Assembly: GCA_947473805.1 (NCBI GenBank)
Contig: CANJGB010000001.1
Coordinates: 167,413-231,412 of the forward strand
Length of the DNA stretch: 64,000 nucleotides
Reading direction: 5' to 3'
Source: Alphaproteobacteria bacterium
Lineage (GTDB): Bacteria > Pseudomonadota > Alphaproteobacteria > Ferrovibrionales > Ferrovibrionaceae
Both the position numbers and the translations under genes were made by a program. How positions within the stretch are numbered: position 1 is the stretch's first letter; each line of letters begins with the position of its first letter. The notes under the pieces were generated by a model that saw nothing but the letters and a program-made list of their open reading frames with translations, had not been told where the DNA came from and ran no database searches. Positions 1 to 64,000 of this stretch are shown piece after piece.

Positions 1-1
1 G

Positions 2-589
2 GACCTCGCCGACCCGAAATGGAAGGGCAAGGTGCTCGTCCGCTCCGGCACGCACATCTACAATCTCAGCCTGACTGGCGCCATGATCGCGACCCATGGC
101 GAGGCGAAGGCCGAGGCCTGGGCCAGGGGCCTCGTCGCCAACTTCGCTCGCCCGCCCAAGGGCGGCGACACCGACCAGATCAAGGCGGTGGCCGCTGGCG
201 AGGGTGACGTGGCGCTGGTCAACACCTACTACGTCGCGCGCCTGATCGGGTCGTCCAAGCCTGACGAGAAGGCGGTGGCGGACAAGATCGGCGTGTTCTT
301 CCCGAACCAGCGCGATCGCGGCACCCATGTCAACATCAGCGGCGCCGGCGTGGTGAAGACGGCCAAGAACAAGGACAACGCGGTCAAGCTGGTCGAGTAC
401 CTGCTGTCGCCCGAGGCGCAGCGCTACCTGGCCGACACCAGCATGGAGTTCCCGGTCAATCCGAAGGTCCAGCCGCACGGCATCCTCGCCGCGTTCGGCG
501 ATTTCAAGGTCGATCCGCTGAACGCCGCGAAGTTCGCCGGTTACCAGCCGGAAGCCCTGAAGATCATGGACCGCACCGGCTGGAAGTAG
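2..589 (+). CDS. fbpA: Fe(3+) ABC transporter periplasmic binding protein, C-terminal part
   Basis: This is the C-terminal 195 residues of a periplasmic ferric-iron binding protein of the FbpA/FutA/AfuA type; the frame is open to the left edge, so the start lies outside the window. The segment DLADPKWKGKV near the left edge and the adjacent tyrosines in NTYYVARL (about residue 80 of the visible part) match the family, in which the paired Tyr coordinate Fe(3+). The motif ending in GVVKTAKNKDNAVKLVEYLL is also typical. A terminator follows, and the permease and ATPase genes lie just downstream. The family is clear; iron rather than another metal as substrate is inferred from the Tyr pair. Confidence 0.88.
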   Translation, partial: DLADPKWKGKVLVRSGTHIYNLSLTGAMIATHGEAKAEAWARGLVANFARPPKGGDTDQIKAVAAGEGDVALVNTYYVARLIGSSKPDEKAVADKIGVFFPNQRDRGTHVNISGAGVVKTAKNKDNAVKLVEYLLSPEAQRYLADTSMEFPVNPKVQPHGILAAFGDFKVDPLNAAKFAGYQPEALKIMDRTGWK

Positions 590-614
590 CCCCCCGCTTC
601 TCCAGCCCGTGTAG

Positions 615-646
615 GGACGGCGCCGCGCACGGCGCCGTCCTTGTTT
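615..646 (+). terminator. Intrinsic terminator after the iron-binding protein gene
   Basis: A perfect 11-bp inverted repeat (615-625 and 630-640, sequence GGACGGCGCCG with its complement) encloses a 4-base loop and is followed by TTGTTT. It sits 26 bases after the binding-protein stop codon. It probably lowers transcription into the permease genes, as is common when the binding protein must be made in excess. Confidence 0.8.
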
Positions 647-670
647 ATGGGGGACTGCCGACGCTATAGA
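641..670 (+). promoter_or_regulatory. Possible promoter before the permease gene
   Basis: TTGTTT (641-646) and TATAGA (665-670) are spaced by 18 bases. The predicted start of transcription would lie only a few bases before the ATG at 680, so the message would be almost leaderless. The -35 overlaps the terminator's T-run. Sequence match only. Confidence 0.3.
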
Positions 671-679
671 CGCAGGGAT

Positions 680-2344
680 ATGTCGATACCGGCTGCACCT
701 CGTTTCTCTTTCGCTCCCCGGCGCGGCGCGCTCGCGCAGGGCGTAGCGCTGGTCATCGCCCTTCTGGCGGCGACGCCGCTGCTGGCGCTGGTGCTGCGGT
801 CCTTCACCCCGACCGATGGCCTGTGGGCGCACCTGGCCTCCACCGTCCTGCCGGAATACGTCGCCAACTCGCTGCTGCTGGCGCTTTGCGTCGGCCTCGT
901 CGCCGGCGTGCTGGGCACCGCCACGGGCTGGACAATCGCCATGTACCGCTTTCCCGGCCGCGACCTGCTGGCGGTGCTGCTGCTGCTGCCGCTGGCCATG
1001 CCGGCCTATATCCTGGCCTTCACCTATACCGACTGGCTGCAATTCGCCGGCCCGGTGCAGACATGGCTGCGCGGCCTGATGGGCTGGCGGCGTGGCGACT
1101 ACTGGTTTCCCGACATCCGCAGCCTGGGCGGGGCGATCTTCGTGCTGGGCGTGGTCCTCTATCCCTATACCTACCTGCTGGCGCGCGCCGCCTTCGCGGA
1201 ACAATCGGCCAGCGCCATCGAGGCCAGCCGCATGCTGGGGCGCGGGCCGTGCCGCACCTTCTTCAGTGTCGCGCTGCCCCTGGCGCGGCCCGCCATCGCG
1301 GCCGGCATGACGCTGGCGGTGATGGAGGCCCTGGCCGATTTTGGCGCCGTGACCTATTTCGGCGTGCCCACCTTCACCAGCGGCATCTTCCGCACCTGGT
1401 TCGCGCTGGCCAACCCGGCCGTCGCGGCGCAGCTGTCGATGGCATTGCTGGCGACGGTGCTGGCCGCCGTGCTGCTGGAACGGTTCAGCCGCGGCGACGC
1501 CCGCCGCCACGTGACGGTGGATCGCGGCCGCCGCGCCGCCGCGATCCGGCTGAAGGGTGCGGGCGCCTTGCTCGCCATGCTGTGCTGTGCGCTGCCGGTC
1601 CTCGCCGGCTTCGTCGTGCCCGCTTTGGTGCTGGTCGACCTGGTCTTCGAAACCGACCTGCCGCTGACGCTTGCGCAAAGCGTGGGCTTCGCCGGCAACA
1701 GCGCGTTGCTGGCGCTGCTCTCGGGCTTGCTGGTGGTGGCTGTCGCGCTGTTCGCCAGCCACGCGGTGCGCCAGCGTGCCGGCGTGCTGCCGGTGGTCGC
1801 GACCCGCATCGCCATGCTGGGTTATGCCACGCCGGGCGCCGTCGTCGCGGTCGGTATCCTGATTGCCATTGGCGGCTTCGATGCCGGGGTCGATGGCCTG
1901 TCGCGCGCCCTGTTCGGGGTCGGTACCGGGCTGGTCCTCGGCGGCACGCTGGTGGCGATCCTGTATGGCCATCTCGTCCGCTTCTTTGCCGTGGCGCAGG
2001 GTGCGCTTGATGCCGGCTATGCGCGCATCGGCCCCGGGCTCGATGCCGCGGCCCGCACGCTGGGCCGCACCGCGTTCGGCACGTTGCGCGACGTCCACCT
2101 GCCGCTGCTGCGCGGCAGCCTGCTGACCGCCGGGATACTGGTCTTCGCCGATGTGATGAAGGAATTGCCGCTGACCATGATCCTGCGGCCCTTCAACTTC
2201 GAGACCCTCGCTGTCGCCGCCTATCAGCGCGCGACGACCGAACGATTGGATGAGGCTGCGCTCCCAGCCCTGCTGATCGTGCTGGTCGGTCTGGTGCCGG
2301 TGTGGCTGCTGGCGCGCCAGCTGGGGCGGCAGGTGCGCGGATGA
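680..2344 (+). CDS. fbpB: Ferric-iron ABC transporter permease (two fused permease domains)
   Basis: A 554-residue inner-membrane permease that would carry Fe(3+) from the periplasmic binding protein across the membrane. It contains two binding-protein-dependent permease domains in one chain, with about twelve hydrophobic segments. Each half has the cytoplasmic EAA loop that contacts the ATPase: EASRMLGRGPCRTFFSVALP near residue 190 and AARTLGRTAFGTLRDVHLPL near residue 460. The ATG at 680 is preferred because an earlier TTG at 641 lies in the terminator T-run. The stop overlaps the ATPase start by four bases (ATGA), which indicates translational coupling. Fused permeases of this kind are normal in the FbpB/SfuB/HitB family. 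Confidence 0.9.
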   Translation: MSIPAAPRFSFAPRRGALAQGVALVIALLAATPLLALVLRSFTPTDGLWAHLASTVLPEYVANSLLLALCVGLVAGVLGTATGWTIAMYRFPGRDLLAVLLLLPLAMPAYILAFTYTDWLQFAGPVQTWLRGLMGWRRGDYWFPDIRSLGGAIFVLGVVLYPYTYLLARAAFAEQSASAIEASRMLGRGPCRTFFSVALPLARPAIAAGMTLAVMEALADFGAVTYFGVPTFTSGIFRTWFALANPAVAAQLSMALLATVLAAVLLERFSRGDARRHVTVDRGRRAAAIRLKGAGALLAMLCCALPVLAGFVVPALVLVDLVFETDLPLTLAQSVGFAGNSALLALLSGLLVVAVALFASHAVRQRAGVLPVVATRIAMLGYATPGAVVAVGILIAIGGFDAGVDGLSRALFGVGTGLVLGGTLVAILYGHLVRFFAVAQGALDAGYARIGPGLDAAARTLGRTAFGTLRDVHLPLLRGSLLTAGILVFADVMKELPLTMILRPFNFETLAVAAYQRATTERLDEAALPALLIVLVGLVPVWLLARQLGRQVRG

Positions 2345-3366
2345 GCGCGATGCTGTCCTTCCAGGGCGTCGGCCACCGCTTCGGTGCGCGCATCGCCGTG
2401 GCCGGCTTCGACCTCGATGTCGCGGCGGGCGAGGTGGTGTGCCTGCTCGGCCCCTCCGGGTGCGGCAAGACCACGGCGCTGCGTCTCGCCGCCGGACTTG
2501 AGCCACTGCAGCAGGGTCGCATACAGCTCGGTGGCGCAACCGTCGCGGGCGATGGCCGCGATGTACCGCCCGAGGCACGCAATGTCGGCCTGGTATTCCA
2601 GGACCATGCGCTGTTCCCGCACCTCACCGTCCTCGACAACGTCGCCTTCGGTCTGAAGGGCGACGACCGGCTGACCATCGCGAAGACCTGGCTCGACCGC
2701 GTCGGCCTCGGCCCTCGCGGCAATGACCACCCGTTCATGCTCTCCGGTGGCGAGCAGCAGCGCATCGCGCTGGCCCGTGCGCTGGCGCCGGGCCCGCGCG
2801 TCATGCTGATGGACGAACCGTTCTCCAGCCTCGATGCGGGCCTGCGCGCCGAGCTGCGCCGCCAGACCTTGCACCTGTTGCGCCAGGCCGGTACGGCGAC
2901 CCTGCTGGTCACCCACGATCCGGAAGAGGCCATGGCCATGGCCGACCGCATTGTCGTCATGCGCGCCGGCCGTATCGTCCAGGCCGGCACGCCGGAACAG
3001 GTCTATTGCCGACCGGCCAGCCGGTTCATCGCCGAGTTCCTGGGCGAGGCGAATGTCATGCCGGGCGTGGTGACGGGCGGCGCGGTACCCACCCCCTTCG
3101 GACCCATCCCGGCCCCGGGACTTGCGGATGGCGCTGCGGTCGATATCGTGGTGCGACCGGAATCGCTGCGCCTGGCCTCCGCCGGCGCGCCGGTTCAGGT
3201 GCTGGAAGCGCGACGTGTCGGCGGATCGCTGGTGGTCGTGATCGAATGGGCGGACGGCACCCGCGCCGTGGTGCGGCGGCACGGCGGTGACGCCGTCGCG
3301 GTCGGCGCGCGGGCCGGTGTCGAGGTCTTGCCGGGTGAACTGCTGGTTCTCCCGGTTGAAAGGTAG
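2341..3366 (+). CDS. fbpC: Ferric-iron ABC transporter ATP-binding protein
   Basis: A 341-residue cytoplasmic ATPase that powers the iron permease encoded just upstream. It shows the Walker A motif GPSGCGKTT (about residues 37-45), the ABC signature LSGGEQQR, Walker B VMLMDEPFSSLD and the switch histidine in LVTHDPEEA. The C-terminal 110 residues fit a TOBE-like regulatory domain seen in the FbpC/PotA/MalK group. The ATG at 2341 overlaps the permease stop. Substrate assignment rests on the neighbouring binding protein and permease, because the ATPase alone could belong to any CUT1/POPT/FeT family member. Confidence 0.9.
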   Translation: MSAMLSFQGVGHRFGARIAVAGFDLDVAAGEVVCLLGPSGCGKTTALRLAAGLEPLQQGRIQLGGATVAGDGRDVPPEARNVGLVFQDHALFPHLTVLDNVAFGLKGDDRLTIAKTWLDRVGLGPRGNDHPFMLSGGEQQRIALARALAPGPRVMLMDEPFSSLDAGLRAELRRQTLHLLRQAGTATLLVTHDPEEAMAMADRIVVMRAGRIVQAGTPEQVYCRPASRFIAEFLGEANVMPGVVTGGAVPTPFGPIPAPGLADGAAVDIVVRPESLRLASAGAPVQVLEARRVGGSLVVVIEWADGTRAVVRRHGGDAVAVGARAGVEVLPGELLVLPVER

Positions 3367-3373
3367 AGTTCAG

Positions 3374-4576
3374 ATGGTCGACACTGCGCTTACCGGGCCG
3401 AGGGACATCAAGGTCATCAGCCTGATCGGCTTTGCCCACGGCACCAGCCATTTTTACCAGCTGGTCCTGCCCATGCTGTTCCCGGCGCTGATCGTGCAGT
3501 TCAATGTCGATTACACGATGCTTGGCGCGATGATGACGACGCTGTGGGTCGTTTCGGCTTTGTGCCAGACGGCGGCCGGCTTCATGGTCGACCGTTTCGG
3601 TGCGCGCGTGGTGCTGTTCGCCGGCGTCAGCATATTGGGCGCGGTCTATGCCGCCATGTCGCTGGCGACGCATTTCTGGATGCTGTTCCCGTTGGCCGCG
3701 CTGGCGGGCGTGGCCAACAGCGTGTTCCACCCCGCCGACTATTCGATCCTGACCCATCGCGTCAATCCGAAGCGCATCGGCCGTGCCTATTCGGTGCACA
3801 CGTTCGGCGGCACGCTGGGCCTGGTTTGTGCGCCACCGGTCGTAATCGCGCTGGAACACGCGCTGGGCTGGCGCGGCGCGCTCGGCGTGCTGGGCCTTTT
3901 CGGTTTCGCGCTGCTGGCCCTGCTGGCGCTCAACGCATCGGAAATGCCGAACCATGGCCGCGCGGAACGCGAGGCTGCCGGCGACAAGTCCGGACCGGTG
4001 CCGATCGCCGTTCTGCTCTCGGCGCCGATCCTGATGTGCTTCGCCTATTTCACGATGATCTCGATCGCCAGCGGCCCGCTGCAAGCCTTCATGCCGACGA
4101 CCCTGACCAAGCTGCATGGTCTGTCGCTGGGCCTCGGTGGCACGGTGCTCAGCACCTATCTCGTGTGCGGCGCGACCGGCATCCTCATCGGCGGCTGGAT
4201 CGCCGATCGTGGCTTCAGGCCCGACCTGATCGTCGCGACCGGCCTCGGTACCGGTGCGGTGCTGATCGCGCTGGTCGGCTTCCTGCCCTTGCCGGTGCCG
4301 GCCCTGTTCGTGCTGTTGGGCATTGCCAGCCTGTTCATCTCCGGCACGCTGCCATCGCGTGATCTGCTGGTGCGCGGCGCGGCGCCGCCGGGCGCCACGG
4401 GCCGGGTCTTCGGCCTGGTCTATTCGGGACTGGATGTCGGCTCCGCCATCGGCCCGCTGGTCGCCGGGCATCTGCTTGATATCGGCCGCCCCGACCTGCT
4501 GCTGTATTTCGTCGCCGTGGTCCTGCTGCTCGGCGTCGGCTCGGCGGTGTCGGTCAGGCAGCTCGGGCGCGCTTAA
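3374..4576 (+). CDS. MFS transporter, fosmidomycin-resistance (Fsr)-like
   Basis: A 400-residue inner-membrane protein with about twelve hydrophobic segments. The N-terminal part (HGTSHFYQLVLPMLFPALI, residues 18-36) and the loop MVDRFGARVVLF (about residue 76) resemble the Fsr branch of the major facilitator superfamily, which exports fosmidomycin and other small molecules. The start is the ATG at 3374, 7 bases after the ATPase stop, so it could be read through from the iron operon. The 3' end overlaps the convergent HugZ-like gene by 23 bases. The substrate is unknown; the position suggests, but does not prove, a role linked to iron or siderophore handling. Confidence 0.8.
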   Translation: MVDTALTGPRDIKVISLIGFAHGTSHFYQLVLPMLFPALIVQFNVDYTMLGAMMTTLWVVSALCQTAAGFMVDRFGARVVLFAGVSILGAVYAAMSLATHFWMLFPLAALAGVANSVFHPADYSILTHRVNPKRIGRAYSVHTFGGTLGLVCAPPVVIALEHALGWRGALGVLGLFGFALLALLALNASEMPNHGRAEREAAGDKSGPVPIAVLLSAPILMCFAYFTMISIASGPLQAFMPTTLTKLHGLSLGLGGTVLSTYLVCGATGILIGGWIADRGFRPDLIVATGLGTGAVLIALVGFLPLPVPALFVLLGIASLFISGTLPSRDLLVRGAAPPGATGRVFGLVYSGLDVGSAIGPLVAGHLLDIGRPDLLLYFVAVVLLLGVGSAVSVRQLGRA

Positions 4577-5309
4577 CCAGCCTGACCAGTTCGGTCCGTG
4601 CGGCCTCGGCATTCGCCACCGGCGTATCGAAATCGATGCGCGCGGTCTGGCCATCGCGCGCCAGGTCGCAGCCCTCCGGATCGCAGCCGGTCATGCGCCA
4701 GCCATCGCCGCCGAGGCCGAGCAGCTTCGTGGCGTAAAGCTGCACCGCGTCCGCATGGTCGCTGTTCATATGCTCGACGATGCTTGTCTCTGCCCCGGCC
4801 AAAGCCGCATGGGCCGGGAACATCAACGCGTCACGCTCGATCCAGTTGATGCGGCCGAAGCCCGCCACGATATGCCCGCGGTCCACCGCCAGGCGGTAGA
4901 AGGCGAAGTCGCCGAAGCCGGCATACATCGCCGCCGACGGGTGCCGGGCCAGGAAGCGGGCGCGGCGGCGCGGCTCGTCGTCCCGCGCGATCCGGCCTTG
5001 CACAGTGACGCGGGCGCCGGTCAGCGGCTCGGCCAGGCCTGTCGTGCCGTCGAACAGCAGCGAGACGCGCGGATCGGCCAGCAGGTTCTTCGTATGCTCG
5101 GCGAGGGTCGAGAGCAGCAGAATGGGCGTGCCGTCATGGTCGGCGGCGGCCAGTACCAGCGAGGTATAGGGCGCACCGCCGTCCTTCTGCAGGGTGCCCA
5201 GGGTGGCGGTGCGGCAGGCCCGCATCAAATGGCGGGCGGCTTTAGCCTGGCCGGGTGGAGCCGGGTCGGGCGGGGGATCGGACTTGGCCGCCGGTCGTTG
5301 GTCGCTCAT
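4554..5309 (-). CDS. HugZ-like heme/flavin-binding protein (split-barrel fold, DUF2470-type C-terminus)
   Basis: A 251-residue cytoplasmic protein. The N-terminal two thirds fit the pyridoxamine-phosphate-oxidase-like split barrel (CRTATLGTLQ, ADPRVSLLFDG, ARVTVQGRI), and the C-terminus (SIVEHMNSDHADAVQLYA, then GCDPEGCDL) fits the DUF2470 domain found in HugZ-type heme oxygenases. HugZ proteins bind or degrade heme to release iron, so a place beside a ferric-iron importer makes sense. The ATG at 5309 is chosen; an upstream start at 5345 would add only low-complexity sequence. Related proteins bind FMN or F420 instead, so the cofactor is not settled. Confidence 0.75.
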   Translation of the reverse strand: MSDQRPAAKSDPPPDPAPPGQAKAARHLMRACRTATLGTLQKDGGAPYTSLVLAAADHDGTPILLLSTLAEHTKNLLADPRVSLLFDGTTGLAEPLTGARVTVQGRIARDDEPRRRARFLARHPSAAMYAGFGDFAFYRLAVDRGHIVAGFGRINWIERDALMFPAHAALAGAETSIVEHMNSDHADAVQLYATKLLGLGGDGWRMTGCDPEGCDLARDGQTARIDFDTPVANAEAARTELVRLVKRARAA

Positions 5310-5448
5310 GCCGGCGACCTTGGCGACTCCGCCTCGGGCCGGCAAGCCCGATTACGGCCCGATCGGTGCCACATTTTGGCCGCCGGCAGGGTAGAATAAG
5401 GCACGGCGTCCGCTCGCCGGCATGTCGCCGGCCCATGGAGGGGTTCAA

Positions 5449-6156
5449 GTGGCCAATACCATTGCTCTGGTCGACGATGACCGGAACATCCTGACCTCGG
5501 TTTCGATCGCGCTCGAGGCCGAGGGCTATGTCGTGAAGACGTACAATGACGGCGCCGAGGCGCTGCGCGCCATCACCGCACAGCCGGTCGATCTGGTCGT
5601 GCTCGACATCAAGATGCCGCGCATGGACGGCATGGAGATGCTGGGCAAGCTGCGCCGCACCTCGCAGGTGCCGGTGATCTTCCTGACCTCGAAGGACGAC
5701 GAGATCGACGAGGTGCTCGGCCTCAAAATGGGCGCCGACGACTACATCCGCAAACCCTTCTCGCAGCGCCTGCTGATCGAGCGCATCCGCGCCCTGCTGC
5801 GACGCGCCGAGGCGAACAACGGCACCGCCGCCGACGCGACCGGCGAGGCCGCCAAGGTCATGGTGCGGGGCCAGATGTCGCTGGATCCCATCCGCCACGC
5901 CTGCACGTGGAAGGGCCTGCCAGTTACCCTGACGGTGACCGAGTTCCTGCTGCTGCAGGCACTGGCGCAGCGTGCCGGCCACGTCAAAAGTCGCGACCAG
6001 CTGATGGACGCGGCCTATGACGACAATGTCTATGTCGATGACCGCACCATCGACAGCCACATCAAGCGGCTGCGCAAGAAGTTCAAGATGGTGGACCAGG
6101 AGTTCGACGCCATCGAAACCCTGTACGGCGTCGGCTACCGCTACAAGGAAGCGTGA
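5449..6156 (+). CDS. chvI: Response regulator ChvI (OmpR family)
   Basis: A 235-residue DNA-binding regulator. The receiver domain has the acidic pocket DDD (9-11), the phospho-acceptor Asp53 in [11 protein letters not shown], Thr80 and Lys102 in RKPFSQRLL. The winged-helix domain follows from about residue 130, with [11 protein letters not shown] and the [14 protein letters not shown] recognition region. The GTG at 5449 is preferred because GGAGGGG lies at 5437-5443, five bases upstream. It overlaps chvG by four bases (GTGA). In Agrobacterium, Sinorhizobium and Brucella, ChvI with ChvG controls acid response, envelope and host-interaction genes; this order with hprK and the PTS genes is conserved. 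Confidence 0.93.
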
Positions 6157-7760
6157 AACCCTACGCCGTCTGGCGGCGCGGGCGGCGGCTGTTCTCGCCG
6201 CTCACGCGGCGCATCCTCGCGATCAACCTGCTGGCGCCCGTCCTGCTCGCCGCGGGCCTGCTGTACGTTGACCAGTATCGCGAGGCGCTGATCGAGGCAC
6301 AGGTCGAGGCGCTGTTTGCCCAGGGCGAACTGATGGGCGGCGCATTGGGCGAGGCGGCTCTGTCGCCGCAGGATTCGATCCCCGAACTTGGCGCTGAGAT
6401 CAGCCGTTCGATCATCCGCCGCCTGGCCGCGACGTCCGGCGCGCGGGTCCGGCTGTTCAGCCCAGATGGCGGACTGGTGGCCGATTCCAGCGTGCTGTTC
6501 GAGGCCGGCCGTGACGTACTGCTGCTGCCGCTTGATGCCGATCGCGTACCCACCTGGGGCGAGCGTCTGCGCAGTCTGTTTGATCGCGTTGGCGACATGA
6601 TGGCGGCACGGCGGAACCTGCCCGTCTATCAGGAGAAGCCTGACCAGTCGGCGGAGGATTATCCCGAAGTGCTGGAAGCGCTGGAGGGCGAGCCGGCGAG
6701 CGAAATCAGCGTGACGCCCGGTGGCCGGCTGGTGATCAGTGCCGCGGTGCCGGTACAGGGCCTGCGTACGGTCGTCGGTGCGCTGCTGCTCAGCGTGGAC
6801 TCGTCCGGCCTCGATGCCCGCGTGCGCGACGAACGCCTGACCATCCTGCGCCTGTTCGGCCTCGTCCTCGTGGTGACGGTGCTGGTATCGCTGTACCTGG
6901 CCGGCGCCATCGTGCGGCCGATCCGGCGGTTGGCGCTGGCGGCCAAGGCGGTGCGGGGCGGGGGCAACCGGCGCGCCGAGATTCCCGACTTCAGCCACCG
7001 CTACGACGAGATCGGTGAACTATCGACTGCCTTGCGCGAGATGACGGAAGCCATGTACCGCCGGCTCGACGCGATCGAATCGTTCGCCGCTGACGTGGCG
7101 CACGAGATCAAAAATCCGCTGACCTCCATGCGCAGCGCCATAGAGACGCTGGAGCGGACGAAGGACCCCGAGAAGCGAGAGCGCCTGTTGCGCATCGTGG
7201 TCGAGGACATCCGCCGCGTCGATCGGCTCATCAGCGATATTTCCGATGCCTCGCGCCTCGATGCAGAACTGTCGCGGGCCGAGGTCGGCCGCGTCGATTT
7301 CGCCCGCCTGCTGGCCTCGCTGGTCGAGGCCTATCGCGAAATCCTCGACCTGTCGCCTGAGCGCCTGCTGCTCGACGCGCCGGACACTCCGCTGTTCGTT
7401 GCCGGCGACGATGGCCGGCTGGGCCAGGTGGTGCGCAACCTGCTGGAAAATGCGCGCTCGTTCACGCCGCCGGACGGCGCGATCCGCATGGTTGTGCAGC
7501 GCGACGGCGGTTTCGTCGTGCTGACGGTGGAGGACAACGGCCCCGGCATTCCCGACGACAAGGTCGAGGCCATTTTCGACCGCTTCTACTCCGAGCGGCC
7601 CGAGAGCGAGGCCTTTGGCCGCCATTCCGGCCTCGGCCTGTCGATCTCGCGCCAGATCGTCACGGCCTATGGCGGCACCATCAGGGCGGAAAACGTGCGC
7701 GATGCCGCGGGCCAGGTGACAGGCGCGCGCTTCACCGTGCGGCTGCCGGCGTTGACTTGA
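6153..7760 (+). CDS. chvG: Sensor histidine kinase ChvG
   Basis: A 535-residue membrane kinase that would phosphorylate ChvI. It has a first membrane span at about residues 19-38, a periplasmic sensing region, a second span near 231-250 ([20 protein letters not shown]), a HAMP linker, and a HisKA domain with His317 in [14 protein letters not shown]. The ATP-binding domain shows the N box [19 protein letters not shown] and [11 protein letters not shown]. The start is the GTG at 6153, inside the chvI stop. In the well-studied relatives, the periplasmic protein ExoR holds ChvG inactive; no exoR is in this window. Confidence 0.93.
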
Positions 7761-7787
7761 GCGGCCAGCGGTTGCACCCTCCGCTCC

Positions 7788-8255
7788 ATGTCGTCGCCTA
7801 CCGCCCTGCCGGCCAGTGGCCATCCGTTGCGCCTGCACGGCACCTGCGTTGATCTCGGCGGCGTTGCCGTGCTGCTGCGCGGCCCGCCAGGCGCTGGCAA
7901 GTCCGACCTGGCGCTGCGCCTGATCGATGGCGGCGCCCATCTGGTGGCGGACGATCAGGTTGAACTGCAGCTGGAGCGCGGCCGGCTGGTGCCGCGCGCA
8001 CCGGCGGCGATTCTGGGCCTGATCGAGGCGCGCGGCATCGGTCTGCTGCCGGTGCCGGCGCGCAGCGGCGCGACCCTGGGTCTTGTTGTCGACCTTGCCA
8101 CCGATGACATCGAGCGTATGCCCGAGCCATCGGTTGTCGAACTTCTTGGCGTGCGCGTGCCGGTCGTGCGGCTCAACCCGTTCGAGGCCTCCGCCGTCGC
8201 CAAACTTCGCCTCTCGGCCGGCGCAATCGCGCGCGGCGAATTGCCGGCCGCATGA
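7788..8255 (+). CDS. hprK: Short HPr kinase/phosphorylase (C-terminal domain only)
   Basis: A 155-residue protein equal to the catalytic C-terminal domain of HPr kinase, without the roughly 130-residue N-terminal domain of the Bacillus enzyme. It has the P-loop RGPPGAGKSDLALRL (residues 31-45), LVADDQVEL, and IEARGIGLLPV, the counterpart of the family signature. Short HprK is the usual alphaproteobacterial form. It would phosphorylate a serine of HPr (Ser50 of the HPr encoded 1.3 kb downstream). The ATG stands 27 bases after chvG, and the stop overlaps rapZ by four bases, so sensing and PTS regulation are probably co-transcribed. Confidence 0.88.
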   Translation: MSSPTALPASGHPLRLHGTCVDLGGVAVLLRGPPGAGKSDLALRLIDGGAHLVADDQVELQLERGRLVPRAPAAILGLIEARGIGLLPVPARSGATLGLVVDLATDDIERMPEPSVVELLGVRVPVVRLNPFEASAVAKLRLSAGAIARGELPAA

Positions 8256-9121
8256 GCGAGGTTCTGTCGCTCGTCGTGGTCACCGGCATGTCCGGGGCCG
8301 GCAAGACCGCCGCACTGAAGGTGCTGGAGGATCTGGGGTACGAGGCCGTCGACAACCTGCCGCTGGATCTGCTCGCCCGCCTCCCGGACCTTGACGAGGG
8401 CCCGCGACGCCCGATGGCACTGGGCCTCGACAGTCGCACCCGCGGGTTCCGGGCCGAGACGCTCGCGGCGCATCTCGACATGCTGCGCGCGCGCGACGAT
8501 GTGCGGGTCAGGCTGCTGTTTCTCGATTGCGACGACGATGTGCTGCACAACCGCTTCACCGCGACGCGGCGGCTGCATCCGCTGGCGCAGGATCGTCCCG
8601 TCGCCGACGGCATCGGCCTGGAGCGACAGCTGCTTGAGCCGGTGCGGGAGCGCGCCGACCTGACGGTCGACACGTCACACCTGAAATTGCCCGAATTCCG
8701 CGAACTCATGATCGCCAATTTCTCGCTGCAGTCCGAAGCGGCGATGAATGTGATGATTGTGTCCTTTTCCTACCGGCATGGCCTGCCGCGCGAGGCCGAT
8801 CTCGTTTTCGACGTGCGCTTCCTGGACAACCCGTTCTACGAGCCGGCGCTGCGCGCGCTGTCGGGGGAGGATTCTGCGGTCGGGTCGTTTATCCAGCGCG
8901 ATCCCGCTTATCGCCCTTTTCTGGACGGTGTCGTGTCGCTACTCCGCACACTGCTGCCGGCCTACGCGAAGGCCGGAAAGCGCTATCTGACCATCGCCGT
9001 CGGGTGCACTGGCGGCCGGCACCGGTCCGTTCACATGGCGCGCACCCTGGCCGCAACGCTGGAACAGGGCGGTGCGCGAATCGTGCTCAGGCATCGCGAC
9101 ATTCACCGCGGAGGGGAATAA
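8252..9121 (+). CDS. rapZ: RapZ-family nucleotide-binding RNase adapter
   Basis: A 289-residue RapZ/YvcJ protein. It has the P-loop GMSGAGKT (residues 12-19), DNLPLDLL, the conserved DTSHL segment, DVRFLDNPFY and the C-terminal signature VGCTGGRHRSVHMA. In E. coli RapZ binds the sRNA GlmZ and guides RNase E, linking it to glucosamine-6-phosphate synthesis; the alphaproteobacterial role is less certain but the gene nearly always sits between hprK and the PTS genes, as here. The start ATG at 8252 overlaps the hprK stop. Confidence 0.92.
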   Translation: MSEVLSLVVVTGMSGAGKTAALKVLEDLGYEAVDNLPLDLLARLPDLDEGPRRPMALGLDSRTRGFRAETLAAHLDMLRARDDVRVRLLFLDCDDDVLHNRFTATRRLHPLAQDRPVADGIGLERQLLEPVRERADLTVDTSHLKLPEFRELMIANFSLQSEAAMNVMIVSFSYRHGLPREADLVFDVRFLDNPFYEPALRALSGEDSAVGSFIQRDPAYRPFLDGVVSLLRTLLPAYAKAGKRYLTIAVGCTGGRHRSVHMARTLAATLEQGGARIVLRHRDIHRGGE

Positions 9122-9154
9122 TATGCCGCGCCCGCGAAAGGCACTGGGGGTGGC

Positions 9155-9559
9155 ATGATTGGTTTGGTGCTGGTGACCCATGGTCACCTGGCAGAAGAAT
9201 TCGTTGCGGCCACCGAGCACGTGGTCGGCAAGCAGAAGGACATGCGCGCGATCTGTATCGGGCCCGACGACGACATGGAGCGTCGCCGGCAGGATATCCT
9301 GCGTGCGGTAGCCGAAGTGGACAGCGGAAGCGGCGTTATCGTTCTGACCGACATGTTTGGCGGCACGCCGTCCAACCTCGCCATCTCGATCATGAACCAG
9401 GCGCGTGTCGAGGTGATCGCCGGCATGAACCTGCCGATGCTGATCAAGCTGGCCAGCGTCCGCACCAAGGGCGACGCAAAGGCCGCCGTGGCCGCGGCGC
9501 AGGAAGCCGGTCGAAAGTATATCAACGTCGCGTCGAAGCTGTTGGCCAGCGACGAATAA
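9155..9559 (+). CDS. PTS EIIA component, mannose family (regulatory)
   Basis: A 134-residue mannose-family EIIA domain. The phospho-acceptor is His9 in VLVTHGHLAEEF, and LTDMFGGTPSNLA is the family signature. It would take phosphate from the HPr encoded next. No EIIB, EIIC or EI gene is present, so it is more likely a regulatory relay than part of a sugar transporter, as proposed for alphaproteobacterial PTS proteins. The stop TAA shares one base with the HPr start (TAATG). Confidence 0.9.
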   Translation: MIGLVLVTHGHLAEEFVAATEHVVGKQKDMRAICIGPDDDMERRRQDILRAVAEVDSGSGVIVLTDMFGGTPSNLAISIMNQARVEVIAGMNLPMLIKLASVRTKGDAKAAVAAAQEAGRKYINVASKLLASDE

Positions 9560-9843
9560 TGCCTGATCAACCCCTCGTCCGCACTGTGGTGATTCCGAAC
9601 CGGCGCGGCCTGCACGCGCGGGCCGCTGCCAAGTTCGTGAAATGCGCCGCAACCTTCACCGCCGACATCGCCGTGTCGAAGGACGGGCAAAGCGTATCGG
9701 CCCAGTCGATCATGGGCCTGATGATGCTCGCGGCGCCGCTGGGCAGTTCGATCACCATCACGGCCCAGGGCGGCGATGCCGAGGCGGCCATGGCCGCGCT
9801 GGTCGCCTTGGTGGAAGGCAAGTTTGGCGAGGGCAACACATAA
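9559..9843 (+). CDS. ptsH: Phosphocarrier protein HPr
   Basis: A 94-residue HPr. His19 in [14 protein letters not shown] is the site phosphorylated by EI, and Ser50 in [10 protein letters not shown] is the position phosphorylated by HPr kinase. The ATG at 9559 overlaps the EIIA stop by one base. The last codons and stop form the left arm of a perfect palindrome (9832-9863). HPr and the short HprK in the same operon imply that the serine switch operates here. Confidence 0.92.
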
Positions 9844-9863
9844 GGTTTTCTTTATGTGTTGCC
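9832..9863. repeat. Perfect 12-bp inverted repeat containing the HPr stop codon
   Basis: GGCAACACATAA (9832-9843) and its exact complement TTATGTGTTGCC (9852-9863) flank the 8-base loop at 9844-9851. The left arm ends with the ptsH stop codon. Only TTG follows the right arm, so it is not a classic U-tract terminator. It could be a terminator, an mRNA 3'-end stabiliser or an operator upstream of ahcY. Confidence 0.75.
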
Positions 9864-9892
9864 TTGTGGCGCCTTTTCTAGCCTGCTATAGA
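9864..9892 (+). promoter_or_regulatory. Likely ahcY promoter
   Basis: TTGTGG (9864-9869) and TATAGA (9887-9892) are separated by 17 bases, about 40 bases before the ahcY ATG. It begins directly after the palindrome at 9832-9863, which would separate ahcY from the PTS operon. A good sigma-70-like match. Confidence 0.5.
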
Positions 9893-9931
9893 CGCCGCGC
9901 TTTCACGCCAGCGGACATAAGGAACCCGGCC

Positions 9932-11329
9932 ATGTCGAAGACCCACGACTACATCGTCAAGGATATCGGCCTGGCCGATTGGGGCCGCAAGGAACTGGAT
10001 ATGGCCGAGACCGAGATGCCCGGTCTGATGGCCATTCGCGAGGAGTTTGGCCGCACCAAGCCGCTGAAGGGCGCGCGGATCACCGGCTCGCTGCACATGA
10101 CCATCCAGACCGGTGTGCTGATCGAGACGCTGAAGGTCCTGGGCGCCGACGTACGCTGGGCTTCCTGCAATATCTATTCGACCCAGGACCATGCGGCCGC
10201 CGCGATCGCCGCGACCGGCACGCCGGTGTTCGCCGTCAAGGGCGAGTCTCTGGAGGACTACTGGGACTACACCCATCGCATTTTCGAGTTCGCGGAGGGC
10301 GCGCCGAACATGATCCTGGATGACGGCGGCGACGCGACGCTGCTGATCCACCTCGGCATGCAGGCGGAGAAGGACCCCAGCGTCATCTCCAAGCCGACCA
10401 ACGAAGAGGAAACCGTCCTCTACGCCGCGATCAAGAAGAAGCTGAAGACGTCGCACGGCTGGTACACGAAGATGGGCACGTCGATCAAGGGCGTGACCGA
10501 GGAAACCACCACGGGCGTGCACCGTCTCTACATCATGGCCAAGGAAGGCCGCCTGCTGTTCCCGGCGATCAACGTCAACGACAGCGTGACCAAGTCGAAG
10601 TTCGACAACCTCTACGGCTGCCGCGAAAGCCTGGTCGATGGTATCCGCCGCGGTACCGACGTGATGATGGCCGGCAAGGTCGCCGTCGTTGCCGGCTTCG
10701 GCGATGTCGGCAAGGGCTCGGCCGCCAGCCTGCGCAATGCCGGCTGCCGCGTCATGGTCACCGAAATCGATCCGATCTGCGCGCTGCAGGCAGCGATGGA
10801 AGGCTACCAGGTCGTCACCATGGAAGAGGCCGCCCCGCAGGGGGACATTTTCTGCACCGCGACCGGCAATGTCGACGTCATCACTGTCGACCACATGCGT
10901 GCGATGAAGCACCGCGCCATCGTCTGCAACATCGGCCATTTCGACAGCGAGATCCAGATCGGCGGTCTGCGCAATTTCAAATGGCACAACGTCAAGCCGC
11001 AGGTTGACGAGGTCGAGTTCCCGGACGGCAAGCGCCTGATCGTCCTCTCCGAGGGGCGCCTGGTGAACCTGGGCAATGCCACCGGTCACCCCAGCTTCGT
11101 GATGAGCGCCTCGTTCTCTAACCAGGCCTTGGCCCAGATCGAGCTTTGGACCAACCCCGGCAAGTACGAGAAGCAGGTCTACACCCTGCCGAAGGCGCTC
11201 GACGAAAAGGTCGCCAGCCTGCATCTGGCCAAGGTGGGTGCCCACCTGACCAAGCTGACGGCGGGCCAGTCCACCTATCTCGGCATCGGCAATGCCGGCC
11301 CGTTCAAGCCGGACCACTACCGGTACTAG
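9932..11329 (+). CDS. ahcY: Adenosylhomocysteinase
   Basis: A 465-residue cytoplasmic NAD-dependent enzyme that splits S-adenosylhomocysteine into adenosine and homocysteine in the methylation cycle. It has [15 protein letters not shown] near the N-terminus, the substrate-binding [15 protein letters not shown], the NAD-binding [13 protein letters not shown] (about residue 255), and the C-terminal Lys-Tyr tail KPDHYRY. The length fits the proteobacterial form with its insertion. The start is the ATG at 9932, preceded by AAGGA at 9919-9923. I saw no SAH riboswitch core upstream. The order PTS-ahcY-divL is conserved in rhizobia. Confidence 0.97.
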
Positions 11330-11342
11330 ACGGCGGGCTTCC

Positions 11343-11382
11343 TTGTCAGCAGGCGCCACCGGGTCGTAATCTGGCACCCGGT
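11343..11382 (+). promoter_or_regulatory. Possible divL promoter with a straddling inverted repeat
   Basis: TTGTCA (11343-11348) and CGTAAT (11365-11370) are 16 bases apart. A 7-bp inverted repeat, ACCGGGT (11358-11364) and ACCCGGT (11376-11382), surrounds the -10. It could be an operator or a weak ahcY terminator. Both readings are inferences. Confidence 0.3.
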
Positions 11383-11402
11383 ATCACGCTTCCGGGGGAC
11401 AG

Positions 11403-13490
11403 GTGATCGAGCCGCTTTGGTTGGGCGTCGCGGCCGGTGTGGCAGGAGCCGGCCTTGGGGGCCTGTGGCTCCTGACCTGGCGCCGGCTGACCGGCCTGCG
11501 GCAGCGCCACGCCGCACTCGAAGCCTATGCCGCGACCGAGCGGCAGGTCCTGACCGAACGCGAGGCGGAACTGGCGCGCGAACGCGCGACGCGCGCGGCG
11601 CTGGAGGAAAAGGTTGCCGCCCGACGCGCCGAGGCTGAAGGCTACCGCGCTATTCTCGACGCCGCCCCGTTCCCGATCTGGCGTCGCGATGCCCAACTGG
11701 CACTGGTCTGGGTCAACGTCACCTATGCGCGCATGGTCGAGGCGACCACCCAGCGGGTTGTCGATCGTGCGATGGAATTGGCGCCCAGCTTGGCCCCTGA
11801 TCAGCCGCAGCGCCTGGCGCGCCGAGCCATCGAGGCCGCGGCGCGGGTCGACGAAACGCGCCGCTTCGTCGCCGGCGGTGATCGCCGAGTCTACCAGATG
11901 TACGAGGCGCCGCTGCACGGCGGCGGTTCCGCCGGCTTTGGCCAGGATGTCGGCGCCGCCGAAGAAGCACGCATCGAACTGGCGCGCCACATCGCCGCCC
12001 ATGCCGAGGTGCTGCAGACACTGGCCACCGCGATCTCGATCTGGGGTCCGGACAAGCGCCTGATCCTGTTCAATCGCGCCTATGCGCAGCTATGGCAGCT
12101 CGACGATACATGGCTCTCCAGCTCGCCACATTTCAGCGAGGTACTGGAGCGGTTGCGCGAACATCGCCGCCTGCCCGAGGTGGTCGACTGGGGCGCCTAT
12201 CGACGCGCCCATCTGGACCTGTTCACCGAGGTGATCGAGCCGCGCGAAGAACTGATGCACCTGCCGGACGGGCGTACCTTCCGGTCCACCATCACCGCCC
12301 ATCCTTTTGGCGGCCTGCTGTTTGCCCATCATGACGTCACCGATCAGCTGGTGCTGGAACGGGCGCGCAACACCCTGATCGCGGTGCAGCGCGCAACCCT
12401 CGACAACCTGTTCGAGGGCGTTGCCGTGTTTGGCGGTGATGGCCGGCTGAAACTTTTCAACAAAGCCGTGGCCAAGTTGTGGGACCTGCCGGATGCCTTT
12501 CTTGCCGGCCAGCCCCATATCGGCGAGCCCGACGAGCAGGCGCGGCGCACGCTGGGCGACAGCATTGCCAATTGGCAATTCTTCCGCGAGCGGGTGATCG
12601 ATCTCGTCGCCGAGCGCATGACCCAGTCGGGCCGGTTCGAGCGGCCCGACGGCACGGTGATCGACTATGCCAGCGTGCCGCTGCCCGACGGTGCGCTGCT
12701 GTTCACCTTCCTCGATATTTCGGCCGCGGTGCGTGTCGAGCGCGCCCTGCGCGAACGCAACGAGGCGCTGCAGGCGGCCGACCAGCTCAAGTCGGAGTTT
12801 ATCGCCAACGTCTCCTATGAACTGCGTACACCGCTCAACACCACGCTGGGTTTCGCCGAAATCCTGCACAACCGCTATTTCGGCGAGCTGAACGAGCGGC
12901 AGATGGAATATGCCCGCGGCATTCTCGACTCGTCGCAGCAATTGTTGCTGCTGATTAACGACATGCTCGATCTCGCCACCATCGAGGCCGGCCACATGAC
13001 GCTGGAGCGCGAGAATTTCGACCTGTTCGTCGCGCTCGAGAACGTCGTGTCGCTGATCCGCGACCGCGCGCGGCGGCAATCGATCGAACTTGCGTTTGAT
13101 TGCCCGGCTGACATCGGCGTCATCGACGCCGACGAACGGCGCATCAAGCAGGTGGTGTTCAACCTGCTCAACAACGCAATCAAGTTCACACCGCCGGGCG
13201 GCTCGGTGCTGGTGAGCGCGACCCGTCTCGGCGACGAGATTGTCATCCGGGTGCGGGACACCGGCGTCGGCCTGCCGCGCGAGGACCAGAAGATGCCTCT
13301 CGCGCGCACGACGCGCGCCCGCACTGCGGGCCGTCATCCATGGGCGGGTCTTGGCCTGCCGCTGGTGCGTTCGTTCGTCGAACTGCATGGCGGGCATGTG
13401 GAGCTGACCTCGACGCCGGGGCAAGGCACCGAGGTGATTTGCTACCTGCCGGTCGCCGCCCCGGCGGAACAGGCCGTCGCCGCTTCCTGA
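11403..13490 (+). CDS. divL: DivL-type polarity regulator (histidine kinase fold with Tyr at the phospho-site)
   Basis: A 695-residue protein with an N-terminal membrane span (about residues 5-24), a coiled coil (about 35-80), PAS domains to about residue 450, and a HisKA/ATPase module. The phospho-acceptor position is Tyr472 in NVSYELRTPLNT, where histidine kinases have His. The ATPase domain keeps NLLNNAIKFTPPGG, DTGVGLP and WAGLGLPLVRSF. A tyrosine at this position is the hallmark of DivL, which in Caulobacter steers the CckA-CtrA cell-cycle pathway and does not act as an ordinary kinase. The position between ahcY and tsaE matches Agrobacterium divL. It is slightly shorter than the Caulobacter protein. 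The start is a GTG. Confidence 0.87.
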   Translation: MIEPLWLGVAAGVAGAGLGGLWLLTWRRLTGLRQRHAALEAYAATERQVLTEREAELARERATRAALEEKVAARRAEAEGYRAILDAAPFPIWRRDAQLALVWVNVTYARMVEATTQRVVDRAMELAPSLAPDQPQRLARRAIEAAARVDETRRFVAGGDRRVYQMYEAPLHGGGSAGFGQDVGAAEEARIELARHIAAHAEVLQTLATAISIWGPDKRLILFNRAYAQLWQLDDTWLSSSPHFSEVLERLREHRRLPEVVDWGAYRRAHLDLFTEVIEPREELMHLPDGRTFRSTITAHPFGGLLFAHHDVTDQLVLERARNTLIAVQRATLDNLFEGVAVFGGDGRLKLFNKAVAKLWDLPDAFLAGQPHIGEPDEQARRTLGDSIANWQFFRERVIDLVAERMTQSGRFERPDGTVIDYASVPLPDGALLFTFLDISAAVRVERALRERNEALQAADQLKSEFIANVSYELRTPLNTTLGFAEILHNRYFGELNERQMEYARGILDSSQQLLLLINDMLDLATIEAGHMTLERENFDLFVALENVVSLIRDRARRQSIELAFDCPADIGVIDADERRIKQVVFNLLNNAIKFTPPGGSVLVSATRLGDEIVIRVRDTGVGLPREDQKMPLARTTRARTAGRHPWAGLGLPLVRSFVELHGGHVELTSTPGQGTEVICYLPVAAPAEQAVAAS

Positions 13491-13501
13491 CGCGGTGCGC
13501 C

Positions 13502-14506
13502 TTAGGGCACGCCCCTCGTCGTCGAATATTCAAAGTGCAGCACCTGGCCAGGATGGACCAGCGGATAGATGGCGTGCGCGGCCATCGCCGCCTCGGCAAA
13601 GCCAGTCAGGATCAGCTTCAGCTTGCCCGCATAGGTCGCGATGTCGCCGATGGCGTAGATGCCTGGCACCGACGTCGCACAGGTTGCCGCGTCGACCGGA
13701 ATGTTGTGCTTGTCGACGCCGAGGCCGAATGAGGCAATCGGCCCCAGGTCGATGGCCAGACCGAAGAACGGCAACAGCATGTCGGCCTCCAGCCGCCGCT
13801 CGCGCCCATCAAGGTCCTGCACGATAACGGCATTCAACAGGCCATCGCGTCCGTCGAGGCCATGCAACTGATAGGGGATGACAAGGTCGATGCGGCCACT
13901 GGAGGCCAGTGCGTTCAGCCGGCGCTCGCTTTCCGGCGCGGCGCGGAAGCGTGGCCGCCGATGCACGACCATGACCCTTGCCGCGACCTCGGCCAGCGAC
14001 AGCGCCCAGTCGACGGCGGAATCGCCGCCTCCGGCGATGACCACGCGCTTGCCGCGGAAATCCTCGCGCCGCCGCACGAGATAAAATACCGACTTGCCTT
14101 CATAGGCCTCGATACCCTGAAGAGGTGGCCGGTTCGGCCCAAACGCTCCACTGCCGGCGGCGACGATCACGGCCTTTGCCGACACCGACATGCCGCCTGA
14201 CGTGCCAACCACATGCCTGTCACCGTCGCGGCTCAGCGCTACCGCCTGCTGGCCCAGCAGGAAGACCGGCGCGAACGGCGCGGCCTGTTCCATCAACCGG
14301 TCGACCAGCGCCTGCGCCTCGATTCTGGGATAGCCCGGAATGTCGTAGATCGGCTTTTCCGGATACAGCGCCGAACACTGTCCGCCGGGCCCGTCCAGGG
14401 CGTCGATGACGGCGCATTTCAGGCCCAGCATGCCGGCCTCAAACACGGCGAACAGGCCGACCGGGCCGGCGCCGATAATGGCGATGTCGGTATCGATCTG
14501 GGTCAT
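13502..14506 (-). CDS. Ferredoxin/flavodoxin-NADP+ reductase, thioredoxin-reductase type
   Basis: A 334-residue FAD- and NADPH-binding flavoprotein. The FAD motif IGAGPVGLFAVFEAGMLG lies at about residues 12-29, the NADP motif GGGDSAVDWALSL near 158, and AIGDIATY near 280. There is no CxxC redox pair, which separates it from true thioredoxin reductase and fits the YumC-type ferredoxin reductase, as does the C-terminal HFEYSTTRG. It would pass electrons between NADPH and ferredoxin. The ATG at 14506 is preferred to one 9 codons upstream. It converges on divL (11-base gap) and diverges from tsaE. Confidence 0.85.
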   Translation of the reverse strand: MTQIDTDIAIIGAGPVGLFAVFEAGMLGLKCAVIDALDGPGGQCSALYPEKPIYDIPGYPRIEAQALVDRLMEQAAPFAPVFLLGQQAVALSRDGDRHVVGTSGGMSVSAKAVIVAAGSGAFGPNRPPLQGIEAYEGKSVFYLVRRREDFRGKRVVIAGGGDSAVDWALSLAEVAARVMVVHRRPRFRAAPESERRLNALASSGRIDLVIPYQLHGLDGRDGLLNAVIVQDLDGRERRLEADMLLPFFGLAIDLGPIASFGLGVDKHNIPVDAATCATSVPGIYAIGDIATYAGKLKLILTGFAEAAMAAHAIYPLVHPGQVLHFEYSTTRGVP

Positions 14507-14608
14507 GAGTTTCGTCGTTGCGGCCCGGAACAATGGCGGCGCGGGCGGTTCGCCGCAACCGGTATTTGCGCGCTTCCGGCGCGCAGCGGAACCGGCTAGA
14601 ACGGCTGC

Positions 14609-15061
14609 ATGCGCGCCATTACGCTGCCCGATCCCGCCGCCACCCGCCTCCTGGGCGCGGCGCTGGCCGGTGTCGTCCGCCAGGGCGACGTGATCGGCCT
14701 GTCAGGCGATCTCGGCGCCGGCAAGACGGAGCTCGCGCGCGGCTTCATTGCCGCCCTGGCGGGGCCCGAGGTCGAGGTGACTAGCCCCACCTTCAACCTG
14801 GTCCTTACCTACGACCTGCCCCGGGCGACCATCTGGCATTTCGACCTCTATCGCGTCGAGCGTTCGGAAGAACTCGCCGAACTCGGCCTCGAGGACGCCT
14901 TCGCCGATGGCATCAGCCTGGTTGAATGGCCGGACCGCCTGGGCCGCAACTGGCCGGCCGGGGGCTTGCGCGTCGAGCTGGAAGCCGAAGGTACCGGCCG
15001 CCGCGCCACGCTGGACGGCGGTGGCGACTGGGCCGCACGACTCAAGGACCTCGCCGCATGA
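14609..15061 (+). CDS. tsaE: tRNA threonylcarbamoyladenosine biosynthesis ATPase TsaE
   Basis: A 150-residue P-loop ATPase that works with TsaB and TsaD to make t6A37 in ANN-decoding tRNAs. It has SGDLGAGKTELARG (about residues 32-45), TSPTFNLVLTY, the WHFDLYRV strand and LVEWPDRLG, all family hallmarks. It is the first gene of a tightly packed operon; its stop overlaps the next start by four bases (ATGA). Confidence 0.95.
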   Translation: MRAITLPDPAATRLLGAALAGVVRQGDVIGLSGDLGAGKTELARGFIAALAGPEVEVTSPTFNLVLTYDLPRATIWHFDLYRVERSEELAELGLEDAFADGISLVEWPDRLGRNWPAGGLRVELEAEGTGRRATLDGGGDWAARLKDLAA

Positions 15062-16065
15062 CCGCGCGCGACGCCGCTATTTCAGCCTTTCTCGACGCCG
15101 CCGGCTGGGGCGCCGCGCGGCGCATGACGCTGGCCGGCGACGCCAGTCTGCGGCGTTACTGGCGGCTGCATCGCAATGGTGAAACCGCCGTGCTGATGGA
15201 CGCGCCGCCGCCGCACGAGGATGTGCGCCCGTTCGCGCGGGTGGCGCACATGTTGGCCCGCTTCGACGTGTCGGTCCCTGCGGTACTGGCCGAGGATGCG
15301 GCGAACGGTTTTCTGCTGCTGGAGGATTTCGGCGATCGCCTGTTCGGGCGCACGCTCGCGGAACAGCCGGCGCGCGCCGACGAGCTCTATGTGCTGGCGA
15401 CGGATTCGCTGATCGCGCTGCAGCGCCGCTTTGCGCCGCCGGCCGATCTGCCACGCTTCGACGACGCGCGTGCGACTGCCGAGGCGTCGCGCGTGCTGGA
15501 ATGGTTGTGGCCGGCGCAGTTCGGTACGGCCTGTCCTGACGCCATCGCCGCCGCCTACCGCGCCGCGTGGAGTGCCGCGCTGCCGGCATGGCGCGGCGTG
15601 CCCGACGGCTTCATCCATTTCGACTTCTTCGTCGACAACCTTGTCCACCTGCCGGCGCGCGATGGCGCGCGTGCGTGCGGCTGGCTCGATTTCCAGGATG
15701 GCGTCCTCGGCCCGTCGTCGTTCGACCTGATGTCGCTGTTGCAGGACGTGCGGCGCGACGTGCCGGCCGAACTCGAACGCTCGATGGTCGACCGCTACCT
15801 CGCGGCGTTTCCCGCGCTGGACCGCGCTACCTTCGCCGCCTCGTACGCTGTCGGCGGCGCGCAGCGCAACGCGCGCATCCTCGGCACGTTCGTCCGCCTG
15901 TGGAAGCGCGACAGCAAGCCGTCCTATTTGAAATACCTGCCACGCGTCTGGGCACTGCTCGAGCGCGACCTGGCGCATCCGGCGCTGGCGCCCGTACGCG
16001 GCTGGTTCGACCATCACCTGCCGCCCGCCCGCCGGGCCGAGCCCCTGCCTGGAGCGCCGACATGA
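15058..16065 (+). CDS. amgK: AmgK-like sugar kinase (N-acetylmuramate/N-acetylglucosamine kinase)
   Basis: A 335-residue aminoglycoside-phosphotransferase-fold kinase. The catalytic HFDFFVDNLV (about residue 190) and metal-binding LDFQDGVLGPSSFDLMSL are visible. The gene overlaps a MurU-type uridylyltransferase. In Pseudomonas this pair makes UDP-MurNAc from recycled MurNAc, bypassing early peptidoglycan synthesis and the fosfomycin target. The start ATG at 15058 overlaps the tsaE stop. The function is assigned from fold plus the murU neighbour; generic annotation would read phosphotransferase. Confidence 0.82.
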   Translation: MTARDAAISAFLDAAGWGAARRMTLAGDASLRRYWRLHRNGETAVLMDAPPPHEDVRPFARVAHMLARFDVSVPAVLAEDAANGFLLLEDFGDRLFGRTLAEQPARADELYVLATDSLIALQRRFAPPADLPRFDDARATAEASRVLEWLWPAQFGTACPDAIAAAYRAAWSAALPAWRGVPDGFIHFDFFVDNLVHLPARDGARACGWLDFQDGVLGPSSFDLMSLLQDVRRDVPAELERSMVDRYLAAFPALDRATFAASYAVGGAQRNARILGTFVRLWKRDSKPSYLKYLPRVWALLERDLAHPALAPVRGWFDHHLPPARRAEPLPGAPT

Positions 16066-16775
16066 ACGTCCCCCGCATCGCCATGGTGCTGGCAGCCGGG
16101 CTGGGCACGCGCCTGCGCCCGCTGACCGACGACCGGCCAAAGCCGCTGGTGGAAGTGGGCGGGCAGACCTTGCTGGACCGCACGCTGGATCGCCTTGCCG
16201 AGGTCGGCGTTGAACGCGCGGTGGTCAACCTGCACTACAAGCCCGACATGGTGCGCGCGCATCTGGCAAAGCGCACATCGCCTGCCATCACGCTTTCCGA
16301 TGAAACGGGCCTGCTGCTGGAGACCGGTGGCGGTGTTGCCAAGGCCTTGCCGCTGCTCGGCACGGAGCCGTTCCTCGTCGTCAACAGCGACATGATCTGG
16401 CGCGACTGGCATGGCTCGTCGCTGCACCGCCTGGCCGAGGCGTGGGACAATGCGAAGATGGATGCGCTGCTGCTGATGCAAACCTCGGTCTTCGCCATCG
16501 GCTACGAAGGCATGGGAGATTTCGAAATGGCGGCCGACGGCAAGCTGGCGCGGCGCGACCAGCGCATGGTGTCGCCGTTCGTCTTTACCGGCGTACAGAT
16601 CCTGCACCCGCGCCTGTTCGAGAATTGCCCATCAGGGGCCTTCTCGCTGAACCGCCTGTACGACAAGGCGCAGAACGCAGGTCGCCTCTACGGTCTGCGC
16701 CACTATGGCGACTGGATGGATGTCGGCACCCACTACGGTCTGGCCGAGGCGGAAAAAGAACTTGCCCGCGCCTAG
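16062..16775 (+). CDS. murU: N-acetylmuramate-1-phosphate uridylyltransferase (MurU-type)
   Basis: A 237-residue nucleotidyltransferase. The activation loop LAAGLGTRLRPLTDDRPKPL lies at residues 10-29, the metal-binding VNSDMIW near 107, and WMDVGTHYGLAEAE near the end. It would join UTP to MurNAc-1-phosphate from AmgK to give UDP-MurNAc in cell-wall recycling. The ATG at 16062 overlaps the amgK stop. A general glucose-1-phosphate or mannose-1-phosphate transferase is the alternative, but the AmgK partner favours MurU. Confidence 0.85.
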   Translation: MNVPRIAMVLAAGLGTRLRPLTDDRPKPLVEVGGQTLLDRTLDRLAEVGVERAVVNLHYKPDMVRAHLAKRTSPAITLSDETGLLLETGGGVAKALPLLGTEPFLVVNSDMIWRDWHGSSLHRLAEAWDNAKMDALLLMQTSVFAIGYEGMGDFEMAADGKLARRDQRMVSPFVFTGVQILHPRLFENCPSGAFSLNRLYDKAQNAGRLYGLRHYGDWMDVGTHYGLAEAEKELARA

Positions 16776-19698
16776 CGCGCCGAAAGTCTTCACTATCGCG
16801 GCGGGCCTTCCGTTCGCCGATCTTCTGGCTGCGGGCATTGTGGCCCGCCACGGCGCCGATCCGCTGGCGCTCAGCCGCGTCATCGTGCTGCTGCCCACAC
16901 GCCGCGCGTGCCGCGCGCTCCGCGATGCCTTCCTGCGCTCGGGCGATGGCGCACCGATGCTGCTGCCGTCGATCCGCCCGTTGGGCGACGTCGCCGAGGA
17001 CGAACTGGACATCATGGCGGTGGGCGAAGGCGCGGCGCCGCTCGACCTGCCGCCGGCTATGCCCGACACGCGGCGTTTGCTGCTGCTGGCGGAACTTCTG
17101 CGTCGGCGCGAGGAGACGGCCGGCAATCCCGCCATGGCGGTGGCGTTGGCCGATGAACTGGCCGATCTGCTCGACGCCGCCGCGACCGAGGGCCTGTCGC
17201 TCGACGCACTCGAGAAACTGGTCGGCGGGGACTTCGCCGCGCATTGGCGGCGCACGCTGGAATTCTTGGACGTGTTGCGTACCGCTTGGCCCGCGATCCT
17301 GGCAGAGGAGGGCGCGATGGACGGCGCCGCGCGGCGCAACCGCGTGCTGCGCGCCCAGGCCGAGGTCTGGCGCGCCTCGCCGCCGGCTGACCCCGTCTAT
17401 GCCGCCGGCTCGACCGGCAGTATTCCGGCGACCGCCGATCTGCTCGGCGTCGTCGCGCGCCTGCCGCAGGGAGCGGTGATCCTGCCGGGCTTCGACACCG
17501 GTCTGACCGCCGCCGACCACACCGCGATCAACGACGATCCTATCCATCCGCAGCACGGCATGATCCAGCTGCTGCAGCGGATCGGCGTCGACCCGCGCGA
17601 GATCATCTCGTGGTCGGAGACGATTTCATCGCCGCGCGCCGCCCTGTTGCGCGCCGCTCTCGCGCCGGCTGACCTGACGGACAACTGGGCCACTCTGCCC
17701 AAGGCTGATGACGCGGCCCTTGTCGGTCTCACTTTGGTCGAGGCGCCAGGCGCGCGCGAGGAAGCTTTGGCCATTGCGCTGCTGATGCGCCAGGCGCTGG
17801 AACAGCCGGGCCGGACCGCCGCGCTCGTCACACCCGACCGCACGCTGGCGCGGCGCACGGCGGCGGAACTGGCGCGCTGGGGTATCGGCATCGACGATTC
17901 CGCCGGCCTACCCTTGCGCGACACGCCGCCGGCCTCGTTCGCGCGGCTGATCGCCGCTGCGGCCCATCATCGCGCCGCGCCGGTGGCGCTGCTTGCGTTG
18001 CTCAAGCACCCGCTGGCCAGTCTCGGCGGCGACCGCGCTGCGTTCGTGGATCGCGCCCGGCGGCTGGAGCGCGCGGTGTTGCGCGGCCTGGCGCCCGCGC
18101 CCGGCCTCGACGGTGTTTTGGCGGCGCTGAAGCTGAAGGACAAGCCCGACCTGCTGCGCTGGTTCACCGCCCTAGCCGATGTGTTGAGCCCCTTCTTCAC
18201 GGCCGTGGCTGGCCCGGCGCGTGCGCCGGCGGAATTGCTGGATCTGCACATCGCCTGCGCCGAACGTCTGGCCGGGTCGGACAATCTCTGGCGTCACGAT
18301 GCGGGCGAGACGCTGGCCAATCTTGTCACCGAGTTGCGCGATGCGCTGCGGGTCATGTCGCCGGTCGCGGGACGCGACTGGCCGGCTCTGTTCGATGCGC
18401 TGCTGGCGGGCAGTGTCGTCCGCCCGCGCTTCGGCCGCCATCCGCGGCTGTTCATCTGGGGCCTGCTCGAGGCGCGCCTGCAACATGCGGACACGCTGAT
18501 CCTCGGCGGCCTGAACGAGGGTGTGTGGCCGCCGGAAGCCGCGGGCGACCCGTGGCTTAGCCGGCCGATGCGGCGCGACTTCGGCCTGCCGGCGCCGGAA
18601 CGCCGCCTGGGCCAGACCGCGCACGATTTCGTCCAGGCGGTGTCCGCCTCCAATGTCGTGCTGACCCGCGCGCTCAAGATCGACGGCACGCCAACCGTGC
18701 CGGCGCGCTGGCTGCTGCGTCTTGGCGCGCTGCTGAACGATGATCCGCGCTGGGTGGCGGCGCGCGCCGCCGAACCCCTGTCCTGGGCGCAGGCCATCGA
18801 CCGTCCGGCGAAGGAGCGCCCGGCTTCGCCGCCAGCACCGCGCCCGCCGGTGGCGCTGCGCCCGCGCAAACTGTCCGTCACCCAGGTCGAAACGCTGGTG
18901 CGCGACCCTTACGCCACCTTCGCCCGCTTCGTGCTGCGCCTGAAGCCACTCGATCCACTCGAGGCCGAGCCCAGCGGGCTGGAACGCGGGTCGGCGATCC
19001 ACATGGCGCTGGAGAACTTCATGCGCCGCCACCTTGTGGAAGACTTGCCCTTCGATGCCGACCAGGAGCTGATCGCCGAGGGGCGCAAGGCATTCGCACC
19101 GCTGCTGGACCGTCCGCTGGTGCGCACGTTCTGGTGGCCCCGGTTCGAGCGTATCGCCGCCTGGTTCGTGCGGTTCGAGCGCGCGCGTCGCGCCGGTGGC
19201 GCACGCCCCTTGGCGCTGGAGGTGAAGGGCCAGTTCGGCTTCACCTCGCCCGGCGGGCCGTTCATGGTCCATGCCCGCGCCGACCGGCTCGACATGCTGC
19301 CCGACGGCCACCTCGCGATTCTCGACTACAAAAGCGGTCGCCCGCCGAGCGTCGATCAGGTCACGTCGGGCTTCGCACCGCAGCTGACGCTGGAGGCCGC
19401 CATCGCGGCGGCCGGCGGTTTCTCCGACGTGCCGGCGGGCAGGGTCGGTGAACTCACTTTTATCCGCTTGTCCGGTGTGGGCGAGGGCGGCGAAGAGGTG
19501 GTGCTGGGCATCGGCGACCCGCATGTCGAGGGACAGGCTGCGCTGCAGGCGCTGCGCGTGCTGGTCGAGAAATACGACGATCCCGCCATGCCCTATCGCT
19601 CGCGGCCCCGACCGCAATTGCTGTCGTACGACGGCGACTACGATCACCTCGCCCGCTACGCGGAGTGGAGCGGCATTCTCGGCCGGGCCGAACCGTGA
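16762..19698 (+). CDS. addB: Double-strand break repair protein AddB
   Basis: A 978-residue subunit of the AddAB helicase-nuclease, which resects DNA ends for RecA. The N-terminal part resembles a degenerate UvrD-like helicase (VIVLLPTRRACRALRDAF near residue 37), and NEGVWPPEAAGDPWLSRPMR lies mid-protein. The C-terminal RecB-like nuclease has RADRLDMLPDG and LAILDYKSG. The four cysteines that hold an iron-sulfur cluster in Bacillus AddB are absent around YATFARFVLRLK, as I expect for the alphaproteobacterial type. There is no good ATG; a TTG at 16762, overlapping murU by 14 bases and preceded by a purine-rich stretch, is the best start. An ATG at 16720 is the alternative. Confidence 0.9.
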   Translation: MPAPSAPKVFTIAAGLPFADLLAAGIVARHGADPLALSRVIVLLPTRRACRALRDAFLRSGDGAPMLLPSIRPLGDVAEDELDIMAVGEGAAPLDLPPAMPDTRRLLLLAELLRRREETAGNPAMAVALADELADLLDAAATEGLSLDALEKLVGGDFAAHWRRTLEFLDVLRTAWPAILAEEGAMDGAARRNRVLRAQAEVWRASPPADPVYAAGSTGSIPATADLLGVVARLPQGAVILPGFDTGLTAADHTAINDDPIHPQHGMIQLLQRIGVDPREIISWSETISSPRAALLRAALAPADLTDNWATLPKADDAALVGLTLVEAPGAREEALAIALLMRQALEQPGRTAALVTPDRTLARRTAAELARWGIGIDDSAGLPLRDTPPASFARLIAAAAHHRAAPVALLALLKHPLASLGGDRAAFVDRARRLERAVLRGLAPAPGLDGVLAALKLKDKPDLLRWFTALADVLSPFFTAVAGPARAPAELLDLHIACAERLAGSDNLWRHDAGETLANLVTELRDALRVMSPVAGRDWPALFDALLAGSVVRPRFGRHPRLFIWGLLEARLQHADTLILGGLNEGVWPPEAAGDPWLSRPMRRDFGLPAPERRLGQTAHDFVQAVSASNVVLTRALKIDGTPTVPARWLLRLGALLNDDPRWVAARAAEPLSWAQAIDRPAKERPASPPAPRPPVALRPRKLSVTQVETLVRDPYATFARFVLRLKPLDPLEAEPSGLERGSAIHMALENFMRRHLVEDLPFDADQELIAEGRKAFAPLLDRPLVRTFWWPRFERIAAWFVRFERARRAGGARPLALEVKGQFGFTSPGGPFMVHARADRLDMLPDGHLAILDYKSGRPPSVDQVTSGFAPQLTLEAAIAAAGGFSDVPAGRVGELTFIRLSGVGEGGEEVVLGIGDPHVEGQAALQALRVLVEKYDDPAMPYRSRPRPQLLSYDGDYDHLARYAEWSGILGRAEP

Positions 19699-22600
19699 GC
19701 GCCCGCGACCGTACACTAGGCCAGCGCACCGCCGCCGATCCGGATCTCTCCGTCTGGGTTTCGGCCAATGCGGGTTCCGGCAAGACGTCGGTGCTGACCG
19801 ACCGCGTCGCGCGCCTGCTGCTGTCCGGAACGCCACCGTCGAAAATCCTCTGCATCACCTTCACCAAGGCGGCGGCGGCCGAAATGGCCAACCGCCTGCA
19901 CAAGGAACTCGCTGGCTGGGCAGTCGCCGACGATGCACGCCTGAAGGATGAACTGACGCGACTTGCCGGCGCGACGGCGGCGCAAGGCAAGGCCGTGCTG
20001 GCGCGCGCCCGCCGCCTGTTCGCGCAAGTGCTGGACGTGCCTGGCGGCCTGCGCATCCAGACCATCCACGCCTTTTGTGAGGCGTTGCTGAAACGCTTCC
20101 CGCTCGAGGCCGGGGTGTCGCCCGGCTTTGCGGTGCTGGACGACCGCGGCCAGCAGGAACTGCTCGCCGAGGCGCGCGGCGATTTGCTCGACGCTGCGGC
20201 CAATGATGCTGAGCTTGCCCGCGCGCTGTCCGCCATTGTCGACACGGTGGACGAAGGCGGCTTCGACAAGCTGCTGCGCGCGGTTGCGAACGACCGGCGC
20301 AAGTTCGCCGCGGCGCACGACGCCCATGGCAGCCTCGACGCCACTATTGCGGCACTGCACCGCGCATTGGGTGCGGTCGAGGGCGAAACCCCCGATATGC
20401 TGGACACGGCTTTTGTGACCGGCATCGACGACGCGGCGATGAAGCACGCTGCCACGGCGCTGGCGCGCGGGTCCGACACCGATGCCAAGCGTGGCGCTGC
20501 CATCCTCGCCTGGCTGAAAGTGGCCGACCGCTTCAGCCTGCTTGGCGACTGGATCTCTATCTTCCTGACCACAACGGGCACGCCGCGCAAGAGCATGGCG
20601 ACCAAGGCCGCGGCCACTGCGGCGCCCGACGCGCTGAAGGCGCTGCAGGACGAACAGGCGCGCATTGTCGATCATGTCGGCCGCCGCTGCGCCGCCGCGG
20701 TGGCGGTGCAGAGCGCCGCGCTGCTGCGGGTCGCCGATTTCCTGCTGCAGCGCTACGAGGCGTCGAAGCGGCGCGGCGCGCTGCTCGATTTCGACGACCT
20801 GATCGAACACACGGCTCGCCTGCTGGCGCAAGGCGCGATGGCGGCATGGGTTCTGTTCAAGCTGGATGGCGGCATCGACCACGTGCTGGTCGATGAGGCG
20901 CAGGACACCAACCAGCGCCAATGGGCGATTGTCGAGGCATTGGCACAGGAATTCTTCGCCGGCACCGGCGCGCGCGACACGCTGCGCACGATCTTCGCCG
21001 TCGGTGACGAGAAGCAGTCGATCTACAGCTTCCAGGGCGCCGACCCGCGTATCTTCGGCGCCATGCACGACCGTTTCTCGAAGCGGGTGACCGAGGCCGA
21101 GCGCACATTCCGCAAGGTCGAGATCGTGGAATCTTTTCGCTCGACCAGTGCGGTGCTGCAGGTGGTCGATGCGGTGTTCCGCGAGGGCGGTCCCGCGCGC
21201 CAGGGCGTTGCCGCCGTGGATGCCAAGGTCGATCACAAGGCCTTCCGCGCCGCTGCCCCGGGCCTGGTCGAACTGTGGCCGCTGGTCGAGGTCGAGAAGG
21301 GCGAGACGGAACGCGCCTGGGATGCGCCCCTCGACCAGAAGGGCGAGGGCAGCGCCGACGCCATCCTCGCCGAATCGATTGCGCGGCAGATTCGCACCTG
21401 GCTGGACGAGGGCGAGATGCTGGCCTCGCAGAACCGGCCCATCGTGCCCGGTGACATCATGATCCTGGTGCGCCGCCGCAACGCGCTGTTCGAGGAAATT
21501 GTCGGTGCGCTGAAGCGCCACGCCGTGCCGGTGGCCGGCGCCGACCGCATGAGCCTGCTGAACCAGATCGCGGTGCAGGACCTGCTGGTCCTCGGCGACT
21601 TCATGCTGCTGCCACGTGACGAACTGGCGCTGGCGACCGTGTTGAAGGGTCCGCTCTACGGTTTTACCGACGATGACCTGATCGAACTCTGCCCCAATCG
21701 CAAGACGCATCTGTGGCGTGCCTTGCTCGACCGTGCCAACGAGCAGCCGCACTGGCACGATGCGGTGGAGGAGTTGCGCGCCCTGCTGGGCCATGCCGAC
21801 TTCGTGCCGCCGTTCGAATTCTTCGCCGACCTGTTGGGCGCGCGCGGCGGCCGGCGGCGCATGCTGACGCGCCTTGGCGTCGAGGCGGCCGATCCGCTGG
21901 ACGAGTTCCTCAACCTCGCCATGGCCTATCAGCGCGATCATGCGGCGTCGCTGCAGGGCTTCCTGCACTGGTTGCGCCGCACCGAGGCCGAGGTGAAGCG
22001 CGACCTTGAACAAGGTCGCGGCGAGGTGCGTGTGTTGACGACCCACGGCGCCAAGGGGCTGGAGGCGAAGGTGGTCATCCTGCCCGACACCATCGGCAAG
22101 CCCGGCCCCAGTCACGACCCGCTGATCCTATGGAGCGAGGTCGATGGGGCGGCCCTGCCGCTCTGGCCGGCGCGTGCGGTGAACGACGAGGTGCTGTGCG
22201 ATGCCGCGCGTTCATTCGCCCGCGCCGCGCAGATGGATGAATATCGCCGTCTGCTCTACGTCGCGCTGACCCGCGCCGAGGATCGCCTGTACATCATGGG
22301 CAAGGCGGCGCGTCCGCAGGACTTCAAGGATTCCTGGTACGAGCTGGTGTCCGACGCCATGCAGCCCATCGCGCGCCGCGTCGATGCACCGGACGGCGCC
22401 ATCGCGTTGCGTGTCGGCGACGATCCGCCACCGCCGTCGGGCGCGCTCCTGCCCTTCGATAGCGCGCCGCTGGCGCTGCCCGCATGGACTGCGAATCCCC
22501 CGCCCGCCGAACCGCAACCCGCGCGGCCGCTGGCGCCGTCGCGCACGGGCGACGAACCGCCGGTGCGCAGCCCGCTGGGCCAGGACGACGGCGCGCGCTT

Positions 22601-23087
22601 CCGGCGTGGCCGCATCGTCCACCGCCTGTTGCAATTGCTGCCCGACCTGCCGCCCGCGCGCCGTGCGGCGGCGGCAGTACATTTCCTCTCCAGTCCGGTC
22701 CACCGGCTCGACGCCAAGCAGCAGCAGGCGCTGGCCGCGGAGGTCCTGGCCGTGCTCGATCATCCGTCCTTCGCCGCCGTGTTCGCGCCGGGCTCAAAAG
22801 CCGAGGCCCCCGTGGCCGGCCGCATCGGAGACACCGTCATTTCCGGCCAGATCGACCGCCTGGCGGTGACCCCCGATTCGGTCCTTGTGGTCGACTACAA
22901 GACCAACCGGCCGCCGCCGCTCAAGGTCGCAGCGGTCGATCCGGTCTACCTGCGGCAAATGGCACTGTACCGGGCGGCTTTGCGGGCAGTTTTCCCAGGT
23001 AAATCAATCCGCTGCGCCCTGCTCTGGACTGACGGGCCGCGCCTGATGCCAATTCCGGACAGCCACCTCGACGCCGCTTTGGTGTAA
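19695..23087 (+). CDS. addA: Double-strand break repair helicase AddA
   Basis: A 1130-residue SF1 helicase-nuclease, partner of AddB. Walker A is SANAGSGKTSVLTDRV (residues 23-38), motif Ia ITFTKAAAAEMANRL, motif II VLVDEAQDTNQRQW, motif III GDEKQSIYSFQGADP, and later RVLTTHGAKGLEAKVVI and RLLYVALTRAEDRLY. The C-terminal nuclease has LVVDYKTNRPPP and QMALYRAAL. The start is a GTG at 19695 inside the addB stop (GTGA), so the two subunits are coupled. trxA follows with its own likely promoter. Confidence 0.96.
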   Translation: MSARDRTLGQRTAADPDLSVWVSANAGSGKTSVLTDRVARLLLSGTPPSKILCITFTKAAAAEMANRLHKELAGWAVADDARLKDELTRLAGATAAQGKAVLARARRLFAQVLDVPGGLRIQTIHAFCEALLKRFPLEAGVSPGFAVLDDRGQQELLAEARGDLLDAAANDAELARALSAIVDTVDEGGFDKLLRAVANDRRKFAAAHDAHGSLDATIAALHRALGAVEGETPDMLDTAFVTGIDDAAMKHAATALARGSDTDAKRGAAILAWLKVADRFSLLGDWISIFLTTTGTPRKSMATKAAATAAPDALKALQDEQARIVDHVGRRCAAAVAVQSAALLRVADFLLQRYEASKRRGALLDFDDLIEHTARLLAQGAMAAWVLFKLDGGIDHVLVDEAQDTNQRQWAIVEALAQEFFAGTGARDTLRTIFAVGDEKQSIYSFQGADPRIFGAMHDRFSKRVTEAERTFRKVEIVESFRSTSAVLQVVDAVFREGGPARQGVAAVDAKVDHKAFRAAAPGLVELWPLVEVEKGETERAWDAPLDQKGEGSADAILAESIARQIRTWLDEGEMLASQNRPIVPGDIMILVRRRNALFEEIVGALKRHAVPVAGADRMSLLNQIAVQDLLVLGDFMLLPRDELALATVLKGPLYGFTDDDLIELCPNRKTHLWRALLDRANEQPHWHDAVEELRALLGHADFVPPFEFFADLLGARGGRRRMLTRLGVEAADPLDEFLNLAMAYQRDHAASLQGFLHWLRRTEAEVKRDLEQGRGEVRVLTTHGAKGLEAKVVILPDTIGKPGPSHDPLILWSEVDGAALPLWPARAVNDEVLCDAARSFARAAQMDEYRRLLYVALTRAEDRLYIMGKAARPQDFKDSWYELVSDAMQPIARRVDAPDGAIALRVGDDPPPPSGALLPFDSAPLALPAWTANPPPAEPQPARPLAPSRTGDEPPVRSPLGQDDGARFRRGRIVHRLLQLLPDLPPARRAAAAVHFLSSPVHRLDAKQQQALAAEVLAVLDHPSFAAVFAPGSKAEAPVAGRIGDTVISGQIDRLAVTPDSVLVVDYKTNRPPPLKVAAVDPVYLRQMALYRAALRAVFPGKSIRCALLWTDGPRLMPIPDSHLDAALV

Positions 23088-23093
23088 GGTGAC

Positions 23094-23122
23094 TTGTCTT
23101 TTCGGGTCGGGTTTCCTAAATA
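23094..23122 (+). promoter_or_regulatory. Likely trxA promoter
   Basis: TTGTCT (23094-23099) and TAAATA (23117-23122) are separated by 17 bases, 41 bases before the trxA ATG. The same spacing and -10 occur before the ferritin-like gene at 59712. Confidence 0.4.
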
Positions 23123-23163
23123 CCTGACTAGATCACTAGGGCTTGTTGCGAGAGGGTTTTGCC

Positions 23164-23484
23164 ATGTCGACCACCAAAGTTACCGATGCCTCCTTCAAGG
23201 CTGACGTCCTCGATTCGTCGGGTCCGGTGGTCGTCGATTTCTGGGCCGAATGGTGCGGCCCCTGCAAGATGATCGGCCCGGCGCTGGAAGAGATCGCCAC
23301 CGAGTTCGGCGGCAAGGTAACCATCGCCAAGATCAACATCGATGAGAACCCCTCGACGCCGTCGAAGTACGGCGTGCGCGGTATTCCGACCCTGATGCTG
23401 TTCAAGGACGGCAAGGTCGCGGCCACCAAGGTCGGCGCTGCACCGAAGGGCAAGCTGGTCGAGTGGATCAACCAGTCGATCTGA
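23164..23484 (+). CDS. trxA: Thioredoxin
   Basis: A 106-residue thioredoxin with the redox pair Cys31 and Cys34 in [12 protein letters not shown] and the cis-proline loop [11 protein letters not shown]. It reduces protein disulfides in the cytoplasm using thioredoxin reductase. The ATG at 23164 is chosen over one seven codons upstream. A strong terminator follows. The addA-trxA-folC arrangement is a conserved alphaproteobacterial neighbourhood. Confidence 0.97.
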
Positions 23485-23507
23485 ACCTGTTTCCATTGCG
23501 GTGAAGG

Positions 23508-23532
23508 CGGCCCGGTAATCCCGGGCCGTTTT
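23508..23532. terminator. Terminator between trxA and folC
   Basis: CGGCCCGG (23508-23515) and CCGGGCCG (23521-23528) form an 8-bp stem with the 5-base loop TAATC, followed by TTTT on the plus strand. It ends trxA transcription and touches the stop codon of the convergent folC. Confidence 0.85.
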
Positions 23533-24842
23533 CATTTGTGCTCCGCCAGGACCTGGCCGGCGAGATAGAGCGAGCCGCAGATCAGCACGCGGGGCGGCGG
23601 CACGCTGGCCGGTAAACTGGCCGCGGCGGCTTCGACGCTCTCCGCCGCTTCCGCCTCGAGCCCCACCTCGCAGGCAAAAACCGCCATCGCCTCGGCGGAA
23701 AAACTGTTGGCCTCGCCGGGAATCGCCACCGTGCGCACGCGCCGCACCAGCGGGACGAGTGGCCGCAACAGGCCGCGCGGGTCCTTGGTGTTGAGCATGC
23801 CGGCGATCAGGTCCAGCGGGCGTGCGTCGCGGCGCGCGAAATCGGCCATCGCGGCGGCCAGCACTTCGCCGGCGGCAGGATTGTGTCCGCCGTCCAGCCA
23901 CAACTCGCTGCCGGGCGGCAGCAGTTTCAGCAGCGGGCCCTGATGCAGGCGCTGCAGCCGTGCGGGCCAATCCACGTTGCGTAAGCCCTTCGCCATGGCT
24001 GCGCGATCGAGGTTCGGCAGATTGAGCTGCATGGCACAGGCAATGGCCGCGCCGGCATTGTCGATCTGGTGCGGTCCGGGCAGTGCCGGCAGCGGGAAGT
24101 CCAACGTGCGGCCATCGCCGCGCCAGCGCAGGCCATCGGGGAAGCGTTGCGCGCTCCAGTCGTCGCCATGGCGGAACAGCGGCACGCCCAGTGCGCTGGC
24201 GCGGGCCGTCAGCACCTTCATCGGCTCCGCGCCTTGCGGCCCCAGCACGCACGTGATGCCCGGCTTCATGATGCCGGCTTTCTCGCCGGCGATCTCCGTC
24301 AGCGTATCGCCCAGGAAACTCTGGTGGTCGTAGGACACCGGCGTTATTGCGGTCAGGGCAGGGCGGTCGATCAGGTTGGTCGCATCCAATCGTCCGCCAA
24401 GACCGGTTTCGAGCAGTACGAGGTCGGCCGGCACCTCGGCGAAGGCGAGGAATGCCGCCGCGGTGGTGATTTCGAAAAAGGTGATCGGCCGGTCGCCATT
24501 TGCGCGCTCGCACCGCTCCAGCAGGTCGATCAGGTGGTCGTCGCTGACCAGTTCACCCGCCACGCGGATGCGCTCGTTGAACCGTACCAGATGCGGCGAG
24601 GTATAGACGTGCACCTTCAGGCCCGCGGCCTCGGCCATCGCACGCAGAAACGCCACCAGCGACCCCTTGCCGTTGGTGCCGGCGACATGGACGACCGGCG
24701 CCAGTCGATGGTGCGGATTGCCGAGATCGCGCAGCAGGTCGCGCACCCGGTCGAGCGTCAGATCGATCGACTTGGGATGCAGCGCCGTGAGGCGCTGGAG
24801 AATCAGGTCAGTTCTTGGCGCGCTTGGGGCTGGGTGCGCCAT
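23532..24842 (-). CDS. folC: Dihydrofolate/folylpolyglutamate synthase FolC
   Basis: A 436-residue Mur-ligase-fold enzyme that adds glutamate to dihydropteroate and lengthens the folate tail. It shows the P-loop [14 protein letters not shown] (about residues 53-66), [24 protein letters not shown] and, near the C-terminus, DGGHNPAA. The ATG at 24842 overlaps the 3' end of accD by 35 bases, which supports co-transcription; a start 12 codons upstream would lie deeper in accD. It is the last gene of the minus-strand operon. Confidence 0.94.
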
Positions 24843-25752
24843 GGGGGATCGGTTCTGCGGCCGCGACTTCCTTGCCAATGCGCTTGCCCTTGGGTGTCCT
24901 GGCCTGGGGCTGCATCAGCAGATCGACGAGGCGGACCAGCGTGTCGCGCAACTGGTGCCGGTGCACGACCATGTCCAGCATACCGTGCTCCAGCAGATAC
25001 TCCGCGCGCTGGAATCCCTCGGGCAGGGTTTCGCGGATTGTCTGCTCGATGACACGCGGACCGGCGAAGCCAATCAGCGCTCCGGGCTCGGCGATCTGCA
25101 CATCGCCCAGCATGGCGTACGACGCGGTGACGCCGCCGGTGGTCGGGTCGGTCAGCACGACGATATAGGGCAGGTGTGCCTCGCGCAGGCGCTGCACGGC
25201 GATGACCGTGCGCGGCATCTGCATCAGGCTTAGGATGCCCTCCTGCATGCGCGCGCCGCCGGCAGCGGCGAACACGATCAGGGGCGCGCGCTGTTCGATG
25301 GCGGCAAGGCTGGCGGCAACCAGCGCCTCGCCCGTCGCCATGCCCATCGAGCCACCGAGGAACGCAAAGTTCTGCACCGCGATGACGGCCTTGTTGCCGC
25401 CCATGCGGCCGCTGGCGACCTGCACGGCCTCCTTGTCGCCGGTCTTGGCGCGCGCGTCCTTCAGGCGGTCGGGATATTTCTTGGTGTCGCGGAATTTCAG
25501 CGGATCGGCGGCAACGTCGGGCAGGTCGATGACCTGCCATTTGGCGTCGTCGAACATGGCGCGGAAGCGATCGGCGGGGCCGATGCGCATGTGGTGGCCG
25601 CAATGGCTGCACACGAACTGCGCCGCCTCGAGGTCACGAAGGAACAGCATCTGGCCGCAACCCGGGCACTTGCGCCACAGGTTCTCGGGCGCCTCTTTCC
25701 TCGCGCCGAGCGCGCGGATCTTCGGCAGGACGTTTTTGGTCAGCCAGTTCAT
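24808..25752 (-). CDS. accD: Acetyl-CoA carboxylase carboxyltransferase subunit beta
   Basis: A 314-residue subunit of acetyl-CoA carboxylase, which makes malonyl-CoA for fatty-acid synthesis. The N-terminal zinc ribbon has Cys29, Cys32, Cys48 and Cys51 (CPGC and CSHC). The crotonase-like core includes [21 protein letters not shown] and [16 protein letters not shown]. The start is the ATG at 25752. In related genomes trpB and trpA separate trpF from accD; here only 22 bases do. Confidence 0.96.
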
Positions 25753-25774
25753 GCCCGCAATCTACCCCGTTTCA

Positions 25775-26365
25775 TCAGGCGGCGCGCGCCGCTTCCAATA
25801 CCGCGCGGATTTGCGCCACCGTACCCGCCAGGTCCAACGATGGCGCCGGAATGACGTTCACCGCCGGCACCCCGGCCGCCGCCAGACGGCGGATTTCCGC
25901 CGCTTCCGGGCGGCAATCGATCAGCCAGGGGCGCCGCGCGCGCCAGGCGGTCAGCAACGCGACGTCGCTGTCCGCGCTGAAGCGCAGCCAGTCGGCGTCC
26001 TTGTATGCATTGGCCGCCTCCAGGTCCGCTGCGGACCGCGCCGCCAGCGACTTGATGACGGGCAGTTTGAACGTGGTGCGCAGCGCGCGCACGCGGCCCG
26101 GCTCCTCGTCGCCATTGCATTGGATCAGGTCCAGGCCACCTTGTTTCAGCACGGCGCCGATCAGCGTATCCTCCGCATCGGCAAAGACGCCGACCCGGTC
26201 CGAGCCGCTCGGCACCAGCGCCAGCAGCGATCCTGCCTGTGAGGCGGTCAGCGGGTTCGGTCCCGCTGGATCGAAGGTGAAGCCCAGCATGTCGGCCTCG
26301 AACCCGATGGCGGCGGAGACGGCGCCCGGACTGGCCAGGCCGCAGATTTTCACGAACAGGGCCAT
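25775..26365 (-). CDS. trpF: Degenerate phosphoribosylanthranilate isomerase (TrpF-like)
   Basis: A 196-residue TrpF-family beta/alpha barrel. The N-terminal half is recognisable: VKICGL with the general-base Cys8, RVGVFADAEDTL, and IQCNGDEEPGRV where most TrpF have LHGDE. The C-terminal half is not. The general-acid Asp with its GG(S/T)G loop, the SGGL strand and the DVSSGVE phosphate-binding motif are all missing; the region reads LIDCRPEAAEIRR and NVIPAPSLDLAG. Isomerase activity is therefore doubtful. It lies 6 bases after pyrF and 22 before accD, with trpBA absent. It may be a decaying gene kept in frame or a protein with another use. Confidence 0.75.
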   Translation of the reverse strand: MALFVKICGLASPGAVSAAIGFEADMLGFTFDPAGPNPLTASQAGSLLALVPSGSDRVGVFADAEDTLIGAVLKQGGLDLIQCNGDEEPGRVRALRTTFKLPVIKSLAARSAADLEAANAYKDADWLRFSADSDVALLTAWRARRPWLIDCRPEAAEIRRLAAAGVPAVNVIPAPSLDLAGTVAQIRAVLEAARAA

Positions 26366-26371
26366 GCACAG

Positions 26372-27076
26372 TTACGTACGCAATTCCGTGCCGATGGCGC
26401 GTGCGGCGGCCGCAGGGTCTGTCGCGCCGGTAATGGGCCGGCCGATGACGAGATAATCCGCGCCCAGCGTCATGGCTTCGCGCGGTGTCATGACACGCTT
26501 CTGGTCGCCGGCATCACTGCCTGCCGGGCGGATGCCCGGTACGACCAGCTTGAACTTCGATCCGGCCTGCGTGCGCAAGCTCGCGATCTCGGTTGCCGCG
26601 CAGATCACGCCATCGCAACCCGCCGCCTCGGCCAGCGCGGCGAGGCGCTTCACTTGTGCCTCCACGGTCCCCGACACGCCGGTCGCCGCCAGGTCGCTGG
26701 CATCCAGCGAGGTCAGCACCGTCACCGCCAGGATCAGGGGCGTATTCTTTGCGGCCCTTGCCTCCGCCACCGCCGCCTTCAGCATCGCGCTGCCGCCGCC
26801 CGCATGGACGGTCAGGCAGAACGGCGCCACGGCGGCAATCGCGGCGCGTACGCCGCCGGCCACCGTGTTCGGGATATCGTGGAATTTCAGATCCAGGAAC
26901 AGGGCCGCACCGGGCGGCAATACCGCGCGCACGCCCTGCGGCCCGTGCGCGGTGAAGAACTCCTTGCCCAGCTTGATGCCAAAACCGGCGGCCGCGGCCG
27001 AAGCGGCAAGGCGCTTCGCCTGGTCCAGGTCGATGGTGTCGATGGCGCAGAACGCCAGCACGCCGGGTGCGGTCAT
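26372..27076 (-). CDS. pyrF: Orotidine 5'-phosphate decarboxylase
   Basis: A 234-residue enzyme for the last step of UMP synthesis. The catalytic charged array is DLKFHD at residues 62-67 (Asp62, Lys64, Asp67), followed by IPNTVAGGV. The phosphate-binding GIRP and IGRPITGA occur near the C-terminus. The ATG at 27076 overlaps the lapA stop by four bases. In contrast to its trpF neighbour, every key motif is intact. Confidence 0.96.
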   Translation of the reverse strand: MTAPGVLAFCAIDTIDLDQAKRLAASAAAAGFGIKLGKEFFTAHGPQGVRAVLPPGAALFLDLKFHDIPNTVAGGVRAAIAAVAPFCLTVHAGGGSAMLKAAVAEARAAKNTPLILAVTVLTSLDASDLAATGVSGTVEAQVKRLAALAEAAGCDGVICAATEIASLRTQAGSKFKLVVPGIRPAGSDAGDQKRVMTPREAMTLGADYLVIGRPITGATDPAAAARAIGTELRT

Positions 27077-27390
27077 GGCGGCGGGGTTATAGCAGGCCGG
27101 GTATCCGTTGGGGGCGTGGTTTTTAACTGCGCCACTTCGCCCTGCAGGCGCTGGGCTTCGCGCCGGTGGTCGCGCGCCGCGACCCGGTGCCGGCGGGCGC
27201 TCCACCACGCGATGGATCCGCCCAGGACGATGCCCGCCAGGATGCCCAGGAACAGGACCGCAAACAGCGGGACCTCCACCGGATCCAGCAGGGGATAGAG
27301 GCTGAACAGCACGGTGGCGCGGTTATCCACCGCGATCACGATGGCCAGCAGCGCGACCAGTATGTACAGGGATAAACGGATGAATTTCAT
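27073..27390 (-). CDS. lapA: LapA/DUF1049 membrane protein
   Basis: A 105-residue inner-membrane protein with two spans (about residues 4-21 and 42-63) and a charged coiled C-terminus (SARRHRVAARDHRREAQRL). This fits the LapA (YciS) family; in E. coli LapA works with LapB to control LpxC turnover and lipopolysaccharide level. The place next to ihfB is conserved in alphaproteobacteria. The C-terminal tail is proline/threonine-rich. Confidence 0.82.
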   Translation of the reverse strand: MKFIRLSLYILVALLAIVIAVDNRATVLFSLYPLLDPVEVPLFAVLFLGILAGIVLGGSIAWWSARRHRVAARDHRREAQRLQGEVAQLKTTPPTDTRPAITPPP

Positions 27391-27433
27391 GCGGGGGACA
27401 GTTTAACCCATCCCGCTGGCGCGGTCGTGCGCC

Positions 27434-27754
27434 TTAAGCCTCGTGCTCATCCTCGTGGTCATCGTCTGGATGGGCGCCGCCATTCAGGCTTTCGCGCAAT
27501 TCCTTGCCGGTCTTGAAAAACGGCACGAATTTCTGCGCCACCGACACGGCATCGCCGGTACGCGGGTTGCGGCCGGTGCGCGCCGGGCGTTCCTTGACGG
27601 AAAAGGCGCCGAATCCGCGCAGCTCGACCCGGTCGCCGCGCGCCAGCGCAGCGGTGATTTCGTCGAAAATGCAGCCTACGATGCGTTCGATGTCGCGCTG
27701 GTAGAGATGCGGATTTTTCTCCGCCAGCCGCGCGATCAGCTCGGACTTGATCAT
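27434..27754 (-). CDS. ihfB: Integration host factor subunit beta
   Basis: A 106-residue DNA-bending protein of the HU/IHF family. [23 protein letters not shown] starts the protein; the [19 protein letters not shown] segment holds the beta arms with the intercalating proline. An acidic His-rich tail ([12 protein letters not shown]) extends the core. The ATG at 27754 is chosen because upstream sequence shows no homology. It lies 49 bases after sppA, an order often seen in rhizobia. Confidence 0.93.
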
Positions 27755-27803
27755 CCCGGTATACCCCCGCCCGTCGCCCCCCTCCGAGGCAGCCGGCCGT
27801 TCC

Positions 27804-28712
27804 CTACCGATCAGGGTGCCAAAGGGAAACCAGCCCGTCAAGGGTAAGTCGTTCTGACAGAACAATTTTTCGGATCGAAGAGCTGGCTTCGCCCAGCCAG
27901 CCGGAGGCGTCCTCGACCTTTACCCTCCGCACCGGCAGGTGTGCGTCGATGCCGCGGGCGCTCGCCAGCCAGGCCAAAGCCTCGGTTTCGCCCCCCAGTT
28001 CATCGATCAATTTATCGTCCAGCGCCGCCCGGCCGGTCAGAACCCGGCCATCGGCGACCTGCAAAACCGCTTCGCGCGGCAGTTTCCGGCGGTCCGAGAC
28101 CAGGCTGACGAACCATGAATAGGTACCGTCGATGGTCTGCTGCAGGGACTGGCGGCCCTCCGGCGACAATTTCCTGAACGGGCTGGGCTGGTCCTTTAGG
28201 GGGCCTGACGTGATGGATTCGGCACTGACCCCCAGCTTTTCCATCAGTTTCGAGAATTCCGCAGTCTGCAGGATCACGCCGATCGAGCCGGTGAGCGAGG
28301 TTTCGCGGGCGAAGATGCGGTCCCCGGCCAGGGCGATCAGGTAACCGGCCGAGGCGCCAAGGGTGCCGATCACCGCCACGACCGGCTTGTGCTGGGCGAC
28401 CCTGCGCAGGCCCGTGTACAGCGTCTCGCCGCCGAACGTGGTGCCGCCGGGACTGTTGATCCTGACGATCACCGCCTTCACGTGGTCGTCCTTTGCCAGG
28501 TTCGCCAGCGCACGATCCAGGCCGGGGTCCTCGGCGATCACGCCGTTCACTTCCAGCCGGGCGATGCGGTCGCCGGCGAACATCCCGTCGGAATCGGTCC
28601 CTTCGACCGCCACCAGGACCATCCCCAGGACGGCGACCACGAACAGCGCGCGCCACAGGATCAGCCGGCGCTTCAGCCGGCGGCGTTCCAGCAAGGCATC
28701 CGCATCGAGCAT
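27804..28712 (-). CDS. sppA: Signal peptide peptidase SppA, short form (S49 family)
   Basis: A 302-residue membrane-anchored serine protease that degrades leftover signal peptides. The anchor spans residues 17-37. The nucleophile is Ser121 in [12 protein letters not shown] and the general base Lys173 in [25 protein letters not shown] is the conserved oxyanion region. It is the half-length form typical of alphaproteobacteria and Gram-positives. The ATG at 28712 lies two bases after the stop of the SnoaL-like gene. Confidence 0.93.
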
Positions 28713-28714
28713 GT

Positions 28715-29278
28715 CTATTCTCCTGCCTTGAGCGGCGTTGTGTCGTGCCCGAACAGGGCATAGCCGGCATCGCTGGCGCCGCGGGCACCCATTACACACG
28801 GGCCGCCAAAAATGCCGCGTTCCCAGTCGGCCGAATCCGCAAATTCGCGAAACCAGTCCACGACCACGACGCGCTCGCGGATGCGCCACTCGCCATGACG
28901 CTTCTCCATTCGGTCCAGGTAGCGGCCGGCGGTGATGGCGTCGCGCTTCACGCCCTGGTCATCATTCAGGCGGTGATAGGCGTGATAGTACGATTCCACC
29001 TGCGCCGCCGCGCCATCGATGCGGATATGAATATTGGTCAGCACATGTTGCGTCTGATCCATGCGACGCAGCTTCGGCATCGCGCGGTCGACGAAGTGGT
29101 GTCCGTTCTGCGGCGCGCGTCCCGGCATGGCGTGGCTGTCGGTGCCGTCGGGCCAATAGGCGGATTTCATCAGGTCCGGCTCGCAGCGGTCGGCGCCGCG
29201 GCAATAGCGCGTCAGGCAATCGCGGATCGCCTCGCGGTCCAGCAGTTCCTGCAGCGTCTGGGCATCCCCGTCGGTCAT
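28715..29278 (-). CDS. SnoaL-like / NTF2-fold protein
   Basis: A 187-residue protein of the SnoaL-4 type NTF2 fold. LQELLDREAIRDCLTRYCRGADRCEPDLM and the following YWPDGTD match the N-terminal pattern of this group, which includes hydroxysteroid and aromatic ring dehydratase-like proteins and ring-hydroxylating dioxygenase small-subunit relatives. Its substrate is unknown. It stands two bases upstream of sppA, which suggests co-transcription but not shared function. Confidence 0.75.
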   Translation of the reverse strand: MTDGDAQTLQELLDREAIRDCLTRYCRGADRCEPDLMKSAYWPDGTDSHAMPGRAPQNGHHFVDRAMPKLRRMDQTQHVLTNIHIRIDGAAAQVESYYHAYHRLNDDQGVKRDAITAGRYLDRMEKRHGEWRIRERVVVVDWFREFADSADWERGIFGGPCVMGARGASDAGYALFGHDTTPLKAGE

Positions 29279-29305
29279 GCCGCCATCATAGGCGGCAGCG
29301 CAGCC

Positions 29306-30058
29306 TCATGCCACCGGCGGGGGCCTGTGCTTCCGCTTCTTCCGCCGCGTCAGCATGTTCAACGCCTCGACCGCCGTCGAGAAGGCCATCGCGGCATAGA
29401 TATAGCCCTTGGGCACATGCACGCCGAAGCCGTCGGCAATAAGTGTGGTGCCGATCAACAGCAGGAAGCCCAAAGCCAACATGACCAGTGTCGGGTTGGC
29501 CTGGATGAAATTGGCCATCGGCGTCGCGGCCACCATCATCAGCGCCACGGTGACGACCACCGCGATGATCATGATCGGGATATGCGGCGTCATGCCCACC
29601 GCTGTGATGATGCTGTCGATCGAGAACACGAGGTCCAGCAGCAGGATCTGGCCGATGGCCGCGCCCATGGTCATGCCGGCATGGGTGGCGCCAAAGGGCG
29701 CCTCGCCGGGCTCTTCGTCCACGCTGTGGTGGATTTCCTTGGTCGCCTTCCAGACCAGGAACAGGCCGCCGGCGATCAGGATGATGTCGCGCCAGGAAAA
29801 GCCCTGGCCGAAAAGGGTCACGACCGGGGTGGTCAGCGTGACGATGATGGCGATGGTGCCCAGCAGCGCCAGGCGCAGGATCAACGCCAGGCCGATGCCG
29901 GCGCGGCGCGCGGTCGCCTGCTGGTGGGCGGGCAGGCGGTTGGTCAGGATCGAGATGAAAATCAGGTTGTCGATCCCCAGCACCACTTCCATGGCGATCA
30001 GGGTGATGAGGGCGACCCAGGCTGCCGGATCGGCAGCCAGTGTGAGCAGATAGTCCAT
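29306..30058 (-). CDS. TerC-family integral membrane protein
   Basis: A 250-residue membrane protein with about seven spans. [15 protein letters not shown] (about residues 24-38) and [17 protein letters not shown] (about 140-156) carry the paired acidic residues conserved in TerC/YgdQ/YoaE proteins, and [18 protein letters not shown] ends the core. Members export manganese or other metals or are tied to tellurite resistance. A basic tail ([11 protein letters not shown]) follows. I looked for a manganese riboswitch in the leader and did not find a convincing one. Confidence 0.88.
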
Positions 30059-30147
30059 GACCGGTCCGAACCCCCTCTCGGTTGACCGAAGGGAGATAGG
30101 CGGTCAGGGGGCTGTTGCCAAGTGCGGAAGGGCCGAAACAGCCGCCG

Positions 30148-30639
30148 CTAGCGCGGTTTTGTCTCCGTAATGTCGACGCGTACGCCGACAATGCCGCCAT
30201 TGGCCAGGCGCCGTTCGTGGATCAGCAGGCGCCGGCCGTCGGCCAGCAGTTCTTCGTACCGGCCGCTTGCCTCGTGGTGTCGGCGCACGCAGGCCTCGAT
30301 CCAGGTTTCGAGATCCAGGCCGGCATCGGCGAACTGGCCGCGGCGGGTGCATTCGGCAACGATGTCGCGGAACGGGGCGCCGCGCACGAAAAGGTCCTCG
30401 CCCATGGCGTAGATTTCGCGGTACTTGCCATTGCACAGGACCAGGCGGTCGTCGGCGTCCCACAGGGCAAAGCCATCCTCGATCGCCTCGATAGCGAGTA
30501 GCAGGTCCGACTCCGTCGGCCCGCTCTCCCGGGCGATGCTGGCGATACGGGCGCTCAGGTCGGCGATATGGGATTCGACGACGTCGCGGCCGGCGCTGCT
30601 GCGCGGCGAAATGAATTTGAGAATATCAGCGCCCGACAT
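30148..30639 (-). CDS. Single PAS-domain protein without an output domain
   Basis: A 163-residue protein. After an N-terminal helix comes a PAS domain of the PAS_7 type: AIEDGFALWDADDRLVLCNG, then KYREIYAMGEDLFVRGAPF, and the ending GGIVGVRVDITE. The same PAS type occurs in the DivL-like protein at 11403. No kinase, cyclase or other output domain follows. It could be a stand-alone sensor that acts by protein contact, or the leftover N-terminus of a larger protein. The ATG at 30639 is used; the frame stays open 21 codons upstream. Confidence 0.72.
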   Translation of the reverse strand: MSGADILKFISPRSSAGRDVVESHIADLSARIASIARESGPTESDLLLAIEAIEDGFALWDADDRLVLCNGKYREIYAMGEDLFVRGAPFRDIVAECTRRGQFADAGLDLETWIEACVRRHHEASGRYEELLADGRRLLIHERRLANGGIVGVRVDITETKPR

Positions 30640-31003
30640 AGTGCCTTTTGATCGCCGATCCTGCGGCGGCAATCCATAGGCACAATAATCTATAGTCGGC
30701 AACGTCTAGGCTGATCCGCCAACCTGTCCTCAGGCGCCGGCCGCCTGCTTTGCGCGCGCCATGTCCTTAAGCACCGCCATGATCTGGGGCACGTCCAGCG
30801 GCTTGGTCATGTAGCGGAGGAAGCCGGCGCGGCGGCGCCCGCCGACCCACCTGCGTTGGATGCCCCCAAGAGACCCCCGGCCGCGATATCTATCGCAATG
30901 CTATTAGAGGCAAAACCTGCCGGGAGAAGGGTTAAGGGCGGGTTGCCAGTCGGATGTGGACAGACGTTTTATCGGTTAGGCTCGGGCCATAGCCGCAAGC
31001 CAC
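30640..31003. other. 364-base stretch without an intact gene
   Basis: The left third (30640-30729) is the leader of the PAS gene. The middle (30730-30840) holds a receiver-domain remnant, listed separately. The rest (30841-31003) has lower G+C than its surroundings and shows nothing I recognise: no tRNA, no inverted repeat of note, no convincing reading frame. Confidence 0.6.
30730..30840 (-). pseudogene. Remnant of a response-regulator receiver domain
   Basis: Reading the minus strand to the stop at 30730-30732 gives the peptide AGFLRYMTKPLDVPQIMAVL followed by KDMARAKQAAGA. This is the C-terminal end of a CheY-like receiver: the TKP holds the conserved Lys-Pro, and the last helix follows. 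Homology stops near 30835, and there is no acidic pocket or phospho-acceptor Asp upstream. The frame has no suitable start. It appears that the first three quarters of a receiver gene were deleted or replaced by the adjacent lower-GC segment. Confidence 0.7.
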
Positions 31004-31333
31004 CTAGTGCTTGCTTGTGGGATAGTCGAAAAGGTCGAAGAGTGCTGGGCCGATGACACAAAGAACGGCTGCGACAACTACCGCTGCGGCGGGGTAGAGC
31101 CGTGGGTGCCGCGTCGGCCAGCGGGGTCCAAAAAAGGAACCGAAGCCCAGAGCCGCCGGAATAAATATCAAGGCGACAATGAAACGCAGCTCGGGATAGG
31201 GCGATTCGCCCAATGAAATGCGGGTCTTTACACTTGAACTGGCAAGCGCGGCGACAATCAGGCATACCGGTGCAGCCAGCGCGCATCCGATAGTCAAAAT
31301 CCACAATCCGCCGTTCGCTAGAATGCGAAACAT
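31004..31333 (-). CDS. Hypothetical small membrane protein
   Basis: I do not recognise this 109-residue protein. It has three hydrophobic segments at about residues 8-32, 50-68 and 81-102, with a short polar stretch between the first two (SSSVKTRISLGESPYPEL). The ATG at 31333 follows a G-rich stretch that could serve as a ribosome site. Its base composition is less GC-rich than the neighbours, and it sits beside a broken receiver gene, so it may have come in by transfer. It diverges from mdh. Confidence 0.5.
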   Translation of the reverse strand: MFRILANGGLWILTIGCALAAPVCLIVAALASSSVKTRISLGESPYPELRFIVALIFIPAALGFGSFFGPRWPTRHPRLYPAAAVVVAAVLCVIGPALFDLFDYPTSKH

Positions 31334-31393
31334 CGAAGGCCCCCTAGACGTCCAATTGAGTAACTTAAGGAAGGGCTGTGGCGCTACTCACCC

Positions 31394-32427
<1,034 letters not shown>

Positions 32428-32440
32428 CCGGACCGGTATC

Positions 32441-32473
32441 CCGGGAAAAGGCGGCAATTCCGCCGTTTTCCGG
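32441..32473 (+). terminator. Stem-loop after mdh
   Basis: CCGGGAAAAGGCGG (32441-32454) pairs with CCGCCGTTTTCCGG (32460-32473) around the loop CAATT, with one bulged base on each side. The TTTT lies inside the stem and no T-run follows, so termination may be partial. It would allow some read-through from mdh into sucC. Confidence 0.5.
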
Positions 32474-32484
32474 GCCATCCGCCA

Positions 32485-32512
32485 TTGCTTCGCAACATGG
32501 CGGTGCTATAAC
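32485..32512 (+). promoter_or_regulatory. Likely sucC promoter
   Basis: TTGCTT (32485-32490) and TATAAC (32507-32512) are 16 bases apart. The region is spanned by an inverted repeat, CCGCCAT (32479-32485) and ATGGCGG (32497-32503), which covers the -35 and most of the spacer and could be an operator. The sucC ATG is 60 bases further, with AAGGGGA at 32563-32569. Confidence 0.55.
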
Positions 32513-32572
32513 CGGGCTCCTCGATAAACTTGCGTCCATTTCGGGCCCAACGGCCGTGATCCAAGGGGACAC

Positions 32573-33768
<1,196 letters not shown>

Positions 33769-33769
<1 letters not shown>

Positions 33770-34644
33770 TGGCCGTTCTGGTCAACAAGAACACCAAGGT
33801 CATCTGCCAGGGTTTCACCGGCAACCAGGGTACGTTCCACTCCGAGCAGGCGATTGCCTACGGCACGAAAATGGTCGGTGGCACCTCGCCGGGCAAGGGC
33901 GGCTCGATCCATCTCGGCCTGCCGGTGTTCGACACCGTGGCGCAGGCGGTCGAGAAGACCGGCGCCGATGCCAGTGTGATCTACGTGCCGCCGCCGTTCG
34001 CGGCGGACGCGATCCTCGAGGCGATCGACGCGGAAATCCCGCTGATCGTCTGCATCACCGAGGGCATTCCGGTGCTCGACATGGTGACCGTGAAGCGCGC
34101 CCTGCAGGGGTCGCGCAGCCGCCTGATTGGGCCGAACTGCCCGGGCGTCATCACCCCGGATGAGTGCAAGATCGGCATCATGCCGGGCCATATCCACAAG
34201 CGCGGCAAGGTCGGCATCGTGTCCCGTTCGGGCACGCTGACCTACGAGGCGGTGGCGCAGACCACGGCGACCGGCCTTGGCCAGACGACCTGCATCGGAA
34301 TCGGCGGCGACCCGGTCAACGGCACCAACTTCGTCGACAGTCTCGAACTGTTCCTGGGCGACCCGGAAACCGAGATGATCATCATGATCGGCGAGATCGG
34401 CGGCGACGCCGAGGTCAAGGGTGCGGAGTTTCTTAAGAAGTCCAAGGTTAAAAAGCCGACTGTCGGCTTCATCGCCGGCCGAACGGCACCGCCGGGGCGT
34501 CGCATGGGCCATGCCGGTGCGATCATCTCGGGCGGCAGTGACACCGCCGAATTCAAGGTCGACGCCATGCGCGCGGCCGGAATTCGCGTGGCGGACAGCC
34601 CGGCGGCCTTGGGTTCGACGCTGGTTCAGCTCCTGCGCGGCTGA
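33769..34644 (+). CDS. sucD: Succinyl-CoA synthetase subunit alpha
   Basis: A 291-residue subunit that binds CoA and carries the phosphohistidine. It has the N-terminal CoA site [41 protein letters not shown] and, near residue 245, the active-site His in [10 protein letters not shown]. It turns succinyl-CoA into succinate with formation of a nucleoside triphosphate. sucA follows after 104 bases. Confidence 0.97.
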
Positions 34645-34663
34645 TCTATATTAGATAGGGTGA

Positions 34664-34682
34664 CCGGGGCAGCAGTCCCCGG
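34664..34682 (+). other. Short stem-loop between sucD and sucA
   Basis: CCGGGG (34664-34669) and CCCCGG (34677-34682) enclose a 7-base loop within the 104-base sucD-sucA gap. No T-run follows. It may be an RNA processing or stability element that tunes the SucA level. I did not recognise a known sucA-associated RNA motif. Confidence 0.35.
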
Positions 34683-34748
34683 CACCGGAGGAAGCGCGCA
34701 GGGTTTGCCACGGGACGCCGGGCGGTAACGTCCGGCGCTGTAACGACC

Positions 34749-37658
34749 ATGACGGCGCAACTCGACCAGACCTCCTTCCTGTACGCGGGCAACAGCGCGT
34801 TCATCGAATCCCTGTATGCCAAGTACCTGGGCGACCCCAATTCGGTCGATCCCTCTTGGCGGCAATTGTTCGAGGCGCTAGGCGACGACCCGGCGCTGGT
34901 CGAGCAGAGCCGCAAGGGCCCGTCGTGGCAGCCGAAGCAGATGGCCGGCCTGTTCGACGAGGAAGGCCTGCTGGGCGCCGGTGGCAAGGCCGAGAAGGCG
35001 GCGGCCCGCGCGGTCACGACCGGCGCCGATGCGCGCGCCGCGGCGATGGACACCATTCGCGCCGCGATGCTGATCCGCAACTACCGCATCCGCGGCCACC
35101 TGAAGGCCAATCTCGATCCGCTCGGCCTCGAGACGCAAGGCGAGCATCCGGAACTGCGTCCGGAAAGCTACGGCTTCACCGAGGCCGATCTCGACCGGCC
35201 GATCTTCATCGACTTCATGCTCGGGCTTGAGACCGCGACGGTCCGCGAGATCATGCAGATTCTCGAGCGCACCTATTGCTCGACCATCGGCGTCGAGTTC
35301 ATGCACATCTACCACCCCGAGCAGAAGGCCTGGATCCAGGAGCGCATCGAAGGCCGCGACAAGGAAATCTCGTTCACGCCCGAGGGCAAGAAGGCGATCC
35401 TGAACAAACTGGTCGAGGCCGAGCATTTCGAGCGCTTCTGCCAGATCAAGTTCACCACCACCAAGCGCTTCGGGCTTGAGGGCGGCGAGGCGCTGATCCC
35501 CGCCATGGAGGCGATCATCAAGCGCGGCGGCCAGCTGGGCGTCGTCGATATCGAGCTGGGCATGCCGCACCGCGGCCGGCTGAACGTGCTGGCCAACGTG
35601 ATGTCCAAGCCCTACCGCGCCATCTTCACCGAGTTCCAGGGCGCCAGTTCGCAGCCGAACGACGTGCAGGGGTCGGGCGACGTGAAGTATCACCTGGGCT
35701 CGTCGTCGGACCGCGAGTTCGACGGCAACAAGGTCCACCTGTCGCTGGCCGCCAATCCGTCGCACCTCGAGGCGGTGAATCCGGTCGTGCTGGGCAAGGC
35801 GCGCGCCAAGCAGGCGCAGCTGTCCGACCAGTCGCGCATCAAGCTGGGCATGCTGAACGACGAGGAGCGCGGCAAGGTGCTGTCGATCCTGCTGCACGGC
35901 GATGCCGCCTTTGCCGGACAGGGCCTGGTCGCGGAATGTTTCGGCCTTGCCGACCTGCGCGGCTACCGCACCGGCGGCACCATCCACATCATCGTGAACA
36001 ACCAGATCGGCTTTACGACCTCGCCGAAATATTCGCGCTCGTCGCCCTATCCCAGCGACCTCGCCAAGGGCTACCAGGCGCCGATTTTCCACGTGAACGG
36101 CGACGACCCCGAGGCCGTCACCCACGTCTGCAAGATCGCGACCGAGTTCCGGCAGAAGTTCCTGAAGGACGTCGTGGTCGACATGTTCTGCTACCGCCGC
36201 CACGGCCACAACGAGACCGACGAGCCGGCATTCACCCAGCCGCTGATGTACCGCAAGATCGCGCAGCATCCGACGACGCGGCAGATCTATACCAAGCGCC
36301 TGGTCGACGAGGGCCTGATCACCGAGGCCGAGGGCGAGGGCGTGGTCGCCGCGTTCCACGCGCGTCTCGACGAGGAGTTCGAGGCCGCCAAGAGCTTCAA
36401 GACCAACAAGGCCGACTGGCTGGAAGGCCGCTGGAGCGGCTTCACCACCGCGCCCGACGATGACCGTCGCGGCACGACCGGTGTTGATCTCGCGACGCTT
36501 AAGGAGATGGGCCTCAAGCTGACCACGGTCCCCGACGGCGTCAGCGTCCACAAGACGCTGCAGCGCATCCTTGCCGGCAAGCGCAAGACCATCGAGGAAG
36601 GCCAGGGCATCGATTGGGCCACGGGCGAGGCGCTGGCCTTCGGCTCGCTGCTGCTCGAAGGCTATCCGGTCCGTCTGTCTGGCCAGGACAGCGGGCGCGG
36701 CACATTCAGCCAGCGCCACTCCGTCTGGGTCGATCAGCAGACCGAGGAGCGTTTCCTGCCGCTCAATAATCTCGCTGAAAAGCAGCCTGCCTATTACGAG
36801 GTGCACGACAGCCTGTTGTCCGAGTTCGCGGTGCTGGGCTTCGAGTACGGCTACTCGATGGCCGAGCCCAAGGCGCTCGCCATCTGGGAGGCGCAGTTCG
36901 GCGACTTTGTCAACGGCGCCCAGGTCATGTTCGACCAGTTCATCGTGTCCGGCGAATCGAAGTGGCTGCGCATGTCGGGCCTCGTTATGCTGCTGCCGCA
37001 CGGCTATGAGGGGCAGGGACCGGAGCACTCGTCCGCCCGGCTCGAGCGTTTCCTCCAGCTCTGCGCCGAGGACAACATCCAGGTGCTGAACTGCACCACG
37101 CCGTCGAACTACTTCCACGCGCTGCGCCGCCAGATCCACCGCAGCTTCCGCAAGCCGCTGATCGTGATGGCGCCGAAGTCCCTGCTGAAGAGCCGGTTGG
37201 CAACCTCGGCCCTCAGCGAGATGGCGACCGGCACCAGCTTCCACCGCGTGCTGGACGATATCGGCACCGTCGCCGCCGACGACAAGATCAAGCGCGTCGT
37301 GCTGTGTTCGGGCAAGGTCTACTACGACCTGCACGAGGAGCGCGAGAAGCGCGGCCTCAAGGACGTCTACATCATGCGGGTCGAGCAGCTCTATCCGTTC
37401 CCCAAGCATGTGGTGGCGACCTACCTGCAGCGCTTCTCCAAGGCGACCAAGTTCGTCTGGTGCCAGGAGGAGCCGCAGAACATGGGTTCGTGGTTCTTCG
37501 TCACCTCGCGCATCGAGGAATCGCTCGAGCGCGCGGGCCACAAGAACAAGCGGCCCGTCTATGCCGGTCGCAAGGAATCGGCGTCGCCGGCGACCGGCCT
37601 GCACCGGCAGCACGTTGCCGAACAGGCGGCCCTGGTCGAGGCGGCGTTTGTCGGCTAA
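34749..37658 (+). CDS. sucA: 2-oxoglutarate dehydrogenase E1 component
   Basis: A 969-residue thiamine-diphosphate enzyme that decarboxylates 2-oxoglutarate and passes the succinyl group to the lipoyl domain of SucB. The N-terminus (FLYAGNSAFIESLYAKYLGD) is the usual E2-binding tail. The ThDP/metal motif is GDAAFAGQG (384-392) with NNQIGFTT about 30 residues later. MPHRGRLNVLANVM, SGQDSGRGTFSQRH and LLPHGYEGQGPEHSSARLER are all family hallmarks. Downstream sucB and lpd complete the complex. Confidence 0.98.
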   Translation: MTAQLDQTSFLYAGNSAFIESLYAKYLGDPNSVDPSWRQLFEALGDDPALVEQSRKGPSWQPKQMAGLFDEEGLLGAGGKAEKAAARAVTTGADARAAAMDTIRAAMLIRNYRIRGHLKANLDPLGLETQGEHPELRPESYGFTEADLDRPIFIDFMLGLETATVREIMQILERTYCSTIGVEFMHIYHPEQKAWIQERIEGRDKEISFTPEGKKAILNKLVEAEHFERFCQIKFTTTKRFGLEGGEALIPAMEAIIKRGGQLGVVDIELGMPHRGRLNVLANVMSKPYRAIFTEFQGASSQPNDVQGSGDVKYHLGSSSDREFDGNKVHLSLAANPSHLEAVNPVVLGKARAKQAQLSDQSRIKLGMLNDEERGKVLSILLHGDAAFAGQGLVAECFGLADLRGYRTGGTIHIIVNNQIGFTTSPKYSRSSPYPSDLAKGYQAPIFHVNGDDPEAVTHVCKIATEFRQKFLKDVVVDMFCYRRHGHNETDEPAFTQPLMYRKIAQHPTTRQIYTKRLVDEGLITEAEGEGVVAAFHARLDEEFEAAKSFKTNKADWLEGRWSGFTTAPDDDRRGTTGVDLATLKEMGLKLTTVPDGVSVHKTLQRILAGKRKTIEEGQGIDWATGEALAFGSLLLEGYPVRLSGQDSGRGTFSQRHSVWVDQQTEERFLPLNNLAEKQPAYYEVHDSLLSEFAVLGFEYGYSMAEPKALAIWEAQFGDFVNGAQVMFDQFIVSGESKWLRMSGLVMLLPHGYEGQGPEHSSARLERFLQLCAEDNIQVLNCTTPSNYFHALRRQIHRSFRKPLIVMAPKSLLKSRLATSALSEMATGTSFHRVLDDIGTVAADDKIKRVVLCSGKVYYDLHEEREKRGLKDVYIMRVEQLYPFPKHVVATYLQRFSKATKFVWCQEEPQNMGSWFFVTSRIEESLERAGHKNKRPVYAGRKESASPATGLHRQHVAEQAALVEAAFVG

Positions 37659-37683
37659 CGCGGATTAAGGAAAGAGGCACGGC

Positions 37684-38883
<1,200 letters not shown>

Positions 38884-38899
38884 AGCGGGAAGCAAGATC

Positions 38900-40309
<1,410 letters not shown>

Positions 40310-40317
40310 GGTCCGCC

Positions 40318-40743
40318 ATGGACCAGCGCCTTACCCTCGTAACGCTCGGCGTCGCTGACTTCGATCGGGCACTGAAATTTTACGAGGCGCTGGGTTGGAA
40401 GAAGTCCTCCGCCAGCCAGGCCGATGTGGCTTTCTTCCAGATGAACGGTCTGGGTCTCGCCCTCTATCCGGCCGACCTGCTGGCCAAGGACGCCCATGTC
40501 GCGCCCAAGCCGCCGGACTTCGGCGGCATCACGCTGGCCATCAACGTGCACAGTAAGGGCGATGTCGCGGCCTATCTCTATGAGGCCGTGCGTGCCGGCG
40601 GCACGGTCCTGAAGCCGGCGCAGGACGCCTTCTGGGGCGGCCATGCCGGCTACTTCGCCGATCCTGACGGCTATCCCTGGGAAGTGGCGTGGAATCCGGG
40701 CTTCGGCCTCGATGAGGCGGGTCACCTGAAACTGCCCGACTGA
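40318..40743 (+). CDS. VOC-family protein (glyoxalase/bleomycin-resistance fold)
   Basis: A 141-residue vicinal-oxygen-chelate protein. LVTLGVADFDRALKFYEALGW starts the first beta-alpha-beta repeat, and GYFADPDGYPWEVAWNPGF closes the second, the pattern of this fold. The reaction cannot be told from sequence; related proteins are lyases, dioxygenases or binding proteins. It lies 8 bases after lpd and may be co-transcribed. It meets the convergent esterase gene with one base between. Confidence 0.82.
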   Translation: MDQRLTLVTLGVADFDRALKFYEALGWKKSSASQADVAFFQMNGLGLALYPADLLAKDAHVAPKPPDFGGITLAINVHSKGDVAAYLYEAVRAGGTVLKPAQDAFWGGHAGYFADPDGYPWEVAWNPGFGLDEAGHLKLPD

Positions 40744-40744
40744 C

Positions 40745-41596
40745 CTAGTGCCGGTTCAGAAACTCCGTCACGTCGTCCAGGACAGGCGCGAACGAGCGGA
40801 ACGGCGCGGCCAGCGCGCCGACGATGCGGATATGCGCAATACCCTCGTAATATTTTTCCTCCGCCTGCCCGCCCACGTCGCCCAGACGTGCGGCCAGACG
40901 CTGCGCATTGCGGGGCAGCACGGTCGTATCTTCTAGCCCGCTGGCCAGAAATACCGGCGGGTCCTTCGCATCGGCATAGGTCACCGGCTGAGTGCGGCGC
41001 AGATCCGGCTCGGTCGAGAACATGCGCTGCAAATCGGGATCGGTCAGCGGCAGGAAATCGTACGGCCCGGCCAGGCCGACGAAGCTGCGGATGTGCCGCT
41101 GCCTTGCCCCCAGCCAGCGGTCGTCCAGCGCCAGCATCGCGGCGTTGTAGGCGCCGGCCGAATGGCCCATCAGGTGGATGCGCGCCGGGTCGCCGCCCAG
41201 TTCGGCGGCATGGTCCATGACCCAGGCCACGGCCCGCGCGCCGTCTTCGAGGAAGGTGGGGTAGCTGATCTCCGGATAGAGTCGATAGTCAGGGATGACG
41301 ACGACAAAGCCCTTTGACGCCAGTGCCTGGCCGACGAACAGGTAATCGGCCTTCTTGCCGTTCTGCCAATTGCCGCCGTAGAAAAACACCACGACCGGCC
41401 TCGGCCCCGGCGCACCGGCGGTGGGCACATATATGTCCAGTTTCTGCCGTGGCCCCTCGCCATAAGCCAGGTCAACCTGGCGCTGGAAGTCGTCCCGGGG
41501 CACCAGGCCGTTGACGATGCCCAGTGGCGAGCAGGCTGCCAGCAATGCCAGCAGCCCAAGACCGCCCAGCCGTCGTATGATGGTGTGGAAATACAT
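40745..41596 (-). CDS. Lipoprotein alpha/beta-hydrolase (esterase)
   Basis: A 283-residue carboxylesterase-like hydrolase. The signal sequence ends in a lipobox, LAAC, with Cys22 as the lipid-anchor residue, so it probably sits in the periplasm on a membrane. The oxyanion region is FFYGGNWQNGKKADY (about 71-85), in place of the usual HGGGW, and the nucleophile is Ser146 in GHSAG; the His is likely in YEGIAHIRIVG. The BD-FAE/esterase-lipase group fits. It diverges from the DUF4345 gene with 27 bases between starts. Confidence 0.83.
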   Translation of the reverse strand: MYFHTIIRRLGGLGLLALLAACSPLGIVNGLVPRDDFQRQVDLAYGEGPRQKLDIYVPTAGAPGPRPVVVFFYGGNWQNGKKADYLFVGQALASKGFVVVIPDYRLYPEISYPTFLEDGARAVAWVMDHAAELGGDPARIHLMGHSAGAYNAAMLALDDRWLGARQRHIRSFVGLAGPYDFLPLTDPDLQRMFSTEPDLRRTQPVTYADAKDPPVFLASGLEDTTVLPRNAQRLAARLGDVGGQAEEKYYEGIAHIRIVGALAAPFRSFAPVLDDVTEFLNRH

Positions 41597-41623
41597 CTCG
41601 GTTCCGTATCAGGACATCGCCGC

Positions 41624-42040
41624 ATGGACAACGTCGGCCGGTTGGAAAAGGTGCATCGCCGCGAGCGCACCCTGTTGCAGGCAGCCGTCGCGCTCGCCTG
41701 CCTGGTGCCACTCGGCGCGGGCCTCGCCGGCATCGTCGATGGCCCGGTCATGACGGGCAGTGGCGGTTCCGTCGAACTCGACAGCCACTTCCGCTATCTC
41801 TCGGGACTTCTGTTCGCGATCGGTCTGGCCTTTGCCAGCCTTGTGCCGCGCATCGAACAGGCAGGCGGCATGTTCCGCCTGCTGGCGGCCATCGTGTTCG
41901 TCGGCGGCCTGGCGCGCCTGGCATCGGTCATCGCGGTCGGATGGCCAGCGACCCCCATGGCGCTGGCTCTGGTCACGGAACTGGCGGTTACGCCGGTCCT
42001 GGCCCTGTGGCAGGGGCGCGTCGCCCGTCAGTCCGGATAA
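41624..42040 (+). CDS. DUF4345-type membrane protein
   Basis: A 138-residue protein with about four membrane spans (about residues 19-37, 54-74, 82-100, 108-126). The motif ELDSHFRYLSGLLFAIGL between the first two spans is typical of the DUF4345 family, which has no known function. The ATG at 41624 is used. It is divergent from the esterase and 67 bases ahead of the P450 gene. Confidence 0.72.
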   Translation: MDNVGRLEKVHRRERTLLQAAVALACLVPLGAGLAGIVDGPVMTGSGGSVELDSHFRYLSGLLFAIGLAFASLVPRIEQAGGMFRLLAAIVFVGGLARLASVIAVGWPATPMALALVTELAVTPVLALWQGRVARQSG

Positions 42041-42107
42041 GAATCTACTGGCGCAACCGGCCCGGGCGAAGAACACTGGGCGTAACAAGAAATCACCGGA
42101 GGAAATA

Positions 42108-43337
42108 ATGAGCGCGCCAGCGTCTGCTGTCCCTGCTGCCGTTGTCCCCGCACACGTGCCGCCCGACCGGGTGGTCCATTTCGATTTCCGCCGCGGCCCC
42201 GATTTCCTCGCCGACCCTTGGGGCGTGCTGGCCGCCATGACGGCGAAGCCCGACATTGTCTTCTCGCCAGAACTCGGCGGCTATTGGGTGCCGACCAAGG
42301 CCGAGATCATCGACGAGGTGTTCCGCCGCCACGACCTGTTTTCCAGCCGGCAGATTTCCATTCCCCGGGTCGAGCGCCGCGCGAAGTCGATCCCCGCCGG
42401 GCTCGATCCACCCGAACACGGCAAGTACCGCAAGACCGTGACGCAGATGTTCGGCGGCAAGACCGTGATGGGTCTCGAGGCCGACATGCGCGAGACGGCG
42501 CGGCGCCTGGCCGACGCCTTCGTGAAGAACGGCGAATGCGAGTTCGTGGCCGAGTTCGCTCGCCGCATGCCGGTCGACGTCTTCCTCAAGCTGTACGGCC
42601 TGCCGGAATCGCTGCGCGAGGAATTCGTCTCGTGGGTCGTCGGCTTCTTCCAGGGCGCCAATGCCGAGGAGATGATGGCGGCGCACAACAAGACCGTCGC
42701 CTATATGAGCCAGTGGCTGGACGAGAAGATGAAAAACCGCGCGGGGCTGGAGGGGCATGTTTTGCCCGCCCTCGCCGCCGCCGAGGTTGACGGCCGCCCG
42801 CTGGACAAGGAGGAAATGCTGTCCATGGCGGTGACCCTGGTCAATGCGGGCCTCGACACCGTCACCTCGGGCATGACCCACATGATGCATTTCCTTGCGA
42901 CCAGCCCGGCACACCGCCAGCAGCTGCTCGACGACCCTGCATTGATCCCCAATGCCATCGAGGAAATGCTGCGCCGCTTCGGTGTCGCCAGCCTGGCCCG
43001 CGTGGTCGATCACGACGTCGAATTCCACGGTGTTCAAATGAAGACGGGCGACATGATCCTCGCCTCCACGCCACTGGCCGGCCTCGACCCGGCTCTGTTC
43101 GATAATCCGCTGAAGGTCGATTTCGCGCGCGAGAACAAGCGCCGCCACACGGCCTTCGGTGCCGGTCCGCATGTCTGCCCTGGTGCCATGCTGTCGCGGG
43201 TCGAGTTCCGCATCATGCTGGAAGAGCTGCTGCCGCGCCTGCGCAACCTGCGCCTCGCGCCAGGCGCGCCACTCGACTACACGTCGGGCATCACCCTGGC
43301 GCTGAAAAAACTTCACCTGAAATGGGATGTGGCGTGA
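42108..43337 (+). CDS. Cytochrome P450
   Basis: A 409-residue soluble bacterial P450. The heme ligand is Cys357 in FGAGPHVCPGAML. The I-helix oxygen-binding segment is VNAGLDTVTSGM, and the K-helix ExxR is EEMLRR. The start ATG at 42108 has a very strong ribosome site, GGAGGA at 42098-42103. The stop shares a base with the SDR start, so hydroxylation and alcohol oxidation probably act in sequence on one substrate. The substrate is unknown; no ferredoxin gene is adjacent, and the nearest reductase is at 13502. Confidence 0.93.
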   Translation: MSAPASAVPAAVVPAHVPPDRVVHFDFRRGPDFLADPWGVLAAMTAKPDIVFSPELGGYWVPTKAEIIDEVFRRHDLFSSRQISIPRVERRAKSIPAGLDPPEHGKYRKTVTQMFGGKTVMGLEADMRETARRLADAFVKNGECEFVAEFARRMPVDVFLKLYGLPESLREEFVSWVVGFFQGANAEEMMAAHNKTVAYMSQWLDEKMKNRAGLEGHVLPALAAAEVDGRPLDKEEMLSMAVTLVNAGLDTVTSGMTHMMHFLATSPAHRQQLLDDPALIPNAIEEMLRRFGVASLARVVDHDVEFHGVQMKTGDMILASTPLAGLDPALFDNPLKVDFARENKRRHTAFGAGPHVCPGAMLSRVEFRIMLEELLPRLRNLRLAPGAPLDYTSGITLALKKLHLKWDVA

Positions 43338-44173
43338 TGCAGTTCGGTAGCGGCGTTGCAGTTGTTACCGGCGCGGGCAGCGGCATCGGCCGCGGTCTGG
43401 CGCGCAAGGCGGCAAGTCTCGGCATGAAGGTGGTCATCGCCGATGTGGACGAGCCGGGCCTGCGCGAGACCACAGCGCTGTTGCGGGCGTCAGGCGCCGA
43501 GGTGCTGGAGCGCCGTACCGACGTCGCGAAAAATGAAGAGGTTGAGGGGCTGGCCGAGGCGGCGTTCAAGACGTTCGGCAGTGTGACCCTGCTGTTCAAC
43601 AATGCCGGCGTGCTGGTCGATGGCAAAAGCTGGGACCGCAGCCTCGATGACTGGCGCTGGAGTTTTGACGTCAACATCATGGGCGTCATCCACGGCATCC
43701 GCGCCTTCGTGCCGCGTATGGTTGCGGGCGGCAAGGCCGGCATTATCGTGAACACGGCGTCGGTCGGCGGCCTCGCCGCCGCGCCCTTCCTGGGCCCCTA
43801 TACCGCCAGCAAGTTCGCCGTGGTTGGCCTGACGGAGGGGTTGCAGCACGAGCTCGCCGCCCTGCACCCGCAGCTGCGCGCGGCCTGTCTCTGTCCGGGT
43901 GAGGTGGCGACGCAAATCTGGGAATCCGAGCGTATCCGTCCCACGGCACGCGGCGCCAAGGTGCCGTTCACGACCGAGGCCGAGACGAAATTCCGCGACC
44001 GCGTGGCCGGCAATGTCGCGGCCGGCATGGACCCGGCGCAGGTCGCCGACATCGTGTTCGATGCGCTGGCCGCTGGCAAGTTCTGGCTGTTCCCGCACCC
44101 CGACAAGGTCAAGGAACGCACAATGCGGCGCCAGCAAAGCCTGATGCGCGACGAGGCGCCGTTGTTTCCGTAA
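43337..44173 (+). CDS. Short-chain dehydrogenase/reductase
   Basis: A 278-residue NAD(P)-dependent SDR. It has the cofactor motif VTGAGSGIGRG (residues 10-20), FNNAGVL, and the catalytic Ser-Tyr-Lys in NTASVGGLAAAPFLGPYTASK. Asp after the second strand (VVIADVDEP) suggests NAD preference. The start ATG at 43337 overlaps the P450 stop by one base; an ATG five codons earlier is possible. It likely oxidises the alcohol made by the P450. A REP-like palindrome follows. Confidence 0.9.
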   Translation: MQFGSGVAVVTGAGSGIGRGLARKAASLGMKVVIADVDEPGLRETTALLRASGAEVLERRTDVAKNEEVEGLAEAAFKTFGSVTLLFNNAGVLVDGKSWDRSLDDWRWSFDVNIMGVIHGIRAFVPRMVAGGKAGIIVNTASVGGLAAAPFLGPYTASKFAVVGLTEGLQHELAALHPQLRAACLCPGEVATQIWESERIRPTARGAKVPFTTEAETKFRDRVAGNVAAGMDPAQVADIVFDALAAGKFWLFPHPDKVKERTMRRQQSLMRDEAPLFP

Positions 44174-44195
44174 GCCGGTTGTGGTCCGCTTCACG

Positions 44196-44262
44196 CTTCG
44201 ACGGGCCCAGCATGAGGCTACCGGAAGATTTTTAAGTCGCCCTCATCCTGAGCCCGTCGAAG
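44196..44262. repeat. REP-like intergenic palindrome
   Basis: The left arm at 44196-44217 (beginning CTTCGACGGGC) and the right arm at 44241-44262 (ending GCCCGTCGAAG) are reverse complements at 20 of 22 positions, with a 23-base spacer that includes ATTTTTAA. Arms of this kind, with CTTCGACGGGCTCAGG-like sequence, are common dispersed palindromes in proteobacterial genomes. It lies between the convergent SDR and yajQ genes and can also act as a bidirectional terminator. It is the only copy I see in the window. Confidence 0.75.
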
Positions 44263-44283
44263 TGTGGGGGCGTTCGCCGAACC

Positions 44284-44769
44284 CTAATCCCTGAAGTTCG
44301 TGTATTGCAGCGGCAGTTCGATCTTCAGCGTTTTGACGAACGCGATAGCCTCCTGCAGGTCGTCGCGCTTCTTGCCGGTGACGCGCAGTTCGTCGCCCTG
44401 GATCGAGGCCTGAACCTTCATCTTCGAATCCTTGAGCGACTTGACGATGGTCTTGGCCACGTCCTTGTCGATGCCCTGCTTGACGATGATCTTCTGGCGC
44501 ACGCTGTTGCCGGTGGCCTTTTCCTCGTCTTTCCAGTCGAGGCACAGCGGGTCCAGCTTGCGGCGGACGAAATAGCCGCGCAGCAATTCCTGCACCTGCT
44601 TCAGTTTCAGGGCATCGTCGGCATTGATGGTGATCTCGGCTTCCTTGCGCTCGATGGTGCATTTCGAGCCCTTGAAGTCGAACCTTGTGCCCATCTCGCG
44701 GGCCACGCCCTGGACGGCGTTATCGACCTCGGCGAGATCGGTCTTGGACTGGATGTCGAAACTGGGCAT
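44284..44769 (-). CDS. YajQ-family nucleotide-binding protein
   Basis: A 161-residue protein with the YajQ hallmarks: MPSFDIQSKTDLAEVDNAV at the N-terminus, FDFKGSKCTIE, and KIIVKQGIDKDVAKTIVK. Xanthomonas and Pseudomonas members bind cyclic di-GMP and influence transcription; others bind tRNA or nucleotides. The length is normal for the family. It stands alone, convergent with SDR and divergent from the MFS pair. Confidence 0.95.
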   Translation of the reverse strand: MPSFDIQSKTDLAEVDNAVQGVAREMGTRFDFKGSKCTIERKEAEITINADDALKLKQVQELLRGYFVRRKLDPLCLDWKDEEKATGNSVRQKIIVKQGIDKDVAKTIVKSLKDSKMKVQASIQGDELRVTGKKRDDLQEAIAFVKTLKIELPLQYTNFRD

Positions 44770-44819
44770 GCTGGTTCCTCCTGCCCCGACATGTTAGTCC
44801 ATTGTCCAAATCCATTGCC

Positions 44820-46022
44820 ATGAGTCCGACGCTACTCGTCGCGCTGATGACCGCCTATGTCATTGCGGCCGTCATGCCCATGGGCAGCTTTCCGGCCCTG
44901 CTCCCCCATTTCACCACCCTCTGGAACCTGCGTGGAGCCGAGGGCGGCGCCATCGTGGCTGCGCACTTTGTCGGCTACATGCTGACCGTGCCGCTGCTGG
45001 TTTCGCTGACCGACCGCATGGATGGCCGCCGCCTGATGATCGCGGGCTGTCTGCTGGCGGCGGCCGGCAATATCGGCTTCGCCATTTTCGCCGACGGGGT
45101 GTGGACGGCTGCCGCCTGGCGGTTCATCGGAGGTATCGGCCTCGGCGCCCTGTACGTGCCGGGCATGCGCGCCATGACCGACCGGCTGGACTCTGTCCGC
45201 CATGCCCGCGCCGTCACGGTCTATACCGGCAGCTTCGCCATCGGGACCGCATTCTCGTTCGCCGGCACCGTGCTGGTGGCGGACTCGTTCGGCTGGCGCG
45301 CCGCCTTTATCGCAACGGGCGCCGGGCCGCTGCTGTCGTTGGCCATCACCCTGATGGCGCTGGCACCCCGGCCGCCCCCGCGTAGCACCGGCCCGGCGCG
45401 CCACCCGCTGGACTGGCGGCCCCTGTTCCGAAACCGCGCGGCGCTCGGTCTCATCGCGCTTGGCTTCGGCCACATGGTGGAATTTTCCGCCAACCGTTCC
45501 TGGTCGGTCGCCTATCTGACAACTGCGACAGGCCATTCCGGCGCGACGTCGATCCTGGGCCTGCCGCCGGCCCTGATTGCCGGCATGACCAGTTTCCTGA
45601 TACTGCCGTTCAGCCTGTTGGGCACCGATCTGGCGCAACGGTTTGGCCGCGACCGGGCCTTGGCCGCTGTTGTCGGATTGTCGTTTCTGGTCTCGTGCGC
45701 GACAGGGCTTGGCGTCGTCCTGCCGGTCTGGGTTGCGGTTCTGCTGATCTGCCTGCAGACCGGTGCGGTGGCGTCCGACTCGGGTATTCTCAACAGCGGC
45801 GCGGTGGCGTCGGCGAAACCGGGCGAGTTGGGCATGACCATGTCGGCCTATTCTACGATCACCTTCGGCGCCAGCGCAGTGGGACCAATGGTCATGGGCT
45901 TTTCGTTCGACATCGCGGGCGGCATCGCGGGCGTGAAGGGTTGGACGCTCGGCTTCGGCCTGTGCGCGCTGGCGCCAATCCTGGGGCTTGTGGCGATGCG
46001 GCTGCTGGGCCGGCGCGCATGA
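44820..46022 (+). CDS. MFS transporter (first of a tandem pair)
   Basis: A 400-residue inner-membrane transporter with about twelve spans. The loop 2-3 motif VSLTDRMDGRRLMIAG (about residues 60-75) is the family A-motif, and LNSGAVASAKPGELGMTMSA lies near residue 330. It is clearly paralogous to the next gene: both motifs recur there with small changes. It resembles bacterial drug/metabolite exporters of the DHA group; the substrate is unknown. The stop overlaps the next start by four bases (ATGA). Confidence 0.82.
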   Translation: MSPTLLVALMTAYVIAAVMPMGSFPALLPHFTTLWNLRGAEGGAIVAAHFVGYMLTVPLLVSLTDRMDGRRLMIAGCLLAAAGNIGFAIFADGVWTAAAWRFIGGIGLGALYVPGMRAMTDRLDSVRHARAVTVYTGSFAIGTAFSFAGTVLVADSFGWRAAFIATGAGPLLSLAITLMALAPRPPPRSTGPARHPLDWRPLFRNRAALGLIALGFGHMVEFSANRSWSVAYLTTATGHSGATSILGLPPALIAGMTSFLILPFSLLGTDLAQRFGRDRALAAVVGLSFLVSCATGLGVVLPVWVAVLLICLQTGAVASDSGILNSGAVASAKPGELGMTMSAYSTITFGASAVGPMVMGFSFDIAGGIAGVKGWTLGFGLCALAPILGLVAMRLLGRRA

Positions 46023-47254
46023 CGCCGCGCGGCCTCGTGCGCCTGCTGTCGGCAATCGAAATTGTCGGCTTGCTGCCGTCGGCAAATTTCCCGGCGCTGG
46101 TGCCGCAATTCACCGCAGCGTGGAATCTCAGCGGCGCCGAGGCCGGCTGGATCATCGGCATCCAGTCCTTCGCCTACATGCTCGTCGTGCCGTTCGTCCT
46201 GTCGCTGACCGACCGCATCGACGCACGCCGCTTCATGCTGGCGGGCTGCGTGATCGGCGGCGTCGCGCATGCGGGCTTCGCGCTGTTCGCCGACGGGTTC
46301 ATTTCGGCCTTGCCATGGCGGGCGCTCGGCGGCGTCGGCCTCGCGCTGTTCTTCATGCCGGGCCTGCGGGTGCTGACCGACCGCCTGGCGAAGGCCGAGC
46401 AGGGTTACGCCATCACGATCTATATGGGCTGCTACGCCGCCGGCATGGGCATTTCCTACGCCGTGGTCGGCCTTGTGGAGGAAAGCTTCGGCTGGCGCGC
46501 GGCGTTTCTGGTCAGCGCCGCCGGTCCGCTCGCAGTGTTGCCCGCGATCCTGCTTTTCGTGCACCCGCAACAGCCCGTTACCGGGCCAGAGGGTAACAAC
46601 CGCCACCCGCTCGACTTCCGCCCGCTGTTCGCCAACCGCCCGGCGCTCGGCTTCATCCTCGCCACCGCGGGCCACACATTTGAATTTTCCGCGATGCGCG
46701 CCTGGATGACCGCGTTCCTCGTCTTCGCCATGGCGCAGCACGGCGTGCCCGCGATCTACGGCCTAAGCGCCGCGACCATTGCGGCGCTCACTAATTTCGT
46801 CACTCTGCCGTCCAGCATGACCGGCGCCTCGCTCGGCCGTCGCTTCGGCCAGCGCCGGATGGTCTTCGTCATTATGGCAGGGTCGTTCCTGCTGGCCTCG
46901 CTGACGGGTGTGATCGGCACGTGGCCGCTCTGGGTCGCGGTGGCGTTTGTGTTCCTGCACACCTTCACCTCCACCGCCGACCAGGGCCTGCTTAACGCAG
47001 GCGCCGTTGCCGCTGCCAAACCGGGCGAGGTCGGCATGACCATGTCGGCCCTTGCCGTGGTGACGTTCCTCACCACTGGTCTCGGCGCGATCATGGTCGG
47101 CGTCGTGTTCGACCTGATGGGCGGGCGCGGCGATCCCGCGGCGTGGAGCCTGGGCTATGCGCTGGCGGCGCTGTTGCCGCTGCTCGGCCTCGGCGCGCTA
47201 TCGTTGCTCAGCCGGCCTTCCGCGCCCGCGGATGCGCATTCTCGTACGTCTTGA
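46019..47254 (+). CDS. MFS transporter (second of a tandem pair)
   Basis: A 411-residue paralogue of the upstream transporter. LSLTDRIDARRFMLAG and LNAGAVAAAKPGEVGMTMSA repeat the upstream motifs at matching places, and FGWRAAF and RHPLDFRPLF also recur. The start ATG at 46019 is coupled to the first gene. The divergence is far beyond a recent duplication. Two full-length coupled transporters may act as partners or have split substrates. The 3' end overlaps xerC on the other strand by 47 bases. Confidence 0.82.
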   Translation: MTPRGLVRLLSAIEIVGLLPSANFPALVPQFTAAWNLSGAEAGWIIGIQSFAYMLVVPFVLSLTDRIDARRFMLAGCVIGGVAHAGFALFADGFISALPWRALGGVGLALFFMPGLRVLTDRLAKAEQGYAITIYMGCYAAGMGISYAVVGLVEESFGWRAAFLVSAAGPLAVLPAILLFVHPQQPVTGPEGNNRHPLDFRPLFANRPALGFILATAGHTFEFSAMRAWMTAFLVFAMAQHGVPAIYGLSAATIAALTNFVTLPSSMTGASLGRRFGQRRMVFVIMAGSFLLASLTGVIGTWPLWVAVAFVFLHTFTSTADQGLLNAGAVAAAKPGEVGMTMSALAVVTFLTTGLGAIMVGVVFDLMGGRGDPAAWSLGYALAALLPLLGLGALSLLSRPSAPADAHSRTS

Positions 47255-48167
47255 GCAGGCTGCCCAGATCGACCGCTGTATAGCGCTGCGTCGCGGCCAG
47301 CGAGGCATGGCCCAGCAGTTCCTGGATGGTGCGCAAATCGCCGCCGGCCGCCAACAAGTGCGTCGCGAAGCTGTGGCGCAGCGCGTGCGGTGTCGCGCTT
47401 TCCGGCAGGCCCAACTGCCGGCGCAGGGCACGCATCCGCCGCTGAACCATGCCCGCCGCCAGCCGTCCGCCGCGCACACCGCGGAACAGCGGATCGTCCT
47501 GTCCAATGCCGAGGGGGCAGGCGGCGCGGTAATCGTCGATGGCCGCGCGCACGACCGGCAGAACCGGCACCAGCCGTTCCTTGTTGCCCTTGCCGCGCAC
47601 GGTCATCACGTCGCCCCTGGGCGCGTCGCGGCCATCAAGTCCCAGCGCCTCGGCAATACGCAGACCGCAGCCGTAGAGCAGCGTGAAGATCGCGACATCG
47701 CGCCGCGCCACCCACGGCTCATCGGCTTCCTCCGCCGCATCGATAAGGTTGCGGGCGCCGGCGACGTCCAGGGGCCGCGGCACCGAGTTCGGCACTTTCG
47801 GTCCGCGCATCACGCTGATCGCGCCATTTTCCAGTCTGCCGTTGCGCTGCAGGTGGCGGAAGAAATTGCGCACCGCGCTCAACGCCCGCGCGGTCGAGGT
47901 TGCCGCCTTCTCGTCGCGATGCCGGCGCGCCAGCCACGCGCGAAAGTCCGCCTGGCGCAGGTTAGCCAGGGCGGCGAAGTCGGGCAGGTCGCCCAGATGG
48001 TCGGCGAGGAAGATCAGGAAGTCGCGCAGGTCGCCGCCATAGGCATCGACCGTATGCGGCGACATGCGCCGCTCGGCGGCCAGCCAGCCCAGCCACGCCT
48101 CCACCGCCTGCGCCAGGTCGGGCGCGGCGGCGAAACCAAGGCTCAGGCGGCCGGCTTGTTCAGCCAC
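47208..48167 (-). CDS. xerC: Tyrosine recombinase XerC
   Basis: A 319-residue site-specific recombinase that, with XerD, resolves chromosome dimers at dif. The N-terminal SAM-like domain holds WLAAERRMSPHTVDAYGGDL. The catalytic residues are visible: Arg in GCGLRIAEAL, HALRHSFATHLL (His-x-x-Arg), LGHASLAATQRY with the nucleophile Tyr296. The start is a GTG. It is linked to DUF484, its usual partner in proteobacteria, and there are no phage genes nearby, so it is the housekeeping recombinase. Confidence 0.93.
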   Translation of the reverse strand: MAEQAGRLSLGFAAAPDLAQAVEAWLGWLAAERRMSPHTVDAYGGDLRDFLIFLADHLGDLPDFAALANLRQADFRAWLARRHRDEKAATSTARALSAVRNFFRHLQRNGRLENGAISVMRGPKVPNSVPRPLDVAGARNLIDAAEEADEPWVARRDVAIFTLLYGCGLRIAEALGLDGRDAPRGDVMTVRGKGNKERLVPVLPVVRAAIDDYRAACPLGIGQDDPLFRGVRGGRLAAGMVQRRMRALRRQLGLPESATPHALRHSFATHLLAAGGDLRTIQELLGHASLAATQRYTAVDLGSLLKTYENAHPRARKAG

Positions 48168-48853
48168 TGGCGGATGCAGCCTTCCAGGGCGCGGGCAAAG
48201 AAGCCCAGCAATTCGGTGCCCTGGCCGGGATGGAACTTGCCCGGTTCGCGGCAGCCCAGTGCCAGAATCGCCGGTCGCTCGTCGATGGTCAGCCTTGCCA
48301 GGCCGTCCGATTTAACGAGATCAGTGGCCGGCCCGAAGATCGCCTCGCCATCGCGGCTCAGTGGCCGCAGGTTGACGTCGCGCCCGTTCATCAGCGCCTC
48401 GACATCGCCCGGCCGCACCACGCCGATGCCAGCGCTGACGAACAAAGGCGACAGAACGCTTTCGCTCTCAATGCTCAGCGTCATCACATCGACGTCGAGC
48501 AGTTCGGGGCAGTCCTTGGTGGCGATGTGGATCAGATGTTCGAACCCGGTCGTTTCCAGCAGCGCCAGCACCGCGCGGTGCGTCGCCGCCTGCGCCGACA
48601 TGTTGTTGCGGCCGAGCGAGATCAACTCGTCCGCGGCATCGTACAGCCGCGCATTCTCGCCCTGCAGCCGTTGCACCATGTAGCGCTGCATGTCGACCAC
48701 GCCGCTGCCATGCGCCGACGGCGGCGTCAGGAAGTCGACCAGCTCCGGATGCCGTTCCAGAAAATCCGGATGCTGCTGCAGCCACGCGACGATCTCGACC
48801 GGATTGAAGTCCGGCACGTCTTCGGCGGCGGCCGGCTGCAGGGGCAAGGTCAT
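48143..48853 (-). CDS. DUF484 family protein
   Basis: A 236-residue protein of the DUF484 family. The N-terminal VAWLQQHPDFLERHPEL and a coiled-coil segment (MQRYMVQRLQGENARLYDAA) are followed by a GAF-like domain. The family sits next to xerC in many proteobacteria; its function is unknown. Its 3' end overlaps the xerC start by 25 bases. The ATG at 48853 is six bases after the transaldolase stop. Confidence 0.9.
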   Translation of the reverse strand: MTLPLQPAAAEDVPDFNPVEIVAWLQQHPDFLERHPELVDFLTPPSAHGSGVVDMQRYMVQRLQGENARLYDAADELISLGRNNMSAQAATHRAVLALLETTGFEHLIHIATKDCPELLDVDVMTLSIESESVLSPLFVSAGIGVVRPGDVEALMNGRDVNLRPLSRDGEAIFGPATDLVKSDGLARLTIDERPAILALGCREPGKFHPGQGTELLGFFARALEGCIRQWLNKPAA

Positions 48854-48859
48854 GTTGCT

Positions 48860-49522
48860 CTAGCGCCCCAGAATGGTCTGGCCGGTCTTCTGCCAGTCGG
48901 CGAGGAAGGCGGCGAGGCCCTTGTCGGTCAGCGGATGGTGAACCAGCGCCTTCAGCACGTTCGGCGGCACCGTCACAACGTCGGCGCCCATCTTGGCAGC
49001 GTCGACGATGTGGCCGGGGTGGCGCACGCTGGCGACCAGCACCTCGGTCCGGATGGCGTCGTAATTGTTGTAGATCTGCACGATGTCGCTGATCAGCTGC
49101 ATGCCGTCCTGGCCGATATCGTCCAGTCGGCCGACGAACGGCGACACGAAGGTCGCGCCCGCCTTGGCGGCCATGATCGCCTGCGGCGCCGAGAAGCACA
49201 GCGTGACGTTGACCATGATGCCCGCCTGGCTCAGCGTGCGGCAGGTCTTGAGGCCGGCCAACGTCAGCGGCACCTTCACGGTGACGTTGCCGGCGAGGTC
49301 CGCCAGGCGGCGGCCTTCTTCCAGCATCTTGTCGTATTCCGTGGCCGTGACCTCGGCCGAGACCGGACCCTCGACGATGTCGCAGATCTCCTTCACCACC
49401 TCGAAGAAGTCGCGGCCCGACTTGGCGATCAGCGACGGGTTGGTGGTGACGCCGTCCAGAAGGCCGAGATCGGCAAGATCGCGGATTTCCTTTACGTCGG
49501 CGGTATCGACAAAGAACTTCAT
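48860..49522 (-). CDS. tal: Small transaldolase / fructose-6-phosphate aldolase
   Basis: A 220-residue single-domain aldolase of the TalC/FSA class. The Schiff-base Lys83 lies in NVTVKVPLT, with [14 protein letters not shown] at the N-terminus, [13 protein letters not shown], and [11 protein letters not shown]. It belongs either to the pentose-phosphate pathway as transaldolase or acts as fructose-6-phosphate aldolase; sequence alone does not decide. It diverges from priA. Confidence 0.92.
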
Positions 49523-49543
49523 CGAGTAATCAACTCCCCCAGA

Positions 49544-49572
49544 TTGTGGTTCGGCCTGTCGCCGACTACATG
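49544..49572 (+). promoter_or_regulatory. Possible priA promoter
   Basis: TTGTGG (49544-49549) and TACATG (49567-49572) are 17 bases apart in the 66-base gap between the divergent tal and priA. The -10 is imperfect. Confidence 0.3.
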
Positions 49573-49588
49573 GTCTAGAGTCTAACCC

Positions 49589-51784
49589 ATGACCGCGCCA
49601 CAGGCCATAAACGCAACCCCAGGCGGAAACCGTGTCGCGGTTTTGCTGCCGCTGCCCTTGGCCAGCGCCTATACCTACCGGGTTCCGGCTGAACTGCCTG
49701 TAAAGGCTGGCGATTTCGTCGCCGTGCCGCTGGGGCGCCGGACCCTGTTCGGGGTCGTCTGGGGCCCTGCCGACGACAGTGTCGAGGAGTCGCGGTTGAA
49801 GCCGATTCTGCAGGTTCTCGACGTGCCGGGTCTGCCCGAATCGCTGCGCCGATTCGTTGACTGGGTCGCGGCCTATACGCTTTCCCCTCCGGGCGCCGTG
49901 CTGCGCATGTCCATGAGCGTGCCCGACGCCTTCGATCCCCCCGCCCGGCGCAGTGCGTGGGTGGCGTCAGGCCAGGCACCGGAAAAGCTCACCGCCGCCC
50001 GCAACAGGGTGCTTGCGGTTGCGGCCGATGGCCTGCCGCGCGTGACATCCGACTTGGCGCATGAAGCGGGCGTCAGCACCGGCGTGGTCAAGGGATTGGT
50101 CGCGGCGGGCTCCTTGCGCGAGGTGCTGCTGCCCCCCGCGCCACCCTATCGCACGCCCGACCACAACCATCCCGGTCCCACCCTGTCGCCGGCGCAGGCC
50201 GAGGCGGCGCGGCAACTGGCTGCATCCGTGAACACGGGCGAGTTCGGTGTGTCGCTGCTGGAAGGTGTCACCGGCTCCGGCAAGACCGAGGTGTATTTCG
50301 AGGCCATGGCGGCCGCGCTCGCATCCGGCAAGCAGGCGCTTGTCCTGTTGCCGGAAATCGCACTGACCGCGCAGTGGCTCGACAGGTTCGAGGCGCGCTT
50401 CGGTACCCGTCCCGCCGAATGGCACTCGGAACTGCGCCCCTCGCAGCGCCGCCAGGCGTGGCGCGCGGTCGCAACGGGCGAGGCCAAGGTCGTGGTCGGC
50501 GCGCGTTCGGCCCTGTTCCTGCCTTATCCGCAGCTGGGCCTTATCGTCATTGACGAGGAACACGACGCCAGCTTCAAGCAGGAGGAGGGCGTTATTTACA
50601 ATGCGCGCGACATGGCGGTCGTGCGTGCCAAGCTGGCCGGCTGCACCGTCATCCTCTCCAGCGCGACGCCGGCCCTGGAAACACTGGTGAATGCGGAACA
50701 GGGCCGCTACGTGCGTGTGCACCTGCCCGACCGCCATGCGGGGGCGGAAATGCCCAGCATCGAGGCGATCGATCTGCGCGTCGATCCGCCGCCCGCGCGC
50801 CGCTTCCTCAGCCCGCGCCTCGTCGCCGCCATTCGCGACACGGTCGCCGCCGGCGAACAGGCCATGCTGTTCCTGAACCGCCGCGGCTATGCGCCGCTCA
50901 CATTGTGTGGCGCGTGCGGCCACCGCCTGCAATGCCCGCACTGCACGGCGTGGCTGGTCGAACACCGCTTCCACAACCGGCTGCAATGCCATCATTGCGG
51001 CTTCACGACGCAGGTGCCGCCGACCTGTCCGCAATGCGGCGCCGAGGGCCGCTTCAAGCCCTGCGGTCCCGGCGTCGAGCGTCTGGCTGAGGAAGTGCTG
51101 CAGGATTTCCCCGATATCCGACTTGCCGTTATGGCGTCCGACACGGTCGGCGGTCCGCGCGCCGCGGCCGAGTTCGTGCGGCGCGTGAATGCGCACGAGA
51201 TCGACCTGTTGATCGGCACCCAGATCGTCGCCAAGGGCTTCCACTTTCCGCTGTTGACGCTGGTGGGCGTAGTCGATGCCGATCTGGGCCTCACGGGCGG
51301 TGATCTGCGCGCGGCCGAACGCACGCACCAGCTGCTGACCCAAGTGGCCGGCCGCGCCGGCCGGGCGCAGCATCCGGGCCGTGTCCTGCTGCAGACGTGG
51401 ATGCCCGAGCATCCTGTTGTGCATGCCTTGACCCATCACGACCCGGCCGCTTTCCTTGCGGCCGAGACCGAGGGGCGGCGGCAGGCGGCGATGCCTCCCT
51501 TCGGCCGCCTCGCCGCGCTTATTTTAGCGGGCCCGAATGAGAAGCACGTGATCGACGCGGCGCGTGCCCTGGGACGTGCTGCGCCGGTGGGCGAGGGGGT
51601 CGTGGTCCTGGGTCCGGCACCGGCGCCCATGGCCTTGCTGCGCGGCCAGCACCGCCAGCGCCTGCTGGTCAAGGCGCCGCGCAGCGCCAACGTGCAGGCT
51701 TACTTGCGCGGCTGGCTGGCGAGGGTACCGGTGCCCAACGACGTCCGCCTCACAGTGGACATTGACCCGTACAGCTTTCTGTAG
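49589..51784 (+). CDS. priA: Primosomal protein N' (replication restart helicase PriA)
   Basis: A 731-residue SF2 helicase that reloads the replisome at stalled forks. It has the N-terminal 3'-end DNA-binding domain ([14 protein letters not shown]), Walker [15 protein letters not shown] (about residue 225), [10 protein letters not shown], and SATPALETL. Eight cysteines in [18 protein letters not shown] and CPQCG bind two zincs. [19 protein letters not shown] follows. The length is normal. It is upstream of the atp operon, separated by a 202-base leader. Confidence 0.96.
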
Positions 51785-51813
51785 CGGCATAATTCGCCGC
51801 AAAAATGCGGCTT

Positions 51814-51894
51814 GGCGGCGCAGAATCCAGACTCACTTGTTGCGCCGCCGCACCCCCCATGGTAACTAGCGCCGGGTTTTCATCTGGGGGTGCG
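51814..51894 (+). promoter_or_regulatory. Two stem-loops in the leader of the ATP synthase operon
   Basis: GGCGGCGCA (51814-51822) pairs with TGCGCCGCC (51841-51849), and CGCACCCCC (51849-51857) pairs with GGGGGTGCG (51886-51894). Both are perfect 9-bp arms; the two stems abut at base 51849. A smaller stem, GCCGC (51796-51800) and GCGGC (51807-51811), stands ahead of them. They may terminate priA transcription or form a structured atp leader. No U-tract follows either large stem. Confidence 0.5.
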
Positions 51895-51986
51895 GCCAAA
51901 CGCCCCTCCAAGTGTGAAAACCTAGAAGTTTCAAATGCTTGCGGGCCAGCACCTCTCGGCCCCAGGCGGTTCCCGAAGGACTCATA

Positions 51987-54091
<2,105 letters not shown>

Positions 54092-54111
54092 ACGGGAGCG
54101 TCTGAGCCGCC

Positions 54112-54990
54112 ATGCCCAGCCTCAAGTCACTTCGCCTCCGGATCAACAGCGTCAAGTCGACGCAGAAGATCACCAAGGCGATGAAGATGGTGGCGGCGTC
54201 CAAGCTGCGCCGCGCCCAGGAAGCCGTCGAAGCCGGTCGCCCCTATGCCGAACGCATGGAGCGCATCCTCGCCTCGCTGGCCGGTGGTCTCTCGCCCGAA
54301 GGCGCGCCGCGCCTGGTCGGTGGTACCGGCAAGGATGACGTCCACCTGCTGGTGGTCGCCACCGCCGAGCGTGGTCTCTGCGGCGCCTTCAATTCGTCAA
54401 TCGTGCGCCTTGCGCGCCGCCGGATCGAGGATCTGCTGGCCCAGGGCAAGACGGTCAAGATCCTGTGCGTCGGCAAGAAGGGCCGCGACCAGCTGAAGCG
54501 GCTGTACGCGAACCTCATCATCGACACCATCGACCTCAGTCGCGTCCGTCGCCTCGGCTTCGGAGACGCCTCGCCCATCGCCGAGCGCGTTCTGGCCATG
54601 TTCGAGGCCGGCGAGTTCGACGTGGCGACGATCTTCTACAACCGCTTCCGTTCGGTGATCAGCCAGGTCCCGACCGAGCAGCAGCTTATTCCGGCCAAAC
54701 TCCCGGATGCGGCCGATGCGCCCGATCTGGGCGGTGCGGTCTACGAGTTCGAGCCCGACGAGGACGAAATCCTCGCCAGCTTGCTGCCGCTGAACCTGAA
54801 GGTCCAGGTGTTCCGGGCACTGCTCGAGAATGCCGCGTCCGAGCAGGGCGCCAAGCTTACCGCCATGGACAATGCCACCCGTAATGCGGGCGACATGATC
54901 AACAAGCTGACAGTGGTCTACAACCGCCAGCGTCAGGCGGTCATCACCAAGGAACTGATCGAAATCATCTCCGGAGCGTCGGCCGTCTAG
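54112..54990 (+). CDS. atpG: F1 ATP synthase subunit gamma
   Basis: A 292-residue central-shaft subunit that rotates inside the alpha-beta ring. The N-terminal helix has [20 protein letters not shown] and the C-terminal helix [32 protein letters not shown]; both are the coiled-coil shaft. [15 protein letters not shown] lies between. It is 20 bases after atpA. Confidence 0.97.
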
Positions 54991-56454
<1,464 letters not shown>

Positions 56455-56481
56455 GAGCCGCACCGGCAGAAAGGCAGCGTT

Positions 56482-56880
56482 ATGGCCGACAAGGTCGCAT
56501 TCGAACTGGTTTCGCCCGAGAAGCTGCTGCTCTCGGTGTCGGCGGAAATGATCGTGGTGCCCGGCTCCGAAGGCGACTTCGCCGTCATGGCCGGCCACGC
56601 CCCGATGATCTCGACGCTCCGTCCCGGCGCGATCGAGGTCTACGAAGGCGACAAGATCGAAAACCGCATCTTCGTCGCCGGCGGTTTCGCCGAGGTCTCT
56701 AACGACCGGCTCACGGTGCTGGCCGAAGAGGCCGTGCCCTATGACCAACTCGAGCGCGCGCGCCTTGAGCAGCGTCTCAAGGACGCTGGCGAGGATGTCG
56801 AGGACGCCAAGACCGACGAGGCCCGCGCCGCGGCGCAGGCCAAGGTCGACCAGCTTCGCCAGGTACTCGAAGCCCTCTGA
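56482..56880 (+). CDS. atpC: F1 ATP synthase subunit epsilon
   Basis: A 132-residue subunit with the N-terminal beta barrel (FELVSPEKLLLSVSAEMIVVPG, GDFAVMAGHAPMISTLRPG) and a C-terminal helical hairpin. It couples the gamma shaft to the c-ring and restrains ATP hydrolysis. It ends the operon, with a strong terminator 22 bases later. Confidence 0.96.
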   Translation: MADKVAFELVSPEKLLLSVSAEMIVVPGSEGDFAVMAGHAPMISTLRPGAIEVYEGDKIENRIFVAGGFAEVSNDRLTVLAEEAVPYDQLERARLEQRLKDAGEDVEDAKTDEARAAAQAKVDQLRQVLEAL

Positions 56881-56901
56881 GCTCCGGAACATGTGACAAC
56901 G

Positions 56902-56932
56902 AAAGGGCGTCGGCATGAACCGGCGCCTTTTT
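56902..56932 (+). terminator. Terminator of the atpHAGDC operon
   Basis: AAAGGGCGTCGG (56902-56913) pairs with CCGGCGCCTTT (from 56920) around the loop CATGAA, with one bulged G and one G-U pair. Five T follow. It separates the ATP synthase genes from the sensor kinase. Confidence 0.8.
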
Positions 56933-56991
56933 CATGTTTGGACAATGCTTTTCTGGCCAAATGCGCTGACCGGAATGTTGGGGACGGTCGT

Positions 56992-59010
56992 GTGCGTACA
57001 CTCATCGCCATAGTCCTTTTGCTGGCGGCCCTGGTATCGGCGCCGCGGCCAGGCGACGCCGCCGAAATCTCGCTACGCGCCGGCGGTGAGCCGGTCTCGC
57101 TCAATCCCGCGCTTGAGGTGCTGACCGATGCACCGGCCGGGATGACGGTGGACCAGGCTGCGGCTGGGCCGGGCTGGCGCAGCGTCCCAGGTCCCTATCC
57201 CAACTTCGGTTTGGCGCAACGCCGCGTCTGGGCGCGCATCACGCTGCAGGCCGATGGCGCGACGGTCACTGACTGGCGCATCGTGTTCGCCCACGGCCAG
57301 TTGGAGCGCGCGACGATGTTCATGCCGCGCCCCGCCGGGGGGTGGAATGCGGTCGAGGCCGGTACACTGGCGCGCTACGATCAGCGCATACTGGCCCCGC
57401 ATCGTTACGCTGTATTCCCGCTCGATCTTCCCGCCGGCCCGCCGGTAACCTTGTTGTTCGCGTTCGAGAGTCGCGGATCGATCCTGCTGCCAGCGACGGC
57501 GCTGCATGCCCAAACCCTGTCGGACCGCGAGCGTATCGAAAGCATCATCTTCGGGCTGGTGTTCGGCTGCGGCCTGGCGGTGATCGTCTACCTGCTGGTC
57601 ATGTTCGTCGCCCTGCGCGACCCGCTCTATCCCGTCGTCGCGTTGTTCGCCTTGTTCTACGGTGTATTCCAGGCCAGCCAGACCGGATTGCCGCAATACG
57701 TGCCGATGGGCGAGTCCCCATTGTCTACCCAGCTGGTCTCTGGACTGTCCGTGGGGCCGGCCGTGTACTTCGCCCTCACCATGTTCATGCGCTACTTTGG
57801 CCTGCGCCAGCATGCACGGTACCTTTGGTGGCCAGCCCAGGTGATGCGCTACATCGCGCTGGTGTCGCTGCCGCTTTACTTCATCGACGTGACCGCCGCC
57901 CACGTCGTTAATTCGGCCGGCGCGCTCATCGGCTCGCTGATCATCTTCCCGGGCGCCCTCACCCAGGTGCGGCGCGACTGGCAATCCACCATTCTGTTCA
58001 TCCTCGCCTGGGGTGCGCACACGATCGGGAACCTCATGCAGGTGGCGCGCATCAGCTTCGCCGTCCCGATGTCGCAGGGCACGATCTTCTGGATCATCCA
58101 GGTTGGCTATGCGGTTGGCACGCTTACCTTTGGCATCGCGCTGGCCGAACGCCTGCGGCGCCAGCGCGATACCGAGGCGCGTGCGCTCAAGGCCAGCGAG
58201 GCGAATCTCGAGTGCCTCGTCGCCGAACGGACCGCCGAACTCCAGGCCCGCAACGCCGAACTGGGAGACGTCGTGGCGCAGCTGCAGGAGGCGCGCGACC
58301 TCGCCGAAGCGGCCAACCGCGCCAAGAGCGAGTTCCTCGCCAATATGAGCCACGAACTGCGCACGCCGCTGAACGCCATTCTCGGCTTCTCGGAAATCAT
58401 CAAACGCAATCTCATGCAGGACGATACCGGCCGCTACAGTGAATATGCCGGCCACATCCACGGCAGCGGGCAGCACCTGCTGGGCCTGATCGACGAGGTG
58501 CTCGACCTCGCAAAGATCGAGGCCGGCCGTCAGGACCTGGTGATCGAACCCCTCGACCTCTCCGCCGTGGTGGACGAATGCCTCAAGGTCGTGCGGCCGC
58601 TCGCGCTTCGCAAGAGCATCGTCACGGAGCGTCGCGATTCGGCTGCGATCGTGTCCTGTCGCGGGGATCGTCGTGCGCTGATGCAGATCCTGATGAACCT
58701 GATGTCGAACGCAATCAAGTTCACTCCGGCCGGTGGCCGCATCGGCGTGGAGCTTTCGACCGAGGCCACTGGCATTCGCGTCGCCATTATCGACACCGGG
58801 CCAGGCATCGATCCGGAGATGATGACCCGCCTGTTCGAGCCCTTCCAGCGTGGCGATCCGACGATCGCCCGTGGGACCGAGGGCACCGGCCTCGGCCTGG
58901 TCATCAGCCAGCGCCTGGCCCAGCTCCACGGCGGCCGGATCGACATCGATAGCAGGGTCGGCATCGGTACAACCGCAGCGCTCGTGCTTCCTTTGGCGAC
59001 ACCGACATGA
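56992..59010 (+). CDS. 7TM-DISM sensor histidine kinase
   Basis: A 672-residue membrane kinase. A signal peptide ([15 protein letters not shown], cut near residue 24) precedes a periplasmic 7TMR-DISMED2-type beta domain, then seven membrane spans (about residues 180-380), a coiled coil, HisKA with His454 in [20 protein letters not shown], and an ATPase domain with [19 protein letters not shown] and [12 protein letters not shown]. The GTG at 56992 fits the signal peptide; the longer frame upstream does not. No response regulator is adjacent. The stop overlaps the HAD gene by four bases. DISM receptors usually sense carbohydrates or other small ligands. Confidence 0.9.
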
Positions 59011-59630
59011 GCGCATCTCCCGCCGATATCAGCGCCGTGGTATTCGACCTGGGTGGCGTTCTTCTCGACTGGAGCCCGTTCTATCTCTACCGCTCCATGT
59101 TTCCCGACGATGCCGCCGTGCAGGCCTTTCTCGACGAAACCGGCCTGCATCAGGCCAATGTCGAGTTCGATGGCGGTCGCGCCTTCGGTGAGGGGATCGC
59201 GGCACTGGTGCGGCGGTTTCCTCACCACACCGACGCGCTGCGCGCATTCGACGAGCGCTGGGTCGAGACCATTCCCGGCGCGATCCCGGGATCGGTGGTG
59301 TTGCTCGAGGCTTTGGACAAGGCCGGCATGCCGTTGTTCGCGCTGACCAACTTCTCGGCAGAGAAATTTCCCCTCGCGCGCCTACTGTTCCCGTTCCTGC
59401 AGCTGTTCCGCCATGTGGTGGTGTCCGGCGAGGTTGGCCTCGTGAAGCCCGACCCGCGCATCTTTGACGTGCTGCTGCGCTGGACCGATGTGCCGGCGCA
59501 TCGCACCGTCTATATCGACGACTCCCGGGTGAATTACGAGGCGGCGGCACGCCTCGGCTTTCGGGCGCTGCACTTCACCGGCCCGGACCGGCTGCAGTCC
59601 GACCTCGCAGCCCTCGGCCTGCCGGTTTGA
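59007..59630 (+). CDS. HAD-superfamily hydrolase
   Basis: A 207-residue HAD-IA phosphatase/dehalogenase-like enzyme. Motif I is [12 protein letters not shown] with the nucleophile Asp14, motif II LTNFS, motif [15 protein letters not shown], and motif [10 protein letters not shown]. The cap is the small helical type. FDLGGV and the TNFS motif resemble the YihX group of sugar-phosphate phosphatases. The ATG at 59007 overlaps the kinase stop, which is an unexpected pairing. The substrate is unknown. Confidence 0.9.
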
Positions 59631-59676
59631 TCGGGGCAGAAAGCCTAGGGAAAACAAGAAGATACCGCTGTTCGGC

Positions 59677-59705
59677 TTGCAATGCCCCGGGCTGCCGCTT
59701 AAATA
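59677..59705 (+). promoter_or_regulatory. Likely promoter of the ferritin-like gene
   Basis: TTGCAA (59677-59682) and TAAATA (59700-59705) are separated by 17 bases. Transcription would be expected to start near 59712, which is the ATG, so the mRNA may be leaderless. No ribosome site lies before the ATG. Confidence 0.45.
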
Positions 59706-59711
59706 GATTTC

Positions 59712-60530
59712 ATGGCTGGACGGTGGAGCAACGACGATATTCCTTGGGGCCGTTTTGACCCGGCCAAGGTCGATCCCGATATTCTCGCGGCCGTGAAGGC
59801 GGCGGCCTTGGTCGAGCGCAATGCCCAGGACTATGTCGCCTACCTGAACAACGTCTTCCCCGACGATCCGCAGTTCCAGGAAAATATCGCCGCCTGGGGT
59901 TTCGAGGAGGAACAGCATGGCCTGGCGCTTGCCGCCTGGGCCGTGCATGCCGATCCTTCATTCGATTTCCAGGGCTCGCTGGCGCGCTTTCGCGACAGTT
60001 TCCAATTGCCGCTCGATGCCACCGCGTCGGTGCGTGGCAGCCGTGCGGGCGAGATGATCGCGCGCTGCGTCGTCGAATGCGGCACCTCGTCGCTTTACAG
60101 CGCGCTGCGCGACGCGACGGATGAGCCGGTATTGGAGGCCATATGCAACCGCATCGCGGGTGACGAGTTCCGCCACTACAAACTGTTCTACGAAGGCTTC
60201 CTGAAATGCGACGCGACCGTGCATCTGTCTCTGTGGCAGCGCATCAAGGTTGCAGTCGGCCGCATCGCCGAGACATCGGACGACGAACTGTCCATGGCAT
60301 ATTGGGCGGCCAACCATGCGGCTGAACCGTACGACCGCGTGCGCCACGGCAATGCCTATGCGCTGAGGGTCGGGCGCCTCTATCGCTTCGGGCATGTGCG
60401 CCGCGCCATTGGCATGGTGATGAAGGCGTGCCGCCTTAACCCGCAGGGACGCGTGGCGGACTGCATCGGCTATGCGGGTTGGACATTTCTCCAGCACCGC
60501 AATCGGCGGCTGGCCCGCGCGGCCGCCTGA
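59712..60530 (+). CDS. Ferritin-like di-iron protein (acyl-ACP-desaturase-like)
   Basis: A 272-residue protein with a four-helix di-iron pattern in the N-terminal 160 residues: Glu35 in LVERNAQ, Glu66 and His69 in FEEEQHGLALAAW, Glu122 in VVECGTSS, and Glu152 with His155 in GDEFRHYKLF. The two ExxH pairs and spacing fit the ferritin-like/acyl-ACP desaturase group. The rest (about 160-272) has no domain I recognise, with hydrophobic and basic patches near the end. It may be an oxidase or desaturase, or an iron handler. No ribosome site precedes the ATG; see the promoter entry. Confidence 0.78.
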   Translation: MAGRWSNDDIPWGRFDPAKVDPDILAAVKAAALVERNAQDYVAYLNNVFPDDPQFQENIAAWGFEEEQHGLALAAWAVHADPSFDFQGSLARFRDSFQLPLDATASVRGSRAGEMIARCVVECGTSSLYSALRDATDEPVLEAICNRIAGDEFRHYKLFYEGFLKCDATVHLSLWQRIKVAVGRIAETSDDELSMAYWAANHAAEPYDRVRHGNAYALRVGRLYRFGHVRRAIGMVMKACRLNPQGRVADCIGYAGWTFLQHRNRRLARAAA

Positions 60531-60548
60531 TCCGTCACGCCCTGGCTG

Positions 60549-61109
60549 TCAGAAAGGGAAAAAGCCCGCCGCCACCATGTTGACCTTTTCGCCGTCCGGC
60601 GACAGCGGCAGCAGCAGCCGCTTGTAGCGGACCGAACGGATCATCGGGATATAGGTGTCGAACACCGTGTAGGTCGGCGTCTTCTTGGCCAGGACCTCGC
60701 CATACGCATTGCCCGCGAAACGACGAAACAGCATCGGCGTCTGGTCCAGATACTTGCCGGTCAGCTCCTGGCCCAGGACGGTGATCAACCCGGTGCCCAC
60801 GAGGCGATAGCGGTAGCGCTGGGGATTTTCCTCGACGTCGATCAACGCGATGTGCGGCAGCAGCGAACGGATTTCCATCGGGTCAATGTCATTGCGGGTG
60901 GGCATGGCCCGGCCGGCCCGCTTGTCGTCCCAATAGTTGTAAAGCCGCGCCAGATGCGGGTGATCGATTGCCTCGCCGCCGCCGTCCAGAATCGGGCTGA
61001 ACGGTACGCCAGCGGGTGTCATTTCGGCACGCGCAAATGTTCCTGCACCTGCACCTGCACCTTGCGACGCAGCGCGCAGGAAGCCTGCGTATTTCCACAA
61101 CCCCATCAT
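60549..61109 (-). CDS. PAS-domain protein (PAS_5-like), no output domain
   Basis: A 186-residue protein. LYNYWDDKRAGRAMPTRNDI, then IRSLLPHIALIDVEENPQRY and RYRLVGTGL, match the PAS_5 domain that is common in alphaproteobacteria. No output domain follows. Single-PAS proteins of this lineage can act as contact regulators; Caulobacter MopJ is a precedent for such a protein. The ATG at 61109 is used, but the first 29 residues, with the run GAGAGAG coded by three CTGCAC hexamers at 61043-61060, look unconserved; Met30 (61022) is a possible start. Confidence 0.78.
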   Translation of the reverse strand: MMGLWKYAGFLRAASQGAGAGAGTFARAEMTPAGVPFSPILDGGGEAIDHPHLARLYNYWDDKRAGRAMPTRNDIDPMEIRSLLPHIALIDVEENPQRYRYRLVGTGLITVLGQELTGKYLDQTPMLFRRFAGNAYGEVLAKKTPTYTVFDTYIPMIRSVRYKRLLLPLSPDGEKVNMVAAGFFPF

Positions 61110-61120
61110 TTGACCAAAAC

Positions 61121-61135
61121 ATAAAGCAAAGTTAA
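61121..61135 (-). promoter_or_regulatory. Possible CtrA box ahead of the PAS_5 gene
   Basis: On the minus strand the sequence is TTAA, seven bases, TTAT (61135 down to 61121), one base off the CtrA full site TTAA-N7-TTAA. It lies 12 bases before the ATG at 61109. A single near-match in GC-rich DNA is suggestive only; a DivL-type gene in the window shows that the CtrA pathway is probably present. Confidence 0.25.
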
Positions 61136-61145
61136 TGCCGACTGC

Positions 61146-61174
61146 TTGACATTCAGGGTTAGTAGGTGCACATA
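61146..61174 (+). promoter_or_regulatory. Possible promoter of the helicase gene
   Basis: TTGACA (61146-61151), an exact -35 consensus, is followed at 17 bases by CACATA (61169-61174) or at 18 by ACATAA. The leader to the GTG at 61356 would be about 175 bases, in which I see no other feature. Confidence 0.4.
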
Positions 61175-61355
61175 AGCGTGGTGAGGCTGTCTATCGGCCT
61201 CCTCTCGCGATCGCGCAAGGCGCCATCGACCCGCGGCCCTCCCGTTTCACGGCCAGTCCCGCGACCAGGTTGCGTATCCGTCCGAGATTTATCGGAAGAA
61301 CCTAGGTACGTCCGGGCTGCGCGCGGGCAAATCCACAGTCGTAAGAAAGATATCA

Positions 61356-62582
<1,227 letters not shown>

Positions 62583-63389
62583 TGCCGCGCGTGGGGCTGA
62601 CGTCGCCGTAGTCGCGGCCCCACGCGAGCACCACATGCTGGCCGCCGACCATCAGGTCGTTGGTCGGATCGAATTCGATCCACCCCAGTCCCGGACAATA
62701 GACCGCAACCCAGGCGTGGCTGGCGTCACCGCCAACCAGGTTTGGCTTGCCGTCCTTGTCCAGCGTCTGGATGTAGCCGCTGACGTAGCGCGCCGCGAGT
62801 CCGAAGCCGCGCAGGCAGGCAATCTGCAGATGGGCGAAGTCCTGGCATACGCCGCGCCGCTCAGCGAACATTTCGGCCAGCGGCGTGGTCACCAGGGTCG
62901 CCGTCGGATCGAACTTGAAATCCGTATTGATGCGCCGCGTCAGGTCACGTACCGCCGCCAGCAATGGCCGCGCCGCGGTGAACGAGGTCGCCGCATAGCT
63001 TCTTAGCGCGCCCAGCGATGGCGTCTGCGCCGTCGGATGGATGAACTCGGATTCCTCGACCGGCGCCGGAAAGCCGTCGCCCGCCAGCGCATCGCGCACC
63101 TTCTCCCAGGGTGGCGTCGCGGTCAGGTCCACCTTTGGCCGATCCACGACCTCCACCTCCGCCTGCAGTTCGACGACGAACTCCTCATGCGGTTCGTCGA
63201 TGGTCAGGTAGGTGACGGTGTTGCCGAAATGGTCGGTCAGGCTGTTCGTCTCGCCGCCGGGCACCGCATGCAGCGACACGTGCTTCACCCGCTGGTACTC
63301 GAACGTGCGCGGCGTCAGGCACAGGACGTGGTGCGCGAGATCCACCGTCTCGCCATGCTCGTAGGTGGTGCGGTGGGTAACGTCGTAGA

Positions 63390-64000
63390 TCATCCGGCTG
63401 ACAGATCGTAACCCAGCGCCTGGGGCGGCTTGACGTGCGAGAAGAACGCGCGGGTCAGCGCATCCGAAAGTGCCAGCATGCGCCGCTGCGTGTCATCCAC
63501 CAGGCTGCGCAGGCGGTCCACCGTCGCGTCGAACGTGTCGGGGTTGCCCAGCGCCTCGATGTCCTGCAGACGCAGTGCCGCCAGCGCCCCGTGCGCCAGC
63601 TTTTCCTCCATGCCCGAAAAGGGCCGCTCGTCGCGGCGCGGCAGCGCGTCGAGATGCGCCGTCGTCGCAACCAGCTGGAAGGCCAGAGCGCGCGGGTTGG
63701 TGTCATCGGTGAGGATCAGGTCCAGCACCGGCCCCGCCTGCGGCGCCGACAGGTAGCGCGTGCGGTAGGTGATCGTGCTGTCGCACATTTCCAGTGCCAC
63801 GCGCAGCCCGGCCTCGGTGCCGCGCGCGGGCGCGGCCAGTGCGCCGCCGGCCACCGCGCAGGTGAACAGCGCGCGCTCCAGCCGGCGGCCCATGTCGAGG
63901 AAGCGCCAGCCGGCATGCCGGGTCATGTTCTCGCTTGCCATGCCGCCGAACGCCGCCAGCACCTCGATCACCAGGTCCAGGCCGCGCAGCAGCTTGTCGA
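63390..64000 (-). CDS. Alpha-E domain (DUF403) protein, 5' end outside the window
   Basis: About 200 C-terminal residues of an alpha-helical DUF403/alpha-E protein; the frame is open to the right edge. RHAGWRFLDMGRRLERALFT and YRTRYLSAPQAGPVLDLILTDDTNPRALAFQL, the signature segments, are present. With the transglutaminase and the ATP-grasp protein expected beyond the edge, these are predicted to make or cleave peptide or amide bonds. The start codon is not visible. Confidence 0.87.
   Translation of the reverse strand, partial: DKLLRGLDLVIEVLAAFGGMASENMTRHAGWRFLDMGRRLERALFTCAVAGGALAAPARGTEAGLRVALEMCDSTITYRTRYLSAPQAGPVLDLILTDDTNPRALAFQLVATTAHLDALPRRDERPFSGMEEKLAHGALAALRLQDIEALGNPDTFDATVDRLRSLVDDTQRRMLALSDALTRAFFSHVKPPQALGYDLSAG

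Follow-up and report, generated by a model that had tools for sequence, protein, structure and literature searches.

In the 64,000-nucleotide stretch of alphaproteobacterial DNA analysed here (the window), a trpF-derived gene lies between pyrF and accD, and we consider its product to be, with fair probability, a displaced and catalytically dead TrpF that is still folded and has been kept as a pseudoenzyme in the pyrF-accD operon. A full set of tryptophan genes is present elsewhere in the same genome, trpB and trpA have been lost from the window locus, the active site of the remaining TrpF is gone, and the constraint on this protein is unevenly distributed along its length.

The minus strand of the window reads pyrF, the trpF-like ORF, accD and folC, without trpB and trpA (Table 1). 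The ORF is separated from pyrF by only a few bases in a tight operon arrangement, its frame is open across all 196 codons, and no promoter- or terminator-like site was predicted between pyrF and accD. A first-pass annotation of this DNA had already pointed to the 22-base spacing between trpF and accD without trpBA, to the intact pyrF and to the in-frame gene, and all three observations are borne out. It had also described trpF-trpB-trpA-accD-folC as a standard run, which agrees with six loci of the family and with many loci of the class. A TrpF match was found in all 17 other family genomes, and the 14 sequences that were read through are all intact. In the six family loci that were read far enough, trpBA stands beside trpF in the order pyrF-trpF-trpB-trpA-accD-folC (in one of them pyrF falls past the contig end), and thus trpB and trpA were lost at the window locus. 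Since the C-terminal helix of the window TrpF is complete up to the end of the ORF and the distance to accD is close to normal, this loss can be placed between trpF and accD. In one relative (G012:C9; L007 / L048) the trpF frame continues, beyond an ambiguous base, with residues unlike TrpF, and the trpA match is in two pieces, which is probably an assembly error of that genome.

Table 1. Features of the pyrF-folC locus in the window and positions of the trpF-derived ORF compared with family orthologs.
Feature	Position	Strand	Remark
pyrF	26372..27076	(-)	intact; Pfam 173.5 bits; evolutionary rate normal
trpF-derived ORF, 196 aa	25775..26365	(-)	predicted complete (beta-alpha)8 barrel without PRA isomerase active site
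Cys8 codon	26342..26344	(-)	catalytic cysteine kept (ortholog alignment)
Codon 37	26255..26257	(-)	family-invariant Arg -> Asn
Codon 84	26114..26116	(-)	His of QLHG motif -> Asn
Codon 130	25976..25978	(-)	general-acid Asp -> Ser
16-residue in-frame deletion site	25964..25969	(-)	between residues 133 and 134; GG(N/T)G loop (loop 6) removed
Codons 150-153	25907..25918	(-)	(S/A)GGL -> DCRP
Codons 170-174	25844..25858	(-)	DVSSG -> NVIPA; whole motif DVSSGVE -> NVIPAPS
Junction from trpF-derived ORF stop codon to accD ATG	25753..25774	(-)	exactly 22 bases; trpB and trpA here in family members
accD	24808..25752	(-)	intact
folC	23532..24842	(-)	intact; last gene of conserved run

The genome, a draft of 3.31 Mb in 58 contigs with 95% completeness, was searched for trpA, trpB and a second trpF, as the first-pass annotation had proposed, and all three were found on contig C12. 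This contig carries a tight and intact run of trpB-trpA-trpD-trpC-trpF, and the TrpF encoded by its last gene is full length (156.5 bits) and keeps all motifs (Cys, Arg, His, Asp, GGSG, AGGL and DVSSGVE). In the whole-genome search trpA has a single match, on C12, and the same is true for trpC. A fused trpE(G) of 726 amino acids is present as a single gene on contig C5. Judged by gene content, the tryptophan pathway is complete. Loss of tryptophan synthesis, which had been listed as one option for the window locus, is excluded at this level, because trpBADCF on C12 and trpE(G) on C5 together supply the set. At E <= 0.001 the genome has no Chorismate_bind match other than this trpE(G) gene (L094:3183-5363 on the minus strand; G000:C5). 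A separate pabB-type gene was not seen in this search at the same threshold, although folC is present and folate synthesis is expected.

The C12 operon is probably a xenologous replacement, a foreign origin being moderately supported by sequence comparison. The identity of C12 TrpB and TrpA to the family is 0.68 and 0.52, compared with 0.79-0.84 and 0.65-0.71 within the family. In a TrpB+TrpA tree, which has weak deep support and was built from sequences chosen as best TrpA matches, C12 TrpBA branches outside the clade formed by the organism's family, with poorly supported placement among other lineages. Resident copies outside the own family clade are the mark of xenologous displacement, and we therefore read the C12 set as xenologous rather than as relocated native genes. 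Thus, of the suggestion that a complete trp set had moved, the presence of a set elsewhere stands, and a relocation of the native genes is the less probable origin. The nearest relatives of C12 TrpD are in genomes of other classes, with no more than ~49% identity, and those of C12 TrpA are in other families of the class (57-58%). The trpBADCF order was absent from the TrpD loci looked at, and a search for the donor through TrpD and TrpA matches and these TrpD loci identified none. Xenologous displacement of a biosynthetic operon is a general kind of event, and the present case shares with it the complete alternative operon and the missing native trpBA; unlike in the general case, one displaced gene, the window trpF, stays in frame with an apparently conserved scaffold.

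The draft state of the genome with its 58 contigs raises the question of an assembly artefact, in which trpBA and the true end of trpF were lost in assembly, or C12 was misbinned and the organism is auxotrophic for tryptophan. The HrpB gene beside the C12 operon is of no help here: its product shows ~53% identity to the family and to others as well, so that it does not single out the family and is uninformative on origin. However, the window ORF reaches its own TrpF-like C-terminus at normal spacing to accD, and it has diverged through many substitutions instead of a single break. Misbinning of C12 is argued against by its GC content, GC3 and tetranucleotide profile, which are like those of the rest of the genome, and by the fact that trpA and trpC occur only there. 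We regard such an artefact as scarcely credible.

The window TrpF itself has diverged strongly. Pfam PRAI (PF00697) matches the ORF with 39.9 bits (cut-off 22.7) over residues 5-123 only, and the best NCBIfam TrpF model reaches 101.8 bits against a cut-off of 216; the ORF lies below every NCBIfam equivalog cut-off. The protein was aligned with 14 TrpF orthologs of the family, and the positions compared were given the catalytic and binding roles that we take them to have from general knowledge of TrpF. Gln82 is kept like Cys8. A functional TrpF would be expected to have the Cys/Asp pair with the substrate Arg and the His, as well as the GG loop and the phosphate-binding motifs (S/A)GGL and DVSSGVE, and of these the window protein has the Cys and none of the others. 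The alignment confirms what had been read from the sequence at first pass, namely a kept Cys8, the loss of the general-acid Asp, GG loop, SGGL and DVSSGVE, and an Asn at the position of the His. The description of this protein as a TrpF that has lost its catalytic half needs correction: the active site is indeed gone, and the C-terminal half itself is present and homologous, minus the 16-residue loop. It aligns over its full length with ~32% identity, RPWL and the last helix can be recognised in it, and every indel is in frame. Compensating frameshifts as the source of the divergence in this half were rejected, as the other frames are unlike TrpF. A fusion between trpF and the last part of trpA was rejected as well, as the last residues match TrpF and not TrpA.

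AlphaFold2 run on the family alignment predicted eight strands and eight helices in order with a pLDDT of 93.2, a value that has to be read with the alignment of functional TrpF in mind on which the model leans; from the single sequence without alignment the prediction was unreliable (pLDDT 35). The best PDB match of the model is the Thermotoga PRAI 1lbm (TM 0.85). In the prediction from the family alignment the protein thus forms a (beta-alpha)8 barrel, and of the checks that had been proposed, the fold prediction points to a complete barrel and the inspection of the active site to its loss. In comparison with TrpF (PF00697; PDB 1lbm, 1nsj), the window protein shows whole-length homology, the family gene position, the predicted barrel and the catalytic Cys, whereas it has lost the general acid, the substrate Arg, the His, loop 6 and the two phosphate-binding turns and does not reach the NCBIfam cut-offs. 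An active isomerase, one of changed specificity or another enzyme that uses Cys8 in a rebuilt pocket would agree with the kept Cys8 and Gln82 and the complete predicted barrel. The missing active-site elements and the complete TrpF on C12 speak against it, and we consider continued catalysis very improbable.

The pattern of kept residues bears on whether the gene is decaying or retained. Of the residues invariant in the family, the N-terminal half keeps 26 of 31 and the C-terminal half 13 of 31 at ungapped positions (Fisher p=0.0013), with the split at 130 codons picked after seeing where the Pfam match ends and with part of the contrast due to which residues were invariant, as those of the C-terminal half are mostly active-site residues. 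Within the otherwise changed C-terminal half, hydrophobic character has been preserved at 20 of the 22 columns where every relative has a hydrophobic residue, against 19/46 for the remaining columns (p=8e-5). In the N-terminal half, a share of 0.22 of the residues occurs in none of the relatives, and functional relatives themselves reach 0.26; in the C-terminal half this share is 0.53, far above the 0.21 that functional relatives have at most. GC3 remains typical of coding sequence in the two halves (0.85 and 0.83). The branch of the N-terminal half is 0.80 compared with ~0.475 scaled from PyrF, that is ~1.7 times longer, and this half is therefore somewhat relaxed; the branch of the C-terminal half is saturated. 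In 1800 neutral simulations, in which genes of the relatives were mutated until the C-terminal half had changed as much as observed, no run retained the N-terminal half as observed. All of these constraint data come from one genome of its genus.

The main rival to a folded pseudoenzyme is slow decay with operon coupling. In this case no selection would have acted on the protein itself after displacement. The frame would have stayed open through the G+C-rich genome and through operon coupling, in which translation ties accD and folC to pyrF by excluding a premature stop and Rho polarity, and the translated protein must not misfold. We consider this rival rather unlikely. The tight operon around the gene fits such a remnant, as does the evolution of the N-terminal half, which is faster than PyrF predicts. 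Also, a neutral gene escaped stop codons in 2-11% of the runs over its whole length and in 16-42% over the C-terminal half alone. However, the joint outcome of 26/31 invariants kept in the N-terminal half and 18/31 lost in the C-terminal half was reached in 0/1800 uniform neutral simulations, and the kept hydrophobic core positions and the in-frame indels do not fit decay either. The stops, frameshifts and uniform loss of conservation of an ordinary pseudogene were not found; the loss is non-uniform. What was found is an enzyme homologue without catalytic residues beside a competent copy, which is one mark of a pseudoenzyme. Residue retention and simulation point to probable purifying selection on the scaffold of the window TrpF. 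The pattern appears to disfavour uniform neutral decay and suggests that selection acts on the folding of the protein and no longer on its catalysis of this reaction. Of the earlier option that a TrpF-fold protein was kept for a new role, retention seems favoured over plain decay by the kept residues, the role itself being a more tentative matter.

For the way in which a folded pseudoenzyme could have arisen at this locus, we consider one history the most probable. The lineage would have gained the complete trpB-trpA-trpD-trpC-trpF operon, which presumably has taken over the pathway, native trpBA would have been deleted between trpF and accD, and the native TrpF would have been released from catalysis. 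It has lost its recognised catalytic and phosphate-binding elements except Cys and Gln, including the in-frame loop deletion, and retains the reading frame, the predicted barrel scaffold and most of the N-terminal half. Most likely the protein is still translated within the pyrF-accD-folC operon and is predicted to be folded, without PRA isomerase activity. Potentially it has a non-catalytic role, such as the binding of a partner or ligand. We infer the order of these events, as well as translation, folding and role, from the genomic comparison. That the operon takeover turned TrpF into a barrel that stays folded and has exchanged catalysis for a new role, such as binding a partner or ligand tied to PyrF, AccD or the new Trp enzymes, is a tentative suggestion, less probable than the dead and folded state itself.

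TrpF is a textbook barrel for studies of enzymes that gain functions. A natural TrpF with stripped catalysis and an apparently kept scaffold, in which the cause of the release is visible in the same genome, could be a starting point for studying the passage from enzyme to non-enzyme. It would also be a warning that not every trpF-like gene counts as pathway evidence. In the literature collection searched, no paper on a TrpF pseudoenzyme turned up. PriA (HisA/TrpF) of Actinomycetota is a barrel isomerase whose history follows trpF gene loss and which gained TrpF activity (PMC13055916), whereas the window protein, a predicted barrel, is predicted to have lost the same activity. In eudicots, TSB-like is a noncatalytic paralog of the tryptophan synthase beta subunit, with changes at two key residues, and has been shown to activate TSA (PMC12727527). 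Both TSB-like and the window TrpF are tryptophan-pathway copies without key residues, next to a competent copy that catalyses; the active site of the window TrpF is stripped much further, and for TSB-like a partner, TSA, has been shown (PMC12727527). If a partner- or ligand-binding role is true, the window TrpF would be a pseudoenzyme in the sense of plant TSB-like (PMC12727527).

A scan of genome contigs gave distant cyanobacterial and actinobacterial matches only. Sixteen other genomes have second PF00697 matches, which were rejected as further dead TrpF of the window type; they belong mostly to a separate paralog family with other neighbours or are pieces or copies of ordinary TrpF. The paralogs, found in other alphaproteobacterial genomes (L113-L122, L124), are full-length TrpF-like proteins with 45-82 bits to PF00697, encoded away from the trp genes tested, and form a group distinct from that of the window protein. 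Three of the four paralogs read have KVCCISS/KICCISS, LGGTGR.H(D/N)W and D(V/L)CS-type motifs. One genome (G046:C48, L112) has, in addition to an ordinary trpF, a second trp run of the order trpD-trpC-trpF-trpB, the TrpF of which carries a long insertion.
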